The translations under genes were made by a program, and so were the position numbers. Positions 1 through 50,189 of a stretch of DNA of 50,189 bases are shown piece by piece (the first letter of the stretch is position 1; each line of letters starts with the position of its first letter). Under the pieces are notes generated by a model. The model ran no database searches and was not told the origin of the DNA. It was given only the letters and a program-made list of their open reading frames with translations. Source of the DNA: Alloalcanivorax xenomutans (GTDB lineage: Bacteria; Pseudomonadota; Gammaproteobacteria; Pseudomonadales; Alcanivoracaceae). The DNA lies in contig NZ_OBMO01000027.1 in NCBI RefSeq assembly GCF_900217905.1, positions 1-50,189 of the forward strand, given 5' to 3'.

Positions 1-83
1 TTGCCTGCAAGCGAATCTTTTCGCCAGAAGCCGAATTCGCTTGCAGCGGCCCGCCGCCCGGACAAGCTCCCACAGGGGGCGAA
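1..83. repeat. REP-like palindromic repeat pair
   Basis: Two inverted copies of the window's repeat family. TTGCCTGCAAGCGAAT lies at the start, and GAATTCGCTTGCAG followed by AAGCTCCCACAG lies at 33-75. The core (GTGGGAGCTTGCCTGCAAGCGAA) recurs at about 13.4, 16.2, 23.5, 29.7, 37.4, 47.1 and 50.1 kb. It lies just past the stop codon of the minus-strand gene that ends at 88. The left end is cut by the window edge. Confidence 0.75.
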
Positions 84-87
84 AGGG

Positions 88-648
88 TCAGGAGCTGGCG
101 CGTCGCCGAACCGTCAGCGCCACCATGATCAGCATCCAGCCGTTCAACAGCAATTCGATGGCGATGAACAGTCCGATCACCCAGACACTGGATTCCGGCC
201 ATTCGGAGAAGATCATCCCGGCCAGTACCAAGCCCAGAACACCGGTCAGAGCCGGCAGCCAGGGTGAGACCACCGGGCTCATCTGCCAGGCCAGCAGCAG
301 ACGCAGCAGGCCGGTAAGCACCAAGGCGAGAGCGATCAGTAAAGTCAGGGCGCCGGCGGCTGCTTGCGGCTGCGACACCACGTACAGGCCGAGCAGGGCG
401 TAGAGCAGGCCGATGGCCAGAAACAACAAACTGCGTGGCAGGCCGGAAGCGCGAAACGCCTGCGCGATCTGCAGCACGCCACCGAAAATCAGAATGGCCC
501 CGAACCACAGCACGCCGACCAGGGTGAACAACCCGACGGCACCCAGGCCGAGAGTGCCCAGGACCACGAAAACAATGCCGAGAGTCAGCAGCCCCTTCCA
601 GTGACGGGCCAGTTGCGAGAGCAATACGGATGCCGGATCGGATGTCAT
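88..648 (-). CDS. HdeD/DUF308 family membrane protein
   Basis: This 186-residue protein is almost wholly hydrophobic. It has about six predicted membrane segments arranged as two similar halves, each with the Leu/Gly-rich pattern of DUF308. The family includes E. coli HdeD, an inner-membrane protein tied to acid resistance, but most members have no known biochemical role. The N-terminal 20 residues are polar and the C-terminus ends in a short Arg-rich tail, as expected for a cytoplasmic end. The start is the ATG at 648. It stands alone, with yaeQ upstream on the same strand separated by a terminator-like hairpin. The family assignment rests on hydrophobicity pattern and length, so the exact function is open. 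Confidence 0.7.
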   Translation of the reverse strand: MTSDPASVLLSQLARHWKGLLTLGIVFVVLGTLGLGAVGLFTLVGVLWFGAILIFGGVLQIAQAFRASGLPRSLLFLAIGLLYALLGLYVVSQPQAAAGALTLLIALALVLTGLLRLLLAWQMSPVVSPWLPALTGVLGLVLAGMIFSEWPESSVWVIGLFIAIELLLNGWMLIMVALTVRRRASS

Positions 649-691
649 GAGGCATGTCTCCTTGCCAGACCAGCATTGGATGGCGAATCCG

Positions 692-716
692 AAAGGCCCG
701 CTCCGTGCGGGCCTGT
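692..716 (-). terminator. Hairpin terminator after yaeQ
   Basis: AGGCCCGC (694-701) and GCGGGCCT (707-714) form a perfect 8-bp stem with a five-base loop. Read on the minus strand it follows the yaeQ stop and is followed by TTTC, so it probably ends yaeQ transcription. The T-tract is short. Confidence 0.55.
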
Positions 717-747
717 CATTGATGGTAGCTGCTCTTCGGCATGGCGC

Positions 748-1287
748 CTAGGGATACCATTGCGGCCGGTCGACTTCCACATTGCGGCTGTCATCGCCGA
801 TCCACAACTGCCCGTCCTGGATCATGGCCTGCAGGCGCATACTCCGTTGCGCCAGCCCGGCCAGGGCGGTTTCGCTGTCGGCGGCGACATGACGAACGGT
901 GAGGTTGTCGAAGCGGCGCACCTTGTTGGCCATGCTCTCCCACCACACCCGCGGCGCGCGCGGACCATAGCAATGGACCAGTACCTGCTCCGCCAGGCCG
1001 CAGGCCTTGCGCAGCCGTTTCTCGTCCGGCATGCCCAACTCGATCCACAGCGCCAGGGTGCCGTCCGGATTATGCCGCCACAGGTCCGGCTCCTCGGTGC
1101 TGGAGATGCCACGGGTGAAGGCCAGGTCCTCGTGGGCATGCAGGGCGAACGCCATCAGCCTCAGCATCATACGTGACTCGGTTTCCGAAGGGTGCAGCGC
1201 CAGCGTCAGCTCATGGGTGGCGTAATAGTCGCGATCCATGTCGGAGACGGTGAGTTCGGCTTTGTAGATAGTGGCTTTCAGTGCCAT
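748..1287 (-). CDS. yaeQ: YaeQ family protein
   Basis: The 179-residue protein matches the YaeQ family across its length, from the N-terminal MALKATIYKAELTVSD to the C-terminal pattern ending in RPQWYP. YaeQ proteins have a fold related to PD-(D/E)XK nucleases. E. coli YaeQ was once linked to suppression of rfaH defects, but the molecular role is not established. The ATG at 1287 is preferred over an upstream in-frame start near 1383, because the family always begins with this motif and the extra residues are low-quality sequence overlapping the next gene. It follows the Mn exporter gene by 19 bases on the same strand and may be cotranscribed with it. Confidence 0.85.
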   Translation of the reverse strand: MALKATIYKAELTVSDMDRDYYATHELTLALHPSETESRMMLRLMAFALHAHEDLAFTRGISSTEEPDLWRHNPDGTLALWIELGMPDEKRLRKACGLAEQVLVHCYGPRAPRVWWESMANKVRRFDNLTVRHVAADSETALAGLAQRSMRLQAMIQDGQLWIGDDSRNVEVDRPQWYP

Positions 1288-1306
1288 GACGACTCCAGCA
1301 AGGGGT

Positions 1307-1855
1307 TTACAGCAGCGCCCAGATTCCGAAAACGATGAACAGCACCGCGCTGATACGGTGAGCCCAGCGTTCCAGACGCTCACCGGCGAGGCGATGGGCG
1401 ACCCAGATCACCGGCAAGTTGGCGGCGATCATACCGGCAGTGCTGCCCAACAGCACGGGCCAGAATTCCTGAAAGCGCACCGCCAGCGCCACCGTGGCCA
1501 GTTGTGTCTTGTCGCCGATCTCGGCGATGAAGAACAGCACCAGAGCAGTGAGGAAGGGCCCGAAACGAGGATCCGCCTTGATTTCCTCGTCCTGGTCCGG
1601 AATCAGCATCCACAGCCCCAGGCCAATGAAGCCGATACCGAGGATCCAGCGCAGCCACTGCTCCGGGATATGAGCGCTGAGCCAGTCACCAAACCAGACC
1701 GACAGGCCATGATTGATCAATGTGGCGATGATGACGCCGGCGAGGATCGGCCAGGGCCTGCGAAAGCGGCAGACCAGCGCCAGGGACAACAGCTGCGTTT
1801 TGTCGCCGATTTCCCCCAGGGTAACCAGCAGGGTGGAGGACAGAAAGGCTTCCAT
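1307..1855 (-). CDS. mneA: GDT1/UPF0016 family Mn2+ exporter (MneA-like)
   Basis: This 182-residue membrane protein has two homologous halves, each carrying the family signature E-I-G-D-K-T (residues 15-20 and 112-117) inside a membrane helix, with about six helices in total. The GDT1/TMEM165 family moves Mn2+ or Ca2+ in exchange for protons. Bacterial members such as Vibrio MneA export manganese. The upstream region contains a yybP-ykoY-type Mn2+-sensing riboswitch, which supports the manganese role independently. The ATG at 1855 has GGGGAG eight bases upstream and overlaps, as TGATG, the stop of a possible 30-codon leader. Fold and substrate class are secure. The exact gene symbol is by analogy. 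Confidence 0.85.
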   Translation of the reverse strand: MEAFLSSTLLVTLGEIGDKTQLLSLALVCRFRRPWPILAGVIIATLINHGLSVWFGDWLSAHIPEQWLRWILGIGFIGLGLWMLIPDQDEEIKADPRFGPFLTALVLFFIAEIGDKTQLATVALAVRFQEFWPVLLGSTAGMIAANLPVIWVAHRLAGERLERWAHRISAVLFIVFGIWALL

Positions 1856-1947
1856 CAGCGCGTCTCCCCGTTGTGAACGGCGAGGCGGATGGCGTGGACC
1901 TGCCTGTTCTCAAGGCGCGAACGGCCTCGGGAAGCTGGGTGGGTCAT
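1855..1947 (-). CDS. Possible 30-residue leader peptide coupled to the Mn exporter
   Basis: An ATG at 1947 with GGAG eight bases upstream opens a 30-codon frame (MTHPASRGRSRLENRQ...) whose TGA overlaps the exporter ATG as TGATG. It is Arg- and His-rich and matches no family I recognise. Its ribosome-binding site lies directly beside the GC-rich stem of the riboswitch expression platform, so the switch could act on this frame and reach the exporter by translational coupling. It could also be chance, since the exporter has its own good ribosome-binding site. Confidence 0.35.
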   Translation of the reverse strand: MTHPASRGRSRLENRQVHAIRLAVHNGETR

Positions 1948-1960
1948 GGGTAGGGCTCCG

Positions 1961-2034
1961 GGGGGCGGGACGACAAACACGAGAGACACTGTCCACTCAT
2001 CCCGCCCCCGCGGTCTGCCAGCAGACAATGTCTC
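1961..2034 (-). promoter_or_regulatory. Riboswitch expression platform: two mutually exclusive stems
   Basis: On the minus strand, GAGACATTGTC (2034-2024) can pair with GACAGTGTCTC (1992-1982). A second perfect 10-bp stem, GGGGGCGGGA (2009-2000) with TCCCGCCCCC (1970-1961), crosses it, so both cannot form together. The first stem also uses the 3' strand of riboswitch helix P1. The second ends directly before a ribosome-binding site at about 1956. There is no T-tract, which points to control of translation rather than termination. Confidence 0.55.
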
Positions 2035-2135
2035 AGGTCTCGTCAATCCGAGGACACGGCCACCATGCGCATTGAGGCGCAACTGTGTTGATGACCGTCA
2101 AGGGCGGGGCGCCCAAGCGACTACTCCCCCAAGAC
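2030..2135 (-). promoter_or_regulatory. yybP-ykoY-type manganese riboswitch aptamer
   Basis: Read 5' to 3' on the minus strand, the segment starts GUCUUGGGGGAGUAG, containing the hallmark GGGGAGUAG. It has GGUCAUCAAC in the middle, corresponding to the conserved GUCGUCA-like segment, and ends GACGAGACCUGAGAC, matching the family's 3' end. GUCUUGGG and CCUGAGAC close helix P1 with eight pairs, two of them wobbles. The class senses Mn2+ and commonly precedes mntP, alx and GDT1-family genes. Here the next gene is a GDT1-family exporter. Motif, P1 pairing and gene context agree. A covariance-model search was not possible. Confidence 0.8.
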
Positions 2136-2164
2136 GGCGCTAACCATAGCCGTCTTGGGGGGAG
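2124..2164. terminator. Perfect inverted repeat overlapping the riboswitch 5' end
   Basis: CTCCCCCAAGACGGC (2124-2138) is repeated in inverted form at 2149-2164, giving a stem of about 15 bp with a ten-base loop. It follows the minus-strand DUF2306 gene that ends at 2184, so it may be its terminator, though no T-tract follows on the minus strand. Its distal arm contains the 5' strand of riboswitch P1 and the GGGGAG motif. It would therefore compete with aptamer folding in any transcript started upstream. Confidence 0.5.
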
Positions 2165-2183
2165 CTGGCAATATCCCGGTGGG

Positions 2184-2543
2184 TCAGAACAACCAGCCGC
2201 TGATCAGGCGGCCGGGGGCCAGGGCGCCGAGGCCGGCGCCCACCAGACCCAGATAGGCCCCCACGGTGAATCTCCGGTGCGAGCGGATCCGCCGGTGGCG
2301 CGCGGCCACCACCGCCATCACCAGACAAAACAGGACCCACACCGACAACAGATGGATGGGGCCGAACGAACCGACAAGGGGCAGGAAGCTGTGAATCCAG
2401 AACGACGACAGGGCGGTGGCGGCCATGGCGAGGATCCAGGCCCAGCCCAGGCCCCGGTGGGAGCCGCCGCCCTTGGGGGCCGCCAACTGCACGGCGCCAA
2501 GAAGCAGGGCCACCAGGGCTGAAAGCCAGTGCAACGTGATCAT
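2184..2543 (-). CDS. DUF2306-like small membrane protein
   Basis: This 119-residue protein has four predicted membrane helices. Conserved-looking polar positions lie near the membrane (HRGLGW, GPIHLLS, HRRIRSHRR, GAYLG), a layout typical of DUF2306 membrane proteins of unknown function. The ATG at 2543 is preferred over an upstream start at 2603, because the hydrophobic MITLHWLSALVALL is a natural N-terminus and the longer form would run through the operator. It is divergent from a TetR regulator with a palindromic operator between them, so it is the likely TetR target. The family name is tentative. Confidence 0.6.
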   Translation of the reverse strand: MITLHWLSALVALLLGAVQLAAPKGGGSHRGLGWAWILAMAATALSSFWIHSFLPLVGSFGPIHLLSVWVLFCLVMAVVAARHRRIRSHRRFTVGAYLGLVGAGLGALAPGRLISGWLF

Positions 2544-2571
2544 GCTGTTATCTCCCAGGCAAAAGTATATG

Positions 2572-2605
2572 CTGTGAACATTAGTCTGAAAGGCAAAGTT
2601 CACAG
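2572..2605. promoter_or_regulatory. Palindromic operator for the TetR regulator
   Basis: CTGTGAAC (2572-2579) and GTTCACAG (2598-2605) form a perfect inverted repeat with an 18-base gap. A related half-site, TGTCAACATTGGGT, follows. The site lies between the divergent DUF2306 and TetR genes and is probably bound by the TetR protein to control both. Confidence 0.55.
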
Positions 2606-2626
2606 TGTCAACATTGGGTGTGAAAA

Positions 2627-3214
2627 ATGGAGAGAGGGAGTGCTTACCACCACGGAAATCTGCGCGAAACCTTGATCGAGGAGGGTATTGCGTTGCTAGC
2701 GGAGCGTGCCGACGGCGATATCAGCCTGCGCCAGTTGGCGCGCCGGGTCGGGGTGACCGCCAATGCCACCTATCGCCATTTCGCCAATAAGAACGCGCTC
2801 TTGGCGGCGTTGGCGGCGGAGGGCTTCCGGCGTTTGCAGGAGGGGCAAGGGGAAGCCGTGCGCGGCGCCGACCCCGGCCAGGGATTGCGGGAAGCCGGGC
2901 TGGCCTATCTCCGTTTCGCCTGGCGGCACCCGGCGCTGTTTCGTCTGATGTTTGGCCCCACGCTCAACCGTCAGGGGGATGAAGAACTGACACGGGTGGC
3001 CGCGGCCTCTTTCCGGGCACTGCGTTCCGCCGTGGCCGCGGCGCACGGCCTGGATGAAGAGGCCGCTGGCGTGGAAGGCGCCACGCTGAGGACCTGGGGT
3101 CTGGTGCACGGGCTCAGCCATCTGATGCTGGACGGCCAGTTCGGGTGGCGGGCGGAGTCGCCGCTGGCGGTGGCGGAACAGGCACTGACGGACGCGGTGG
3201 ATGGACCGCTATAA
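2627..3214 (+). CDS. TetR/AcrR family transcriptional regulator
   Basis: The 195-residue protein has an N-terminal helix-turn-helix domain (about residues 12-58, including ISLRQLARRVGVTANATYRHFANKNALLAAL) typical of TetR repressors. A C-terminal ligand domain of the WHG type (TetR_C_33-like) follows, with the pattern WRHPALFRLMFGP. Such proteins usually repress neighbouring or own transcription until a small molecule binds. The start ATG at 2627 is followed at once by SAYHHGNLRETLI, a typical beginning for this subgroup. It faces away from the DUF2306 gene across a palindromic operator. The ligand is unknown. Confidence 0.85.
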   Translation: MERGSAYHHGNLRETLIEEGIALLAERADGDISLRQLARRVGVTANATYRHFANKNALLAALAAEGFRRLQEGQGEAVRGADPGQGLREAGLAYLRFAWRHPALFRLMFGPTLNRQGDEELTRVAAASFRALRSAVAAAHGLDEEAAGVEGATLRTWGLVHGLSHLMLDGQFGWRAESPLAVAEQALTDAVDGPL

Positions 3215-3240
3215 TGGCCGCCCGCTAACCGGAGATACTC

Positions 3241-3447
3241 ATGAGCGACGATCGTTTTCTCGATATCGAAACCAAGCTGGCTTACCAGGAAGATCTGGTG
3301 AATGAGTTGAACCGTATCGTCAGTGGTCAGCAGCGTTCCCTGGATGAGCTGGAAAAGGTGTGCCAGCGTCTGGTGGAGCGGGTGGTGGAACTGAACGAGG
3401 AGGTCACCGCGCTGCGCATCCAGGACGCGCCGCCGCCGCATTATTGA
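3241..3447 (+). CDS. slyX: SlyX family protein
   Basis: This 68-residue acidic protein is nearly all heptad coiled coil (LAYQEDLVNELNRIV, RLVERVVELNEEVTAL) and ends in the typical PPPHY tail of SlyX. The family is widespread in proteobacteria and its function is not established. A TATAAT-like box at 3210-3215, inside the end of the tetR gene, could be a promoter, though its -35 is poor. The ribosome-binding site is CCGGAG before the ATG at 3241. It is convergent with phoR. Confidence 0.9.
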   Translation: MSDDRFLDIETKLAYQEDLVNELNRIVSGQQRSLDELEKVCQRLVERVVELNEEVTALRIQDAPPPHY

Positions 3448-3515
3448 GGCAAGGCATTCGCTGCCCGGGCGGCGCTCCGCTTGGCAGTGAATAGCGAATG
3501 CCTTTGGCCTGGGCG

Positions 3516-4826
3516 CTACTGCGCCAGCGCTGTGGGTTTGCTCACCAGCCGTTCCGGCGGGAAATGGCAGGTAAAGACACTGCCCTTGCCCAATTCGCTG
3601 CGAATCTCCAGCCTTGCTCCGTGACGGATCAGCACGTGCTTGACGATGGCCAGTCCCAAACCGGTACCCCCGGTCTGGGTCACCCGGCTGGTGTCGGGTC
3701 GGTAGAAGCGTTCAGTCAGGCGCGGAATATGTTTCGGATCGATGCCGATACCGTCGTCGGAGACGGAAAAGTGGGCGCCTTTGTCGTCCTGCCACCAGCG
3801 GATCAGGATATGGCCGCCTTCCGGTGTGTACTTCACGGCATTGGTGATCAGGTTGCCGAAGGCGCTTTCCAGCTCCGCCGGGTTGGCCACCAGCCGGGCG
3901 GTTTCCGGTACCTCCAGGACGATCTCGTGATGCTTGTCCGGCGCCAGTGCCAGGGCGCTCTCACGCATACGCTTGAGCATGCCATGCACGGTCACCGCTT
4001 GGTGGGTATTGTCGGTATTGGTGCTTTCCAGCCGCGACAGCAGCAGCAAGTCATGCACCAGGGCTTCCATGCGTTGGGACTGGCTGGCCATCTGCGACAG
4101 CGCCCGGCGTAGCCGGGCCTGCTCCTCCGGCACGGTGTCCTGCAGGGTCTCCAGATAGCCCTTGAGTACGGTCAGCGGCGTTTTCAGCTCATGGCTGACG
4201 TTGGCGACGAAATCCTTGCGCATCTCCTCCAAGTGATGCAGCCGGGTGACATCGCGGGCCAGGATCAACTGGTCACCGACGCCGAACTCGGTGATACGGA
4301 ATTGCAGGATACGGTTGTCGTCCACCGGCCCGGGGATTTCCAGCGGTTCACGAAAGTCGCCGCGGGACAGGTATTCGGTGAAGCGGGGGTGGCGGATCAG
4401 GTTGGTGAGCGGCTGGCCGAGATCCTTTTCCTCGTTCAGGCCCATCAACCGGTGCGCGGCGTGGTTCCAGTATTCCAGGTAGCCGTGGCTGTCGATCAGC
4501 ACCACCGCGTCTTCCAGCGCATTCACCGATTGCTGGGCGCGAAGAATGATGCCCTGCAGGTTCTCCTGAGCGCGCCGCTCCTGCTGAAAAAGGTGTTCCA
4601 ACCGGGTATAGAACTCTCCCCACAGTCCCACGCTGTCCGGCGGTTCGGTGTGTTCCTCGCGGATCAGCCAGGTGTAGAGGGCGAACAGCTGGCGGGTGCT
4701 CCAGACAATGTAGCCGAGCAGACCCACCACCAGCGGCCATATGTTCTGTATCGCCAGGGCCGCGACCAGCGACAGGGCGATAAGAACAATGATGCGGTTT
4801 ACTTCCTTGGCCAGACTGCTTTTCAT
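3516..4826 (-). CDS. phoR: PhoR phosphate-regulon sensor histidine kinase
   Basis: The 436-residue kinase has two membrane helices at residues 10-50, a PAS domain around 95-190, a HisKA dimerisation domain with phospho-acceptor H212 in VANVSHELKTPLT, and a HATPase domain with the N box (NLITNAVKYTPEGG, 325-338) and G box (TGLGLAIVKH). The small periplasmic part and PAS domain are characteristic of PhoR, which reads phosphate status through the Pst/PhoU complex and phosphorylates PhoB. The gene lies 76 bases after phoB on the same strand, so the two form an operon under the Pho box at 5665. All catalytic motifs are intact. Confidence 0.95.
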   Translation of the reverse strand: MKSSLAKEVNRIIVLIALSLVAALAIQNIWPLVVGLLGYIVWSTRQLFALYTWLIREEHTEPPDSVGLWGEFYTRLEHLFQQERRAQENLQGIILRAQQSVNALEDAVVLIDSHGYLEYWNHAAHRLMGLNEEKDLGQPLTNLIRHPRFTEYLSRGDFREPLEIPGPVDDNRILQFRITEFGVGDQLILARDVTRLHHLEEMRKDFVANVSHELKTPLTVLKGYLETLQDTVPEEQARLRRALSQMASQSQRMEALVHDLLLLSRLESTNTDNTHQAVTVHGMLKRMRESALALAPDKHHEIVLEVPETARLVANPAELESAFGNLITNAVKYTPEGGHILIRWWQDDKGAHFSVSDDGIGIDPKHIPRLTERFYRPDTSRVTQTGGTGLGLAIVKHVLIRHGARLEIRSELGKGSVFTCHFPPERLVSKPTALAQ

Positions 4827-4902
4827 TGGCCGTTGCTTCCTCTCGGGGCCGTTGCGGAGGGGGAGGCCCGTTTCGGCCGGTGCGATCCGTATCAGAGGTG
4901 TA

Positions 4903-5607
4903 TCAGGACACCTGGGCGGATTTTACCGAAAAGCGATAACCGGTGCCCCGCACGGTCTGAATGAAACCATCAAAGCCGTGAGGCGCCAAGGCCTTGCGCA
5001 GACGGCGGATGTGCACATCGATGGTACGGTCCTCCACGTACACATTGGCGCCCCAGACCTGATCCAGCAACTGGGTGCGGGAGTAGGCCCGTTCCTGGTG
5101 GCTCATGAAGAACTCGAGCAGACGGTATTCGGTGGGTCCCATGTCCACCGGCACCCCGTGAGCGCTGATGCGGTGGCTGACCGGATCCAGGCACAGACCC
5201 TGGACATCGATTTCCTTTTCACCGGCGGCGGCGGAGGAGCGGCGCAATACCGCGCGGATGCGCGCGATCAGCTCGCGGGTGGAGAACGGCTTGGTGACAT
5301 AATCGTCGGCGCCCACGTCCAATCCCTGGATCTTGTTATCTTCCTCACTTTTGGCGGTGAGCATGATGATTGGCACTTCGCTGGTGTTGTCGTCCCGTTT
5401 CAGGCGACGAGCCAGTTCGATACCGCTTACCGAGGGCAGCATCCAGTCCAGCAAGACCAGGTCCGGCCGTTCGTCAACGATGCGTTCGTGGGCCTGCTGG
5501 GCGCTTTCGGCTTCGAGCACGTCGAAATCGGCCAGTTCGAGAGCCACGGACACCATCTCCCGGATGGCCGGCTCGTCATCGACAATGAGGATGCGATTTT
5601 TTGACAT
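4903..5607 (-). CDS. phoB: PhoB phosphate-regulon response regulator
   Basis: The 234-residue protein has a receiver domain with acidic residues D10/D11, phosphorylation site D54 in LLDWMLP, T84 and K106 (TKPFST). A winged-helix Trans_reg_C domain follows, with PTEYRLLEFF, DRTIDVHIRRLRKAL and the C-terminal VRGTGYRFS. Phosphorylated PhoB activates phosphate-starvation genes, including its own operon, and a matching Pho box lies 58 bases upstream. Length and motif spacing are those of canonical PhoB. phoR follows on the same strand. Confidence 0.96.
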   Translation of the reverse strand: MSKNRILIVDDEPAIREMVSVALELADFDVLEAESAQQAHERIVDERPDLVLLDWMLPSVSGIELARRLKRDDNTSEVPIIMLTAKSEEDNKIQGLDVGADDYVTKPFSTRELIARIRAVLRRSSAAAGEKEIDVQGLCLDPVSHRISAHGVPVDMGPTEYRLLEFFMSHQERAYSRTQLLDQVWGANVYVEDRTIDVHIRRLRKALAPHGFDGFIQTVRGTGYRFSVKSAQVS

Positions 5608-5664
5608 AGTTCGGTCTTCCGCTTTCCCGCCCGGATGTGGGGAGCCTCATTAGATGGCTTTTTT

Positions 5665-5682
5665 ATGACATCTTGATGACAG
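5665..5682 (-). promoter_or_regulatory. Pho box upstream of phoB
   Basis: On the minus strand the sequence reads CTGTCAT-CAAG-ATGTCAT. These are two 7-base PhoB half-sites with a 4-base spacer, one mismatch from the consensus CTGTCAT repeat. It lies 58 bases before the phoB ATG and indicates autoregulation of phoBR. Confidence 0.8.
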
Positions 5683-5743
5683 ATTTGCCAACCTTTTCGC
5701 CGCCGGTCGCGGCATTACGCCGGGCGGCGGCGTTTCCGGGGAG

Positions 5744-6616
5744 TCACAAATATTGCAGAAACAGACCGACGAAAACGCAGGCACCCACCCAATGGTTGTT
5801 AAGAAAGGCGTGGAAACAGGGCCAGCGTTCCCGGTAGCGGATACGCCATTGTTGATGAACGAACAGGACGAGGGCGCCCAGCAGGCCCAGATACCAGGGC
5901 AGGCCGAAGCCCAGGCGCAGCCCCACCAGCACCAGCCCGGCCAGCACCAGACCCTGGAGAATGCCGATGATCACCTTGTCCAGATCCCCGAACAGAATGG
6001 CGGTGCTCTTGATCCCGATCTTGAGGTCATCCTCGCGGTCGCACATGGCGTACTCGGTGTCGTAGGCCACCGTCCACAGCAGGTTGATGATGAACAGCAG
6101 CCAGGCGATCGGCGGCACGCTGGCGGTTTCGGCGCCGAACGCCATGGGAATGGCCCAGCTGAAGGCCGCGCCCAGCACCACCTGAGGCAGATTGGTGAAG
6201 CGTTTGGTGAACGGATAAAGAATGGCCAGCCCCAGTCCACCGAACGCCAGCCAGAAGGTGAAGCGGTTCAGGAACAACACCAGGATCAGGGCGATGAACA
6301 GCAGGCCCACGAATAGGCCCAGAGCCTGTTTGGCGCTCAGGGCGCCGGTGGCCAGCGGGCGGCCCCGGGTGCGCTCCACCGAGCCGTCGAAATTACGGTC
6401 GGCGAAGTCATTGATCACGCAGCCGGCGGCGCGCATCACGAATACCCCGAGCACGAAGATAACAATGTTCTTCAGGCTCGGCGTGCCATCGGCGGCGATC
6501 CACAGCGCCCACAGGGTAGGCCACATCAACAACATGCTGCCGATCGGCCGGTCCAGGCGCATCAACTGAATCCAGGGCCACAGCGAGGGATAACGGTGTT
6601 CCACGAAAGCCAGCAT
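5744..6616 (-). CDS. ubiA: 4-hydroxybenzoate octaprenyltransferase UbiA
   Basis: This 290-residue membrane prenyltransferase attaches the polyprenyl tail to 4-hydroxybenzoate in ubiquinone synthesis. The first Asp-rich motif ([20 protein letters not shown]) and the second ([20 protein letters not shown]) bind Mg2+-diphosphate, and about eight membrane helices surround them. The ATG at 6616 is chosen because AAGGA lies just upstream and [24 protein letters not shown] matches the family start. The longer in-frame extension lies inside ubiC. It follows ubiC by 11 bases, so the two steps are cotranscribed. Confidence 0.95.
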
Positions 6617-6627
6617 GGTTGTTCCTT

Positions 6628-7149
6628 CTATTGTTCCCCCACCAGGGACCAGAGCGCGGGCAGAAAGTACTCCGCCACCAGCAGCGGTCTGCCCCTTTTC
6701 ACGAAACGGGTCTGACGCCCCCAGCACGGCCCTCGGCCGGCCGGCGACAGGCCATAACGGACCCACACCTGATCCCGGTGCGCCTCGGGGTAACGGTATA
6801 ACTCACTGCCCAGCGAACGGCCACCCATATGCGCCAGATTGCGGTTGGCCCAGCGCAGACTGAGCAGCGGCAGGACGCTGCGGGCTTCCACCACCGGAGT
6901 GTCGCACAGCATCAGCGTGACTTCCCGGATCAGCGCGATACGGCGCCCGCTCTGGTGTAACTGCTCGCGTTCGAAAGGCACGGGGACCGTCACCAGGGAG
7001 CGGTTGTGGCGGACGTGAAAAGTGCCGTGGCGGCGCAGGCGGGCGGTGAGGGATCCGGGGTCACCGAGCCAGTCGCGGATGAGCGGTGGTACGGTAAGAC
7101 GATCCAGTGGACGCCATTTCGGGTCGGCGTCCAGAGGTGAATTTGGCAT
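6628..7149 (-). CDS. ubiC: Chorismate lyase UbiC
   Basis: The 173-residue protein converts chorismate to 4-hydroxybenzoate and pyruvate, the first committed step of ubiquinone synthesis, and feeds the UbiA enzyme encoded next. Family features visible are [17 protein letters not shown] near the start, the [17 protein letters not shown] segment, and the C-terminal [12 protein letters not shown], which carries the active-site Glu. The start at 7149 ([12 protein letters not shown]) fits family length. An in-frame upstream start at 7194 gives only Arg-rich filler. It is divergent from the rubredoxin gene. Confidence 0.93.
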
Positions 7150-7396
7150 AGTGTGACACTCCGCTCTCGACCGGCGGCGTGGACTATGGCGCAAGGTGGC
7201 GCGAGGGGCAAGAGAGCGGCACGAATCTGGCAGGGTCGTCGGCCATGGCGGGGCCGGTCATGGTGAGGTCATCGGCCCGGCTGCCATGGTGACATCCGCT
7301 GGTGTCATTGATTTTTCAGGACGGCGTGGCTACGTTAGCGGGCCCCTGGTTTCCGGCCCCTGGCGCTGTCCGGGATATTGATCAACGAGGTATGAC

Positions 7397-7561
7397 ATGA
7401 AGAAATGGGAATGTGTGGTGTGCGGCTTCATCTATGACGAAGCGGAAGGGCTCCCCGAGGAGGGCATCGAGCCCGGCACCAAGTGGGAAGATATCCCCGA
7501 CGACTGGGTATGTCCGGACTGCGGCGTCGGTAAGGAAGATTTCGAGATGGTGGAAATCTGA
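7397..7561 (+). CDS. rubA: Rubredoxin (RubA)
   Basis: This 54-residue protein begins [18 protein letters not shown] and has the two CxxCG/CPxCG knuckles (C6, C9, C39, C42) that bind one iron. It carries electrons from rubredoxin reductase to alkane monooxygenase in hydrocarbon-degrading bacteria. The reductase gene follows 53 bases downstream. It was found by direct translation. An out-of-frame ATG at 7392 hits an immediate stop, so the ATG at 7397 is the start. The stop is the TGA at 7559. No alkB gene is in this window, so the pair probably serves oxygenases encoded elsewhere. Confidence 0.96.
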
Positions 7562-7614
7562 GCGGCCGCCATTCCCGTCCCTGGCACCACCCTGGCACCA
7601 CATAAGGAGCGCCA

Positions 7615-8763
7615 ATGAAGCCCATCGTAGTGATCGGATCCGGTCTGGCCGGATTCAACGTGGTCAAGGAATTCCGCAAGCTGGATAAGGAAACGCCGCT
7701 GGTGGTGCTGACCGCCGACGACGGCCGCAGTTACTCCAAGCCGATGCTGTCCACCGGTTTCACCAAGGAAAAAACCGCCGATGAACTGGCCATGGCCTCA
7801 CCGGAACAGGTGGCCGAGCAGTTCAACGTCACGGTGCGGACCCACGTTCATGTGGCCGGTATCGATGCCGACGGGCACCGGGTGCTGCTGCCGGACGATC
7901 ACCTGGATTACAGCAAACTGGTGCTGGCGCTGGGGGCGGATACCTGGACGCCGCCGTTGGAAGGTGACGCGGTGGGCGAGGTGTTCTCGGTCAATGACCT
8001 GATGGACTACGGCCGCTTCCGCGAAGCCCTGCAAGGCAAGCGCCGCGTGACGATTCTCGGTGGTGGTCTGATCGGCTGTGAATTCGCCAACGATCTGAGC
8101 AACGGCGGCTTTGAAGTGGCCCTGGTGGAACCGATGGGGCGCTGCCTGCCACTGTTGTTGCCGCCGGCGGCTTCCGAGGCGGTGGGCCGGGGACTTGAGG
8201 CCCTGGGCGTGCGTTTCCATTTCGGTCCCCTGGCACAGGCGGTACACCACGGTGATGATGGCACTCTGATTACCGAACTGTCCGATGGTACCCGGGTGGA
8301 ATCCGACGTGGTGCTGTCCGCCATCGGCTTGCGTCCGCGCATCGACATGGCCAAGGAAGCCGGTCTGCGCACCAACCGGGGCATCCTCACCGATCGCACC
8401 CTGCGCACCAGCGCCGAGGACATCTACGCCCTGGGCGATTGCGCGGAAGTGGAAGGCCATGTTCTGCCCTATGTGCTGCCGCTGATGGCCAGCGCCCGCG
8501 CCCTGGCCAAAACCCTGGCAGGCGAGGAGACCGCGGTGAGTTACGGCGTCATGCCGGTGACCATCAAGACTCCGGCTTGCCCGGTGGTGGTCTGCCCGCC
8601 GCCGGCGGATAGTGAAGGCGAGTGGGAAGTGACGCAGCAGGAAAATGATGTCACCGCCCTGTTCCGCGGCGCCGACGGCACACTGCTGGGCTACGCCCTC
8701 ACCGGTGAGGCGGTGAAGGAAAAGCTCAAACTCAACAAGGAACTGCCGGCCCTGATGCCCTGA
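7615..8763 (+). CDS. rubB: Rubredoxin-NAD(+) reductase (RubB/AlkT-like)
   Basis: The 382-residue flavoprotein has an N-terminal FAD-binding Rossmann motif (IGSGLAGFNVVKEF, from residue 7), a second dinucleotide motif for NAD(P)H (LGGGLIGCEFA, near 147), and the FAD-contacting YALGDCAEVEG near residue 272. This is the layout of class-I pyridine nucleotide-disulfide reductases that reduce rubredoxin. It passes NADH electrons to the adjacent RubA for alkane hydroxylation. The gap to rubA contains a short direct repeat of CCCTGGCACCA. The start ATG at 7615 has AAGGAG upstream. Confidence 0.93.
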   Translation: MKPIVVIGSGLAGFNVVKEFRKLDKETPLVVLTADDGRSYSKPMLSTGFTKEKTADELAMASPEQVAEQFNVTVRTHVHVAGIDADGHRVLLPDDHLDYSKLVLALGADTWTPPLEGDAVGEVFSVNDLMDYGRFREALQGKRRVTILGGGLIGCEFANDLSNGGFEVALVEPMGRCLPLLLPPAASEAVGRGLEALGVRFHFGPLAQAVHHGDDGTLITELSDGTRVESDVVLSAIGLRPRIDMAKEAGLRTNRGILTDRTLRTSAEDIYALGDCAEVEGHVLPYVLPLMASARALAKTLAGEETAVSYGVMPVTIKTPACPVVVCPPPADSEGEWEVTQQENDVTALFRGADGTLLGYALTGEAVKEKLKLNKELPALMP

Positions 8764-8792
8764 CCGGGCCGGCCGCTGGCCGGGAGCGCGTA

Positions 8793-9173
8793 ATGAAGTT
8801 TCGTTTCATCTTGATGCTGCTCGGCTGGCGATTGCGCTGGCTGGGCCGCCACAATGAGGGTTTTCGCCAGCAATTGGAGCACCGCGATGTGCTGATGCAA
8901 TGGCGTACCTTCGATGGCCGGGTGGCCCGCTGGTATCACTTCACACCGCAAGGTGTAAAACACGGCGCCGGTTTGCACGGCGCGCCCACCATCACCCTGA
9001 ATTTCCGCGACGCGGATTACGCGTTCCGCACCCTGCGTGCCTCCGGCAAGAACCAGATGGCGTTCATGGAAGGCATGCAGGCCGGCGATATCAAGGTGGA
9101 AGGGGACCCGGGCCAGCTGATGTGGTTCATGACCCTGATGAAATTCATCATGCCCGGGAAAAAGAAACGCTGA
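8793..9173 (+). CDS. SCP2 sterol-binding-like protein
   Basis: This basic protein of 126 residues resembles small SCP2/lipid-carrier-like domains: a helix-rich N-terminus (MKFRFILMLLGWRLRW), a strand region around TITLNFRDADYAFRTL, and the typical GDIKVEGDPGQLMWFM segment. Such proteins bind lipids or acyl chains. A role alongside the alkane-oxidation electron carriers encoded just upstream, 29 bases away on the same strand, is plausible but inferred. A terminator-like hairpin follows. Confidence 0.65.
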   Translation: MKFRFILMLLGWRLRWLGRHNEGFRQQLEHRDVLMQWRTFDGRVARWYHFTPQGVKHGAGLHGAPTITLNFRDADYAFRTLRASGKNQMAFMEGMQAGDIKVEGDPGQLMWFMTLMKFIMPGKKKR

Positions 9174-9187
9174 TTCCCTGAATAACA

Positions 9188-9213
9188 CCGGCGCCCTGGC
9201 GGGGCGGCTTTTG
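9188..9213 (+). terminator. Terminator after the rubA-rubB-SCP2 operon
   Basis: A short GC hairpin (CGCCC with GGGCG, loop TGGCG) is followed by GCTTTTGT, consistent with a modest factor-independent terminator. Confidence 0.45.
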
Positions 9214-9289
9214 TCCGATTTATTCAAGACATCCGGGCGACGTTGAGCCAAGCTCACGGGTCCCTGTTCCCCTGTTTTGGAGAAGACGG

Positions 9290-9706
9290 ATGAAGCCGAA
9301 CATAAAAGTCATCACCCTGGGCGTGGATGACCTGCATCGTTCCCTTAGGTTTTATCGCGACGGCCTTGGTTTGCCCACCGAGGGCATCGTTGGCACCGAA
9401 TTCGAGGACGGCGCGGTGGTGTTTTTCCATCTCGACGGTGGCCTGGTGCTGGCGCTGTATCCTCGCCCGGCCCTGGCCAAGGGAGCGGGCGTCCCGTTGG
9501 TACCCGCCTCGGCCGGAGGCTTTACTCTGGCCCATAATGTGGGCTCGCCGGAGGAAGTGGACGAGGTTATGCGGCAGGCCGAGGAGGCCGGTGCCCACGT
9601 AACCAAGATCGCGGAAAAAGCGTTCTGGGGCGGCTATTGCGGCTACTTCCAGGATCCGGATGGCCACCTCTGGGAGGTCGCCTGGAATCCGGATTGGGAA
9701 GAATAA
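9290..9706 (+). CDS. VOC (glyoxalase/bleomycin-resistance fold) protein
   Basis: The 138-residue protein has the two beta-alpha-beta-beta-beta halves of the VOC fold. The first begins IKVITLGVDDLHRSLRFYRDGLG and the second carries GYFQDPDGHLWEVAWNP, with a Glu metal ligand. Members include glyoxalase I, dioxygenases and drug-binding proteins, and the substrate cannot be told from sequence. The ATG at 9290 has GGAG upstream. It is separate from its neighbours, with a promoter-sized gap on each side. Confidence 0.85.
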   Translation: MKPNIKVITLGVDDLHRSLRFYRDGLGLPTEGIVGTEFEDGAVVFFHLDGGLVLALYPRPALAKGAGVPLVPASAGGFTLAHNVGSPEEVDEVMRQAEEAGAHVTKIAEKAFWGGYCGYFQDPDGHLWEVAWNPDWEE

Positions 9707-9900
9707 TGACGGCTTGCGCCGGAAACGGGGCAGCGGGTTAAGATTGGCCCAGGCGATGCGCCTCTGAGTTATTCAACCGACCGGGAAGCTCCATGAGCAT
9801 TCGTTGCGTTTGGTCCATTCCGCCATTGCTGGGACAGCCGCCCGCCGCCCCGGAGCCCGCCGGTATACGGCGGCGCTCGTCCTGACCGGGTCGAGCGGGT

Positions 9901-10722
9901 ATGGAAGCCTATTTCCACTCTCCCGGCGCACCCCTTTCCGAGCACATCGAACAGATATGGTGGGTGCGTTTCACGGCGCCTGAGTACCATCTCGAACGAG
10001 TGCTGCCGCGCGGCAAGATGCAACTCATCTTCAACCTGGATGACGCCGATCTGCGCGTCTACGACCCCACCGACATCACCCGTGTCAGCCGATTCCGCGG
10101 GCCCTTGATCAGCGGTGTGCACGACGGCTACATGGTCATCGATACCGCCGAGCAAGCGCACATCATGGGTGTGGTGTTCCGTCCCGGTGGTGTGCCGCCG
10201 ATATTGGGTTGCGCGGCGCCTGAATTTCGCAATGTCCATGTGCCATTGGATGACGCCCTCGGGGCACCGGCGATGGATCTTCAGATGGCGCTGTGGGAGG
10301 CGGACTCACCCCGGCGGTGTTTCCTGTTGATGGAGCAGGCATTGCGGCGCTGGTTACGACCCCCGCCACGGACTTCGGTGACCGCCAATGGCGCTCTGGC
10401 CCTGATGGTCCGGGAACCCGGGCTGCGTGCCACCGGTTCCCTGGCTGAGCATTGCGGTATCAGCCAGCGGCACCTGATTCGCTGTTTCCACGACACTGTC
10501 GGCGTGACGCCCAAACAATACGCGAGGCTGCTGCGCTTCCATCACAGCCTTGAGCTGCTGCGTCACCTGCCGCCGCTGGATCTGGACCAGGTGGCGCTGG
10601 TCTGTGGCTATTACGACCAGGCCCATTTCAATCGGGACTTCCGTGACCTGGCCGGAATTACGCCAGGCCATTACCGGCGCTGGTCGCGGCCGGATATCTT
10701 TCATCTGCCATTGCTGGATTGA
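9901..10722 (+). CDS. AraC family transcriptional regulator
   Basis: The 273-residue protein has an N-terminal DUF6597-type sensor region (YFHSPGAPLSEHIEQIWWV, LPRGKMQLIFNL) and a C-terminal double helix-turn-helix of the AraC family (about residues 165-265, with SLAEHCGISQRHLIRCFHDTVGVTPKQY and DQAHFNRDFRDLAGITPGHYRRW). Such regulators usually activate adjacent catabolic or stress genes. A VOC gene lies 81 bases downstream on the same strand and is the natural target. The ATG at 9901 is used; its ribosome-binding site is weak. Confidence 0.85.
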   Translation: MEAYFHSPGAPLSEHIEQIWWVRFTAPEYHLERVLPRGKMQLIFNLDDADLRVYDPTDITRVSRFRGPLISGVHDGYMVIDTAEQAHIMGVVFRPGGVPPILGCAAPEFRNVHVPLDDALGAPAMDLQMALWEADSPRRCFLLMEQALRRWLRPPPRTSVTANGALALMVREPGLRATGSLAEHCGISQRHLIRCFHDTVGVTPKQYARLLRFHHSLELLRHLPPLDLDQVALVCGYYDQAHFNRDFRDLAGITPGHYRRWSRPDIFHLPLLD

Positions 10723-10803
10723 GCGGCGCTCAGGTCAACTATTTACAATACCGGTGTTATCGGCCGCGCCAGAATATCGGCACCGACCGACCAGGAGAGC
10801 ACC

Positions 10804-11217
10804 ATGAGTTCGACCATCATTCCCTGTCTCAGTTACCGTGACGCCGATGCCGCCATTCGCTGGTTGTGTGACACCTTTGGCTTCCGTGAGCAGGCGGTTT
10901 ATCGCGACGACAATGGCGACGTGCTGCATGCCCAGCTGGTATTGGGCGCCGGCATGGTGATGCTGGGCACTGCCCGCGAGAACGAATACGGCTGCAATAT
11001 CCTGCAGCCCGGCGAGACCGGCGGCAAAGAGACCCAGTCGCCCTATGTGGTGGTGGCGGATCCGCGCGACGTCCACGAAAAAGTCAAAGCCAACGGCGGC
11101 GAAATCGTCATCGAACTGACGGCGCCGGATTACGGTGGCGAGAATTTTTCCTGCCGCGACCCACAAGGCCATTTCTGGAATATCGGAAGCTACGATCCCT
11201 GGGCCGGCGATCACTGA
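10804..11217 (+). CDS. VOC family protein, PhnB/glyoxalase-like
   Basis: The 137-residue protein is of the VOC fold with the sub-family pattern IIPCLSYRDADAAIRWLCDTFGF at the start and CRDPQGHFWNIGSYDPW at the end. Proteins of this type often accompany AraC regulators, as here. The enzymatic substrate is unknown. The start ATG at 10804 has AGGAGAG at good spacing. It is likely in one transcription unit with, or controlled by, the AraC gene upstream. Confidence 0.85.
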   Translation: MSSTIIPCLSYRDADAAIRWLCDTFGFREQAVYRDDNGDVLHAQLVLGAGMVMLGTARENEYGCNILQPGETGGKETQSPYVVVADPRDVHEKVKANGGEIVIELTAPDYGGENFSCRDPQGHFWNIGSYDPWAGDH

Positions 11218-11297
11218 ATCGGTGCGCCCCGGTTGTCGGCGTTGCACCGTAGGGCCACCATAGGCGGCTCATTCGAAAGCAGCGCAGGCGGCATCTC

Positions 11298-11876
11298 ATG
11301 GCGAACCGAAGCTATCTTTACGCGACCGACCGGGTTCCCGCGCGGACGCCGGATCAGCCCAAACCCGTGGTCCGGGGGTTGTCCGAATGGGGGTACGCGA
11401 TTCCGCTCAGCTACCGGCTGCTGGTGTCCGCCGATACCGTGATCTGCCCCTCCATGATCTGGGAACTGGACGACGACGTGGCGCTGGCGGGGGATTACGA
11501 CAAGGGCGTAAGGCGCCTGTGTGACTTCCTGGCGCGCATCGACTGGCCCGAGGCAGCGGAACTGGTGCAAGAGGCGGAAGCCTTCCTGAATGCGCCGGAG
11601 AATCGCGCCGATCACATTGTGCTGGAGTGCGCCGAGATCTTCGACCTGGACGAGACGCCACTGGCCCAGCAGAACCGGGACCTGTTCGGGAGTCTGGCGG
11701 ATCTGGACCAGGAAATGGAACGCACCTTGCGCCACCTCAATCAGGTCAAACCCTCGGCTCCCGGCCCCCTGGCGCGGATGCTGAACCTGCAACCGGCGAA
11801 CCCGCTGGCGCCGCTCCATGAGTTGGGGCTGGGCAACTGGTCCAACGTGCTCTACTTCGATTTCAGCGAGGACTGA
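11298..11876 (+). CDS. Uncharacterised protein beginning MANRSYLYA
   Basis: This acidic, soluble protein of 192 residues has no signal peptide or membrane segment. The opening MANRSYLYATDRVP and the later LSEWGYAIPLSYRLLVS, followed by an acidic helical middle, resemble a conserved but uncharacterised bacterial family. I assign no function. The C-terminus ends LGLGNWSNVLYFDFSED. Its last 25 bases overlap the end of the convergent lysR gene, so one transcript is antisense to the end of the other. The start ATG at 11298 is supported by the conserved N-terminal motif. Confidence 0.7.
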   Translation: MANRSYLYATDRVPARTPDQPKPVVRGLSEWGYAIPLSYRLLVSADTVICPSMIWELDDDVALAGDYDKGVRRLCDFLARIDWPEAAELVQEAEAFLNAPENRADHIVLECAEIFDLDETPLAQQNRDLFGSLADLDQEMERTLRHLNQVKPSAPGPLARMLNLQPANPLAPLHELGLGNWSNVLYFDFSED

Positions 11877-12706
11877 TCGGTCCAGCCGGCCTCCCGTACC
11901 ACCTCTTCCAGCCAATCCAGGCAGGCCCGGATCGCCGGGCGTTCGCGCAAATCCTCGTGCAGCACCACCCACAGAGGCCGACTCACCCTTATGGTTGGCT
12001 GTGCCGCCACCAGGCCGGGGTCGGCGTCGATCATTGGATCCGGCAGCATCGCCATGCCAAGCCCCGAACGCACCGCCGCCTGAATGCCCGTGAGGCCCGC
12101 AATGCGTGCCACCGGCGGATCCCGGAACACGCCGGCCATGGCCTGGATCTCCGGCAGATCGTCCCAGCCGCGATGGTAGGCGATCCAGCCCTGGGCGGAG
12201 CCCCGCACCGAGCTGGCCAGCGTCAGCCCGAGGGCGCCCAGACGCCGGGCCACCAGATGCTCTTCCCGGGGGCGGGCCAGACGCAGCGCCAGATCCGCGT
12301 CCCGGCGGGACAGGCTGACGGTGGTATTGGACGCCGCCAGCTCCATGGTCAGCGCCGGGTGGCGCCGATGCAGATCAATCAGACGGGGCGCCAGCAGCGC
12401 CTCCACGATCCAGGCCACCGAGGTCAGCCGTACCAGCCCCGATACCGTCCCCTGGCCGTGATCCGGATTGGTCCGCAGCAATGCCTGCTCCATGCGCTCC
12501 GCCGCACGCGCCAGCCGCTCGCCCGTGGGCGTTGGCTGCAGGCCGTCCCGCCCCCGCAGAAACAAAGTGGTGCCCTGACGGCCTTCCACGGCGGCGAGGC
12601 GGCGGGCCATGGTGGTCTCGTTCACCCCAAGACGGCGCGCCGCTTCGCGCAGAGTACCGGAGCGGCTCAGGGCCAGCAGAAAACGGAAATCATCCCAATC
12701 TTTCAT
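11852..12706 (-). CDS. LysR family transcriptional regulator
   Basis: The 284-residue protein has the LysR winged helix-turn-helix (residues 1-60, MKDWDDFRFLLALSRSGTLREAARRLGVNETTMARRLAAVE) and a periplasmic-binding-protein-like effector domain. It belongs to the branch with the shortened opening DWDDFRFLLAL. The ATG at 12706 is chosen over an upstream in-frame start at 12907, because LysR proteins begin just before the DNA-binding helix and the extension would cover the promoter. It is divergent from an isochorismatase-type hydrolase gene, with a perfect palindrome directly at its start, so it probably controls that gene. Confidence 0.9.
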   Translation of the reverse strand: MKDWDDFRFLLALSRSGTLREAARRLGVNETTMARRLAAVEGRQGTTLFLRGRDGLQPTPTGERLARAAERMEQALLRTNPDHGQGTVSGLVRLTSVAWIVEALLAPRLIDLHRRHPALTMELAASNTTVSLSRRDADLALRLARPREEHLVARRLGALGLTLASSVRGSAQGWIAYHRGWDDLPEIQAMAGVFRDPPVARIAGLTGIQAAVRSGLGMAMLPDPMIDADPGLVAAQPTIRVSRPLWVVLHEDLRERPAIRACLDWLEEVVREAGWTDQSSLKSK

Positions 12707-12707
12707 G

Positions 12708-12723
12708 CCTGCATTTTTGCAGG
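12708..12723. promoter_or_regulatory. Palindrome at the lysR start, likely operator
   Basis: CCTGCA-TTTT-TGCAGG is a perfect 16-base inverted repeat two bases before the lysR ATG (minus strand) and 92 bases before the divergent hydrolase ATG. The position suits autorepression of lysR and activation of the hydrolase. It does not show the usual T-N11-A LysR motif. Confidence 0.45.
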
Positions 12724-12815
12724 TAATGCTCGCAAAATACCAGCTTGGATCAGGCGAATGCGCAGGCCACCATGAGCCCTCCTTGAATTCATGCGCTGAC
12801 ACGGGAGCACGCGAT

Positions 12816-13415
12816 ATGAGTAACGACAAGCCGGTAACCCTGAGAACCCTGGCCGGAGCATCGGCCTGGCAAACCCCGCAACGTGGCAAGGCGGCGGTGG
12901 TGATCATCGATGCCCAGGAAGTTTATGGCAGCGGCGCCTTGCCGCTCACCGGTCTCGATGCTGCCCTGACTGAGATCGAAAGGCTGCGCGAAAGAGCCAA
13001 GAAAATGGATTGGCCAGTGATCCACGTGGCCCACGAAGGCCCCGCCGGCAGCCCCTTCGACCCGGCCGGTGGTGGCGCCTTCCTGCAACGCGCCCAACCC
13101 GAGGCAGGCGAGGCCGTGGTGATCAAACCGCGCCCCAACGCCTTCTCTGGCACGGACCTGGAACAGCATCTGCGCGACGTGGAGGGCCCGGTCCTGGTGG
13201 TCGGCTTCATGACCCACATGTGTGTTTCCTCCACCGTGCGGGCCGGCTACGACCTGGGCTTCGACATGGCGGTGGTCGCCGCCGCCTGCGCCACCCGCGA
13301 TCTGCCCGCCACCTATGGCACCGGCGTGGTTCCGGCCGAACAACTGCACAACGCGGCCCTGGCGGCGATGTCGGATGTGTTCGTGCCGGTGCTGGCGACG
13401 GTGGAAGAGGTTTAG
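12816..13415 (+). CDS. Isochorismatase family cysteine hydrolase
   Basis: The 199-residue protein has the intact D-K-C triad of the family: D32 in VVIIDAQEVY, K104 in VVIKPRPNAF and C136 in GFMTHMCVSSTVRAGYDLGF. Family members hydrolyse isochorismate, nicotinamide, N-carbamoyl compounds or related amides. The substrate here is unknown. The ATG at 12816 with GGGAG upstream is used. A longer frame starting near 12609 would overlap the divergent lysR gene. The divergent LysR regulator is its probable activator. Confidence 0.88.
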   Translation: MSNDKPVTLRTLAGASAWQTPQRGKAAVVIIDAQEVYGSGALPLTGLDAALTEIERLRERAKKMDWPVIHVAHEGPAGSPFDPAGGGAFLQRAQPEAGEAVVIKPRPNAFSGTDLEQHLRDVEGPVLVVGFMTHMCVSSTVRAGYDLGFDMAVVAAACATRDLPATYGTGVVPAEQLHNAALAAMSDVFVPVLATVEEV

Positions 13416-13430
13416 TAACGCCGTTGTTTG

Positions 13431-13556
13431 CGACAAAGCTACCGTGGGAGCCAGCCGGGGCGGCCCTCCGCCTGCTGGCGAATTCTTCCATGATTTATTT
13501 GCTAGCAAGCCAGCGACTTCGTTGCCCTTGTGGGAAGCTGCCTCGAGAGCGAATCG
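13431..13556. repeat. REP-like repeat cluster
   Basis: Degenerate copies of the repeat family: CCGTGGGAGCCAGC with CTGCTGGCGAATTC at 13442-13484, then GCTAGCAAGCCAGCGACTTCG, TTGTGGGAAGCTGCC and GAGAGCGAATCGG up to 13556. It fills the gap between two convergent genes and may act as a transcript end. Confidence 0.6.
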
Positions 13557-13557
13557 G

Positions 13558-13995
13558 CTACCCAAGCTCCTGGGCGAGCCCGATCAGGATTCCTTCCGGA
13601 CCCTGGATGTAGCAGAGGCGGTACGTGTCTTCGAATTGCGCCACCGTGCCGACAAGTTTCGCACCGCGTTTGTCGAGTCGGGCGAGCGTGTCGTCAATAT
13701 CCTCCACGGTGAACATCACGCGCAGATAGCCGAGAGCGTTCACCGGCGCGGTGCGGTGATCGGCGACCACGGGCGGTGCCAGGAACCGGGAGAGTTCGAG
13801 CCGGCTGTGGCCATCCGGCGTGCGCATCATGGCAATCTCGACGCGCATGCCGCGCAATCCGGTAACGTCATCGGCCCAGCTTCCCTCGACAGGCGCGCGG
13901 CCCTCGAGTTCGAGGCCGAGTTCGCTAAAGAACTCAATGGCGGCATCGATGTCTTCGACCACGATGCCCACGTTGTCCATACGCTTGACGGTCAT
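13558..13995 (-). CDS. VOC family protein
   Basis: The 145-residue VOC-fold protein opens MTVKRMDNVGIVVEDIDAAIEFFSELGL and has a second half with YLRVMFTVEDIDDTLARL and YIQGPEGILIGLAQELG, where a Glu metal ligand is kept. It could be a glyoxalase-like lyase or a ligand-binding protein. The ATG at 13995 is chosen because this motif is the conserved beginning, and the frame extends upstream only into the neighbouring methyltransferase. It follows the methyltransferase by 25 bases on the same strand. Confidence 0.85.
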   Translation of the reverse strand: MTVKRMDNVGIVVEDIDAAIEFFSELGLELEGRAPVEGSWADDVTGLRGMRVEIAMMRTPDGHSRLELSRFLAPPVVADHRTAPVNALGYLRVMFTVEDIDDTLARLDKRGAKLVGTVAQFEDTYRLCYIQGPEGILIGLAQELG

Positions 13996-14020
13996 ACTGC
14001 CTCCTTGGCGTCCCGCGTGC

Positions 14021-14605
14021 TCATAGGCAGGATTTATAGGCGACAAATTCACCCTTGCCCACAGGTACCAGACAGGTAGTAAATCGGGGGTGCTGTTGAA
14101 GATGAGCGATGAAGTCGGCCATCTCCGCCGCATGAGACAGGGCGTTGTCGCAAACCAGAACGCCACCGGGTTTCACTGCTTCCATGATACGGTCGGCGAC
14201 GTCCAGATACTGGCTCCGATCGGCATCGAGAAAGACCAGATCAAAGGTCGCGGTATTGCCCCGAAGGTAAGTGACGGCGTCGCCCTTGATCTGCTCAATG
14301 CGATCAACAAGACCCGCGCGCTGAAAATTTGCCTTGGCTTCACCAATCTTGTCGTTATCGAACTCCACCGTTACCACCCGGCCGCCGTTGTTCAATGACG
14401 AAGCCAGCCACAGAGTGGAGTAACCGTTGGAGGTGCCAATCTCCAGCACCCGCCCGGCCCGGATCGCCTTGACCAGCACCGCGAGGAACTCGCCGGTATC
14501 ACGGGTGATGTTCAAGTACTTCCGGCGGCGCTCGCTGACCCGGGCATCATTATCTTTACCCCTTTGTTCAAGTCCTGTGAGCAAGGTATTGAGCGTTGGT
14601 GTCAT
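14021..14605 (-). CDS. SAM-dependent O-methyltransferase, family 3
   Basis: The 194-residue protein has the class-I Rossmann SAM site (VLEIGTSNGYSTLWLA, about residues 53-68) and the metal-binding DLVFLDADRSQYLD motif of catechol/caffeoyl-CoA-type O-methyltransferases. A third motif, KPGGVLVCDNAL, carries the usual Asn/Asp pair. The substrate is probably a small catechol-like or hydroxylated aromatic compound, by family only. It is upstream of a VOC gene on the same strand. The 98-base gap to the next gene upstream holds nothing convincing. Confidence 0.88.
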   Translation of the reverse strand: MTPTLNTLLTGLEQRGKDNDARVSERRRKYLNITRDTGEFLAVLVKAIRAGRVLEIGTSNGYSTLWLASSLNNGGRVVTVEFDNDKIGEAKANFQRAGLVDRIEQIKGDAVTYLRGNTATFDLVFLDADRSQYLDVADRIMEAVKPGGVLVCDNALSHAAEMADFIAHLQQHPRFTTCLVPVGKGEFVAYKSCL

Positions 14606-14703
14606 GTCCTAGACTCGAAAAAGGAAAAGAAAGATGATCATGCCAGTCATGACAAGCGTCATCAGGCTCATCGGCAACAAGCGATGCTGTATATTGCTTG
14701 CGC

Positions 14704-15399
14704 TTATTTTTCAGGAAAGTATCGGGTCACCTCTTTCCAGGGTATGAGGCGATTTAACTGGATTGTTTCGAATACCTGCTTTGCCTTCCTTTCGCTACTC
14801 ATCTGGGCTAACAGGACCAGAGCACCCTGATAGGACGGAACCCCACCATTGCTGGAGATTCTGTTGCGATCAACGACAACATTGCGATCCTCGATCACAT
14901 TGATTTTGGGAAATTCACGCTGTAGCTGCTTTTCACCACCAGCCCAGGTGGTCGCAGTGTAACCATCCAGCAAGCCCGCATGAGCATACAAAAAAGCGCC
15001 AGAGCAGTTGCTCGCCAGCCAGGAAACATTTTCGGCCTGCTTTTTGAGGAATGCTGTTAAATCCTTGTTCTCAAAAAGGCTATCCATGACATAGGAGCTG
15101 GTCACGATAAGCGCATCCAGATTGGGGTTGTCATAGATCGTTGTGTCGACCGTGAGGCGTATGCCTTCCTCGGTGGTCACGACGGTCGCATCTCGATCTA
15201 CACCGATTAATAACACCTTATAATCCGAGAACCAGGATTTCCGTGTGGCAACACCAAAGACCTCGGCTGGAGCGGTCACATCACTACTCAATACTTTGTC
15301 GTAAACCAAAATTCCGATGTGCTTTTCTGCGGCTATCAAAGGCGATGAGAAAAGAACCAAGGAAATCAATAGGATTTTGGCGGCCAGTTTCCTGCTCAT
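14704..15399 (-). CDS. Exported DJ-1/PfpI family protein
   Basis: The 231-residue protein has a signal peptide (KLAAKILLISLVLFSSPLIAA, residues 3-24, cleavage near the second Ala) and a GATase1-like DJ-1/PfpI domain. The nucleophile elbow SNCSGAFLYAHAGLLDG is present. The usual following His (family pattern TTHW) reads ATTWAGG, so the standard Cys-His pair seems broken. GC content is visibly lower than in neighbouring genes, which suggests recent transfer. The ATG at 15399 starts the signal peptide. Cytosolic relatives are isonitrile hydratases, amidases or AraC-linked sensors. The periplasmic role is unknown. Confidence 0.8.
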   Translation of the reverse strand: MSRKLAAKILLISLVLFSSPLIAAEKHIGILVYDKVLSSDVTAPAEVFGVATRKSWFSDYKVLLIGVDRDATVVTTEEGIRLTVDTTIYDNPNLDALIVTSSYVMDSLFENKDLTAFLKKQAENVSWLASNCSGAFLYAHAGLLDGYTATTWAGGEKQLQREFPKINVIEDRNVVVDRNRISSNGGVPSYQGALVLLAQMSSERKAKQVFETIQLNRLIPWKEVTRYFPEK

Positions 15400-15465
15400 A
15401 GTATGGCTTCCTTTATCTGGGCTTGTGGTTGCAGTGGCGTCAACACCTTGGGGCACGAGTATATT

Positions 15466-15550
15466 GGAGTCAGGTCCTGCCTTTTGCCATCAATGTAGTC
15501 ACTTGTCGTGCATGAGGGAGTTGGTGAGGAAGAAAGCAAGACCTGACCCC
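15466..15550. mobile_element. MITE-like element with GTCAGGTC terminal repeats
   Basis: An 85-base segment is bounded by GGAGTCAGGTCCTGCCTT and, inverted, GGGGTCAGGTCTTGCTTT (15 of 18 positions match). It has no coding capacity. Ends reading AGACCTGACCCC are, from memory, frequent beside REP-associated Y1 transposase genes in gammaproteobacteria, so this may be a non-autonomous relic. It lies between two lower-GC genes. No target-site duplication was established. Confidence 0.5.
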
Positions 15551-15576
15551 AAGCTTCTGCTCACGCCCGGAACGGA

Positions 15577-15996
15577 CTACAACAATTTGTTGAGTGATTC
15601 CAGGCTTCCGGGACCACCCTCCAACCAAACGCACTCGGTGGATTCTTGCGCCCACGGCGCGGCGGATGCGGTGTGAAGATGGACCGCAACCCTTGATGCC
15701 GCCAATCCAGTAAGTAAACCGGCTGGGACCCAAATCATTTCGGTACCCCGCAAGCTGTTGGGTACCGGGCTTCCACACACTGAACAAAAGTCGCACCGGA
15801 ATCCGCTTGGCTTTTGGTAAGACCTTATCCCGCTTTGACCAGAGATCCAACGAAAACTGCTGCTTGGCACAAGCGTAGCCGCGTTGGCGGCAGCCCCTGT
15901 GGCTTTGCGGCACAGTGAACAGTGACATTGATAGAGATTCCGTATCTCCCCATCAATTTCGAATTTCACGCTTCCACAGAGGCACTCACCTTGCAT
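15577..15996 (-). CDS. GFA family (glutathione-dependent formaldehyde-activating-like) zinc protein
   Basis: The 139-residue protein has the GFA/CENP-V fold cysteines: GECLCGSVKFEI (CxCG), QCHCSLCRKATG (CxxC-type ligands) and CDFCSVCGSPVPN, which together bind two zinc ions. Members such as Gfa add glutathione to formaldehyde, but most have no assigned reaction. The ATG at 15996 is used; a TTG one codon earlier is less likely. GC content is lower than the window average, and MITE-like repeats flank the gene on both sides, pointing to acquisition as a unit. Confidence 0.88.
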   Translation of the reverse strand: MQGECLCGSVKFEIDGEIRNLYQCHCSLCRKATGAAANAATLVPSSSFRWISGQSGIRSYQKPSGFRCDFCSVCGSPVPNSLRGTEMIWVPAGLLTGLAASRVAVHLHTASAAPWAQESTECVWLEGGPGSLESLNKLL

Positions 15997-16046
15997 CAAT
16001 CAATCCTTTAGCACTTGGCGGATAATTTAATGAAGCATGCATCATG

Positions 16047-16111
16047 GGATCGGGTCTCGTATTTTGCCATTACTGTAAAGCCAGGTGGTGGACAAAAGGC
16101 AAGGTCTGTCC
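16047..16111. mobile_element. Degenerate relative of the 15466 MITE
   Basis: GGATCGGGTCTCGTATTTTGCCAT resembles the left end of the 15466 element (shared GGTC and TTTTGCCAT). GGACAAAAGGCAAGGTCTGTCC forms a decayed right end. The similarity is partial, so the call is weak. Confidence 0.3.
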
Positions 16112-16191
16112 GTGTTCTGTGGCTGCTTCATAAATGGAGTGGGGCTAAATTCTTCTGGTTGGAAGAAGTGGTTCAGTTCTATTGAGGCTGT

Positions 16192-16240
16192 ATTCGCCAG
16201 CGAGCTGGCTTCCCACAGAGCAAGGGGCTATACGAAGCCC
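16192..16240. repeat. REP-like repeat supplying the MATE gene's 3' end
   Basis: TTCGCCAGCGAGCTGGCTTCCCACAG and the linked TACGAAGCC module match the repeat family at 23470-23510. The TACGAAGCC part encodes the last residues of the minus-strand MATE protein, and its stop codon (CTA on the plus strand) lies inside the repeat. Confidence 0.65.
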
Positions 16241-17529
16241 CGCCGCCGCCAAACCCAGGCCATCAACAACCCCCGGCTGGCCATCCAAAGATTCATCGCC
16301 AGCCACAGGCCGTGGTTGTCCAGCGGGCGGGTGAGCCACCATACCGGGAAGAACAGCAGCGTGGCCACCAGCATGGTGTTGCGCATTTCCCGGGCCAGGG
16401 TGGCGCCGACGAAGACGCCGTCCAGCCAGAAGCCGGCGCTGGCGGTGAGGGGGAGCAGCAGCATCCAGGGCAGGTAATGGGTGGCGGTGTCGCGGATGGC
16501 GGGCAGATCGCTAAGCAGGTGGATCAGTGGCACGCCGCCGAGGGCGAAGCCGATCAGGGCGATCACCGCGACGATCAGTGTCCACAGGCCGGTGCGGTGT
16601 ACCGCCTGGTGAAGCTCCGTGGCGCGGCCCCGCCCCAGGGCGTCGCCCACCAGGGCTTCGGCGGCGTTGGCGAAGCCGTCCAGGGTGTTGCTCAATAGCA
16701 GCAGAAAGGTGATGAGTACGGCGTTGGCGGCGAGGATGCTGTCGCCGAGGCGGGCGCCCTGGGCGGCGAAAAAGAAGAACACGGTGAGCAACGCCACGGT
16801 GCGCAGGAAGATATCCCGGTTCACCGCCATCAGCCGGATCATCGGCGCCGCCTGCAGCAGCAGGTGTCTCGGCAGGGTCCGCCAGGCGTCGCCGAAGATA
16901 TGCCGGCGCAGCCAGAACAGGCCGCCGGCGAGGCCGATGTACTCCGCCGCGGCGCTGGCCGCGGCCACGCCGCGCACATCGAAGTGCCAAACCTGCACCA
17001 GCAACACATCCAGCAGAGCATTGCTGCTGTGCATCAGCAGCGTCATTTTCAGCGGCACGCGGGTGTTGTGGATGCCGATGGCGAAGCCGATCAGGGCGAA
17101 GTTGGCCAGTGCCGCCGGGGCGCCAAGAATACGCAGGTTGATGTAGTCCCTGGCCAGCGCCTGCACCTCGTCGCTGCCGCCGAGCAGCCACAGCGACAGT
17201 TCTCGCAATGCCGGCTGCAGCAGGATCAGGGCAACGCCAATAGCAAAGGAAAGGAGCAAGGCCCGTAGCAGTACCACCAGGGTGTTGTCGCCGGCGCCGC
17301 GCGCCTGGGAGGTGAAGCCGGTGGTGCCCATGCGCAGGAAATTGAAAGAAAAGTAGAGGAACATGAACACGTTGCCGCCGAGCGCCACCGCCGCCAGAAA
17401 CACGGGCGACGACAGATGGCCAACCACGGCGGTGTCCACCAGGCCCAGCAAGGGGGCGGTGGCGTTGGATAACAGCAGGGGCCAGGCCAGTGCCCAGATG
17501 CGCCGGTCCAGGTTGGTGTCGCGGTTCAT
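16228..17529 (-). CDS. dinF: MATE family efflux transporter, DinF-like
   Basis: This membrane protein of 433 residues has about twelve helices in two halves and belongs to the MATE/DinF family, which exports organic compounds by Na+ or H+ antiport. Typical features are the opening RRIWALAWPLLLSNATAPLLGLVDTAVVGHL and the later ANAVLITFLLLLSNTLDGFANAAEALVG. The ATG at 17529 is preferred to an upstream start at 17565, which would overlap znuB. It follows znuB by one base, so it may be carried on the znu transcript. The final residues come from a REP-like repeat. DinF is the nearest named relative; substrate unknown. Confidence 0.88.
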   Translation of the reverse strand: MNRDTNLDRRIWALAWPLLLSNATAPLLGLVDTAVVGHLSSPVFLAAVALGGNVFMFLYFSFNFLRMGTTGFTSQARGAGDNTLVVLLRALLLSFAIGVALILLQPALRELSLWLLGGSDEVQALARDYINLRILGAPAALANFALIGFAIGIHNTRVPLKMTLLMHSSNALLDVLLVQVWHFDVRGVAAASAAAEYIGLAGGLFWLRRHIFGDAWRTLPRHLLLQAAPMIRLMAVNRDIFLRTVALLTVFFFFAAQGARLGDSILAANAVLITFLLLLSNTLDGFANAAEALVGDALGRGRATELHQAVHRTGLWTLIVAVIALIGFALGGVPLIHLLSDLPAIRDTATHYLPWMLLLPLTASAGFWLDGVFVGATLAREMRNTMLVATLLFFPVWWLTRPLDNHGLWLAMNLWMASRGLLMAWVWRRRGFV

Positions 17530-17530
17530 G

Positions 17531-18316
17531 TCAGGACGGCGGCCGGCGCAGTAGCGTGAGGACAAACAGAGCCGCGGCGGCCACCACGATGGACGGTCCC
17601 ACCGGCGTGTCCGCGTACCAGCTCATCGTCATGCCCAGGGTCACCGACAGCAGCCCGAGCACGCTGGCGCGCATGGCCATCTGTTCCGGAGTGCTGGACA
17701 GGCGCCGGGCGCCGGCGGCGGGGATCACCAGCAGGGAGGTGATCAACAGCACTCCCACGGTACGGATGGCACCGGCGATCAGTAGTGCCAGTAGCAGCAT
17801 CAACAGCAGGCGGGTGAAGGCGACGGGCACGCCTTCGACCTGGGCCAGCTCTTCGTTCACGGTGATGCTCAGCAGGGCGCGCCATTGCCAGACCACCAGG
17901 GCGATGATCAGTGCCGCTCCGGCCCACAGCGCGAGCACGTCGTTCCAGGTCACCGCCAGCAGGTCGCCGAACAGATAGGCCATCAGGTCCACTTGCACAC
18001 TTTGTTGCACGCTCAGGCTGATCACCCCGAGAGCCAGGGTCGTGTGAGCGACGATGCCGAGCAGGGTGTCGCCGGTGATCTGTCTTTGCTGTTGCAGGCC
18101 GGTCAGGGCCAGGGCGATGGAGAGGCAGGCCACCACTACCGCCAGATACAGGTTCACATCCAGGGCCAGGGCCAGGGCGGCGCCGAGCAGGGCGCCGTGG
18201 GCCAGGGTGTCGCCGAAGAACGCCATCCGCCGCCACACCACGAACGCGCCCATGGGGCCGGAGACCAGCGCCACCGCCAGGCCGGCCAGCAGCGAGGGCA
18301 GCAACAACTCAATCAT
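17531..18316 (-). CDS. znuB: Zinc ABC transporter permease ZnuB
   Basis: The 261-residue permease is of the ABC-3 family, with about eight helices and the family pattern GPMGAFVVWRRMAFFGDTLAHGALLG near the start. AGAIRTVGVLLITSLLVIPAA carries the coupling region. With ZnuC it imports zinc delivered by ZnuA. The ATG at 18316 overlaps the end of znuC by eight bases, showing translational coupling. The frame extends upstream, but that part encodes the His-rich end of znuC in another frame. Confidence 0.93.
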   Translation of the reverse strand: MIELLLPSLLAGLAVALVSGPMGAFVVWRRMAFFGDTLAHGALLGAALALALDVNLYLAVVVACLSIALALTGLQQQRQITGDTLLGIVAHTTLALGVISLSVQQSVQVDLMAYLFGDLLAVTWNDVLALWAGAALIIALVVWQWRALLSITVNEELAQVEGVPVAFTRLLLMLLLALLIAGAIRTVGVLLITSLLVIPAAGARRLSSTPEQMAMRASVLGLLSVTLGMTMSWYADTPVGPSIVVAAAALFVLTLLRRPPS

Positions 18317-19088
18317 GGTGGTGCTCCCCGTGGTCATGGTGATCAGGGTCATCATGCACATGGCCGTGCAGATCGTGGGCGTGATCGTGGTCGTGGGTGT
18401 AGAGCGCCAGATTGGGGGTGCCGGCGCGGGGCCCGAACAGCTCGTGGTAGGCCGGGTCCCGGCTCACTGATTCCGGGGTGCCGGAGCAGCACACGTGATG
18501 TTGCAGGCACACCACCTGATCGGTGCGCGCCATCACCAGATGCAGATCATGGGAGATCAGCAGGATGCCGCAGCCGGTACTTTCACGCACTTCGCTGAGC
18601 AGGCCATAGAGGGCGTCCTGGCCGGCCACGTCCACGCCCTGGGCCGGTTCGTCCAGCACCAACAGGTCCGGTTTGCGCAGCAGTGCACGGGCCAGCAGCA
18701 CCCGTTGCAATTCACCGCCGGAGAGCCGCCGCACGGCCCGGCGGCGTAAGTGGGAGACCCCGGTGCGGGCCAGGGCTTCACGGCGGTGGCGGGTGCGGCC
18801 CGGTGCGGCCAGCCAGAGAAAACGGTCGACGGTGAGCGGCAGGCTCTCGTCCACCTGCAGATGCTGGGGCATGTAGCCGATGCGCAAGCCCGGACGGCGC
18901 CAGACGCGGCCCTGGTCCGGCGCCTGCAGGCCCAGCACGACACGGGCCAGGGTACTCTTGCCGGCGCCGTTGGGGCCGATCAGGGTGGTGATGCCGGCTG
19001 GATTCAGGGTCAGGGATACCCGCTCCAGCACCGGCTCCGCGCCGAAGGAGAGGGAAACGTCATCCAGTTGCACCAATGCCGTGTCCAT
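18309..19088 (-). CDS. znuC: Zinc ABC transporter ATP-binding protein ZnuC, His-rich C-terminus
   Basis: The 259-residue ATPase has Walker A GPNGAGKST, signature LSGGELQRVLLARALL, Walker B LLVLDEPAQGVD and switch His in LLISHDLH. Together with ZnuB it drives zinc uptake. The last 30 residues contain 13 His among Asp, an extension that may buffer or sense zinc on the cytoplasmic side. A His-rich tail on the ATPase is less usual than the His loop of ZnuA. The ATG at 19088 is chosen over 19106 by alignment with the family start MDTALVQLDDVSLSFG. The gene is divergent from znuA across a Zur-like palindrome. Confidence 0.94.
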   Translation of the reverse strand: MDTALVQLDDVSLSFGAEPVLERVSLTLNPAGITTLIGPNGAGKSTLARVVLGLQAPDQGRVWRRPGLRIGYMPQHLQVDESLPLTVDRFLWLAAPGRTRHRREALARTGVSHLRRRAVRRLSGGELQRVLLARALLRKPDLLVLDEPAQGVDVAGQDALYGLLSEVRESTGCGILLISHDLHLVMARTDQVVCLQHHVCCSGTPESVSRDPAYHELFGPRAGTPNLALYTHDHDHAHDLHGHVHDDPDHHDHGEHHHD

Positions 19089-19111
19089 AAACAGGCCCAT
19101 TCTCAAAAGCC

Positions 19112-19131
19112 GTGATGATATACTATTTCAC
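19112..19131. promoter_or_regulatory. Candidate Zur box between znuC and znuA
   Basis: GTGATGATATACTATTTCAC is an imperfect palindrome with a TATA centre and GTGA/TCAC ends, resembling zinc-uptake-regulator boxes of gammaproteobacteria. It sits midway between the divergent znuCB and znuA genes, where a single Zur dimer pair could repress both when zinc is plentiful. No zur gene is in the window. Confidence 0.65.
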
Positions 19132-19185
19132 TTGTTCCGAGGCGCTCTCATTGGCGTCCGGGTTTGCTGTTTTCGGGGATGCCCC

Positions 19186-20070
19186 ATGCGCTGTTTCTTG
19201 TTGATTCTGCTATTGCTGGCGGGGTTGCCGGTTTCGCTTCCGGCCTCGCCATCATCTTCCGCCACCATCGTCGCCAGTGTCGAGCCGCTGGCCATGGCGT
19301 TGCGGCAACTGTATGGCGACCAGGCCGAGGTGGTCACGCTGCTGGCGCCGAATCAGAATCCGCACCATCTGTCGTTGTCGCCACGCCAGGCTCTGGCGGT
19401 CAGGGACGCGGATCTGGTGGTGTGGCTTGGCGAGGACGCCGAGCCACCAGTGGCGGCGCTGATCCGGCGCCGTTCCGGTCCCAACCTGGCCCTGGCGGAC
19501 CTGCCGGGCGCCGAAGTGCGTGATGGCAGCGCCGGTCACGATCATGCTGGGGATCACGCCGGTCATTCGCACAGCCAGATTGATCCGCATTTGTGGCTGG
19601 CGCCCGCCAACATGGTGGTACTGGCGCGAGCATTGGCGGAGCAGGACCGGGTGCCCTTGCCGGCGATGGAACCGGGCCGCTTCATCGCCGCCGTGGAAGC
19701 CTCCGAGCAGGCCATCGCCGCGCGTCTTGCACCGCTGCGACAGCAGGCCTGGCTGACCTACCATCATCCTTACGCTTATTTTCAACATCACTTCGGCCTG
19801 GCCGACCCGCTGGTGATCAGCGAGCAACTGGGCGCGGGGCCGAGCAGCCGCCGCTTCGTCACGTTGGCGGCGCGGATCAACAAAAGCAATATGCGGTGTG
19901 CTCTGTTGGAGCCGGAAGCCCAGGGGCAACTGGTGAAGCGGTTGTGCCCGGATTGTGACCAGATCAGGCTGGACCCGTTGGGCCGGGACCACACGGACAG
20001 CGGTTACAGCGACTGGCTGGAACAGGTGGTCACCCCCGCCTTCGTCACCTGTTTGCAAGCGGGACGGTAA
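19186..20070 (+). CDS. znuA: Zinc-binding periplasmic protein ZnuA
   Basis: The 294-residue protein has a signal peptide (MRCFLLILLLLAGLPVSLPA) and the cluster A-I metal-binding fold. The zinc-ligand histidines appear in NQNPHHLSLSPRQ, DPHLWLAPAN and TYHHPYAYF, and a short His-rich loop (GHDHAGDHAGHSH) precedes DPHLW, as in zinc-specific members. It delivers zinc to ZnuBC. The ATG at 19186 is chosen because it begins the signal peptide. A much longer frame from 18880 would run through znuC. It is under the shared Zur-like box. Confidence 0.93.
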   Translation: MRCFLLILLLLAGLPVSLPASPSSSATIVASVEPLAMALRQLYGDQAEVVTLLAPNQNPHHLSLSPRQALAVRDADLVVWLGEDAEPPVAALIRRRSGPNLALADLPGAEVRDGSAGHDHAGDHAGHSHSQIDPHLWLAPANMVVLARALAEQDRVPLPAMEPGRFIAAVEASEQAIAARLAPLRQQAWLTYHHPYAYFQHHFGLADPLVISEQLGAGPSSRRFVTLAARINKSNMRCALLEPEAQGQLVKRLCPDCDQIRLDPLGRDHTDSGYSDWLEQVVTPAFVTCLQAGR

Positions 20071-20148
20071 TATTGGCCCGCCCGGGGCCATTGAGCGCGG
20101 CGCCGAAACCGGTATGCTGATGCGCTTGTTTGAATAAGAGCAGAGCGG

Positions 20149-21276
20149 ATGGGTGAGCAGGGACCGTCAGCAGGTAAGGAGAGCGAGCGCCTCGCCCTGG
20201 CGTGCTGGGATTATGCTTGGCCGCTGGCGCGTGAGTACCGGTCTCTGGACCGTGTGCTGGATGAGACGGTGGCTCGCGGTTTCAATGCTCTGCGCCTGGA
20301 TCCCTTCCCCCATCTGCTGGCGGCGCCGGCGCGCGGTGTCCATATGGACCGCTGTGAGCTGGATGTGCCCGCCGACCCGCGCCGAGACCTTGCCGCCAGC
20401 AAGGCCACCATCCGCATTCGCCGCAATGTGAGGCGGCTGCTGCAGGGCGCCGCCGACCGTGGCCTGTCGCTGTGGTTGCACAGCCATTTCCTGCCGGACT
20501 CCCGTGCCCGCCGCTCTTTCGTGCGACGACCGGAGGATTTCGTTGATGTCTGGGCGCAAACGCTGGCTCTGATTCGGGAATGGGACTTGCTGGACCGGGT
20601 GGTGGCGGTGGATTTCTGCCACCAGTTCCCCCAGCCGCCGGCGGCCCACGGGTTGATCCGCCGGGTGTTTGGCCGTTCGCCGGAACGGCCGCTGCCACGG
20701 CATTGGAGCGAGCGCCAGGAGCGGTCCTTGGAGGCCTACTTGGTGGAAGTGCCGAGGACGCTGCGGGCGCTGTTCCCTGGCGTGCGTTTCGGAGTCAGTT
20801 GCGGTGCCGGACAGAGCGAATACCTGCGGCAGATGGACACCGGAGAACTGGACTTCCTGGAGTTGGCGCTGTGGCTCGACGACGATCCCCGTTTTCGCCT
20901 GGCCAGCGGCGAGCGTCTGCCGGTGCCTGGCCGGCTTGGCCGCATGCTGGCACCGCCGGTGCGGCAACTGCTGATGGAGGCCACTGGCGAGCAGTGGTTG
21001 CGGCGCCTGCACGATCAGTTGAACCGGCGGTTGGCGTTCGCCCGTCTACGGCGCATGGAGCCGGTCCTGGGCGACGGCTACTTGCAGGTATCCCGGCCGC
21101 CTTCATCGCTGCCCCGGGGCTGGGCGGCGTTCATCGAATCCACCGTGGATCAGGCGCTCACCGCCGGGGTGTCGGTAATGACGCCGACCAGTCTGGCGCG
21201 GCCGCAGACGCCCTGGTTATGGCGGGAGCAGGATTGGCTGGAGCAACTGAACCGGCGCATCCGCGCTGGCGGGTAG
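20149..21276 (+). CDS. Cellulase-like (TIM-barrel) protein
   Basis: The 375-residue protein has no signal peptide or membrane segment. Its N-terminal LACWDYAWPLAREYRSLDRVLDETVARGFNALRLDPFPHLLA resembles the first strands of glycoside-hydrolase-type barrels (GH5/GH-A-like), and VVAVDFCHQFP, FGVSCGAG and LDFLELALWLDD look like later strands with acidic ends. Similar proteins are annotated as cellulase-like, but cytoplasmic location and lack of carbohydrate genes nearby argue against polymer breakdown. It lies between znuA and convergent thrB. The function is unknown. Confidence 0.55.
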   Translation: MGEQGPSAGKESERLALACWDYAWPLAREYRSLDRVLDETVARGFNALRLDPFPHLLAAPARGVHMDRCELDVPADPRRDLAASKATIRIRRNVRRLLQGAADRGLSLWLHSHFLPDSRARRSFVRRPEDFVDVWAQTLALIREWDLLDRVVAVDFCHQFPQPPAAHGLIRRVFGRSPERPLPRHWSERQERSLEAYLVEVPRTLRALFPGVRFGVSCGAGQSEYLRQMDTGELDFLELALWLDDDPRFRLASGERLPVPGRLGRMLAPPVRQLLMEATGEQWLRRLHDQLNRRLAFARLRRMEPVLGDGYLQVSRPPSSLPRGWAAFIESTVDQALTAGVSVMTPTSLARPQTPWLWREQDWLEQLNRRIRAGG

Positions 21277-21298
21277 CGCCGCCCATCTCAATGAGGGA

Positions 21299-22216
21299 TC
21301 AAAGACTGAGCGCGTTGAAGCGGTAACCGAAAATACGGGCGAATTCCGCCGGATCCTTGCTGCCTTGCCCCTCGGCATCGGCGGACACCGGCCCGGCCAG
21401 CCGGGACAGCCAGAAACGCAGCGCCGCCACCGCCAGAGCCAGTGCCAGCACTTCCTCGTCGTAATGCCCCCCGCCTTCACGGTAACCGACCAATAACGCC
21501 GCTTCGCGGCGTGGAACCGGCCGGCCGTCGGCGGCCACGCACCAGTCGTTCAGCGCCACCGCCAAGTCGTATTCCGGGCGTTCCGCGCAGGCGTTGTAGA
21601 AGTCCAGCACGCCACTCAGGTGATCGCCGTCGAACAGCACGTTGTCGCGGAACAGGTCGGCATGGACCAGTACTCCGGTGGGGGGCGTCTTTTTCCAGCG
21701 TTTCAGGATCTGGGCGGCCTGATGGGCGGCGGCGTCCGGGAGCCGCGTGGACTGTTCCATGAAGCGGGCCAGCCGTTCCCGTTCATTGGGCAGGCGCCCC
21801 AGGTCGTCGATCGGTGCCTGATGCAATTGCGACAGCACATGGCCGATCTGGCGGCAGTGTTCCACCTGCGGGGTCAGACAATGCTCGCCGCGCAGGCGCG
21901 GCATCAATACCGCCGGCTTGCCCTCCACCTCGTGAACAGTGCGCCCCTTGCCGTCCGCCAGCGCCGGCGCCACCGGCAGGCGTGCCAGCGCGAGGTCGGA
22001 CACCACCTTGATGTAGGGTGCCAGCTCGTCCTCGTCGAACTGTTCGAACACGGTCAGCACCACCTCCCGGGTGGCGCCATCGTACTGGCGGGCTTCGATC
22101 AGGAAAGTACTGTTTTCAATGCCGTGGCTGGCGGCGGTGGCCGATACCAGCTCCAGGTTGTAATGCGCCAGCACCTCGGCGATGCGGCGTTGGGACACGG
22201 GCGTGTAGACGGACAT
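21299..22216 (-). CDS. thrB: Homoserine kinase, ThrB type II (APH fold)
   Basis: The 305-residue kinase belongs to the aminoglycoside-phosphotransferase-like fold, with catalytic loop VLVHADLFRDNVLFDGD and Mg2+ segment GVLDFYNACAERPEYDLAVALNDW. The opening MSVYTPVSQRRIAEVLAHYNL and ENSTFLIEA are those of the type II homoserine kinase of pseudomonads, which phosphorylates homoserine in threonine synthesis. The ATG at 22216 fits the family start. An in-frame start at 22369 would span the upstream regulatory palindrome. In pseudomonads this gene lies near polA, as it does here. Confidence 0.92.
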   Translation of the reverse strand: MSVYTPVSQRRIAEVLAHYNLELVSATAASHGIENSTFLIEARQYDGATREVVLTVFEQFDEDELAPYIKVVSDLALARLPVAPALADGKGRTVHEVEGKPAVLMPRLRGEHCLTPQVEHCRQIGHVLSQLHQAPIDDLGRLPNERERLARFMEQSTRLPDAAAHQAAQILKRWKKTPPTGVLVHADLFRDNVLFDGDHLSGVLDFYNACAERPEYDLAVALNDWCVAADGRPVPRREAALLVGYREGGGHYDEEVLALALAVAALRFWLSRLAGPVSADAEGQGSKDPAEFARIFGYRFNALSL

Positions 22217-22333
22217 GAACGTCTTCCTTGAAACACAGGGCATCCACCGGGGGAGAGGGCACCCGAAAAACGGCCGGGGATGACCGAGCCGTTTACATTG
22301 ACCGATGGTATAACTCTCGCATTTCCCGGGCAC

Positions 22334-22359
22334 GATTTGTAAAAAATATTTTACAAATC
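22334..22359. promoter_or_regulatory. TyrR/PhhR-type operator palindrome
   Basis: Two perfect 11-base arms around AATA contain TGTAAA-N6-TTTACA, exactly the TyrR box consensus used by TyrR and PhhR for aromatic amino acid genes. It ends 20 bases before the ATG of the esterase and lies 118 bases before divergent thrB. The arms extend beyond the consensus to GATTTGTAAAA. Another regulator with a similar site cannot be excluded. Confidence 0.6.
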
Positions 22360-22378
22360 TCCTCAGCAAGGAGAAGAC

Positions 22379-23410
22379 ATGGCGTTACAACACACCCTGG
22401 AGCGGCACACCGTCCGCACCCTGATGAAACTCCCCGGTAGCGCTCTCGGGCGTCTGGCCGGTCTGGTGGAAAAGGTCGACCGTGGCCGCCTGGATCCGCG
22501 CCTGCGCTTGTTGCTGGCGCTCGGCGACAGCCGCAAGGGGTTTCATCAACTGCCGCTACCCAAGGGGCGTGCTCTTTATGCGCAGATGATCGACATGCTC
22601 GATGTCGGCCAGGAAACGGTAGCCCAGGTCAGTGATTTGCGCGTGCCGGTGGCCGGCGGCGATATCCTGGTGCGTTTGTACCGTCCGGTGGCGGCGCCGA
22701 TTCCGGCCCCGGCCATCGTTTATTTCCACGGCGGCGGTTTTACCATTGGTTCCGCCGTGGAATACGACCGGTTGTGCCGTTATCTGGCCAACCGCACCGG
22801 CGCGGTGATCCTCAATGTGGACTACCGGCTAGCGCCGGAGCATGTGGCCCCCACCGCCGCGGATGACGTGGTGGCCGCTTGGCGATGGGTTCTGGCGCAG
22901 GCTGACAAGCTGGGATTGGATGACCAGAGGCTCGCAGTGATGGGCGACAGCGCCGGCGGCAATCTGAGTATCGTCACCGCGCAACAGGCCGCGCTGGAAG
23001 GGCTTGCCAAGCCGAAACTGGTGGTGGCGGTTTATCCGAAAACCGACGGCGAGACGAATTTCGAGTCGGCGGAGACCTTGGGAGCCGGTCAAGGTGGACT
23101 GGACCGGGACATGATCGCCTGGTTCCACCAGCAGTACCTGCCTGATGACAGCCTGCTGGACGATATTCGCATCTCACCGCTGCGCAACCCGGATCTGGAG
23201 GGGCAGCCGGAAACCATCCTGGTGACCGCCACCGATCCGCTGCGCGACGAAGGCCTGGCCTATGGCGAAAGACTCAAGGCCGCCGGGGTCACCGTGGTGA
23301 ATCTGGACTATCCGGAGCTGGTACACGGCTTCATCACCATGGGCGGCGCCATTCCTGCCGCGCGCAAGGCGGTGGACGCCATCTGCCGGCGGATCCGCGA
23401 GCGTCTCTGA
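22379..23410 (+). CDS. Alpha/beta hydrolase of the hormone-sensitive-lipase family
   Basis: The 343-residue enzyme has the HSL oxyanion motif HGGGF (H117-F121), nucleophile elbow GDSAGG with S191, acid D286 in [10 protein letters not shown] and H316 in LVHGF, a complete catalytic triad. Residues 1-90 form a helical cap. Such enzymes cleave short- to medium-chain esters. No signal peptide is present, so it acts in the cytoplasm. A perfect palindrome ends 20 bases before the ATG and the ribosome-binding site AAGGAG follows it, so the gene is tightly regulated. Its natural ester is unknown. Confidence 0.9.
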
Positions 23411-23445
23411 GCCGATGCCGGTCCAACAGAGGTTTCATGGTTTTT

Positions 23446-23536
23446 TGTGGGAGCTTCAAGGTCCGGAATTCGCCAGCAGGCTGGCTCCCACAGGTTGCGC
23501 TACGAAGCCGCTGTGGCAGCTTGCCTGCAATCGAAT
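23446..23536. repeat. REP-like repeat cluster before polA
   Basis: Contains the fullest set of modules: TGTGGGAGCTT, TTCGCCAGCAGGCTGGCTCCCACAG, GCTACGAAGCCGCTGTGGCAGC and TTGCCTGCAATCGAATCG. The central module pairs with the first. It lies between the esterase stop and the polA promoter region; the remaining 128 bases before polA hold no clear site. Confidence 0.75.
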
Positions 23537-23664
23537 CGTTGTGGCGTTGGGAGACAGAGCCCTTCGCCAGCCGGTGGCGCCACCCCGGCGGACTTCTCCG
23601 GTCGATTGGGCCCGAGCCTTCGCGTTACACTGTGGCCTTTCCTCACAGTGACCCAGGGACCCCC

Positions 23665-26430
23665 ATGGCCGAGTCCAAACCGATCATTCTTGTCGACGGT
23701 TCTTCCTATCTTTACCGCGCTTTCCATGCCTTGCCGCCGCTGACCACCTCCAACGGGCAGCCCACTGGCGCGGTGCGAGGCGTGGCGTCGATGCTGCGCA
23801 AGCTGATCAAGGACTACGATCCGGAATACATGGCGGTGGTGTTCGACGCAAAGGGCAAGACATTCCGGGATGAACTGTTCGAGGAGTACAAATCCAACCG
23901 GCCGCCGATGCCGGACGAACTGCGCGAGCAAGTGCAGCCGTTGCACGATCTGATCCGCGCCATGGGGCTGCCGCTGATCGTTGAAGAGGGGGTCGAGGCG
24001 GATGACGTGATCGGCACCTTCGCCCGCCAGTTCGGCGGCGAGGGCAAGCACGTGCTGATCTCCACCGGCGACAAGGACATGGCGCAGCTGGTCAACGGCA
24101 AGGTCACCCTGATCAACACCATGACCGACACCCTGCTCGACGTGGATGGGGTGAAGAACAAATTCGGCGTCGGCCCGGAGTTGATCATCGACTTCCTGGC
24201 GCTGATGGGCGACAAGGTGGACAACATCCCTGGCGTTCCCGGGGTCGGTGAGAAAACCGCTCTGGCCCTGTTGCAGGGGCTCGGATCGATGGAACGGATC
24301 TACGCCAACCTGGACAAGGTGGCGGAACTCTCCGTGCGTGGCGCCAAGACCCTGGGCAAGAAACTGGAAGAGCACCGCGACCAGGCGTTCCTTTCCTATA
24401 AGCTGGCCACCATCAAAGTGGACTGTGAGCTCAAGGAAGCGCTCAAAGACCTGAAAATGGGCGACCCGGACACGGAAGCCCTGACGCACCATTACCGCAC
24501 TCTGGAATTCAAGGGATGGCTGGCGGAACTGCTGGAGGGCGAGGATCCGGCCGCCGGCGCTTCGGCGGTTGAGGGTGAAGGGGGAGAGCAGGGCGCGATT
24601 CAGCGCGACGGCTACGTCACTGTCGTCGACGAGGCGGGGTTGGATGCCTGGGTGAAGAAGCTGGGTAAAGCCAAGGTGTTCGCCTTCGACACCGAGACCA
24701 CCAGCCTGGATTACATGCAGGCGCGTCTGGTTGGCGTGAGTATGGCGCTGGCGCCGGGTGAAGCCGCTTATATTCCATTCGGCCACGATTACCCCGGAGC
24801 GCCGGATCAACTTCCCCGGGAACGGGTATTGGCCGCTCTCAAGCCGATCCTGGAAGACGACAACATCAAGAAGGTGGGCCAGAACCTCAAATACGACATG
24901 AGCGTGCTGGCGGTGGACGCGGAGATTACCCTTCGTGGCGTGGCCTTCGACACCATGCTGGAATCCTATGTGCTGGATTCCGTCGCCACCCGCCATGACA
25001 TGGATTCTCTGGCGCTCAAATACCTGGGCCACAAGACCATCAGTTTCGAGGAGATCGCCGGCAAGGGCGCCAAGCAGCTGACCTTCAATCAGATTGGCTT
25101 GGAGGAAGCCGGCACTTACGCCGCCGAGGACGCGGACATCACCTGGCGGCTGCACGAAGCACTGTGGCCGAGACTGGAGAAGGAAAAGCCCCTGGAGCGG
25201 GTATTCAAGGAAATTGAGATGCCGCTGGTGCCGGTGCTCAGCCGTATCGAGCGCAACGGCGCCTATGTGGACGCCGCCAAACTACGGCACCAAAGCCAGT
25301 ATCTGGCCAAGCGCATGGCGGAGCTGGAAGAGAAAGCCTATGAGCTGGCGGGGCAAAAATTCAATCTGGGCTCGCCCAAGCAGTTGGGTGAGATCCTCTA
25401 TACCAAGCTGGAAATTCCGGTAATCAAGAAGACCCCGAAGGGCGCGCCTTCCACCGCCGAGGCGGTATTGCAGGAACTGGCACTGGAATACCCGCTGCCG
25501 GAAGTGATCATGGGCTACCGGGAGGTGGCCAAACTGAAGAACACCTACACCGACAAGCTGCCGGAGCTGATCGACTCACGCACTGGCCGGGTGCACACCT
25601 CCTACCATCAGGCGGTGGCGGCCACCGGGCGGCTGTCTTCCAGCGATCCCAACCTGCAGAACATTCCGGTGCGCAGTGAGGAAGGGCGCAAGATTCGCCA
25701 GGCGTTTTCCGCGCCTCCGGAGGACGGTAAAGGGGCCCGCAAGATCGTTGCTTGCGACTATTCCCAGATCGAGCTGCGGATCATGGCCCACCTCAGTGGG
25801 GACAAGGGCCTGCTGGACGCCTTCGAGAAAGGTCTGGATATTCACCGTGCCACCGCCGCCGAGGTCTGGGGCAAAACCGTGGATGAGGTCAGCGACAACG
25901 AACGCCGTAATGCCAAGGCCATCAACTTCGGCCTGATCTATGGCATGAGCGCTTTCGGCCTGGCCAAGCAACTGCGCATACCGCGCGGCGAAGCACAGGA
26001 ATACATCGACCGCTACTTCGAAAAATACCCGGGCGTGCGCCGCTACATGGATGACACCCGCGCCACCGCCGCCGACAAGGGCTATGTGGAAACCCTGTTC
26101 GGGCGCCGCCTTTATCTGCCGGAAATCAACAGCCGCAATGGCCAGCGCCGTCAGGCCGCCGAGCGCACCGCCATCAACGCGCCGATGCAGGGCTCCGCCG
26201 CCGATATCATCAAACGGGCCATGGTGCAGGTCCACGACTGGCTCGACACCACGGACTTTGATGCCCTGATGATCATGCAGGTACACGATGAACTGGTCTT
26301 TGAGGTGGCGGAGAAGCAGGTGGAATCCCTGGTCAAGGAAGTGCGCCAGCGCATGGAGGCCGCCGCCGAACTGAAAGTGCCGCTGATCGTGGATGCCGGC
26401 ATCGGTGACAACTGGGAAGAGGCGCATTGA
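23665..26430 (+). CDS. polA: DNA polymerase I
   Basis: The 921-residue enzyme has three parts: an N-terminal 5'-3' exonuclease ([25 protein letters not shown] to about residue 290), a 3'-5' proofreading domain with intact DxE at D342/E344, and the polymerase domain with motif A at D698 ([11 protein letters not shown]), the O helix ([16 protein letters not shown]) and motif C HDE with D875. It fills gaps and removes RNA primers during replication and repair. The ATG at 23665 is chosen; an in-frame extension from 23437 runs through the repeat region and lacks polA similarity. Confidence 0.97.
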
Positions 26431-26498
26431 GCGCCGCAGTCCCCGGGCACAATATGGAGAGCGGTCCACGACAACGGAACCCATGATCAGGAGCCCCC

Positions 26499-27164
26499 AT
26501 GGAATCTCATTTCTGGGAAGAAAAGTGGCACAAACAAGAGCTGGGGTTTCACCTGCCGTTCGTGAACCCGGTACTCAAACGTAACCTGCCGGCCTTTGAC
26601 TTGCCGGCCGGATCCCGGGTTTTCCTGCCGCTGTGTGGCAAGACGCTGGACATGGGCTGGCTGCTGGAACAAGGCCACCGGGTGGTGGGCGCCGAGCTGA
26701 GCGAGCTGGCGGTGCGCCAGCTGTTCGAGGAACGGGAAGTGGAACCCCAGGTGGACGACTGGGCCGGCGGACGCCGTTGGCACCACGGGGATCTGACGGT
26801 GTTCCAGGGCGATCTGTTCGAACTCACCGCCGAGCAATTGGGCCCGGTGGATCTGGTCTATGACCGGGCCGCTCTGGTGGCCCTGCCCGAGGCCATGCGT
26901 GCCCGCTATGCGCCCCATGTTTGCGAGCTGTCCGGCGATGCGCCGCAATTGCTGATCAGCTTTGAATACGACCCGGCGGAAATGGCTGGCCCGCCGTTCC
27001 CGGTGTTCGCCGGGGAAGTGCGGCGCCTCTATCAGGATCAGGCGCGCTATGCCCTGTGCGAACTGTCTCGTCAGGACGTCATCGAGAAGCAGGACCATTT
27101 CAAGGCCGCCGGCGTGACCGCCTTTGTACAGGTGGCGTGGAAGCTGATTCCGCTGTCCGTTTGA
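26499..27164 (+). CDS. tpm: Thiopurine S-methyltransferase
   Basis: The 221-residue protein begins MESHFWEEKWHKQELGFH and has the SAM-binding segments LPLCGKTLDMGWLLEQGHRVVGAELS and VYDRAALVALPEAMR typical of bacterial Tpm. The family methylates thiopurines and, in bacteria, tellurite and selenium compounds to volatile products. The ATG at 26499 has AGGAG upstream. It is convergent with the trmY-like gene, 18 bases away. Length and motifs match the family throughout. Confidence 0.93.
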   Translation: MESHFWEEKWHKQELGFHLPFVNPVLKRNLPAFDLPAGSRVFLPLCGKTLDMGWLLEQGHRVVGAELSELAVRQLFEEREVEPQVDDWAGGRRWHHGDLTVFQGDLFELTAEQLGPVDLVYDRAALVALPEAMRARYAPHVCELSGDAPQLLISFEYDPAEMAGPPFPVFAGEVRRLYQDQARYALCELSRQDVIEKQDHFKAAGVTAFVQVAWKLIPLSV

Positions 27165-27182
27165 GCGGAGAGGGGATGTGCT

Positions 27183-27782
27183 TCACACGCCCTGAATATC
27201 CAGGGCGTTGTGAATCAGCACCACGCATTGGGAGGCGAACAGCATTTTCGGACCCAGGCTGATTTTCTCGGCCCCCAGCCGTTTGAGGCTGTTGAAGCTC
27301 TTTTTCGGCATGGGAATGTGGTCGGTGAGCAGGAAACAGGGGTTGTCGGGGAAATCCACGTCCTGGATCGGTTCGCCTTTCTTGTCCATGACATAAAGCT
27401 GGTAGTCGTTGGCCAGGTCCTGAACCAGCTTCTCGAAACTCAGCGTACTCACGGTAATACCCGGTGCCACCGTCCGGGTTTGTTCCTTGCCCATGCCCTG
27501 GGACACATCCAGGGCACTGGCGATCCTGTCCAGCAACGCCTGCTCGTGGAAGCCGCCGAGATCACGGATATCGTCGGCGACGAAAGCCACGGTGCGTGAA
27601 TAGTCCTGAGTGCTTTCCAGTACCAGGTAGACGGTGACATCGTCGCGGTGGGACTGAGCAACGAACAGGGCGTTCATCAGACTATGCGCCAGAATCTCGG
27701 TATGGGCGGCCTGTCCCACGCCTTCGCGCAGGCGGCGACTGTCGGTGGGGGCGGCTCGGGCGCGCAGAACGAAGGTTCTCAT
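27183..27782 (-). CDS. trmY: TrmY-like tRNA pseudouridine-54 N1-methyltransferase (DUF358)
   Basis: The 199-residue protein matches the SPOUT-family TrmY/DUF358 group: MRTFVLRARAAPTDS at the start, the acidic knot region YVMDKKGEPIQDVDFPDNPCFLLTDHIPMPKK, and the C-terminal LGAEKISLGPKMLFASQCVVLIHN. Archaeal TrmY makes m1-pseudouridine at tRNA position 54. Bacterial tRNA normally carries m5U there, so the substrate of bacterial homologues is unclear. The start ATG is at 27782. It is convergent with tpm and downstream of higA. The family call is strong; the reaction in this organism is not. Confidence 0.85.
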   Translation of the reverse strand: MRTFVLRARAAPTDSRRLREGVGQAAHTEILAHSLMNALFVAQSHRDDVTVYLVLESTQDYSRTVAFVADDIRDLGGFHEQALLDRIASALDVSQGMGKEQTRTVAPGITVSTLSFEKLVQDLANDYQLYVMDKKGEPIQDVDFPDNPCFLLTDHIPMPKKSFNSLKRLGAEKISLGPKMLFASQCVVLIHNALDIQGV

Positions 27783-27877
27783 GATCGTTGCTTCATGGTG
27801 ATTGGGGCGGCTAGTGTCGGCGATTGTGCCGGGCGCGGCAATGCAACGCGCTTGCGGCGGAGAAGGGTTCCGGTGGT

Positions 27878-28171
27878 TCAGGCAACCTTGAAATCGATGG
27901 CCTGGACCTTGTCCAGATTGATCCGTTGCCGTGCCTGCCAGAGGTCGTAAAGGTCCTGCAAGGCCAGCCAGCTTTCCGGAGTTCGCCCCAGGGCTTTTGA
28001 TAGGCGCAAAGCCATTTCCGGGCTCACGCCGCTGGCCCCGTTAAGGACACGACTGAGCGAGGAGGGAGAGATATCCAGCTTTGCCGCCAGCGCACGCACA
28101 CTTAAACCGTGAGGTTCCAGGTAAACCTCTCGGATGAACTCACCGGGGTGTGGGGGATGGTGCATGTTCAT
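27878..28171 (-). CDS. higA: HigA antitoxin
   Basis: The 97-residue protein has the HigA opening HHPPHPGEFIREVYLEPHGLSV and an Xre helix-turn-helix (RALAAKLDISPSSLSRVLNGASGVSPEMALRLSKALG). It neutralises the HigB toxin encoded just upstream and represses the shared promoter. The ATG at 28171 overlaps the higB stop, so the pair is translated in a coupled way, toxin first as is usual for higBA. A second ATG two codons in could also serve. Confidence 0.92.
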   Translation of the reverse strand: MNMHHPPHPGEFIREVYLEPHGLSVRALAAKLDISPSSLSRVLNGASGVSPEMALRLSKALGRTPESWLALQDLYDLWQARQRINLDKVQAIDFKVA

Positions 28172-28449
28172 CAGTGATAATCCTCGTAGTTCAACACATA
28201 GGCGTTGCCGTCCTTGAATTCAAAGGTCAGACGCCAGTTTCCGCTTACCCGGATGGACCAGCGCCCCTTTGCTTTTCCTTTCAAGGGGTGCAAGGAGAAG
28301 CCCGGAATATCCATATCCTCAATGACCGTTGCGGTATCCAGGGCGGCCAGTTGCATCCTCAGACGCTTGGCATGAGTGGTTTGAACACCGGCGGTGGAGC
28401 CGGTGGTGAAAAACCGCTGCAGTCCTTTGTGGCGGAATGATTTGATCAT
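28171..28449 (-). CDS. higB: HigB toxin, RelE superfamily
   Basis: The 92-residue basic protein has the HigB features IKSFRHKGLQRFF, HAKRLRMQLAALDTA, FSLHPLKGKAKGRWSIRVSGNWRLTFEF and the end YVLNYEDYH. Family members cut mRNA on the ribosome until HigA binds them. The reading frame is intact. The promoter at 28458-28486 contains a palindrome that suits autorepression by HigA-HigB. It is divergent from yajQ. Confidence 0.92.
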   Translation of the reverse strand: MIKSFRHKGLQRFFTTGSTAGVQTTHAKRLRMQLAALDTATVIEDMDIPGFSLHPLKGKAKGRWSIRVSGNWRLTFEFKDGNAYVLNYEDYH

Positions 28450-28457
28450 GGTGATGG

Positions 28458-28486
28458 ATTATAAGATGTTGCGTGTTGCGCAACAA
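28458..28486 (-). promoter_or_regulatory. higBA promoter with palindromic operator
   Basis: On the minus strand TTGTTG (-35, 28486-28481), a 17-base spacer and TATAAT (-10, 28463-28458) form a strong sigma70 promoter. The spacer region holds the 12-base palindrome TGTTGCGCAACA (28474-28485) and a half-site GTTGCG at 28468, so a bound HigA would block polymerase. Confidence 0.75.
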
Positions 28487-28570
28487 GGGTGCTTCGCTCC
28501 TCAGGCAAACCCCGTATAATCCCCCCGCGGGGCCGTCCTGGCCGGAATCAACTGAAGCAAGGAAAGAACC

Positions 28571-29056
28571 ATGCCGTCCTTCGACATCGTTTCCGAAACC
28601 GATGAAGTGGCGCTGCGCCACGCCGTGGATAACGCCAACCGGGAGCTGGCCAGCCGCTTTGATTTCCGTGGCGTGGAAGCCAGTATCGAACAGAACGGGC
28701 TGTCGGTGACGCTGAAGACCGAATCGGAATTCCAGGTTCGCCAGCTCGAGGAGCTGTTCGCCAAGGCCTGTGTAAAACAGAATCTGAGCGCCGCCGGCGC
28801 CGACCGGGAAGACAAGCCGGTGCACAGCGGCAAGACTTTCTCCCTGACCCTGGCTTTCAAGCAGGGCATCGACCAGCCCACCGCCAAGAAGATCGTCAAG
28901 ATGATCAAGGACAGCAAGATCAAGGTGCAGGCATCGATCCAGGGGGATCAGGTGCGGGTCAACGGCAAGAAGCGGGATGACCTGCAGCAAGTGATCGCCA
29001 TGCTCAAGGAATCCAAGCTGGAACTGCCGCTGCAGTTCAACAATTTCCGCGACTGA
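28571..29056 (+). CDS. yajQ: YajQ family nucleotide-binding protein
   Basis: The 161-residue protein begins MPSFDIVSETDEVALRHAVDNANRE and ends LELPLQFNNFRD, as in the YajQ family. It has two ferredoxin-like domains, with KQGIDQPTAKKIVKMIKDSKIKVQASIQGDQVRV in the second. Some members bind cyclic di-GMP and act with transcription factors. Others are called tRNA- or nucleotide-binding. The specific ligand here is not shown. The ATG at 28571 has AGGAAAG upstream. It may be cotranscribed with the membrane protein 30 bases downstream. Confidence 0.93.
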   Translation: MPSFDIVSETDEVALRHAVDNANRELASRFDFRGVEASIEQNGLSVTLKTESEFQVRQLEELFAKACVKQNLSAAGADREDKPVHSGKTFSLTLAFKQGIDQPTAKKIVKMIKDSKIKVQASIQGDQVRVNGKKRDDLQQVIAMLKESKLELPLQFNNFRD

Positions 29057-29086
29057 CCGGCGCCCTTGATAGCGGAGCGAAGTGCC

Positions 29087-29617
29087 ATGTCGAATCAAAC
29101 CAGGTCGGATCAAACCGTATCGGATCAAACAAGGGCGCTGGCCCGGCGGTTGACGCTGGTGTGGTTCGCGGTGCTGGCGGCGCCGCTGCTGGTGGGCATC
29201 GCCATCGCGTTGCTGGTGATCTACGGGCACTTCCAGCCGCTGGCGCAACTGGCGCCGGTGGATACCGCCCGCATGGTGGCGGTGGGTGCCATGGGACTGA
29301 TGCTGGTGGTGGCGCGGCCCTTGCGGAAGGTGCTGCTGGCCCCGGAAACGGTGGCCGCGCGGCTGCTGAAGGATCCTCGGGCGAAAAGCGCCGAGGGCCA
29401 GGAGCTGGCGATGCTGAAGGCGCAAGCGGGAGCCTTCTCGTTCCTGGGCGTGATGGACCTGGTGTCGGTGCTGGCGATCGTGCTCAGTCTGGCCCACGCT
29501 GACGTCGTGCTGGCCCTGATCAACGGTATCTTCAGCCTGATCCTGGCGCTGGTGGCCAAACCGGATTTCGCCGCTCTGATCGATAACGTGGCGGCCGAGC
29601 TGCGCCGCCCTTCCTGA
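29087..29617 (+). CDS. Uncharacterised membrane protein
   Basis: The 176-residue protein has a short polar N-terminus with a triple TxSDQT-like repeat (NQTRSDQTVSDQTRA), then about four hydrophobic segments (around residues 24-50, 62-76, 112-130 and 133-148). I recognise no family. The ATG at 29087 with GGAG nine bases upstream is preferred to an in-frame start at 29066. It directly follows yajQ, with the same orientation and a short gap, so it may share its transcript. Confidence 0.65.
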   Translation: MSNQTRSDQTVSDQTRALARRLTLVWFAVLAAPLLVGIAIALLVIYGHFQPLAQLAPVDTARMVAVGAMGLMLVVARPLRKVLLAPETVAARLLKDPRAKSAEGQELAMLKAQAGAFSFLGVMDLVSVLAIVLSLAHADVVLALINGIFSLILALVAKPDFAALIDNVAAELRRPS

Positions 29618-29647
29618 ACACATCACACTAGTGCGCCGCGCACGCCG

Positions 29648-29750
29648 ATTCGCCGCCAGGGCAGCTCCCACGGCCGCTTCGTAGCCACCTGTGGGAGCCT
29701 GCCTTGCAGGCGAAGGTTGTCCCAGCGTCAGACATCATTCGCCAGCAGGG
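29648..29750. repeat. REP-like repeat cluster
   Basis: Modules ATTCGCCGCCAGGGCAGCTCCCACGG, CTTCGTAGCCACCTGTGGGAGCC, TGCCTTGCAGGCGAA and ATTCGCCAGCAGGG follow one another in the 280-base gap after the membrane protein. The rest of the gap holds an imperfect inverted repeat (GAACACCGTTTA at 29831, TAAACAACGTTC at 29869) just before the VIT-VWA gene, possibly an operator. Confidence 0.7.
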
Positions 29751-29897
29751 CCGCCGCCATAGGGGCTTGGAAGGCGGCGCCTGCTCGGCGTCATCCCTCA
29801 ATTGAACACTGTCCGAAACATCTTGTTAATGAACACCGTTTAATAAATCGGTCGTCCTGTGCCTAAATTAAACAACGTTCAAATAAGGGGAATGACA

Positions 29898-31964
29898 ATG
29901 ACACTCACAGGACGAACCTTCGGACATTGGTTGCTGGGACTGGCCTTGGTGATAGGAACGAAGATCGCGGCGGCGGCCGGGTTGATGACCCCGGCGGACG
30001 GCAGTGAGCCGCCGCTGAGCATCCGCGAGCAGCATGTCACCGTGGATGTGGAGGACGGTTACGCGGTCACCGAGGTGGAACAAGTGTTCCACAACCCCCA
30101 CGACCGCGATTTCGAGGCCTGGTACAGCTTCCCGGTACCGCGCCAGGCGGCGGTGGCGGAGTTCACGGTGTGGATCGACGGCAAACCGGTCACCGGCGAG
30201 GTGCTGGAGAAACAAAAAGCCCGCGAGGTCTACGAGCAGGAGAAAGCCGCGGGCCGGGACGCCGGTCTGATGGAAAAGGACGATTACCGCACCTTCGATG
30301 TCTTCGTCAGCCCGGTACGGGCGGGCCAGGACACCCGGGTGCGGCTGGTGTATCTGCAACCGGCTTTTGTCGATACCGGCATCGGCCGTTATGTCTATCC
30401 TCTGGAAGAGGGCGGTGTGGATGAAGAGCGCCTGTCGTTCTGGACCGCCAACGACAAAGTGGAGCAGCACTTCACCTTCACCATGAACCTGCGCACCGGC
30501 TATCCGGTGGAGGCGGTGCGTCTGCCCAAGCACCCGCAGGCCCGGGTCAAACAGCTGGGACCACAACAATGGCAAGTGACGCTGGACAGCCGTGCCGGGG
30601 CCACCGAAGAGACGGAAGAGGGCGCGGTGCCCGCTGGTGAAGGCGAGGACCCGGCGTCGCCGGCGGCGGCCTTCCGGCTTGACCAGGATGTGGTGGTGTA
30701 CTGGCGGCATGCGGCGGATCTGCCGGGCAGTGTGGACCTCGTGGCTTATCGTGCCGCCGGCGCCTCCCGCGGGACCTTCATGCTGAGCCTGACCCCGGGG
30801 GACGATCTGCAGCCGATCACCACCGGCAGCGACTGGGTATTCGTGTTGGATATCTCCGGGTCCATGCAGGGCAAGCTGGCGACGCTGGCCGAAGGAGTCA
30901 GCCAGGCGTTGGGTAAACTGCGCCCCGGTGACCGTTTCCGTATCGTTCTGTTTGATGACCATGCCAGCGAGCTGACCAATGGCTATGTGGTGGTGAACCC
31001 GGAGAACGTGCGTCATTACGTGAAGCGGGTTCAGGCCCTGGGCCCCCAGGGCGGCACCAATCTGTTCGATGGTCTGAAATTGGCGCTGCGGCCTCTGGAC
31101 GCGGACCGGCCCACCGGCATCGTGCTGGTGACCGATGGCGTCGCCAACGTCGGTGTCACCGATCAGAAGAAATTCCTCGAACTGCTCGAGACCCATGACA
31201 TCCGCTTGTTCACCTTCGTCATGGGCAACAGCGCCAACCGGCCGATGCTGACCGCGCTCACCGACGCCAGCAAGGGCTTCGCGGTAAACGTCTCCAACAG
31301 CGATGACATTGTCGGGCAGATTCTGCTGGCCACCAGCAAGGTCACCCACCAGGCCATGAACAATGTGAAAGTGGAGATCGACGGCGTGAAAACCGCCGAT
31401 GTGACTCCCGAACGTCTGGGCACCGTATACCGGGGCCGCCAGATGGTGCTGATGGGGCACTATTGGGGCCAGGGCCCGGCGGAGGTGACGCTTACCGCCG
31501 AGGTCGGCGGCGAGAAACGCCGCTACAGAACCCGCTTCGAATTCCCCGCCAGCGGAGGCGACAACCCGGAGCTGGAGCGGCTGTGGGCCTATGCCACCAT
31601 CGAGGGGATGCAGCGGGAGCTGAATAATTTCGGTGACAACGCGGACCTTCGTAACGGCATCATCGATCTCGGTCTGGAGTACGGCCTGGTCACCAACCAC
31701 ACCTCCATGGTGGTGCTGCGGGAGGAGATGTTCCAGCAGTACGGCATCGACCGCGATAACGCCAAACGCCGCGATATCGAACGTCTGGCCAAGGCTCAGC
31801 GCGAGCAGGTGACGCCGGTTTCCAATCGGGTTGATGGTTCGCAGCCGATGTTCAAGGGGCATCGCCCTTCCACGGGCGGCGGCGGTGGCGGTGCGTTCGG
31901 ACCGCTGGCCTGGTTGCCGTTCCTGATTCTGCTGCTGGGTGGATGGTGGCGGCAGCGCCGCTGA
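29898..31964 (+). CDS. Exported VIT/VWA domain protein with GlyGly-CTERM-like tail
   Basis: The 688-residue protein has a signal peptide (FGHWLLGLALVIGTKIAAAA), a VIT domain (about 30-150, with VEQVFHNPHDRDFEAWYSFPVPRQAAVAEF), and a VWA domain whose MIDAS motif DISGS starts at D318 and continues with VLVTDGVANVG. The C-terminus is tripartite: GGGGGGAFGP, a hydrophobic helix, then WWRQRR, like the GlyGly-CTERM signal processed by rhombosortase. It resembles marine proteobacterial sortase-target VIT-VWA proteins, likely surface or envelope attached. The ATG at 29898 is chosen for its spacing from AAGGGG; ATG 29892 is an alternative. Confidence 0.88.
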   Translation: MTLTGRTFGHWLLGLALVIGTKIAAAAGLMTPADGSEPPLSIREQHVTVDVEDGYAVTEVEQVFHNPHDRDFEAWYSFPVPRQAAVAEFTVWIDGKPVTGEVLEKQKAREVYEQEKAAGRDAGLMEKDDYRTFDVFVSPVRAGQDTRVRLVYLQPAFVDTGIGRYVYPLEEGGVDEERLSFWTANDKVEQHFTFTMNLRTGYPVEAVRLPKHPQARVKQLGPQQWQVTLDSRAGATEETEEGAVPAGEGEDPASPAAAFRLDQDVVVYWRHAADLPGSVDLVAYRAAGASRGTFMLSLTPGDDLQPITTGSDWVFVLDISGSMQGKLATLAEGVSQALGKLRPGDRFRIVLFDDHASELTNGYVVVNPENVRHYVKRVQALGPQGGTNLFDGLKLALRPLDADRPTGIVLVTDGVANVGVTDQKKFLELLETHDIRLFTFVMGNSANRPMLTALTDASKGFAVNVSNSDDIVGQILLATSKVTHQAMNNVKVEIDGVKTADVTPERLGTVYRGRQMVLMGHYWGQGPAEVTLTAEVGGEKRRYRTRFEFPASGGDNPELERLWAYATIEGMQRELNNFGDNADLRNGIIDLGLEYGLVTNHTSMVVLREEMFQQYGIDRDNAKRRDIERLAKAQREQVTPVSNRVDGSQPMFKGHRPSTGGGGGGAFGPLAWLPFLILLLGGWWRQRR

Positions 31965-31977
31965 TCCCATCGGCTTT

Positions 31978-32697
31978 CTAGAAGCGAGGATCCGCGATAG
32001 CAGGTAACACCAGTTCCCTGACGTAAGAGGCGGGAGACAGCGCCAGCAGGGAACGCACCATGCTTACCACGTCGTGCAGCGGAATCAGCGTACCATCGCC
32101 CCGCTGCGCGGCCTGTTCACAAGGCGTGGTTAACGGATCATCGGTGTTGAGGTGTCCCAATTGCAGGCAGCTGACCGCGAGGCCTTGCCCACGGAAGCCC
32201 TCGCGCAGCGCTTCGGCCATACCACGCAGGGCGAACTTGGAAGCACCGAAGGTTACTTCGGGGCGGCCGCTGCCGGGTAACCCTGAAGTGGAACCGGTGA
32301 GCAGAATCCGTGGCGCGGTGGCTTGCAATAAAGCCGGCAACAGCGCTTTGATCACCAGGAGAGTGGCGGTGATGTTGACCGCCACCAGATGCTGGATGTC
32401 ATCGTCCGGATCGTCGAGGAAACGGTAATCCTCCTCAAAGGCACGGTTTTCCCACAGGCCCAGATTGTAGATCAGCACGTCGAGGCCTTCCTTTTGCACG
32501 GCTTTCGCCAGATGGCGGGCGGCCTGCGCGGGTTGGCCGGCATCCGCCGGGACCCAGTCGACAATCACATCGTCGCGCCGAGGCAGCGGATCGGGCACGG
32601 TTCGTGAGACGCCTATCAGTGTATCGCCGGTATTCCCCAGCCCATCGATGAGTGCCCTGCCCAGCCCCTGGCTCGCGCCTATGATCATGATTCGCAT
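31978..32697 (-). CDS. SDR family protein lacking the catalytic Tyr
   Basis: The 239-residue protein has the short-chain dehydrogenase dinucleotide motif IIGASQGLGRAL (residues 5-16), a weakened YNLG in place of NNAG, N109, and the Ser region LLTGSTSGLPGSG. The usual YxxxK reads F150-GAS-K154, so the catalytic tyrosine is replaced by Phe. It may bind NAD(P)H as a sensor or act by another route. The ATG at 32697 starts at the Rossmann strand. A SoxR-type promoter lies 37-67 bases upstream, implying induction by redox stress. Confidence 0.82.
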   Translation of the reverse strand: MRIMIIGASQGLGRALIDGLGNTGDTLIGVSRTVPDPLPRRDDVIVDWVPADAGQPAQAARHLAKAVQKEGLDVLIYNLGLWENRAFEEDYRFLDDPDDDIQHLVAVNITATLLVIKALLPALLQATAPRILLTGSTSGLPGSGRPEVTFGASKFALRGMAEALREGFRGQGLAVSCLQLGHLNTDDPLTTPCEQAAQRGDGTLIPLHDVVSMVRSLLALSPASYVRELVLPAIADPRF

Positions 32698-32733
32698 CGC
32701 ATTGCTCCTGATAGCCAATTTTCTCGGTGCCGC

Positions 32734-32764
32734 AGGGTAAAACCTCAACTCCGCTTTAGGTCAA
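32734..32764 (-). promoter_or_regulatory. SoxR-type promoter of the SDR gene
   Basis: On the minus strand TTGACC (32764-32759), a 19-base spacer, then TACCCT (32739-32734). The over-long spacer is typical of MerR-family activation. It begins at the box CCTAAAGCGGAGTTGAGG, close to the SoxR box CCTCAAGTTAACTTGAGG. A second such promoter faces the ABC exporter next to soxR at 39958. Confidence 0.7.
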
Positions 32765-32963
32765 GTGTGGCAAGGACCGGCCGTTGGTGGGGCTTGCCGA
32801 TGATCGTGAGGAGGATGTGAATGGCCGGGCCGATGTCGTCGGTGCCGCTGGGTGGTGGACTTGGGGTGTGTTGGGAGAATGCCCTGATGGCATGCTACAT
32901 TGATGCGGATTTCCTGGCGCGGAGCGCGCCCTGGCTTCAACGACAACCAAGCGGGACCTGATC

Positions 32964-33440
32964 ATGACTATATCCGTTGGCGATAAACTGCCCGACGTCA
33001 CCATCAAAACCAATGGCGCCAAAGGACCGGAAGACTTGCCCACCGGTGATTTCTTCAAAGGCCGCAAGGTGGTTTTGTTCGCCGTTCCCGGCGCTTTTAC
33101 CCCCGGCTGTTCCGTGACCCACATGCCGGGTTTCGTGGTGAACGCTGATGCGTTACTGGAGAAAGTGGACGCCATCGCCTGCATGGCGGTGAACGACGCT
33201 TTTGTCATGGGCGCCTGGCAGCAGGACCAGAACGCCGAACACATTACCATGCTGGCGGACGGCAACGCTGAGTTCACCCGTGCCCTGGGGCTGGAATTGG
33301 ACGCCAGCGGTGCCGGGCTCGGTATCCGCAGTCAGCGTTTCGCCCTGATCGCCGAGGATGGCGTGGTGAAGTATCTGGGCGTGGACGCCAAAGGCGTGGA
33401 CAAAAGCAGCGCGGAAACCGTGCTGGCTCAACTGGGTTGA
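32964..33440 (+). CDS. Peroxiredoxin, Prx5 family
   Basis: The 158-residue protein begins MTISVGDKLPDVTI and has the peroxidatic motif VPGAFTPGCSVTHMPGF, with Cys49 as the catalytic residue. ERCS-type Arg is present further on (GIRSQRFALIAEDG). Prx5 enzymes reduce hydrogen and organic peroxides using glutaredoxin or thioredoxin. No glutaredoxin domain is fused. The ATG at 32964 follows GGGACC. Its 223-base upstream region (from the SoxR promoter at 32734) may hold its own promoter, not identified. A hairpin follows the stop. Confidence 0.93.
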   Translation: MTISVGDKLPDVTIKTNGAKGPEDLPTGDFFKGRKVVLFAVPGAFTPGCSVTHMPGFVVNADALLEKVDAIACMAVNDAFVMGAWQQDQNAEHITMLADGNAEFTRALGLELDASGAGLGIRSQRFALIAEDGVVKYLGVDAKGVDKSSAETVLAQLG

Positions 33441-33444
33441 TAGT

Positions 33445-33474
33445 GTTCGCTGGCATCGCGCGGTGCCGGCGAAC
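33445..33474 (+). terminator. Hairpin after the peroxiredoxin gene
   Basis: GTTCGCTGGCA (33445-33455) and TGCCGGCGAAC (33464-33474) pair at 10 of 11 positions with an eight-base loop, four bases past the stop codon. There is no T-tract, so it is a transcript-end hairpin rather than a clear intrinsic terminator. Confidence 0.4.
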
Positions 33475-33576
33475 CATGAATATTGTGTAAAAACACCAGC
33501 CCGAAGGCGGTCCACGAATGGGGATGCCACTAAGGATGCGGCATAATTTTGGGCTTTCAGGAAAAGAGGTGGGTAC

Positions 33577-34386
33577 ATGGAACAGATCGAAACATTCATC
33601 AATGAGAACCTGATGCCATACGCCTGGAGTTTCGCCATGGCGGTGGTGGTCTTCGTCATTGGTATCTGGGTGGCCAAGCGTATCTCCAACTGGTGCAAAG
33701 GGCTGCTGAACAAGCGCCTGGACCCGACGGTGGCCAATTTCCTGGGTAACATCATCCACATCCTGCTGTTTGTCTTCGTGGTGATCGCCGCGCTGGATCA
33801 ACTGGGTGTCGAGACCACCTCCCTGGTGGCCATTGTCGGTGCCGCCGGTCTGGCGGTGGGTCTGGCACTGAAGGATTCCCTGGGCAACTTTGCCGCCGGC
33901 GTCATGTTGATCATGTTCCGGCCTTTCCGTGTCGGGCACTATGTGGAAGTGGCCGGCACCTCCGGTACCGTGAAGGAAGTCCGGATTTTCGCCACCATCC
34001 TCAACACGCCGGACAACAAAGTGGTGACGGTGCCCAACGGTCCGATCATTGCCGGCAATATCGTCAACTACTCGGAAATGCCCACCCGCCGGGTGGACAT
34101 GGTGTTCGGGGTTGGCTATGACTCGGATCTGAGCAAGGTGAAGCAGATCCTGCAGGAAGTGATCGCGGAAGACGAGCGCTGCCTCAAGGATCCGGCGCCG
34201 ACCATCGTGGTCGGCGAACTGGCGGACAGCTCGGTGAATTTTCTTTGCCGTCCCTGGGTGAAGAACGCGGACTACTGGGGTGTGCTTTGGGATATCACTG
34301 AGAAGGTAAAACGCCGCTTCGATGAAGCGGGCATTAACATCCCCTTCCCGCAAATGGATGTGCACCTGAACAAGGTGGATGGCTGA
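33577..34386 (+). CDS. mscS: MscS family mechanosensitive channel
   Basis: The 269-residue protein has three membrane helices, with the pore-lining TM3 motif AIVGAAGLAVGLALKDSLGNFAAGVMLIMFRPF, followed by the beta domain (GHYVEVAGTSGTVKEVRIFATIL, VPNGPII) and a cytoplasmic vestibule. Length and topology match small-conductance MscS of E. coli, which opens under membrane tension to release solutes on osmotic downshock. The ATG at 33577 has GAGGTGG upstream. It is followed by a GST gene 52 bases on. Confidence 0.95.
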   Translation: MEQIETFINENLMPYAWSFAMAVVVFVIGIWVAKRISNWCKGLLNKRLDPTVANFLGNIIHILLFVFVVIAALDQLGVETTSLVAIVGAAGLAVGLALKDSLGNFAAGVMLIMFRPFRVGHYVEVAGTSGTVKEVRIFATILNTPDNKVVTVPNGPIIAGNIVNYSEMPTRRVDMVFGVGYDSDLSKVKQILQEVIAEDERCLKDPAPTIVVGELADSSVNFLCRPWVKNADYWGVLWDITEKVKRRFDEAGINIPFPQMDVHLNKVDG

Positions 34387-34438
34387 TCGTTGAGTGGCCG
34401 GTTGCCTGACGGCGCCGGCCCGGAACCGGAGAAGAGCG

Positions 34439-35056
34439 ATGAAAGTGTGGGGCCGCAAGGATTCCACCAACGTGAAAAAGGTGCTGTGGTGCGCCGATGA
34501 GCTGGGGCTGGATGTGGAGCATCAGCCGCTTGGTGGCCGTTACGGCGGGCTGGATGAGCCGGTATATCGGGAAATGAATCCGAACGGCCTGATTCCCTGC
34601 CTGCAGGATGGCGACCTGGTGTTGTGGGAATCCAATGCCATCGTTCGTTATCTCGGCGCTCAGTACGGCGCCGGCCGGGTGTACGCCTCGGATCCGAAAC
34701 GCCGGGCCGGCGCGGACAAATGGATGGATTGGGCTTCCACCACCCTGGTGGGTGCCTACAAGGACTGGTTCATCAACCGGGTACGCCGAACCGCGGAGAC
34801 TCGCGATTCGGCGGCCATGGAACGGGGACTGCGGTTTTTACGCGAGCAACTGGCGGTGGCGGACCAGGCTCTGGCCAGCCAGCCCTACCTGTCCGGTGAT
34901 GACTTTGGCATGGGCGATATCCCGCTGGGCTGCCTGAGCTATCCGTGGTTTGAGCTGGATGACCAGCGCCCGGATCTGCCTCATCTGGAAGCCTGGTATC
35001 ACCGTCTGGCCGAGCGCCCCGCTTATCGACACCGGGTGATGATAGAGATCACCTGA
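34439..35056 (+). CDS. Glutathione S-transferase family protein
   Basis: The 205-residue protein has the thioredoxin-like N-domain (MKVWGRKDSTNVKKVLWCADELGL, NPNGLIPCLQDGDLVLWESNAIVRYLG) and the helical C-domain (ending RPDLPHLEAWYHRLAERPAY). The cis-Pro (IPCL) and the ES pair that holds glutathione are present. The substrate is unknown. The ATG at 34439 follows GGAGAAGAGCG. A strong terminator-like hairpin lies 66 bases after the stop. Confidence 0.9.
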   Translation: MKVWGRKDSTNVKKVLWCADELGLDVEHQPLGGRYGGLDEPVYREMNPNGLIPCLQDGDLVLWESNAIVRYLGAQYGAGRVYASDPKRRAGADKWMDWASTTLVGAYKDWFINRVRRTAETRDSAAMERGLRFLREQLAVADQALASQPYLSGDDFGMGDIPLGCLSYPWFELDDQRPDLPHLEAWYHRLAERPAYRHRVMIEIT

Positions 35057-35121
35057 TTCCCTTCCTGTCCTGTCGGCCCGCTCTGGCTGACAAGCGATCC
35101 TTGCTGGAACAGAAACAGGTT

Positions 35122-35160
35122 CGGCGCGCCGGTCAGGGCGCGCCAATCTTGTTGTTTTTT
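35122..35160 (+). terminator. Terminator after the GST gene
   Basis: GGCGCGCC (35123-35130) and GGCGCGCC (35137-35144) are self-complementary arms around a short loop, followed by AATCTTGTTGTTTTTT. Stem and T-tract fit an intrinsic terminator. Confidence 0.7.
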
Positions 35161-35421
35161 GCTCAATCCTGTTACGCGGTTCTCCTGATAGATGAGATAA
35201 AAGTCACAATTCGGTTACAGCCGCTGACAACGGAAACCGCGGAGTTACCTGAGCACGCGCCGTTAACATGACGTAAATCACATTCTACATTTTTTCATAG
35301 CCACCCTTTGTACATTCGTTCATTCGAGGTTCATCGGTTTTCAGGGGGACGGGGAGCTCAACCCTGGTCACTGGATGACCTGAATTTTTCGAACAATGGT
35401 TACTCAATGAGGGTGGAAGCG
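35161..35421 (+). other. Long AT-rich leader of the repeat lipoprotein gene
   Basis: With the preceding terminator, 365 bases separate the GST and lipoprotein genes. This part is lower in GC than its surroundings and has stretches such as GATGAGATAAAAGTCACAAT and ACATTTTTTCATAG that suit a promoter, but I find no convincing -35/-10 pair. An open frame from 35308 runs into the lipoprotein but has no signal-peptide character. A long untranslated leader is likely. Confidence 0.4.
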
Positions 35422-37320
35422 ATGATTACGTCCATGGCAAGAGGCCTGCTACTGTGCTTGATGGTGGTCGCCCTGGCCGCCTGTGGTGGCAGTGGCGGTG
35501 GTGGTGGCGGCGGTACGCCGAACGATCCGAACAACCCGGGAACCCCGAATAACCCGGACAACCCCGATAACCCGGACAATCCGGATGACCCTGATAACCC
35601 GGACAATCCCGATGATCCGGATGATCCCGACAACCCTGATAACCCCGACGATCCCGACGAGCCGACTCCTGAAGAAGAAGCGGAGTTGTTGACGCTGATC
35701 GATAGCAACAACCATTTCACCGCTTCTGTTTGTCCTGGTGCTCTGATCGACTCCAATCTGGGCGATGCGATTGATGTTCTGACTTGTCAGAATGAAGCGC
35801 TTGAAAACATTTCCCTGAGCAACGACAACTTGCTGGGCCTGTTGTGTGCCAACGCGGTAGCGGACACCGAGTCCGGTCTGCTGGGTAGCGCCACCAATCC
35901 AGACTTCCTGCAAGCCTGTGTATTGGAAAGCGGCACTTACCTGAAGAACACCATCACTGGCTTGCTGGACGGTACCAGCCCGGTGACCCAGGCACTGTGT
36001 CCGGCTAACTCCCAGGACGCGGACGGCAACCCGGTGACCTGTCTGGTCGAGGTGCTGCAGTCCACTCCGGATACCATCCAGGGCGTGGTCGGCCTGCTGG
36101 GCTGCGAAGACATGATGAACCCGCAGACCTGCCTGACCGGCGTGGCCAACAACCTGGCCAGTGGCGAACTGCTGCTGGGCACCGTGAACACCGTTTCCAT
36201 GGCGTTGTGCCCGGTGGCCACCAATGCGTCCGAGTTCAACCCGCAAGCGTGTCTTACCGAAGTGCTGGGCGCGGTAACCACCGTGGTTGGCCTGGGTGGC
36301 AACTGTGAAGATGGCGAGAACCAACTGACTTGTCTACTGGATATCGGCGAAGGCCTGGGCCCGATCGCCGATGCCGTTGGCGGCATTCCGGTTCTGGGCG
36401 ATCTGCTGGGCGGTCTGCTGGAAGGCGGCCTGCCGCTTCCGGGCGACGGCTCCGATCCGCTCACCAGCCTGCTGGAAAACCTGGGCATGCTGGGTGATCT
36501 GACCGGCGAGATTCCGGTTCTGGGTGATATCATTGGCGGTATCCTCAACGGCGATATCGGTGGTGACGGCGGCCTGCCGCTGGATCTGGAAGGTCTGCTG
36601 GGTGGTCTGAGCGGTGGCGATCTGGAAGCCGTGACCGGCCTGCTGGATCAAGTACCGGTGCTGGGCGACGTGCTGGAGCAAGTACTGGGCGCGCTGACCT
36701 GCGAATCCGGTAATCCGCTGTCTTGCCTGGCCGGTGCCGGCGACCAGCTGTCCGGTCTGACCGGTCTGCTGGGTGAGATTCCGGTGCTGGGTGACGTACT
36801 CGATCCCCTTCTGGCCACCTTGCTCGGCCTGGCCGACGGTGGCTTGGGTGGTGGTGACGGCAACCCGCTGGATATGCTCACCGGCGCTCTGGATCAGATC
36901 CCGGTACTGGGTGATCTGTTGAACCAGATACTGGGTACTTTGGGTGGTGGTCTGCCTGGCGGTGACGGCGGTTTCGAGCCTGATCTGTCCTTGCTGGAGA
37001 ATATTCCGGTGCTGGGCGATCTGCTGACCGGCCTGCTGGGCGGCGCGCTGGGCGGTGACCTGGATCTGGACGGCCTGCTTGGTGGTGTCCTCGACGGCCC
37101 TGTCGGTGACGGCGGTGCCCTGGTTCCGACCGTGGGTGACCTGCTGGAGCAAATCCCGGCCCTGGGTGATCCGCTGGCCGGTCTGCTGGAAACCCTGACC
37201 GGTAACGATGAGAGCCTGCTGAAGCAGCTGTTGAGCCCGATTGAGGACGCCCTGCAGGACGTTCCTGTTCTGGGTGACCTGCTGAGCAGCCTGCTGGACC
37301 TGCTGTTCGGCTGGACCTGA
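35422..37320 (+). CDS. Repeat lipoprotein with Pro-Asp-Asn linker and PVLGD repeats
   Basis: The 632-residue protein begins MITSMARGLLLCLMVVALAACG, a lipoprotein signal with lipobox LAAC (C21). Residues 22-85 are a Gly run and a Pro-Asp-Asn linker. Residues 95-320 carry about twelve Cys in paired contexts (for example CEDMMNPQTCL and CEDGENQLTCL), suggesting disulfides. Residues 320-632 hold eight copies of an IPVLGDLL motif at irregular spacing of 35-50 residues, each followed by Leu/Gly-rich amphipathic stretches. I know no family for it. It is likely an outer-membrane surface protein. ATG 35422 has GGTGGA upstream; 35407 is an alternative. A strong terminator follows. Confidence 0.8.
   Translation: MITSMARGLLLCLMVVALAACGGSGGGGGGGTPNDPNNPGTPNNPDNPDNPDNPDDPDNPDNPDDPDDPDNPDNPDDPDEPTPEEEAELLTLIDSNNHFTASVCPGALIDSNLGDAIDVLTCQNEALENISLSNDNLLGLLCANAVADTESGLLGSATNPDFLQACVLESGTYLKNTITGLLDGTSPVTQALCPANSQDADGNPVTCLVEVLQSTPDTIQGVVGLLGCEDMMNPQTCLTGVANNLASGELLLGTVNTVSMALCPVATNASEFNPQACLTEVLGAVTTVVGLGGNCEDGENQLTCLLDIGEGLGPIADAVGGIPVLGDLLGGLLEGGLPLPGDGSDPLTSLLENLGMLGDLTGEIPVLGDIIGGILNGDIGGDGGLPLDLEGLLGGLSGGDLEAVTGLLDQVPVLGDVLEQVLGALTCESGNPLSCLAGAGDQLSGLTGLLGEIPVLGDVLDPLLATLLGLADGGLGGGDGNPLDMLTGALDQIPVLGDLLNQILGTLGGGLPGGDGGFEPDLSLLENIPVLGDLLTGLLGGALGGDLDLDGLLGGVLDGPVGDGGALVPTVGDLLEQIPALGDPLAGLLETLTGNDESLLKQLLSPIEDALQDVPVLGDLLSSLLDLLFGWT
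35517..35664 (+). repeat. Coding tandem repeat: Pro-Asp-Asn linker
   Basis: About 49 codons are built from variants of AACCCGGACAATCCGGATGA, encoding alternating NPDN, NPDD and DPDD units. The near-identical 9- and 12-base units are prone to slippage, so linker length may vary between strains without a frameshift, because units are multiples of three. Confidence 0.8.
36381..37305 (+). repeat. Eight PVLGD protein repeats
   Basis: The motif (I/V)P(V/A)LGD starts at codons 36385, 36511, 36652, 36778, 36898, 37003, 37153 and 37261. Flanking residues vary (GG, GE, DQ, GE, DQ, EN, EQ, QD before; LLGGLL, IIGGIL, VLEQVL and so on after). DNA copies differ at third positions, so the array is old and kept by selection rather than by recent duplication. 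Confidence 0.85.
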
Positions 37321-37344
37321 TACCCAGTCGATTCGCAACGAAGC

Positions 37345-37386
37345 AAAAAACGCCCCGGGAAGCGATTCCCGGGGCGTTTTCTTTTG
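37345..37386 (+). terminator. Strong intrinsic terminator
   Basis: CGCCCCGGGAA (37351-37361) and TTCCCGGGGCG (37366-37376) form an 11-bp stem with a four-base loop, preceded by AAAAAA and followed by TTTTCTTTT. It works in both directions and ends the lipoprotein transcript. Confidence 0.9.
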
Positions 37387-37440
37387 GGGCAACGAGGCAA
37401 GGCACATCGCGGTGTTGTCCCGCCATTATGGAACGGCAAG

Positions 37441-37478
37441 ATTCCCACGGAAGGGACTACGAAGCTCCCACAGCCGCT
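37441..37478. repeat. Short REP-like repeat
   Basis: ATTCCCACGGAAGGGACTACGAAGCTCCCACAGC carries the CTACGAAGC and GCTCCCACAG modules of the family. It lies just past the stop of the minus-strand DUF3301 gene. Confidence 0.55.
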
Positions 37479-37480
37479 CT

Positions 37481-37822
37481 CTAGTGCAGGCGCTGATCTT
37501 CCGGACTGAAGCGATGCGGCGGCAGGGTGATGCTGAGCACCCTTGGCCCCAGCATGCGGGTCTCGCCCTGGTAACGTTCGCCACCGGTGACGGTGAACTC
37601 GAAGCTGTAGCAGCGCAGCAGGCAAAGCCCTCGGCCCGGATCGCGGCGTACCCGCACACGGCGCAGCGCCACGGTTTCGTCCAGCAACATCACGTCTTCT
37701 CTCTGGCAATACCGGCGTGTGGCCAGCAGGGCGCTTTCGCGAATCTTCTGGGCGCGCCAGAACAGGGCCGCGGCGATACACAAGGCGCTGAGCAAAAGCA
37801 GGTCCGTGAGTTGCAGATTCAT
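37481..37822 (-). CDS. DUF3301 family protein
   Basis: The 113-residue protein has one N-terminal membrane helix (LTDLLLLSALCIAAALFW) and a cytoplasmic domain with the family pattern RESALLATRRYCQREDVMLLDETVALRRVRVRRD and a beta-rich YSFEFTVTGGERYQGETRM. DUF3301 proteins occur widely in gammaproteobacteria with no known role. The ATG at 37822 begins the helix; upstream in-frame codons back to 37912 cover the divergent promoter. It is divergent from a small acidic protein gene. Confidence 0.82.
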   Translation of the reverse strand: MNLQLTDLLLLSALCIAAALFWRAQKIRESALLATRRYCQREDVMLLDETVALRRVRVRRDPGRGLCLLRCYSFEFTVTGGERYQGETRMLGPRVLSITLPPHRFSPEDQRLH

Positions 37823-37910
37823 GCTATGTCCGTCAGTTTGGTGATTACCCCGGTATTCACTCCGGGTAAAAGCGCAGTCAATGGCTTCCGGGAAGCCAAG
37901 TGAGGTGCTC

Positions 37911-38144
37911 ATGCTGGCCTGGTTGAAACGCTGGTTCCACCGCCCCCCGTCAGCGCCGCCGGAGGAAGACTCCGGCGCCGCCCATGCCGGTGACGAGCCG
38001 GAGGATCTACATCGCGGCCGTCACCGTCTGAAGGAACGGTACACCAGCCATTGGGACCTGGACTACCTCAGTCAGGAAGATCTGGACGAGTTGTTGGGTG
38101 ACGATGATGATAAGGACCGCCCGGGCAGCTCGAACCGCCGCTGA
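37911..38144 (+). CDS. Small charged hypothetical protein
   Basis: The 77-residue protein starts with an amphipathic, Trp-rich segment (MLAWLKRWFHRPPSAPP) and continues with highly charged sequence ending in an acidic run (DELLGDDDDKDRP). It is unlikely to be a folded enzyme. The N-terminus could touch the membrane. The ATG at 37911 is preferred, with GAGGTG upstream, over 37881. I recognise no family. It is convergent with the ABC exporter genes. Confidence 0.55.
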   Translation: MLAWLKRWFHRPPSAPPEEDSGAAHAGDEPEDLHRGRHRLKERYTSHWDLDYLSQEDLDELLGDDDDKDRPGSSNRR

Positions 38145-38148
38145 CCGG

Positions 38149-38910
38149 TTAATTCTTCAGCCGGTAGCCGGTTTTGAAGATCCAGTGGATCCCCCCCACG
38201 CACAGCACCATGAACAACACGGTCATGCCCAGGCTGATACCGACATTGACGTCGGCGACGCCATAAAAACTCCAACGGAACCCGCTGATCAGATACACCA
38301 CGGGATTAAACAGCGTTATCGTTTGCCACACCGGCGGCAGCATGTTCACTGAATAGAAAGTGCCGCCGAGAAAAGTCAGTGGCGTGACGATCATCATCGG
38401 AATGATCTGCAGCTTCTCGAAGCCGTCCGCCCACACCCCGATGATGAAGCCGAACAGACTGAAGGTCACCGCGGTGAGTACCAGAAACGTCACCATCCAC
38501 ACCGGGTGGGCGATGTGGAAGTCCACGAACAGCCGCGCGGTGGCGAGGATCAGCAGGCCGAGAATGATTGACTTGCTGGCGGCGGCGCCGACGTAACCGG
38601 TGACGATTTCCACGTAGGACACCGGCGCCGACAGTACTTCATAGATGGTGCCCGAGAAACGCGGCATGTAGATGCCGAAGGAGGCGTTGGAAATGCTTTC
38701 GTTGAGCAGCATCAGCATGATCAGGCCGGGAATAATGAAAGCGCCGTAGCTGATACCGTCGATCTCCACCATGCGGGAGCCAATGGCGGAACCGAACACC
38801 ACGAAATACAGCGAGGTGGAAATCACCGGCGAGGCGATGCTTTGCAGCAGCGTGCGCCAGGTGCGGGCCATCTCGAACAGATAGATGGCGCGAATGGCGT
38901 GGAAATTCAT
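38149..38910 (-). CDS. ABC-2 type exporter permease (YadH-like)
   Basis: The 253-residue membrane protein has six helices and the ABC-2 pattern, starting [39 protein letters not shown] and containing [19 protein letters not shown] and [12 protein letters not shown]. It is the partner of the ATPase encoded upstream, overlapping by four bases, and probably exports a lipid, polysaccharide or drug. Closest named relative is E. coli YadH, whose substrate is unknown. Both genes are under the SoxR-type promoter at 39958. Confidence 0.9.
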
Positions 38911-39866
38911 GCGGACTCCCTCCCGGGTGTGGTTTCATCATGGCGCGACTCATGGACCAGGTGCACGAAGATGTCCTCCAGAGAGCTTTCCCGGGTACGC
39001 AGATCGCGGAATTCGATGCCGTTGTCCTCAAGTTGACGCAATAACGGCGCGATGCCACTTTGCTCGTCGCGGGCGTCGAAGGTGAAGGTGATCTCCAAGC
39101 CGTCCTCGGACAGCGTCAACGGCAGGGCCGACAGGGCTTCGGGGATCCGCGTCAGCGGCGTCACCAGCTGCACATGCAGTTCGCGCTTGCCCAGTTTCTG
39201 CATCAGCGCGTTCTTTTCGTCCACCAGTACCAGCTTGCCATGGTTGATCACGCCGATACGGTCGGCCAGTTCCTCGGCTTCCTGAATGTAGTGGGTGGTC
39301 AGAATGATGGTGACGCCGCGCTCGCGCAGTTGTTCCACCAGTTGCCACATATCCCGGCGCAGCTCCACGTCGACGCCGGCGGTGGGTTCATCCAGGAACA
39401 GGATCTCCGGTTCATGGGACAGTGCCTTGGCGATCATCACGCGCCGCTTCATACCGCCGGACAACGCCATGATCTTGTCATTGCGTTTGTCCCACAGGGA
39501 CAGGTCTTTCAGTATCCGTTCAATGTGAGCCGGATTACGTGGCTTGCCAAACAAGCCGCGGCTGAAGGTCACCGTTGCCCACACCGTTTCGAAGGCGTCG
39601 GTGGTCAGTTCCTGTGGCACCAGGCCAATCTTTCCGCGCGCCGCCCGGTAGTGCTGCTGGATGTCGAAACCGCCAGCCAGCACGGTGCCGGCGGTGGGGC
39701 GGACGATGCCGCAGATGATGCTGATCAGGGTGGTCTTGCCGGCGCCGTTGGGGCCAAGCAGGGCGAAGATTTCCCCTTTATGGATGTCCAGGTCGAGTTG
39801 TTTCAGCGCCTGGAAACCCGAGTCGTAGGTCTTGTTGAGATTTCTGACCGAGATAACCGTATCCAC
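38907..39866 (-). CDS. ABC exporter ATP-binding protein (YadG-like)
   Basis: The 319-residue ATPase has Walker [10 protein letters not shown], signature [17 protein letters not shown], Walker [13 protein letters not shown] and the switch His in [19 protein letters not shown]-terminal extension of about 100 residues follows. It is the engine of an ABC-2 exporter with the overlapping permease. It is divergent from soxR, and a SoxR-type promoter points toward it, so it probably exports a redox-active or toxic compound, by inference from regulation only. Confidence 0.92.
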
Positions 39867-39957
39867 GGAGGCTCCTTGTGATGAGGCTTTGTTTCTGGTC
39901 GAAGCGGCTCGAAGTAAATCGACGATACCACCACGGTATTGCGAATTCAGAAAGAAA

Positions 39958-39988
39958 AAGCTACAACCTCAAGCATTGTTAAGGTCAA
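39958..39988 (-). promoter_or_regulatory. SoxR-type promoter of the ABC exporter
   Basis: On the minus strand TTGACC (39988-39983), a 19-base spacer containing CCTTAACAATGCTTGAGG, then TAGCTT (39963-39958). The right half CTTGAGG matches the SoxR box exactly. The 19-base spacing requires MerR-type DNA distortion for activity. The soxR gene starts ten bases away in the other direction, so SoxR binding here would also limit its own expression. Confidence 0.75.
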
Positions 39989-39997
39989 AGGTGAATC

Positions 39998-40459
39998 ATG
40001 GAAAGGCTCAATGCCGATAATGTGGGCAAGGCGCTCACCGTGGGCCAGGTGGCCGAACGCACCGGCCTTGCGGTGTCCGCCATTCATTTTTATGAAGCCA
40101 AGGGGTTGATCCAGAGCCGCCGCAGCAGTGGCAATCAGCGGCGCTATACCCGTGACGTGCTGCGGCGGCTGGCGGTCATCAAGATTGCCCAGCGAACCGG
40201 CATTCCGCTGGCGGAAATCGCCCAGGCGCTGGCCACCCTGCCGGAGGAGCGTACCCCCAATGCCAAGGACTGGGGGCGCCTGTCGGCCCAATGGCGCGAG
40301 GATCTGGACAAGCGCATCGAGCGGCTGACCCTGCTGCGGGATCAACTCAGTGGTTGCATCGGCTGCGGCTGTCTTTCCCTGTCCGCCTGTCCGTTGCGTA
40401 ACCCCATGGACGAACTGGCGGAAGAAGGCAGCGGTGCCCGTCTGGTGGACCCGGACTGA
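39998..40459 (+). CDS. soxR: SoxR redox-sensitive transcriptional activator
   Basis: The 153-residue MerR-family protein has the N-terminal winged helix ([57 protein letters not shown]), a dimerisation helix, and the [2Fe-2S] cluster cysteines C120, C123, C125 and C131 in [15 protein letters not shown]. Oxidation of the cluster by redox-cycling compounds switches it on. It is divergent from an ABC exporter with its box between them. In non-enteric bacteria SoxR acts directly on exporters and oxidoreductases rather than through SoxS, and no soxS is present here. Confidence 0.96.
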
Positions 40460-40466
40460 ACCGGGC

Positions 40467-41078
40467 TCACCGTTCCCGGCATTGGCTCTCCAGAATACGC
40501 TGCTGGTTCTCCTTGTCGAGAATCGGGAACAGACTCCGGCTGACCCGGATCACGCCGACCTTCCAGGTACGATCGGTCAGACAGACAAAGTGGCGGCTGT
40601 CTTTGTAGCCTTCCCCATACAGCGTGCTCTCCTCATGGCTCTCGCTGTAGCGGAACAGCGGTGTGCGGTGGCCGGTGAACAGAACCATGGTGCGGTCCCC
40701 GGGGCCATGGTAGTAGCGCACCTGGAAGTCCGCGCCCGGCGGTGCCAGCAGTAACAGCAGCGCGGAAAAGGCCAGGGCCGCCGTGATGGTGAACATCAGC
40801 CCGGGCCGCCGTCCGCGCAATTGGCGAATAAACAAAAGCGCGGTGACGAGGGTGGAGGCCGCCGTCAGCAGCGCCAGTAGCCAGGGCAGACCCCAGATCT
40901 GAGCGCCGGCGGCGCTGATGTCATCACCTATGGTCCGGTAGCCCGGGGCCAGATAGTCCCAATCCAGCAACAGCGACAGCAGGGTCACGGCGGCCCAGCC
41001 CAAAGTCGCCACAATGGCGAGCATCAACCCCGGTGCCGGACGATAGAGAGGCGATTCGACGGCACGCTCATTGCTCAT
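40467..41078 (-). CDS. Uncharacterised membrane protein, third gene of an unknown operon
   Basis: The 203-residue protein has three hydrophobic segments (about residues 18-40, 62-82 and 93-112) followed by a globular domain of about 90 residues (FQVRYYHGPGDRTMVLFTGHRTPLFRYSESHEE...) with a C-terminal Cys. I recognise no family. Its first 11 bases overlap the end of the 432-residue protein gene, so the two are coupled. The start ATG at 41078 is supported by that overlap. Confidence 0.75.
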   Translation of the reverse strand: MSNERAVESPLYRPAPGLMLAIVATLGWAAVTLLSLLLDWDYLAPGYRTIGDDISAAGAQIWGLPWLLALLTAASTLVTALLFIRQLRGRRPGLMFTITAALAFSALLLLLAPPGADFQVRYYHGPGDRTMVLFTGHRTPLFRYSESHEESTLYGEGYKDSRHFVCLTDRTWKVGVIRVSRSLFPILDKENQQRILESQCRER

Positions 41079-42366
41079 GGCGGCACTCCAGTCGTTCGCT
41101 GTGAATGTAGGTGCCCTCGGGCAGCACCACCTTACAGGGCAGCTTCGCCTGCGCCAGGAACCGGTTTCGCTCCCGGGTTTGACGCTCGAAGCCGCCAGGC
41201 GGCAGCATCAGGCCCAACGAGCAGATTTCCTCCGGCGGACCGGCCATGTCCAGGCGGATCGGTTCGCCGCGCCACTGCCGGGCCAGGTCGTAGAGCGTCT
41301 CCAGAGCGCTGTCGTGGCTCACCATCCAGGGCATCACGTACAGTGCCTGACACAGGGCGTTGGTGTCCCGCCTTGGCGCCAATATGGCGGTGAACATGGG
41401 CACGATCGGCGGCAGGGGCAGGGTCTTCTCACTGAACTCGAACTGCTCATAGACCTTCCGAACGGCCTTGCTCTGTCGTTTGAAACGTTCTTCCCGGGGC
41501 AGCTTGTCCATCTCGGCGCCCAGCATTCTTTGCTGGTGGTTGAAAACTCCGGCACCGGTGGCCCGGCGCAGCAGGGTAATTACGTGCTCAGAAGGTTCCG
41601 GATCGGTGTAGAAGCGGGCCAGCGCCACGCAATCCCGAGGGTCTTCCGCCTGGCTGGGCAAATTGGGCAGATTGACACTGATAATGCGCCGGGACACATC
41701 GGTGGCGCCTTTTGGTGTCGTCGCCCAGAGCCGGGATAGAAACAACTGCAGCACGGCGCTGTCCGCTGGCACCGCGAGCCCTTGCTTCTTGAGAAAACCC
41801 GCGTAGTCCGCGTCGCAGTGGAGATTGGCCGCGGTGTAGTCGAATGCCCGGTAGCCGCCGGTCTCGCGCAGGTGGGAGACGGACATCGGATCTTCCCCGC
41901 GCCAGCCAAAACCGGTGTCTTCACGTGGTGTCTCCACCGGTACAAGGTCGGTCAGGCCCAGTTTGAACAGGGCATAGCGTTGATACCATTGGGCGTCGCC
42001 GGGCTGCAGCCAAGCTTGGACGTGTGGCCGGCTGCCGAGCACCAGAGCGATGTCCGCCAAGGTGAGCGGGGCCGGGGAGGCCGGATCGGTGTGCAGCAGT
42101 TTCGCCAACGCCCCGCGCAGTGGCTCGCCCACATCGGTCAGTTGCAGCGCGAGCCGGCCTTTCTCGGCGTGGTGTTGATCAAGCAAGGCCCTGGCCCCGT
42201 CGGCATCGCCCCTCACCAGAGCGCCTTCCAGCCCGTCCAATTGCGCCATCAATTGATGGCGGAAGCGCAGACATTCCTCGATTCCGCCGGTGCGCGACTC
42301 GGTCAGGGCCTCGGGCGTGCGCCAGCGATAACGCTGCTGGAAACGAAACAGGCCCCGGGCTTCCAC
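41068..42366 (-). CDS. Uncharacterised 432-residue protein, second gene of an unknown operon
   Basis: This soluble-looking protein has no signal peptide or membrane segment. The first 100 residues are helical and charged, the middle contains motifs such as GGYRAFDYTAANLHCDADYAGFL and TDVSRRIISVNLPNLP, and the end is CKVVLPEGTYIHSERLECRHEQ. I recognise no domain. The start is a GTG at 42366, six bases after the previous stop; no ATG lies near. It could be a cytoplasmic partner of the two membrane proteins encoded on either side. Confidence 0.7.
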   Translation of the reverse strand: MEARGLFRFQQRYRWRTPEALTESRTGGIEECLRFRHQLMAQLDGLEGALVRGDADGARALLDQHHAEKGRLALQLTDVGEPLRGALAKLLHTDPASPAPLTLADIALVLGSRPHVQAWLQPGDAQWYQRYALFKLGLTDLVPVETPREDTGFGWRGEDPMSVSHLRETGGYRAFDYTAANLHCDADYAGFLKKQGLAVPADSAVLQLFLSRLWATTPKGATDVSRRIISVNLPNLPSQAEDPRDCVALARFYTDPEPSEHVITLLRRATGAGVFNHQQRMLGAEMDKLPREERFKRQSKAVRKVYEQFEFSEKTLPLPPIVPMFTAILAPRRDTNALCQALYVMPWMVSHDSALETLYDLARQWRGEPIRLDMAGPPEEICSLGLMLPPGGFERQTRERNRFLAQAKLPCKVVLPEGTYIHSERLECRHEQ

Positions 42367-42372
42367 CCGCTC

Positions 42373-42786
42373 TTAAATACAGGCCGTGGGGCCGGGAGCA
42401 GGCTCATTGAAGTTCACCAGCTCGGTGGTCATGGACTGACGCCGCCAGCCTTCACCCGCCAGTTCCGGCAGAGAGCGGAGCGATACGGTGATCCCTTCGC
42501 CGCTCCAGTCCAGCTGTACCAGTCTTATCGGCGAGGCGGCGAGCATCAGCAGGGCAGCCCCGCCCAGTACCAACAGCAGGCCGAGCAGACGGCGGCGCCA
42601 TAGCAGCGTCAGCGCCAGGACCAGGAGAACGGCGGCAAAAAAGAGATCAACGCCGGCCTGGGCATAGCGGTCCAGGAAAAGCGGGGAGGCGGTCCTGGCG
42701 GTGGTCCAGGCCAGTCCCGCCAGGATGGCGGCCACGACCAGACACAGCAGGGCGGTGATGCGGGACCAGATGGGGGTGATGCGCAT
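42373..42786 (-). CDS. Uncharacterised small membrane protein, first gene of an unknown operon
   Basis: The 137-residue protein has three hydrophobic segments (about 11-28, 45-62 and 66-84) and a C-terminal soluble part (SLRSLPELAGEGWRRQSMTTELVNFNEP...). The ATG at 42786 has GAGGAG upstream. It shares topology with the third gene of the operon (hydrophobic N-half, soluble C-half), but no residue-level similarity is obvious. The three genes appear to be a unit of unknown function. Confidence 0.7.
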   Translation of the reverse strand: MRITPIWSRITALLCLVVAAILAGLAWTTARTASPLFLDRYAQAGVDLFFAAVLLVLALTLLWRRRLLGLLLVLGGAALLMLAASPIRLVQLDWSGEGITVSLRSLPELAGEGWRRQSMTTELVNFNEPAPGPTACI

Positions 42787-42975
42787 GCGGGCTCCTCTCC
42801 CTCAGCCCCGGTGAATAAGAGCCCTTGAGCAGGCTTCAGGGCGGCGAGGCGAATGGTATTGAATGATGGTCGCACTGGCCACCCGCTGCTGTCCCGGAAA
42901 GGTAAAAAGAGCATGCTATGCTGCATGGCGATGTCGAGTACCTTACATTGCGTGAGAACGGATGTTGGAGGGACC

Positions 42976-43845
42976 ATGAGTATTCTGCAGCTTCCCCAGG
43001 CGGTGCCCACGGCGCTACTGATGGATTGGCACGCCACCCTGGTGGATACCCATGACGCCATGTATCACGCCATCGACGATGTGCTCCCCCGTCTGGAAGC
43101 ACTGGGCCTGCGTGACCGGCTGTTGACCACTGAGCAGTCCAAGACGCTGGAAGACGCCCGTTTGGTCAAGTACGTCCGTGACCACCATCGACTGCATCCG
43201 AAAATCACCGCCCAGCGCAAAATCTCGCGCACCGATATCTTCGAAGTCCTGTTCGGTTCGGATCAGGACGCCAAGGCCCGCATCCACGCGGCTTTCGACG
43301 ACTGCTACAAGAAGTACGTGGACGATGTTCATGCGTTGGAGGGGGATACCACCTCGCAACTGCGCCGGCTGCGGGAACTGGGCATCCCCATGGGCATCAT
43401 CAGCAACCGTAAAAGGGACTATCTGGAGCACGAATTGAGCCGGTTGGAGGAGGGGGCCTGGATCGAGCTGTTCGACGTGATCGTCTGCGGTGACGACGTG
43501 GCCCACCGCAAGCCCGCCCCGGATATGATTCTCGAAGCCCTACGACGGCTTGGGCAGGAGCCCGGCCCCACCTGCTGGTATCTGGGCGACAGCACCACCG
43601 ACGTGATCGCGGGCAAGGAAGCCGGCGTCACCGCCGTGTTCTACAACGGCGCCCAGTGGTCGCAGTCCTGGCTGGACAAGATCTTCCCCGGTTCGCCACG
43701 CCACCCCCACCGCCCGGATGCGGTGGTGACCCGTTTCGGGGAGCTGGTGCGGCTGGTGCGTGACATGGTGGCCAACGGCAAACGGGTCCAGCGGGCGGCG
43801 GAAGCGGCCTTCACTCCTCCTGAAGGCAGACTTAGGGAAAACTGA
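42976..43845 (+). CDS. HAD family hydrolase with altered motif I
   Basis: The 289-residue protein has the HAD nucleophile D17 in MDWHATLVD, but the usual second Asp (DxDxT) is His19. Motif II ISNRK (S143), motif III Lys179 in HRKPAPDM and motif IV GDSTTD (D205, D209) are present, with an alpha-helical cap between. The His change removes the usual general acid, as in some phosphonatases or inactive members. The ATG at 42976 has GGAGG upstream. It lies 125 bases before dctP on the same strand. Confidence 0.85.
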   Translation: MSILQLPQAVPTALLMDWHATLVDTHDAMYHAIDDVLPRLEALGLRDRLLTTEQSKTLEDARLVKYVRDHHRLHPKITAQRKISRTDIFEVLFGSDQDAKARIHAAFDDCYKKYVDDVHALEGDTTSQLRRLRELGIPMGIISNRKRDYLEHELSRLEEGAWIELFDVIVCGDDVAHRKPAPDMILEALRRLGQEPGPTCWYLGDSTTDVIAGKEAGVTAVFYNGAQWSQSWLDKIFPGSPRHPHRPDAVVTRFGELVRLVRDMVANGKRVQRAAEAAFTPPEGRLREN

Positions 43846-43970
43846 ATTGTCTCCATTGGCCCGGGCGGGCAGTGTGATAGAGCCGGCCCGACGGCACGGC
43901 CCGGTGATGACAACAACAATTCAGTGATTGGGGCTGTGGATGCGTGCTTGGGCCCCAGGAGAAGTACACT

Positions 43971-45080
43971 ATGACTCTGACTGCCCGTACGGCCGGTTTG
44001 GCCGCCTTCTGTCTGACGCTGTTCAGTGGTATCGCCAGCGCCGCCAATTTGTCTTACTCCTCTCCGTTTCCCAGCAACCACACCACCGTGGCCAAGGGCA
44101 TTGAGCCTTTCGCCAAAGCCGTGGAGGAGGCTTCCGGCGGTGAGGTCAAGCTGACCGTCTATTCCGGTGGCGTGATGGCCAAGGGGCCGGCGACGCTGTC
44201 CACTATTCAGCGTGGTATCGTCGACTCCGGCCTGGTGGTCCCGGCCTGGGTCACCAGCCAGATTCCGGCCACCGATACCATTGCCTCGCTGATGCTGGCG
44301 GTAAGCGACGCCCGTGTCGCCGCGGCCGCCGCCAACGAGTATTACCTGTTGAAATGCCCCGAGTGCATGGACGAACACCTCAAGCACAACGCCCGCCCGC
44401 TGGCGTACTATGGTTCCGCTCCGTACCACTTTGAATGTCGGCAACAGCTCGACGGCCTGGAAGATCTGGCCGGCAAGCGGGTGCGTGCCACCAGCACGCC
44501 ATTGGTGAACTGGGTGGAGCAATTCGGCGCCACCATCGTCGCGGTCCCCACCGAGGACATCTATCAGGCGCTGCAGCGTGGACAGGCGGACTGCAACGTC
44601 GGCCCGCTGGCCTACATGCACACGCTCAATCTGAAGGAAGTGGTGAAGTGGGTCAGTGATATGCCGTTCGGTTCCTATTACGGCGCCACCGTCCTGGAAG
44701 TGAACGACAAAACCTGGAAAAAACTTTCTGATGACGAGCGCGCGGTGATCTCGTCCCAGTTGGCGAAACTGGTTCGCGACGTCACCGAAGGCTACGAAGA
44801 TGATTCCGCCAAGGCGCGTTCCGAAGGCGAAGCCGCCGGCGTGGTATTCGCCAAGCCTTCCGAAACCGAGAGCAAGAAGCTGGCCGATCATGTCGATAGC
44901 GAATTCCGGCGGGTGCTGGCGCTGGCCAAGGAGCGTGGGGTTGGCGGTGATGACCCGGCCGCTTTTCTCCAGGGGTTCCTGGACACTCTGAGCAAATGGG
45001 AAAAACTCGTCGCCGACCTGGACGGTGACTACGATGCCTATCAGCAGGCACTGCAAGACGAAATTTTCTCCAAGCTGTAG
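43971..45080 (+). CDS. dctP: TRAP transporter substrate-binding protein DctP
   Basis: The 369-residue protein has a signal peptide (MTLTARTAGLAAFCLTLFSGIASA) and the DctP fold, including VVPAWVTSQIPATDTIASLML, LDGLEDLAGKRVRATSTPLVNWVEQFGATIV and ALQRGQADCNVG. The conserved Arg of the carboxylate-binding site (KRVRATS) is present. It delivers an organic acid or related solute to the DctQM permease encoded next. The substrate cannot be read from sequence. The ATG at 43971 with AGGAG starts the signal peptide. An intercistronic hairpin separates it from dctQ. Confidence 0.93.
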   Translation: MTLTARTAGLAAFCLTLFSGIASAANLSYSSPFPSNHTTVAKGIEPFAKAVEEASGGEVKLTVYSGGVMAKGPATLSTIQRGIVDSGLVVPAWVTSQIPATDTIASLMLAVSDARVAAAAANEYYLLKCPECMDEHLKHNARPLAYYGSAPYHFECRQQLDGLEDLAGKRVRATSTPLVNWVEQFGATIVAVPTEDIYQALQRGQADCNVGPLAYMHTLNLKEVVKWVSDMPFGSYYGATVLEVNDKTWKKLSDDERAVISSQLAKLVRDVTEGYEDDSAKARSEGEAAGVVFAKPSETESKKLADHVDSEFRRVLALAKERGVGGDDPAAFLQGFLDTLSKWEKLVADLDGDYDAYQQALQDEIFSKL

Positions 45081-45093
45081 CCGATAGAGCGAC

Positions 45094-45119
45094 GGGCGGC
45101 GCCTTCACCGGTGGCCGCC
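45094..45119 (+). promoter_or_regulatory. Intercistronic hairpin between dctP and dctQ
   Basis: GGCGGC (45095-45100) pairs with GCCGCC (45114-45119), followed by GTGTCCTCCCTTTT. Such a stem after a binding-protein gene often stabilises its mRNA or partly terminates, giving more DctP than DctQM. Confidence 0.5.
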
Positions 45120-45171
45120 GTGTCCTCCCTTTTCAAAACGCCCTTTCAAGCCTCTTTTTTAAGGAAATACA

Positions 45172-45729
45172 ATGAAGGCTCTCGACCGTCTGCTGATGCG
45201 GTTGGTGCAGGGGTTCGCCCTGATCGCCGCCTGCGCCATGCTGGTGATGATGGGCCAGGTGACGCTGGATGTGTTGTTGCGCTGGCTCGCCAACCACCCG
45301 ATCGATGGCACCCTGGAACTGGTCGCCAACTATTACATGGTGGCGTTGATTTTCCTGCCCCTGGGGCTGCTGACCTATACCCGTGATCACATCACCGTGG
45401 AGCTGTTTACCCGGCATATGGGCGAGCGCCCGCTAGCCGGGCTCGATCTGCTCGGTAACGTGGTGGCGTTGGTTTACGTCGGCGTCCTGATCTGGATGGG
45501 GGCGCTGGAAGCCTGGGATATGACCCTGATCGGTGAAACCTGGACCGCCGGTGTTGGCGAGATCGTGGTGTGGCCGGCCCGTTGGCTGGTACCCGCTGGC
45601 GGTCTGCTGATGGCGGCACTGTTCCTGCTGCACGCGGTGGATGACCTGATCATGCTCGTTGCCGGTCAACGCTCACTGGAGCCGATCAATCCGTTCTCCG
45701 CGTGGGACCAAGACGACACCGTGGCCTGA
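45172..45729 (+). CDS. dctQ: TRAP transporter small permease DctQ
   Basis: The 185-residue membrane protein has four helices and the DctQ pattern (MLVMMGQVTLDVLLRWLANHPIDGTLELVANYYMV, LTYTRDHITVELFTRHM). It forms the small subunit of the Na+-driven TRAP permease. The ATG at 45172 follows AAGGAAATACA. It lies 10 bases before dctM and is certainly cotranscribed with it. Confidence 0.93.
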   Translation: MKALDRLLMRLVQGFALIAACAMLVMMGQVTLDVLLRWLANHPIDGTLELVANYYMVALIFLPLGLLTYTRDHITVELFTRHMGERPLAGLDLLGNVVALVYVGVLIWMGALEAWDMTLIGETWTAGVGEIVVWPARWLVPAGGLLMAALFLLHAVDDLIMLVAGQRSLEPINPFSAWDQDDTVA

Positions 45730-45739
45730 GGAATTTGTC

Positions 45740-47047
45740 ATGACCGATATGATGATCGGCCTGAGCGGCGTCGGCATTCTGCTGCTGCTCATGGCTTTGC
45801 GTGTGCCCATTGCGGTGTCCCTGGGCGTGGTATCCCTGGGGGGAATCGTTGCCCTGAGGGGGGTCGATCCGGCGCTGGGCATGCTGCGTGCCATGCCCTA
45901 TGAATTCGGCGCCAGCTGGACCCTGTCGGCGGTGCCCATGTTTCTGCTGATGGGGGCGTTCGCTTACCATTCCGGCCTGACCCGGCTGCTTTACGACGCC
46001 GCCCGGCTCTGGCTGATGCGGGTGCCCGGCGGGCTCGCCCTGGCGACCAACTTCGGCTCCGCCGGTTTCGCCGCGGTATCCGGCTCCTCCATGGCCACCA
46101 CCGCCTCCATGGGGAGACTGGCGATTCCGGAGATGCTCCGCTATGGCTATGACCGAGGGCTCGCCACCGGCACCGTGGCCGCGTCCGGTACCCTTGGGGC
46201 GCTGATTCCGCCCTCGATCCTGTTCATCATCTATGGCTGGTACACCGAGCAATCGATCAGCAAGCTGTTCCTCGCCGGAGTGATTCCCGGTCTGCTCACC
46301 GCCGTTTTTTTCGCCTCCATGATCGTGATCCGCTGCTGGCTCAATCCGAAGTTGGCGCCGCAACGGCATGAGCAGGTGAGCTGGGCGGAACGCATGGCCA
46401 GTCTGCGCGCGGTATGGCCATTGCCGTTGTTGGTGCTGGGCGTGCTCGGCAGTATCTACGGCGGTGTCGCCAGCCCCACCGAAGCCGGGGCTCTCGGAGC
46501 CGCCATGACACTGGCCATTGCGCTGCTGCAACGGCGTTTGCCCTGGCGTGCCTTTTGCGCGTCGCTGGCGGAAGCTCTGCGTACCACCGCATCGATTTTC
46601 TTCATTGCCATTGGCGCGGTCATGCTGACCCGCTTCCTGGCCATGGCCGGCCTTTCCACCGGATTGGTGGAGCTGGTGACGTCCATGGATATGACCGTGG
46701 CCTGGGCCTTGCTGGCACTGGTGCTGGTTTACCTGGTACTGGGTATGTTCCTCGATCCGCTGGGGGTGATGCTGCTGACCCTGCCGGTGTTCTTGCCAGT
46801 ATTCCATGCCCTGAACATGGATCTGATCTGGATCGGCGTGCTGGTGGTGAAGCTGATCGAGGTCGGACTGCTGACGCCGCCGGTAGGCATGAACGTCTAC
46901 GTGGTGAAGAGCGTGGTGGGTGACCAGGTGGCTTTGGGCACCGTGTTCAAGGGCCTGCTCTGGTTCCTGCTGTGTGAAGCGCTGTTGCTGCTATTGCTGA
47001 GCAGCTTCCCGCAACTGGCGCTATGGTTGCCGAACCTGGTGAGCTAA
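45740..47047 (+). CDS. dctM: TRAP transporter large permease DctM
   Basis: The 435-residue membrane protein has about twelve helices and the DctM signatures: LSAVPMFLLMGAFAYHSGL, GFAAVSGSSMATTASMG, YDRGLATGTVAASGTLGALIPPSI and GLLTPPVGMNVYVVKSV. It is the Na+-coupled large subunit partnered with DctQ and fed by DctP. The ATG at 45740 has GAGGAA upstream. An in-frame start at 45659 would overlap dctQ. A REP-like repeat follows the stop. Confidence 0.95.
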   Translation: MTDMMIGLSGVGILLLLMALRVPIAVSLGVVSLGGIVALRGVDPALGMLRAMPYEFGASWTLSAVPMFLLMGAFAYHSGLTRLLYDAARLWLMRVPGGLALATNFGSAGFAAVSGSSMATTASMGRLAIPEMLRYGYDRGLATGTVAASGTLGALIPPSILFIIYGWYTEQSISKLFLAGVIPGLLTAVFFASMIVIRCWLNPKLAPQRHEQVSWAERMASLRAVWPLPLLVLGVLGSIYGGVASPTEAGALGAAMTLAIALLQRRLPWRAFCASLAEALRTTASIFFIAIGAVMLTRFLAMAGLSTGLVELVTSMDMTVAWALLALVLVYLVLGMFLDPLGVMLLTLPVFLPVFHALNMDLIWIGVLVVKLIEVGLLTPPVGMNVYVVKSVVGDQVALGTVFKGLLWFLLCEALLLLLLSSFPQLALWLPNLVS

Positions 47048-47070
47048 GGGACAAAGCTGGGATGATGATA

Positions 47071-47140
47071 TTCGCCTGCGGGGCAGGCTCCTACAAAAAG
47101 CGCCGACGAAGCCGCTGTGGGAGTCTGCCTTGCAGACGAA
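47071..47140. repeat. REP-like repeat cluster
   Basis: TTCGCCTGCGGGGCAGGCTCCTACA, GACGAAGCCGCTGTGGGAGTC and TGCCTTGCAGACGAAGG are three modules of the family, in the gap between dctM and the convergent lysR gene. Confidence 0.7.
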
Positions 47141-47174
47141 GGCCGGTGGCAAACACAAACAGGAACGCTGGGCG

Positions 47175-48095
47175 TCAACTGGCCGGCCCTGGCGTCGCCA
47201 ACAGATAATCCACCAACTCCCGGGCGAAGGTTGGTAGCGCTTCCAGTTCCCGCACACAGATTTTCATCTCCCGTTCGGCCCAGGCGTCGGACAGCTCGAT
47301 GACATGGATATCCATGGACTGGGCCAGCCGGCGCGCCGCGGAGCGGGGCAGCAGACCGATGCCGGCATTCGCTTCCACCATGCGGCACAGCGCGTCAAAA
47401 CTGGAAACCTGGACACGGATCTGGGTATCCAGGCCCAGCTCACTAGCCACCTGGGCCATGAAGGTGTGGATGGCGCTGCCGGAGTGCAGGGACACGAAGT
47501 CGTGGCCCAGCGCCTCCTTGAACGCCAGCCGCGCACGACTGGCCAGGGGATGGTTCAGGGCGGTGGCCAGCACCAGCCGGTCGCCGTGATAGGGAAGGGC
47601 TTGCAGGCCTTCGGTGGACACCGAGCCGGCGACGATGCCAATGTCGGTGGCGCCGTCCTGGACCGCCTTGACGATGTCGTGGCTGAGCCGCTCGCGCAGA
47701 TCCATATCCACCCGCGGATGGTCGGACAGGAACCGGCCCAGCGCGGCGGGCAGGAACTCGGTCATGGCAGTGGTGTTGGCAAACAGGCGCACCCGGCCTT
47801 TGACTCCCTGGCCGTACTCCGCCAGATCGCCGAGCAGGCGTTCGCTTTGCTGCAGAATGCGCAAGGCGTTGCGCAACATGGCCTGACCGGCGGGGGTGAG
47901 TGTCACGCCCTGGCTGGCGCGGTTGAGCAGACGGGTACCGATGGCATCTTCCAGATTCTTGATGCGCATGCTCGCCGCCGCCAGGGACAGGCAGGAGCGT
48001 TCGGCGCCACGGGTCAGGCTGTTGGCTTCGGCGATATTGATGAACAGGCGCAGGTCCACCAGGTCGAAGAACAGCCGCTGCGTGGAGTTGGCCAT
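47175..48095 (-). CDS. LysR family transcriptional regulator
   Basis: The 306-residue protein has the LysR DNA-binding domain (DLVDLRLFINIAEANSLTRGAERSCLSLAAASMRIKNLEDAIGTRLLNR) and a substrate-binding-fold effector domain with RVRLFANTTAMTEFLPAALG and DIGIVAGSVSTEGL, resembling the CysL-like/ModE-like subgroup. The ATG at 48095 is chosen; the longer frame runs into the SDR gene. It follows the SDR gene by one base on the same strand and may share its transcript. The TRAP genes next door are a possible target. Confidence 0.9.
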   Translation of the reverse strand: MANSTQRLFFDLVDLRLFINIAEANSLTRGAERSCLSLAAASMRIKNLEDAIGTRLLNRASQGVTLTPAGQAMLRNALRILQQSERLLGDLAEYGQGVKGRVRLFANTTAMTEFLPAALGRFLSDHPRVDMDLRERLSHDIVKAVQDGATDIGIVAGSVSTEGLQALPYHGDRLVLATALNHPLASRARLAFKEALGHDFVSLHSGSAIHTFMAQVASELGLDTQIRVQVSSFDALCRMVEANAGIGLLPRSAARRLAQSMDIHVIELSDAWAEREMKICVRELEALPTFARELVDYLLATPGPAS

Positions 48096-48096
48096 C

Positions 48097-48849
48097 TCAG
48101 CTGAGCAACTGGCCGCCGTCCACCGCCAGCGTCTGGCCGGTGATCCAGCGCGCCTGCGGGGAAGCCAGGAACAGCACCGGTTCGGCGATGTCATCCGGCG
48201 CGCCAAAGCGGCCGAACGGGATGCCGGCCAGGATATTTTGATACAGCGTTGGATTATCGCGGCGGGCGTCGTCCCAGACACCGCCGGGAAATTCCACTGA
48301 CCCTGGTGCCACCGCGTTGACGCGGATCCCGTCGCCGGCCAGCCGCAACGCCAGGCTGCTGGTGTAGTGACTCACCGCCGCCTTTACCGCGGCATAGGGG
48401 GCGGTGCGAACGGAGGGGTGGAATTGGGCGATGGAGGTCAGGTTGATGATCGACGCCCGGGAAGATTCCCGCAGATACGGCAGGCTAGCGTGACAGGCGC
48501 GCACCGTGCCCATCAGATCCACGTTCATGCTCATGCCCCAGCCGCTTTCGTCATCACCGCGTCCGAAGGCCGAAGCGCAGTTGACCAGTACGTCGAGCCC
48601 GCCGAGGGCTTGTGCCGCATCACGGATATAGCCGTCGATAGCGGTCTTATCACCCAGGTCGCAGGTGGCTACATGCAGTTCCCACCCCTTGGCGGCGGCG
48701 TCCTGGCGCAAGGCGTCCAGCGTCTCGGCGCCACGGGCGCAGACCGAGACCCGGGCGCCGGCCGCCGCGAACGCCAGGGCGATGGCGCGGCCGATGCCAC
48801 GGCTGCCGCCGGCCACCACCACGCGCGTGTCGTTGAAATCGAATCCCAT
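48097..48849 (-). CDS. SDR family oxidoreductase
   Basis: The 250-residue protein has the full classical SDR set: dinucleotide motif VAGGSRGIGRAI, NCAS (for NNAG), Ser in NLTSIAQFHPS, YxxxK in PYAAVKAAV and the C-terminal RWITGQTLAVDGGQLLS. It is a likely NAD(P)-dependent dehydrogenase or reductase of the FabG-like group. The substrate is unknown. The ATG at 48849 has GGGAGAGAC upstream. It leads a two-gene unit with lysR. Confidence 0.9.
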   Translation of the reverse strand: MGFDFNDTRVVVAGGSRGIGRAIALAFAAAGARVSVCARGAETLDALRQDAAAKGWELHVATCDLGDKTAIDGYIRDAAQALGGLDVLVNCASAFGRGDDESGWGMSMNVDLMGTVRACHASLPYLRESSRASIINLTSIAQFHPSVRTAPYAAVKAAVSHYTSSLALRLAGDGIRVNAVAPGSVEFPGGVWDDARRDNPTLYQNILAGIPFGRFGAPDDIAEPVLFLASPQARWITGQTLAVDGGQLLS

Positions 48850-49145
48850 CTGTCTCTCCCTTTGATGCCGGCCAAACCGGGCCGATCGAGGGGTTACTGT
48901 ACGCCGAAAGGGACGTCAGGACAGCCCCGTGGCAATACCGGCAGGTTGGTATGAATCGGCGTGGCTTCCGTGGCGCGGGTGTGCGGCAAGGCTCTTGAAA
49001 TTTTTCTTGTGGCCACCATCATCCCTCACCACTGAAGGTTCCGTTCGTGGATTTTCTCAGTCACTGAAAAGGTTATTGAACACCCAGGCAACAGGCGGAT
49101 CGTGCCGCCGCGCTGGAACTGATCGCAAATCTCGGAGGTGATTTG
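48850..49145. other. Intergenic region before ectD
   Basis: The 296-base gap lies between divergent SDR and ectD genes. I see no stem, riboswitch or reading frame worth naming. AT-rich segments near 48990-49080 may hold the ectD promoter. The only firm signal is the strong GGAGGTGA ribosome-binding site at 49135-49142. Confidence 0.4.
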
Positions 49146-50090
49146 ATGTCAGCACCGACGCTATCACGTCAGTCTTATCCCAGGTCTTTCCGGTCTGGAA
49201 ACGACCCCTATCCCACCCGCCTTGCGCGGACTCCGGACCTTCCCTGGCTGCAACGCCGTGAGGCAGTGGTCAAAGGCGACGCCGGACAGGGCCCGCTGTC
49301 CGCGGATCAACTGGAGCGGTTTGAACGTCAGGGCTTTCTGTTCGAACCCGGCTTTCTCAATGCCGGCGAGGTCGCGGCGCTGCGGCGGGAAATGTCATCG
49401 CTGATGAATACGCCGTCATTTCGAGGGCGCCCTTTCACCATCACGGAGCCGGACAGCCGTGAAATCCGTTCTCTGTTCGCGGTGCACTTCCTGTCCCGGC
49501 GTTTCCGCCAACTGGCGGAGGACCCGCGTTTGATCGGCCGGGCCCGCCAGATTCTGGGCGGTGAACCCTATGTGCATCAGTCCCGGATCAACTACAAACC
49601 CGGCTTCAAGGGCAAGGGGTTCAACTGGCATTCGGACTTCGAGACCTGGCACGCGGAGGATGGCATGCCGGCCATGCACGCGGTCAGCGCTTCCATCGTG
49701 CTCACCGACAATCACACTTTCAACGGCCCTCTGATGCTGATCCCGGGGTCGCACAAAGTGTTCGTGCCCTGTCTCGGTGAGACTCCGGAAAATCATCATG
49801 AACAGTCATTGCAACGGCAGGAGATCGGTGTTCCCGGCGAGGCGATCCTGGCGGAGTTGATCCGGCGGCACGGTATCGAGGCGCCCACCGGTGCCGCCGG
49901 TGGTCTGCTGCTGTTCGACTGCAACACGCTGCACGGCTCCAACGCCAATATGTCGCCGGACCCGCGCAGTAATGTGTTTTTCGTCTATAACCGCCGCGAT
50001 AACCGCTGCCAGGCACCGTTCGCCGCGCGCCGCCGGCGCCCGGAATTCCTGGCCCACGACCCGGACCGGGAGTGGACGCCGGACCTCTGA
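49146..50090 (+). CDS. ectD: Ectoine hydroxylase EctD
   Basis: The 314-residue protein is a non-haem Fe(II)/2-oxoglutarate dioxygenase of the EctD group. The iron ligands are H162 and D164 in FNWHSDFETWHAEDGMP and a distal H263 in CNTLHGSNANMSPDPRSNVFFVYN, with the 2-oxoglutarate Arg just after. It converts ectoine to 5-hydroxyectoine, a compatible solute protecting against salt and heat. The ATG at 49146 follows a near-perfect GGAGGTGA; a TTG one codon upstream is less likely. No ectABC genes lie alongside on the visible side, so ectoine synthesis must be encoded elsewhere or ectoine taken up. Confidence 0.93.
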   Translation: MSAPTLSRQSYPRSFRSGNDPYPTRLARTPDLPWLQRREAVVKGDAGQGPLSADQLERFERQGFLFEPGFLNAGEVAALRREMSSLMNTPSFRGRPFTITEPDSREIRSLFAVHFLSRRFRQLAEDPRLIGRARQILGGEPYVHQSRINYKPGFKGKGFNWHSDFETWHAEDGMPAMHAVSASIVLTDNHTFNGPLMLIPGSHKVFVPCLGETPENHHEQSLQRQEIGVPGEAILAELIRRHGIEAPTGAAGGLLLFDCNTLHGSNANMSPDPRSNVFFVYNRRDNRCQAPFAARRRRPEFLAHDPDREWTPDL

Positions 50091-50125
50091 TGCCGGACCC
50101 AAACGCAGAGGTAGCCACAAGGCCA

Positions 50126-50189
50126 CTGTAGGAGCTTGCCCTGCAAGCGAATGGTGTTTCACGGCCTAAAGGATTCGCTTGCAGAGCTG
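50126..50189. repeat. REP-like repeat pair at the window end
   Basis: TGTAGGAGCTTGCCCTGCAAGCGAAT and, inverted, GGATTCGCTTGCAGAGCT form a pair about 20 bases apart after ectD. The right copy is cut by the window edge and resembles the pair at position 1. Confidence 0.75.

Follow-up and report, generated by a model that had tools for sequence, protein, structure and literature searches.

The window, i.e. the whole stretch of 50,189 nucleotides analysed here, encodes on its plus strand (35422..37320) a lipoprotein of 632 residues that belongs to a lineage-specific family of repeat lipoproteins; the architecture of this family is well supported by comparison of its members, and we found no description of it. 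The gene was delimited from the list of open reading frames and its translation, and it is supported by dN/dS values relative to three relatives. In literature searches, no description of the window protein was apparent among the matches listed.

The protein begins with a signal peptide that ends in the lipobox LAAC (residues 18-21; 35422..35484, plus strand), and acylation is predicted at Cys21. A Gly run separates the lipobox from a Pro/Asp/Asn stalk, which was delimited by sequence and composition (residues 32-83; 35515..35670, plus strand); residues 22-85 consist of 28% P, 27% D and 19% N. The stalk is followed by Cys modules related to those of long Cys-only paralogues (residues 104-304; 35731..36333, plus strand), which contain 12 Cys residues, and an additional Cys pair is present at positions 427 and 435. 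The C-terminal half is Leu/Gly-rich and bears eight (I/V)P(V/A)LGD motifs at positions 322, 364, 411, 453, 493, 528, 578 and 614, i.e. seven strict [IV]PVLGD motifs and one IPALGD. By comparison, shuffling residues 320-632 10,000 times gave at most one strict motif per shuffle. The lipobox, the stalk, the Cys region and the eight motifs listed in a preliminary description of this DNA were all confirmed in the open reading frame, and the spacing of 35-50 residues reported there agrees with the measured motif-to-motif distances of 42, 47, 42, 40, 35, 50 and 36 residues. The sequence contains no long Gly-X-Y runs, and no collagen model was among the Pfam matches.

Outer-membrane lipoproteins lack Asp at position +2 according to the Lol sorting rule, and the lipobox of the window protein is followed at +2 by Gly and not by Asp. 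We infer that the gene product is a real exported, lipid-anchored lipoprotein that would be acylated and sorted to the outer membrane. The start codon at 35422 is preferred over the in-frame start at 35407 because AGGGTGGA, which is invariant across nine aligned leaders, precedes 35422. A lipobox, a Gly run and a stalk-like start are common to many other lipoproteins of the genomes searched.

The dN/dS of the window gene was 0.064 relative to A. balearicus L061, 0.104 relative to L003 and 0.195 relative to Alcanivorax sp. 24 L062; therefore, it is a working gene under purifying selection. The Cys region and the repeats are under similar constraint, and the stalk is looser relative to L061 (dN/dS 0.5, six changes). 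The low complexity of the protein and the antisense frames that overlap the gene are features also to be expected of a spurious or decaying low-complexity frame; however, such a frame is scarcely credible given dN/dS values far below 1, the conservation of a leader box and Shine-Dalgarno sequence, and full-length open frames in 17 named loci.

These 17 loci, which carry the names Alloalcanivorax or Alcanivorax, and the window protein make up 18 full-length members; because of the locus names, we take the bacterial family to be Alcanivoracaceae. All 18 members have a lipobox, and in all 18 the number of Cys residues in the mature protein is even (14 in fourteen members; 16, 22, 24 and 26 in the others), the 18 parities not being independent observations because the members are related. 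PVLGD-type motifs are present in 17 of the 18 members in differing numbers; L076 has lost all of them. Lys and Arg together account for 0.1-1.6% of the residues across the 18 members. In the mature window protein, this fraction is 0.3%, Asp and Glu make up 16%, and beyond residue 21 there are two Lys, no Arg and one His. For comparison, the median Lys+Arg content was 10.7% in 46 open reading frames of at least 150 residues, which include the lipoprotein frame and were picked mechanically in the window and are surely not all of its genes.

A repeat model built from 18 units of L074, L075 and L077 detected eight copies in the window protein, all with i-E values of at most 2.6e-4, and three further matches below threshold. 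All copies lie on the plus strand, i.e. repeat 1 at residues 303-340 (36328..36441; i-E 3.4e-8), repeat 2 at residues 342-384 (36445..36573; 2.2e-7), repeat 3 at residues 401-424 (36622..36693; 2.7e-6), repeat 4 at residues 427-477 (36700..36852; 9.8e-11), which spans the whole model and includes Cys427 and Cys435, repeat 5 at residues 483-517 (36868..36972; 5.6e-8), repeat 6 at residues 523-543 (36988..37050; 2.6e-5), repeat 7 at residues 571-591 with the IPALGD motif (37132..37194; 2.6e-4), and repeat 8 at residues 598-625 (37213..37296; 5.3e-8). In the genus g3 relatives inspected for this unit (L015-L018, L020, L022 and L023), it spans about 60 residues, in which a Cys pair (CDPxDPxSCL-like) is followed by a stretch resembling a helix, the IPVLGD motif, another stretch and a linker rich in Gly and Pro; some units of L020 and L022 are without the Cys pair. 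As read from the sequences, the Cys region and the PVLGD domain are one repeat in the relatives rather than unrelated parts, and the window protein keeps eight degenerate copies of it. Thus, both parts of the preliminary description are present in the window protein, but their separateness does not extend to the relatives, in which they are combined in one unit. The preliminary description mentions neither this unity nor the scarcity of Lys and Arg, the long paralogues and the leader box described below.

When 128 units of 17 members were averaged, which were picked by the motif so that the motif positions are conserved by construction, the mean profile was hydrophobic at positions -10, -7, -4, -3, 0, 2, 3, 6, 7, 10 and 11; its best periodicities are 105 and 90 degrees, and it is amphipathic, with leucines forming a wide face. 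In the window protein, the amphipathicity of helix 2 exceeded that of shuffles of its own residues in seven of eight units (p<0.03; p 0.27 in the remaining one), but for helix 1 it did so at p<0.01 in just three of eight units, with p>0.1 in five. The amphipathic character originally ascribed to the repeats is thus supported for the repeats taken together. AlphaFold was run on residues 86-632 with 18 alignment rows (mean pLDDT 38.8) and on two modules with 33 alignment rows (mean pLDDT 57.1). Both models, which are of low confidence, are made up of helices interrupted at the IP of the motif or close to it. The structure prediction called for earlier thus lends weak support to helical content, but neither model is reliable enough to establish hairpins or a partner surface.

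Comparison of the window protein with Pfam, NCBIfam, PHROGs and PDB sequences gave nothing credible past the lipobox and stalk, and a plasmid search with the protein gave no match. These searches with the window protein, and family scans of the members, bear out the earlier statement that the architecture fits no known family; similarly, the profile search proposed at the time found the repeat unit, but no characterised domain family covering the protein. DUF4112 (PF13430) was considered and rejected for the window protein, which matched it with an E-value of just 4.2, short of the curated cut-off. It was matched at E<=1 by five of 14 members scanned (best 1e-4) and, among five relatives scanned with scores, by four with 16.2-22.7 bits against a cut-off of 23.3. 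In some relatives, about 20 residues around IPVLGD match positions 27-47 of the profile; however, the match covers a fifth of the profile and is below the cut-off in the four members scored, and we read the resemblance as a shared local motif.

A weak match to NF058595, the lipo-invert putative C-terminal anchoring domain, occurred in 13 of 14 members; however, the best E-value was 0.0049, and in the window protein the match covers residues 8-43, i.e. the signal peptide and the Gly run, with 11.9 bits against 37, so that membership, which would call for a C-terminal match above the cut-off, was rejected. Fusolisin (27.8 bits against a cut-off of 999; window residues 9-57 only) and the IgA-binding protein BAC (15.9 bits against 1700; residues 32-83 only) were rejected as well. 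The cricket paralysis virus VP4 model was touched by three of 14 members scanned. One of these, L015, scored 23.5 bits where the cut-off is 22.6, its best stretch being 17 residues long; in a protein this repetitive, we regard the match as fortuitous. The top PDB sequence match of the family profile was the designed antiparallel coiled coil 8qad (E 2.6e-6). The Leu-rich helical spacing of the family profile is shared with 8qad and 9r1o, but these coiled coils are artificial and the likeness is one of pattern and not of descent.

Outside the PVLGD-bearing proteins, a close likeness is to long Cys-only lipoproteins of the same bacterial family, of which there was no description among the matches listed in the literature searches. 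The six inspected (L115, L116, L117, L120, L121 and L122) have open frames of 781-1186 residues (in three cases no start codon was identified) and share with the window protein the lipobox, the Cys modules, an even number of Cys residues after the lipobox and a low count of Lys and Arg (3-5 in all); they differ in having 0-1 PVLG-type motifs. Of their 31-51 Cys residues, 30-50 are left once the lipobox Cys is subtracted.

In the bacterial family, a profile of the Cys modules matched 37 of 46 genomes in three of eight genera. By our own tally, 22 of these 37 genomes matched at E<=1e-89, of which all but three (G1118, G1124 and G1127) were also inspected for PVLGD motifs; three more (G014, G025 and G028) proved on inspection to have PVLGD proteins, G033 has a PVLGD-free variant, and 11 have long-type matches only. 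With the G011 long paralogue as query, matches were obtained in G005 and G011 and none in the window genome, G006, G007 and G008. The broader surveys were samples, with no more than three candidates scored for each genome, so that weak or single relatives may be missed. At the order level, 30 of 390 genomes matched, 16 of them within the bacterial family; of the 14 outside, 13 matched only in profile positions 1-89, i.e. the lipobox and stalk. The remaining one, L048 (G134) from another family of the order, is a lipoprotein of 370 residues whose end bears two PVLG motifs and a Leu/Gly tail, and may be a distant relative or a case of convergence. The only match among 369 genomes at the class level was the window genome itself, and the three among 398 at the phylum level were the window genome, G003 and G134. 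In total, the sampled genomes outside the bacterial family contained nothing beyond lipobox/stalk matches and one short PVLG-tailed protein, and in the cross-genus comparison suggested in the preliminary description the protein has so far been seen only in marine relatives of Alcanivorax. In G1120, a second, PVLGD-free relative of 599 residues and of the L019/L076 type (L118) is present in addition to the PVLGD-type L119.

In the reading that we favour, with a probability of about 0.4, the window protein is a surface-facing outer-membrane contact protein. Signal peptidase II processing and Lol sorting, with Gly at +2, would anchor the protein in the outer membrane by acylated Cys21, and the mature part would face outwards on the flexible acidic Pro/Asp/Asn stalk. 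The stalk would bear a disulfide-stapled Cys-module domain and eight degenerate helix-IPVLGD-helix hairpins with Gly-rich linkers between them. The broad leucine face of each short helix could pack against adjacent hairpins or against a hydrophobic partner outside, and the resulting acidic contact coat might help the cell to attach to other cells, to matrix or to hydrophobic surfaces. The sequence itself supports the reading frame, the selection, the repeat unit, the Cys parity, the depletion of Lys and Arg, the average amphipathicity and the distribution, whereas disulfide pairing, hairpin geometry, acylation, sorting to the outer membrane, orientation and the contact function are inferred. 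Oleosins, apolipoproteins, phasins and BslA have amphipathic surfaces that adsorb to hydrophobic interfaces and may serve as a working analogy only. The loss of every PVLGD motif in L076 counts against a contact protein. Moreover, a periplasm-facing lipoprotein would give an identical sequence picture, which counts against the outward orientation. Disulfides form in the periplasm, and no sequence feature separates the window protein from a surface-exposed lipoprotein, both of which speak for an envelope spacer or scaffold facing the periplasm; however, the acidic low-complexity stalk, the drift in motif number and the scarcity of Lys and Arg seem, as a general impression, likelier in exposed proteins, and we regard such a scaffold as distinctly improbable. 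Self-assembly into a surface matrix or fibre, with helices packing between molecules, would fit the Gly-rich linkers, the variable number of motifs among members and the 8qad match; however, that match may reflect Leu-rich composition, and we give this alternative a small chance.

Specific binding of oil droplets or alkane surfaces for hydrocarbon uptake, in the manner of oleosins or apolipoproteins, would make use of the wide leucine faces in the mean profile. As a proxy for alkane hydroxylase, we used the pattern NYxEHYGL, which we take to be the AlkB motif. It is present in 45 of the 46 family genomes, i.e. in 36 of the 37 with the protein or a Cys-module relative, as expected for oil binding, but also in all nine without a Cys-module match; the sole genome without the exact motif, G1122, carries a long-type match. 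Across the order, 141 of 390 genomes carry the motif, i.e. all 18 genomes of the family and 123 of the 372 others, and for the genomes outside the family only lipobox/stalk matches and the short G134 protein were obtained. Because the AlkB motif is common without the protein, inside as well as outside the family, the protein marks a clade and not the presence of alkane hydroxylase. The link to oil drawn at the outset is thus not supported: the distribution counts against an oil role, although one within the clade is conceivable. A NorW-like flavoprotein of the rubredoxin-reductase kind is encoded 27 kb upstream (7615-8760; 335 bits against a cut-off of 392). It is perhaps a rubredoxin reductase; rubredoxin reductases of this kind serve alkane hydroxylases, and its position speaks for oil binding. 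However, the window contains no AlkB motif and no alkane gene was among the scanned neighbours, and together with the clade-marker pattern this makes specific oil binding unlikely.

The lipoprotein gene is preceded by an intergenic leader of 365 bases with one promoter-like site, TTAACA-17-TACATT (35263..35291, plus strand), which is near chance level, i.e. 0.7 such sites were expected by chance in the 3.5 kb scanned; its TAACA...ACAT is kept across the aligned Alloalcanivorax-type leaders. A leader box of 31 bases (35287..35317, plus strand) has 27 columns that do not vary among nine aligned leaders; it includes CCACCCT (35301-35307), which is complementary to the Shine-Dalgarno sequence AGGGTGG (35410..35416, plus strand) that is invariant in the same nine leaders. 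In these Alloalcanivorax-type leaders, the distance between the box and the Shine-Dalgarno sequence is 52-96 bases and the intervening sequence varies. Among the 17 named loci, the exact 17-base core of the box is present in seven (L061-L067), has one change in L068 and is missing from L069-L077. In L068, the box reads CCATCCT, and G-U pairing with the Shine-Dalgarno sequence is still possible; no double change was observed. A 25-base core with at most three mismatches was found once each in G000, G006, G002 and G001, ahead of the lipoprotein gene, whereas G010 and G005, whose matches are of the long type only, lack it; with one site per genome in four of six genomes searched, no regulon was seen.

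The predicted probability of pairing between the box and the Shine-Dalgarno sequence was at least 0.83 in seven of ten leaders, 0.25-0.81 in L066, 0.32-0.48 in L064 and 0.07-0.10 in L067. Occlusion of the Shine-Dalgarno sequence was above that of shuffled leaders in all ten (0.005-0.035 of the shuffles reached it), but an occlusion of 0.75-0.79 is already seen with shuffled leaders, and among the ten leaders the four closest are near-identical. The fold stability of the window leader is ordinary (z -1.1; 31 of 200 shuffles as good), and an Rfam search of 34900-37700 gave no gathering-score match. In total, the box in Alloalcanivorax is predicted to mask the Shine-Dalgarno sequence and is a candidate cis-regulatory RNA; it may also act at the DNA level, beside the promoter-like site.

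The scarcity of Lys and Arg bears on how such proteins are detected. The computed tryptic pieces of the window protein are 155, 426 and 31 residues long, and because Lys and Arg are so scarce, standard trypsin-based surveys would largely miss it. For the orthologue L062, from a strain named Alcanivorax sp. 24, the computed pieces are of 63, 95, 33, 421 and 14 residues, so that it is not wholly invisible to trypsin. The exoproteome of Alcanivorax sp. 24 is reported to comprise 1250 proteins after trypsin digestion (PMC7187450), and tryptic search settings were used for an Alcanivorax proteome (PMC12128166). Plastic colonisation by Alcanivorax was tied to flagella in a study whose main text mentions neither lipoprotein nor adhesin nor surface protein (PMC12046545). 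Blooms of Alcanivorax and related bacteria occur in oil spills, and these bacteria are counted among the early colonisers of plastic in the sea. A conserved candidate surface protein that is nearly unseen by trypsin proteomics is a concrete gap, and the module family is a natural case of long exported proteins nearly without Lys and Arg. Should the contact function fail, it would still represent a new family of orphan repeats whose general reach is limited. A bolder picture, which we consider rather doubtful, is that clade-specific lipoproteins almost free of Lys and Arg, in which a disulfide-stapled helix module is mixed with an IPVLGD hairpin module, coat these marine bacteria with a layer that is interface-active or assembles itself; that they were overlooked because tryptic digestion yields pieces as long as 155 and 426 residues; and that in Alloalcanivorax they are switched on via a leader with a 5' end that masks the ribosome-binding site.

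An intrinsic terminator with a 15-bp stem and a T-run (37347..37385, no strand assigned; -35.5 kcal/mol, z -5.2) lies between the lipoprotein gene and the convergent DUF3301 gene, and a broad terminator scan gave just its minus-strand form. The strong terminator noted previously was thereby confirmed, and the gene has its own leader, as stated there. An operon with the GST/MscS or DUF3301/ABC genes is unlikely because these neighbours vary among relatives, in a comparison in which the picking of open reading frames was crude. The nine neighbouring proteins scanned had no known adhesion or surface-export role, which counts against the contact reading. A VIT/VWA protein encoded at 29859-31961 scored 212 bits to TIGR03788 (marine sortase target) and was rejected as a sortase target against the cut-off of 552; it recurs near the lipoprotein gene in nine of 18 neighbourhoods.
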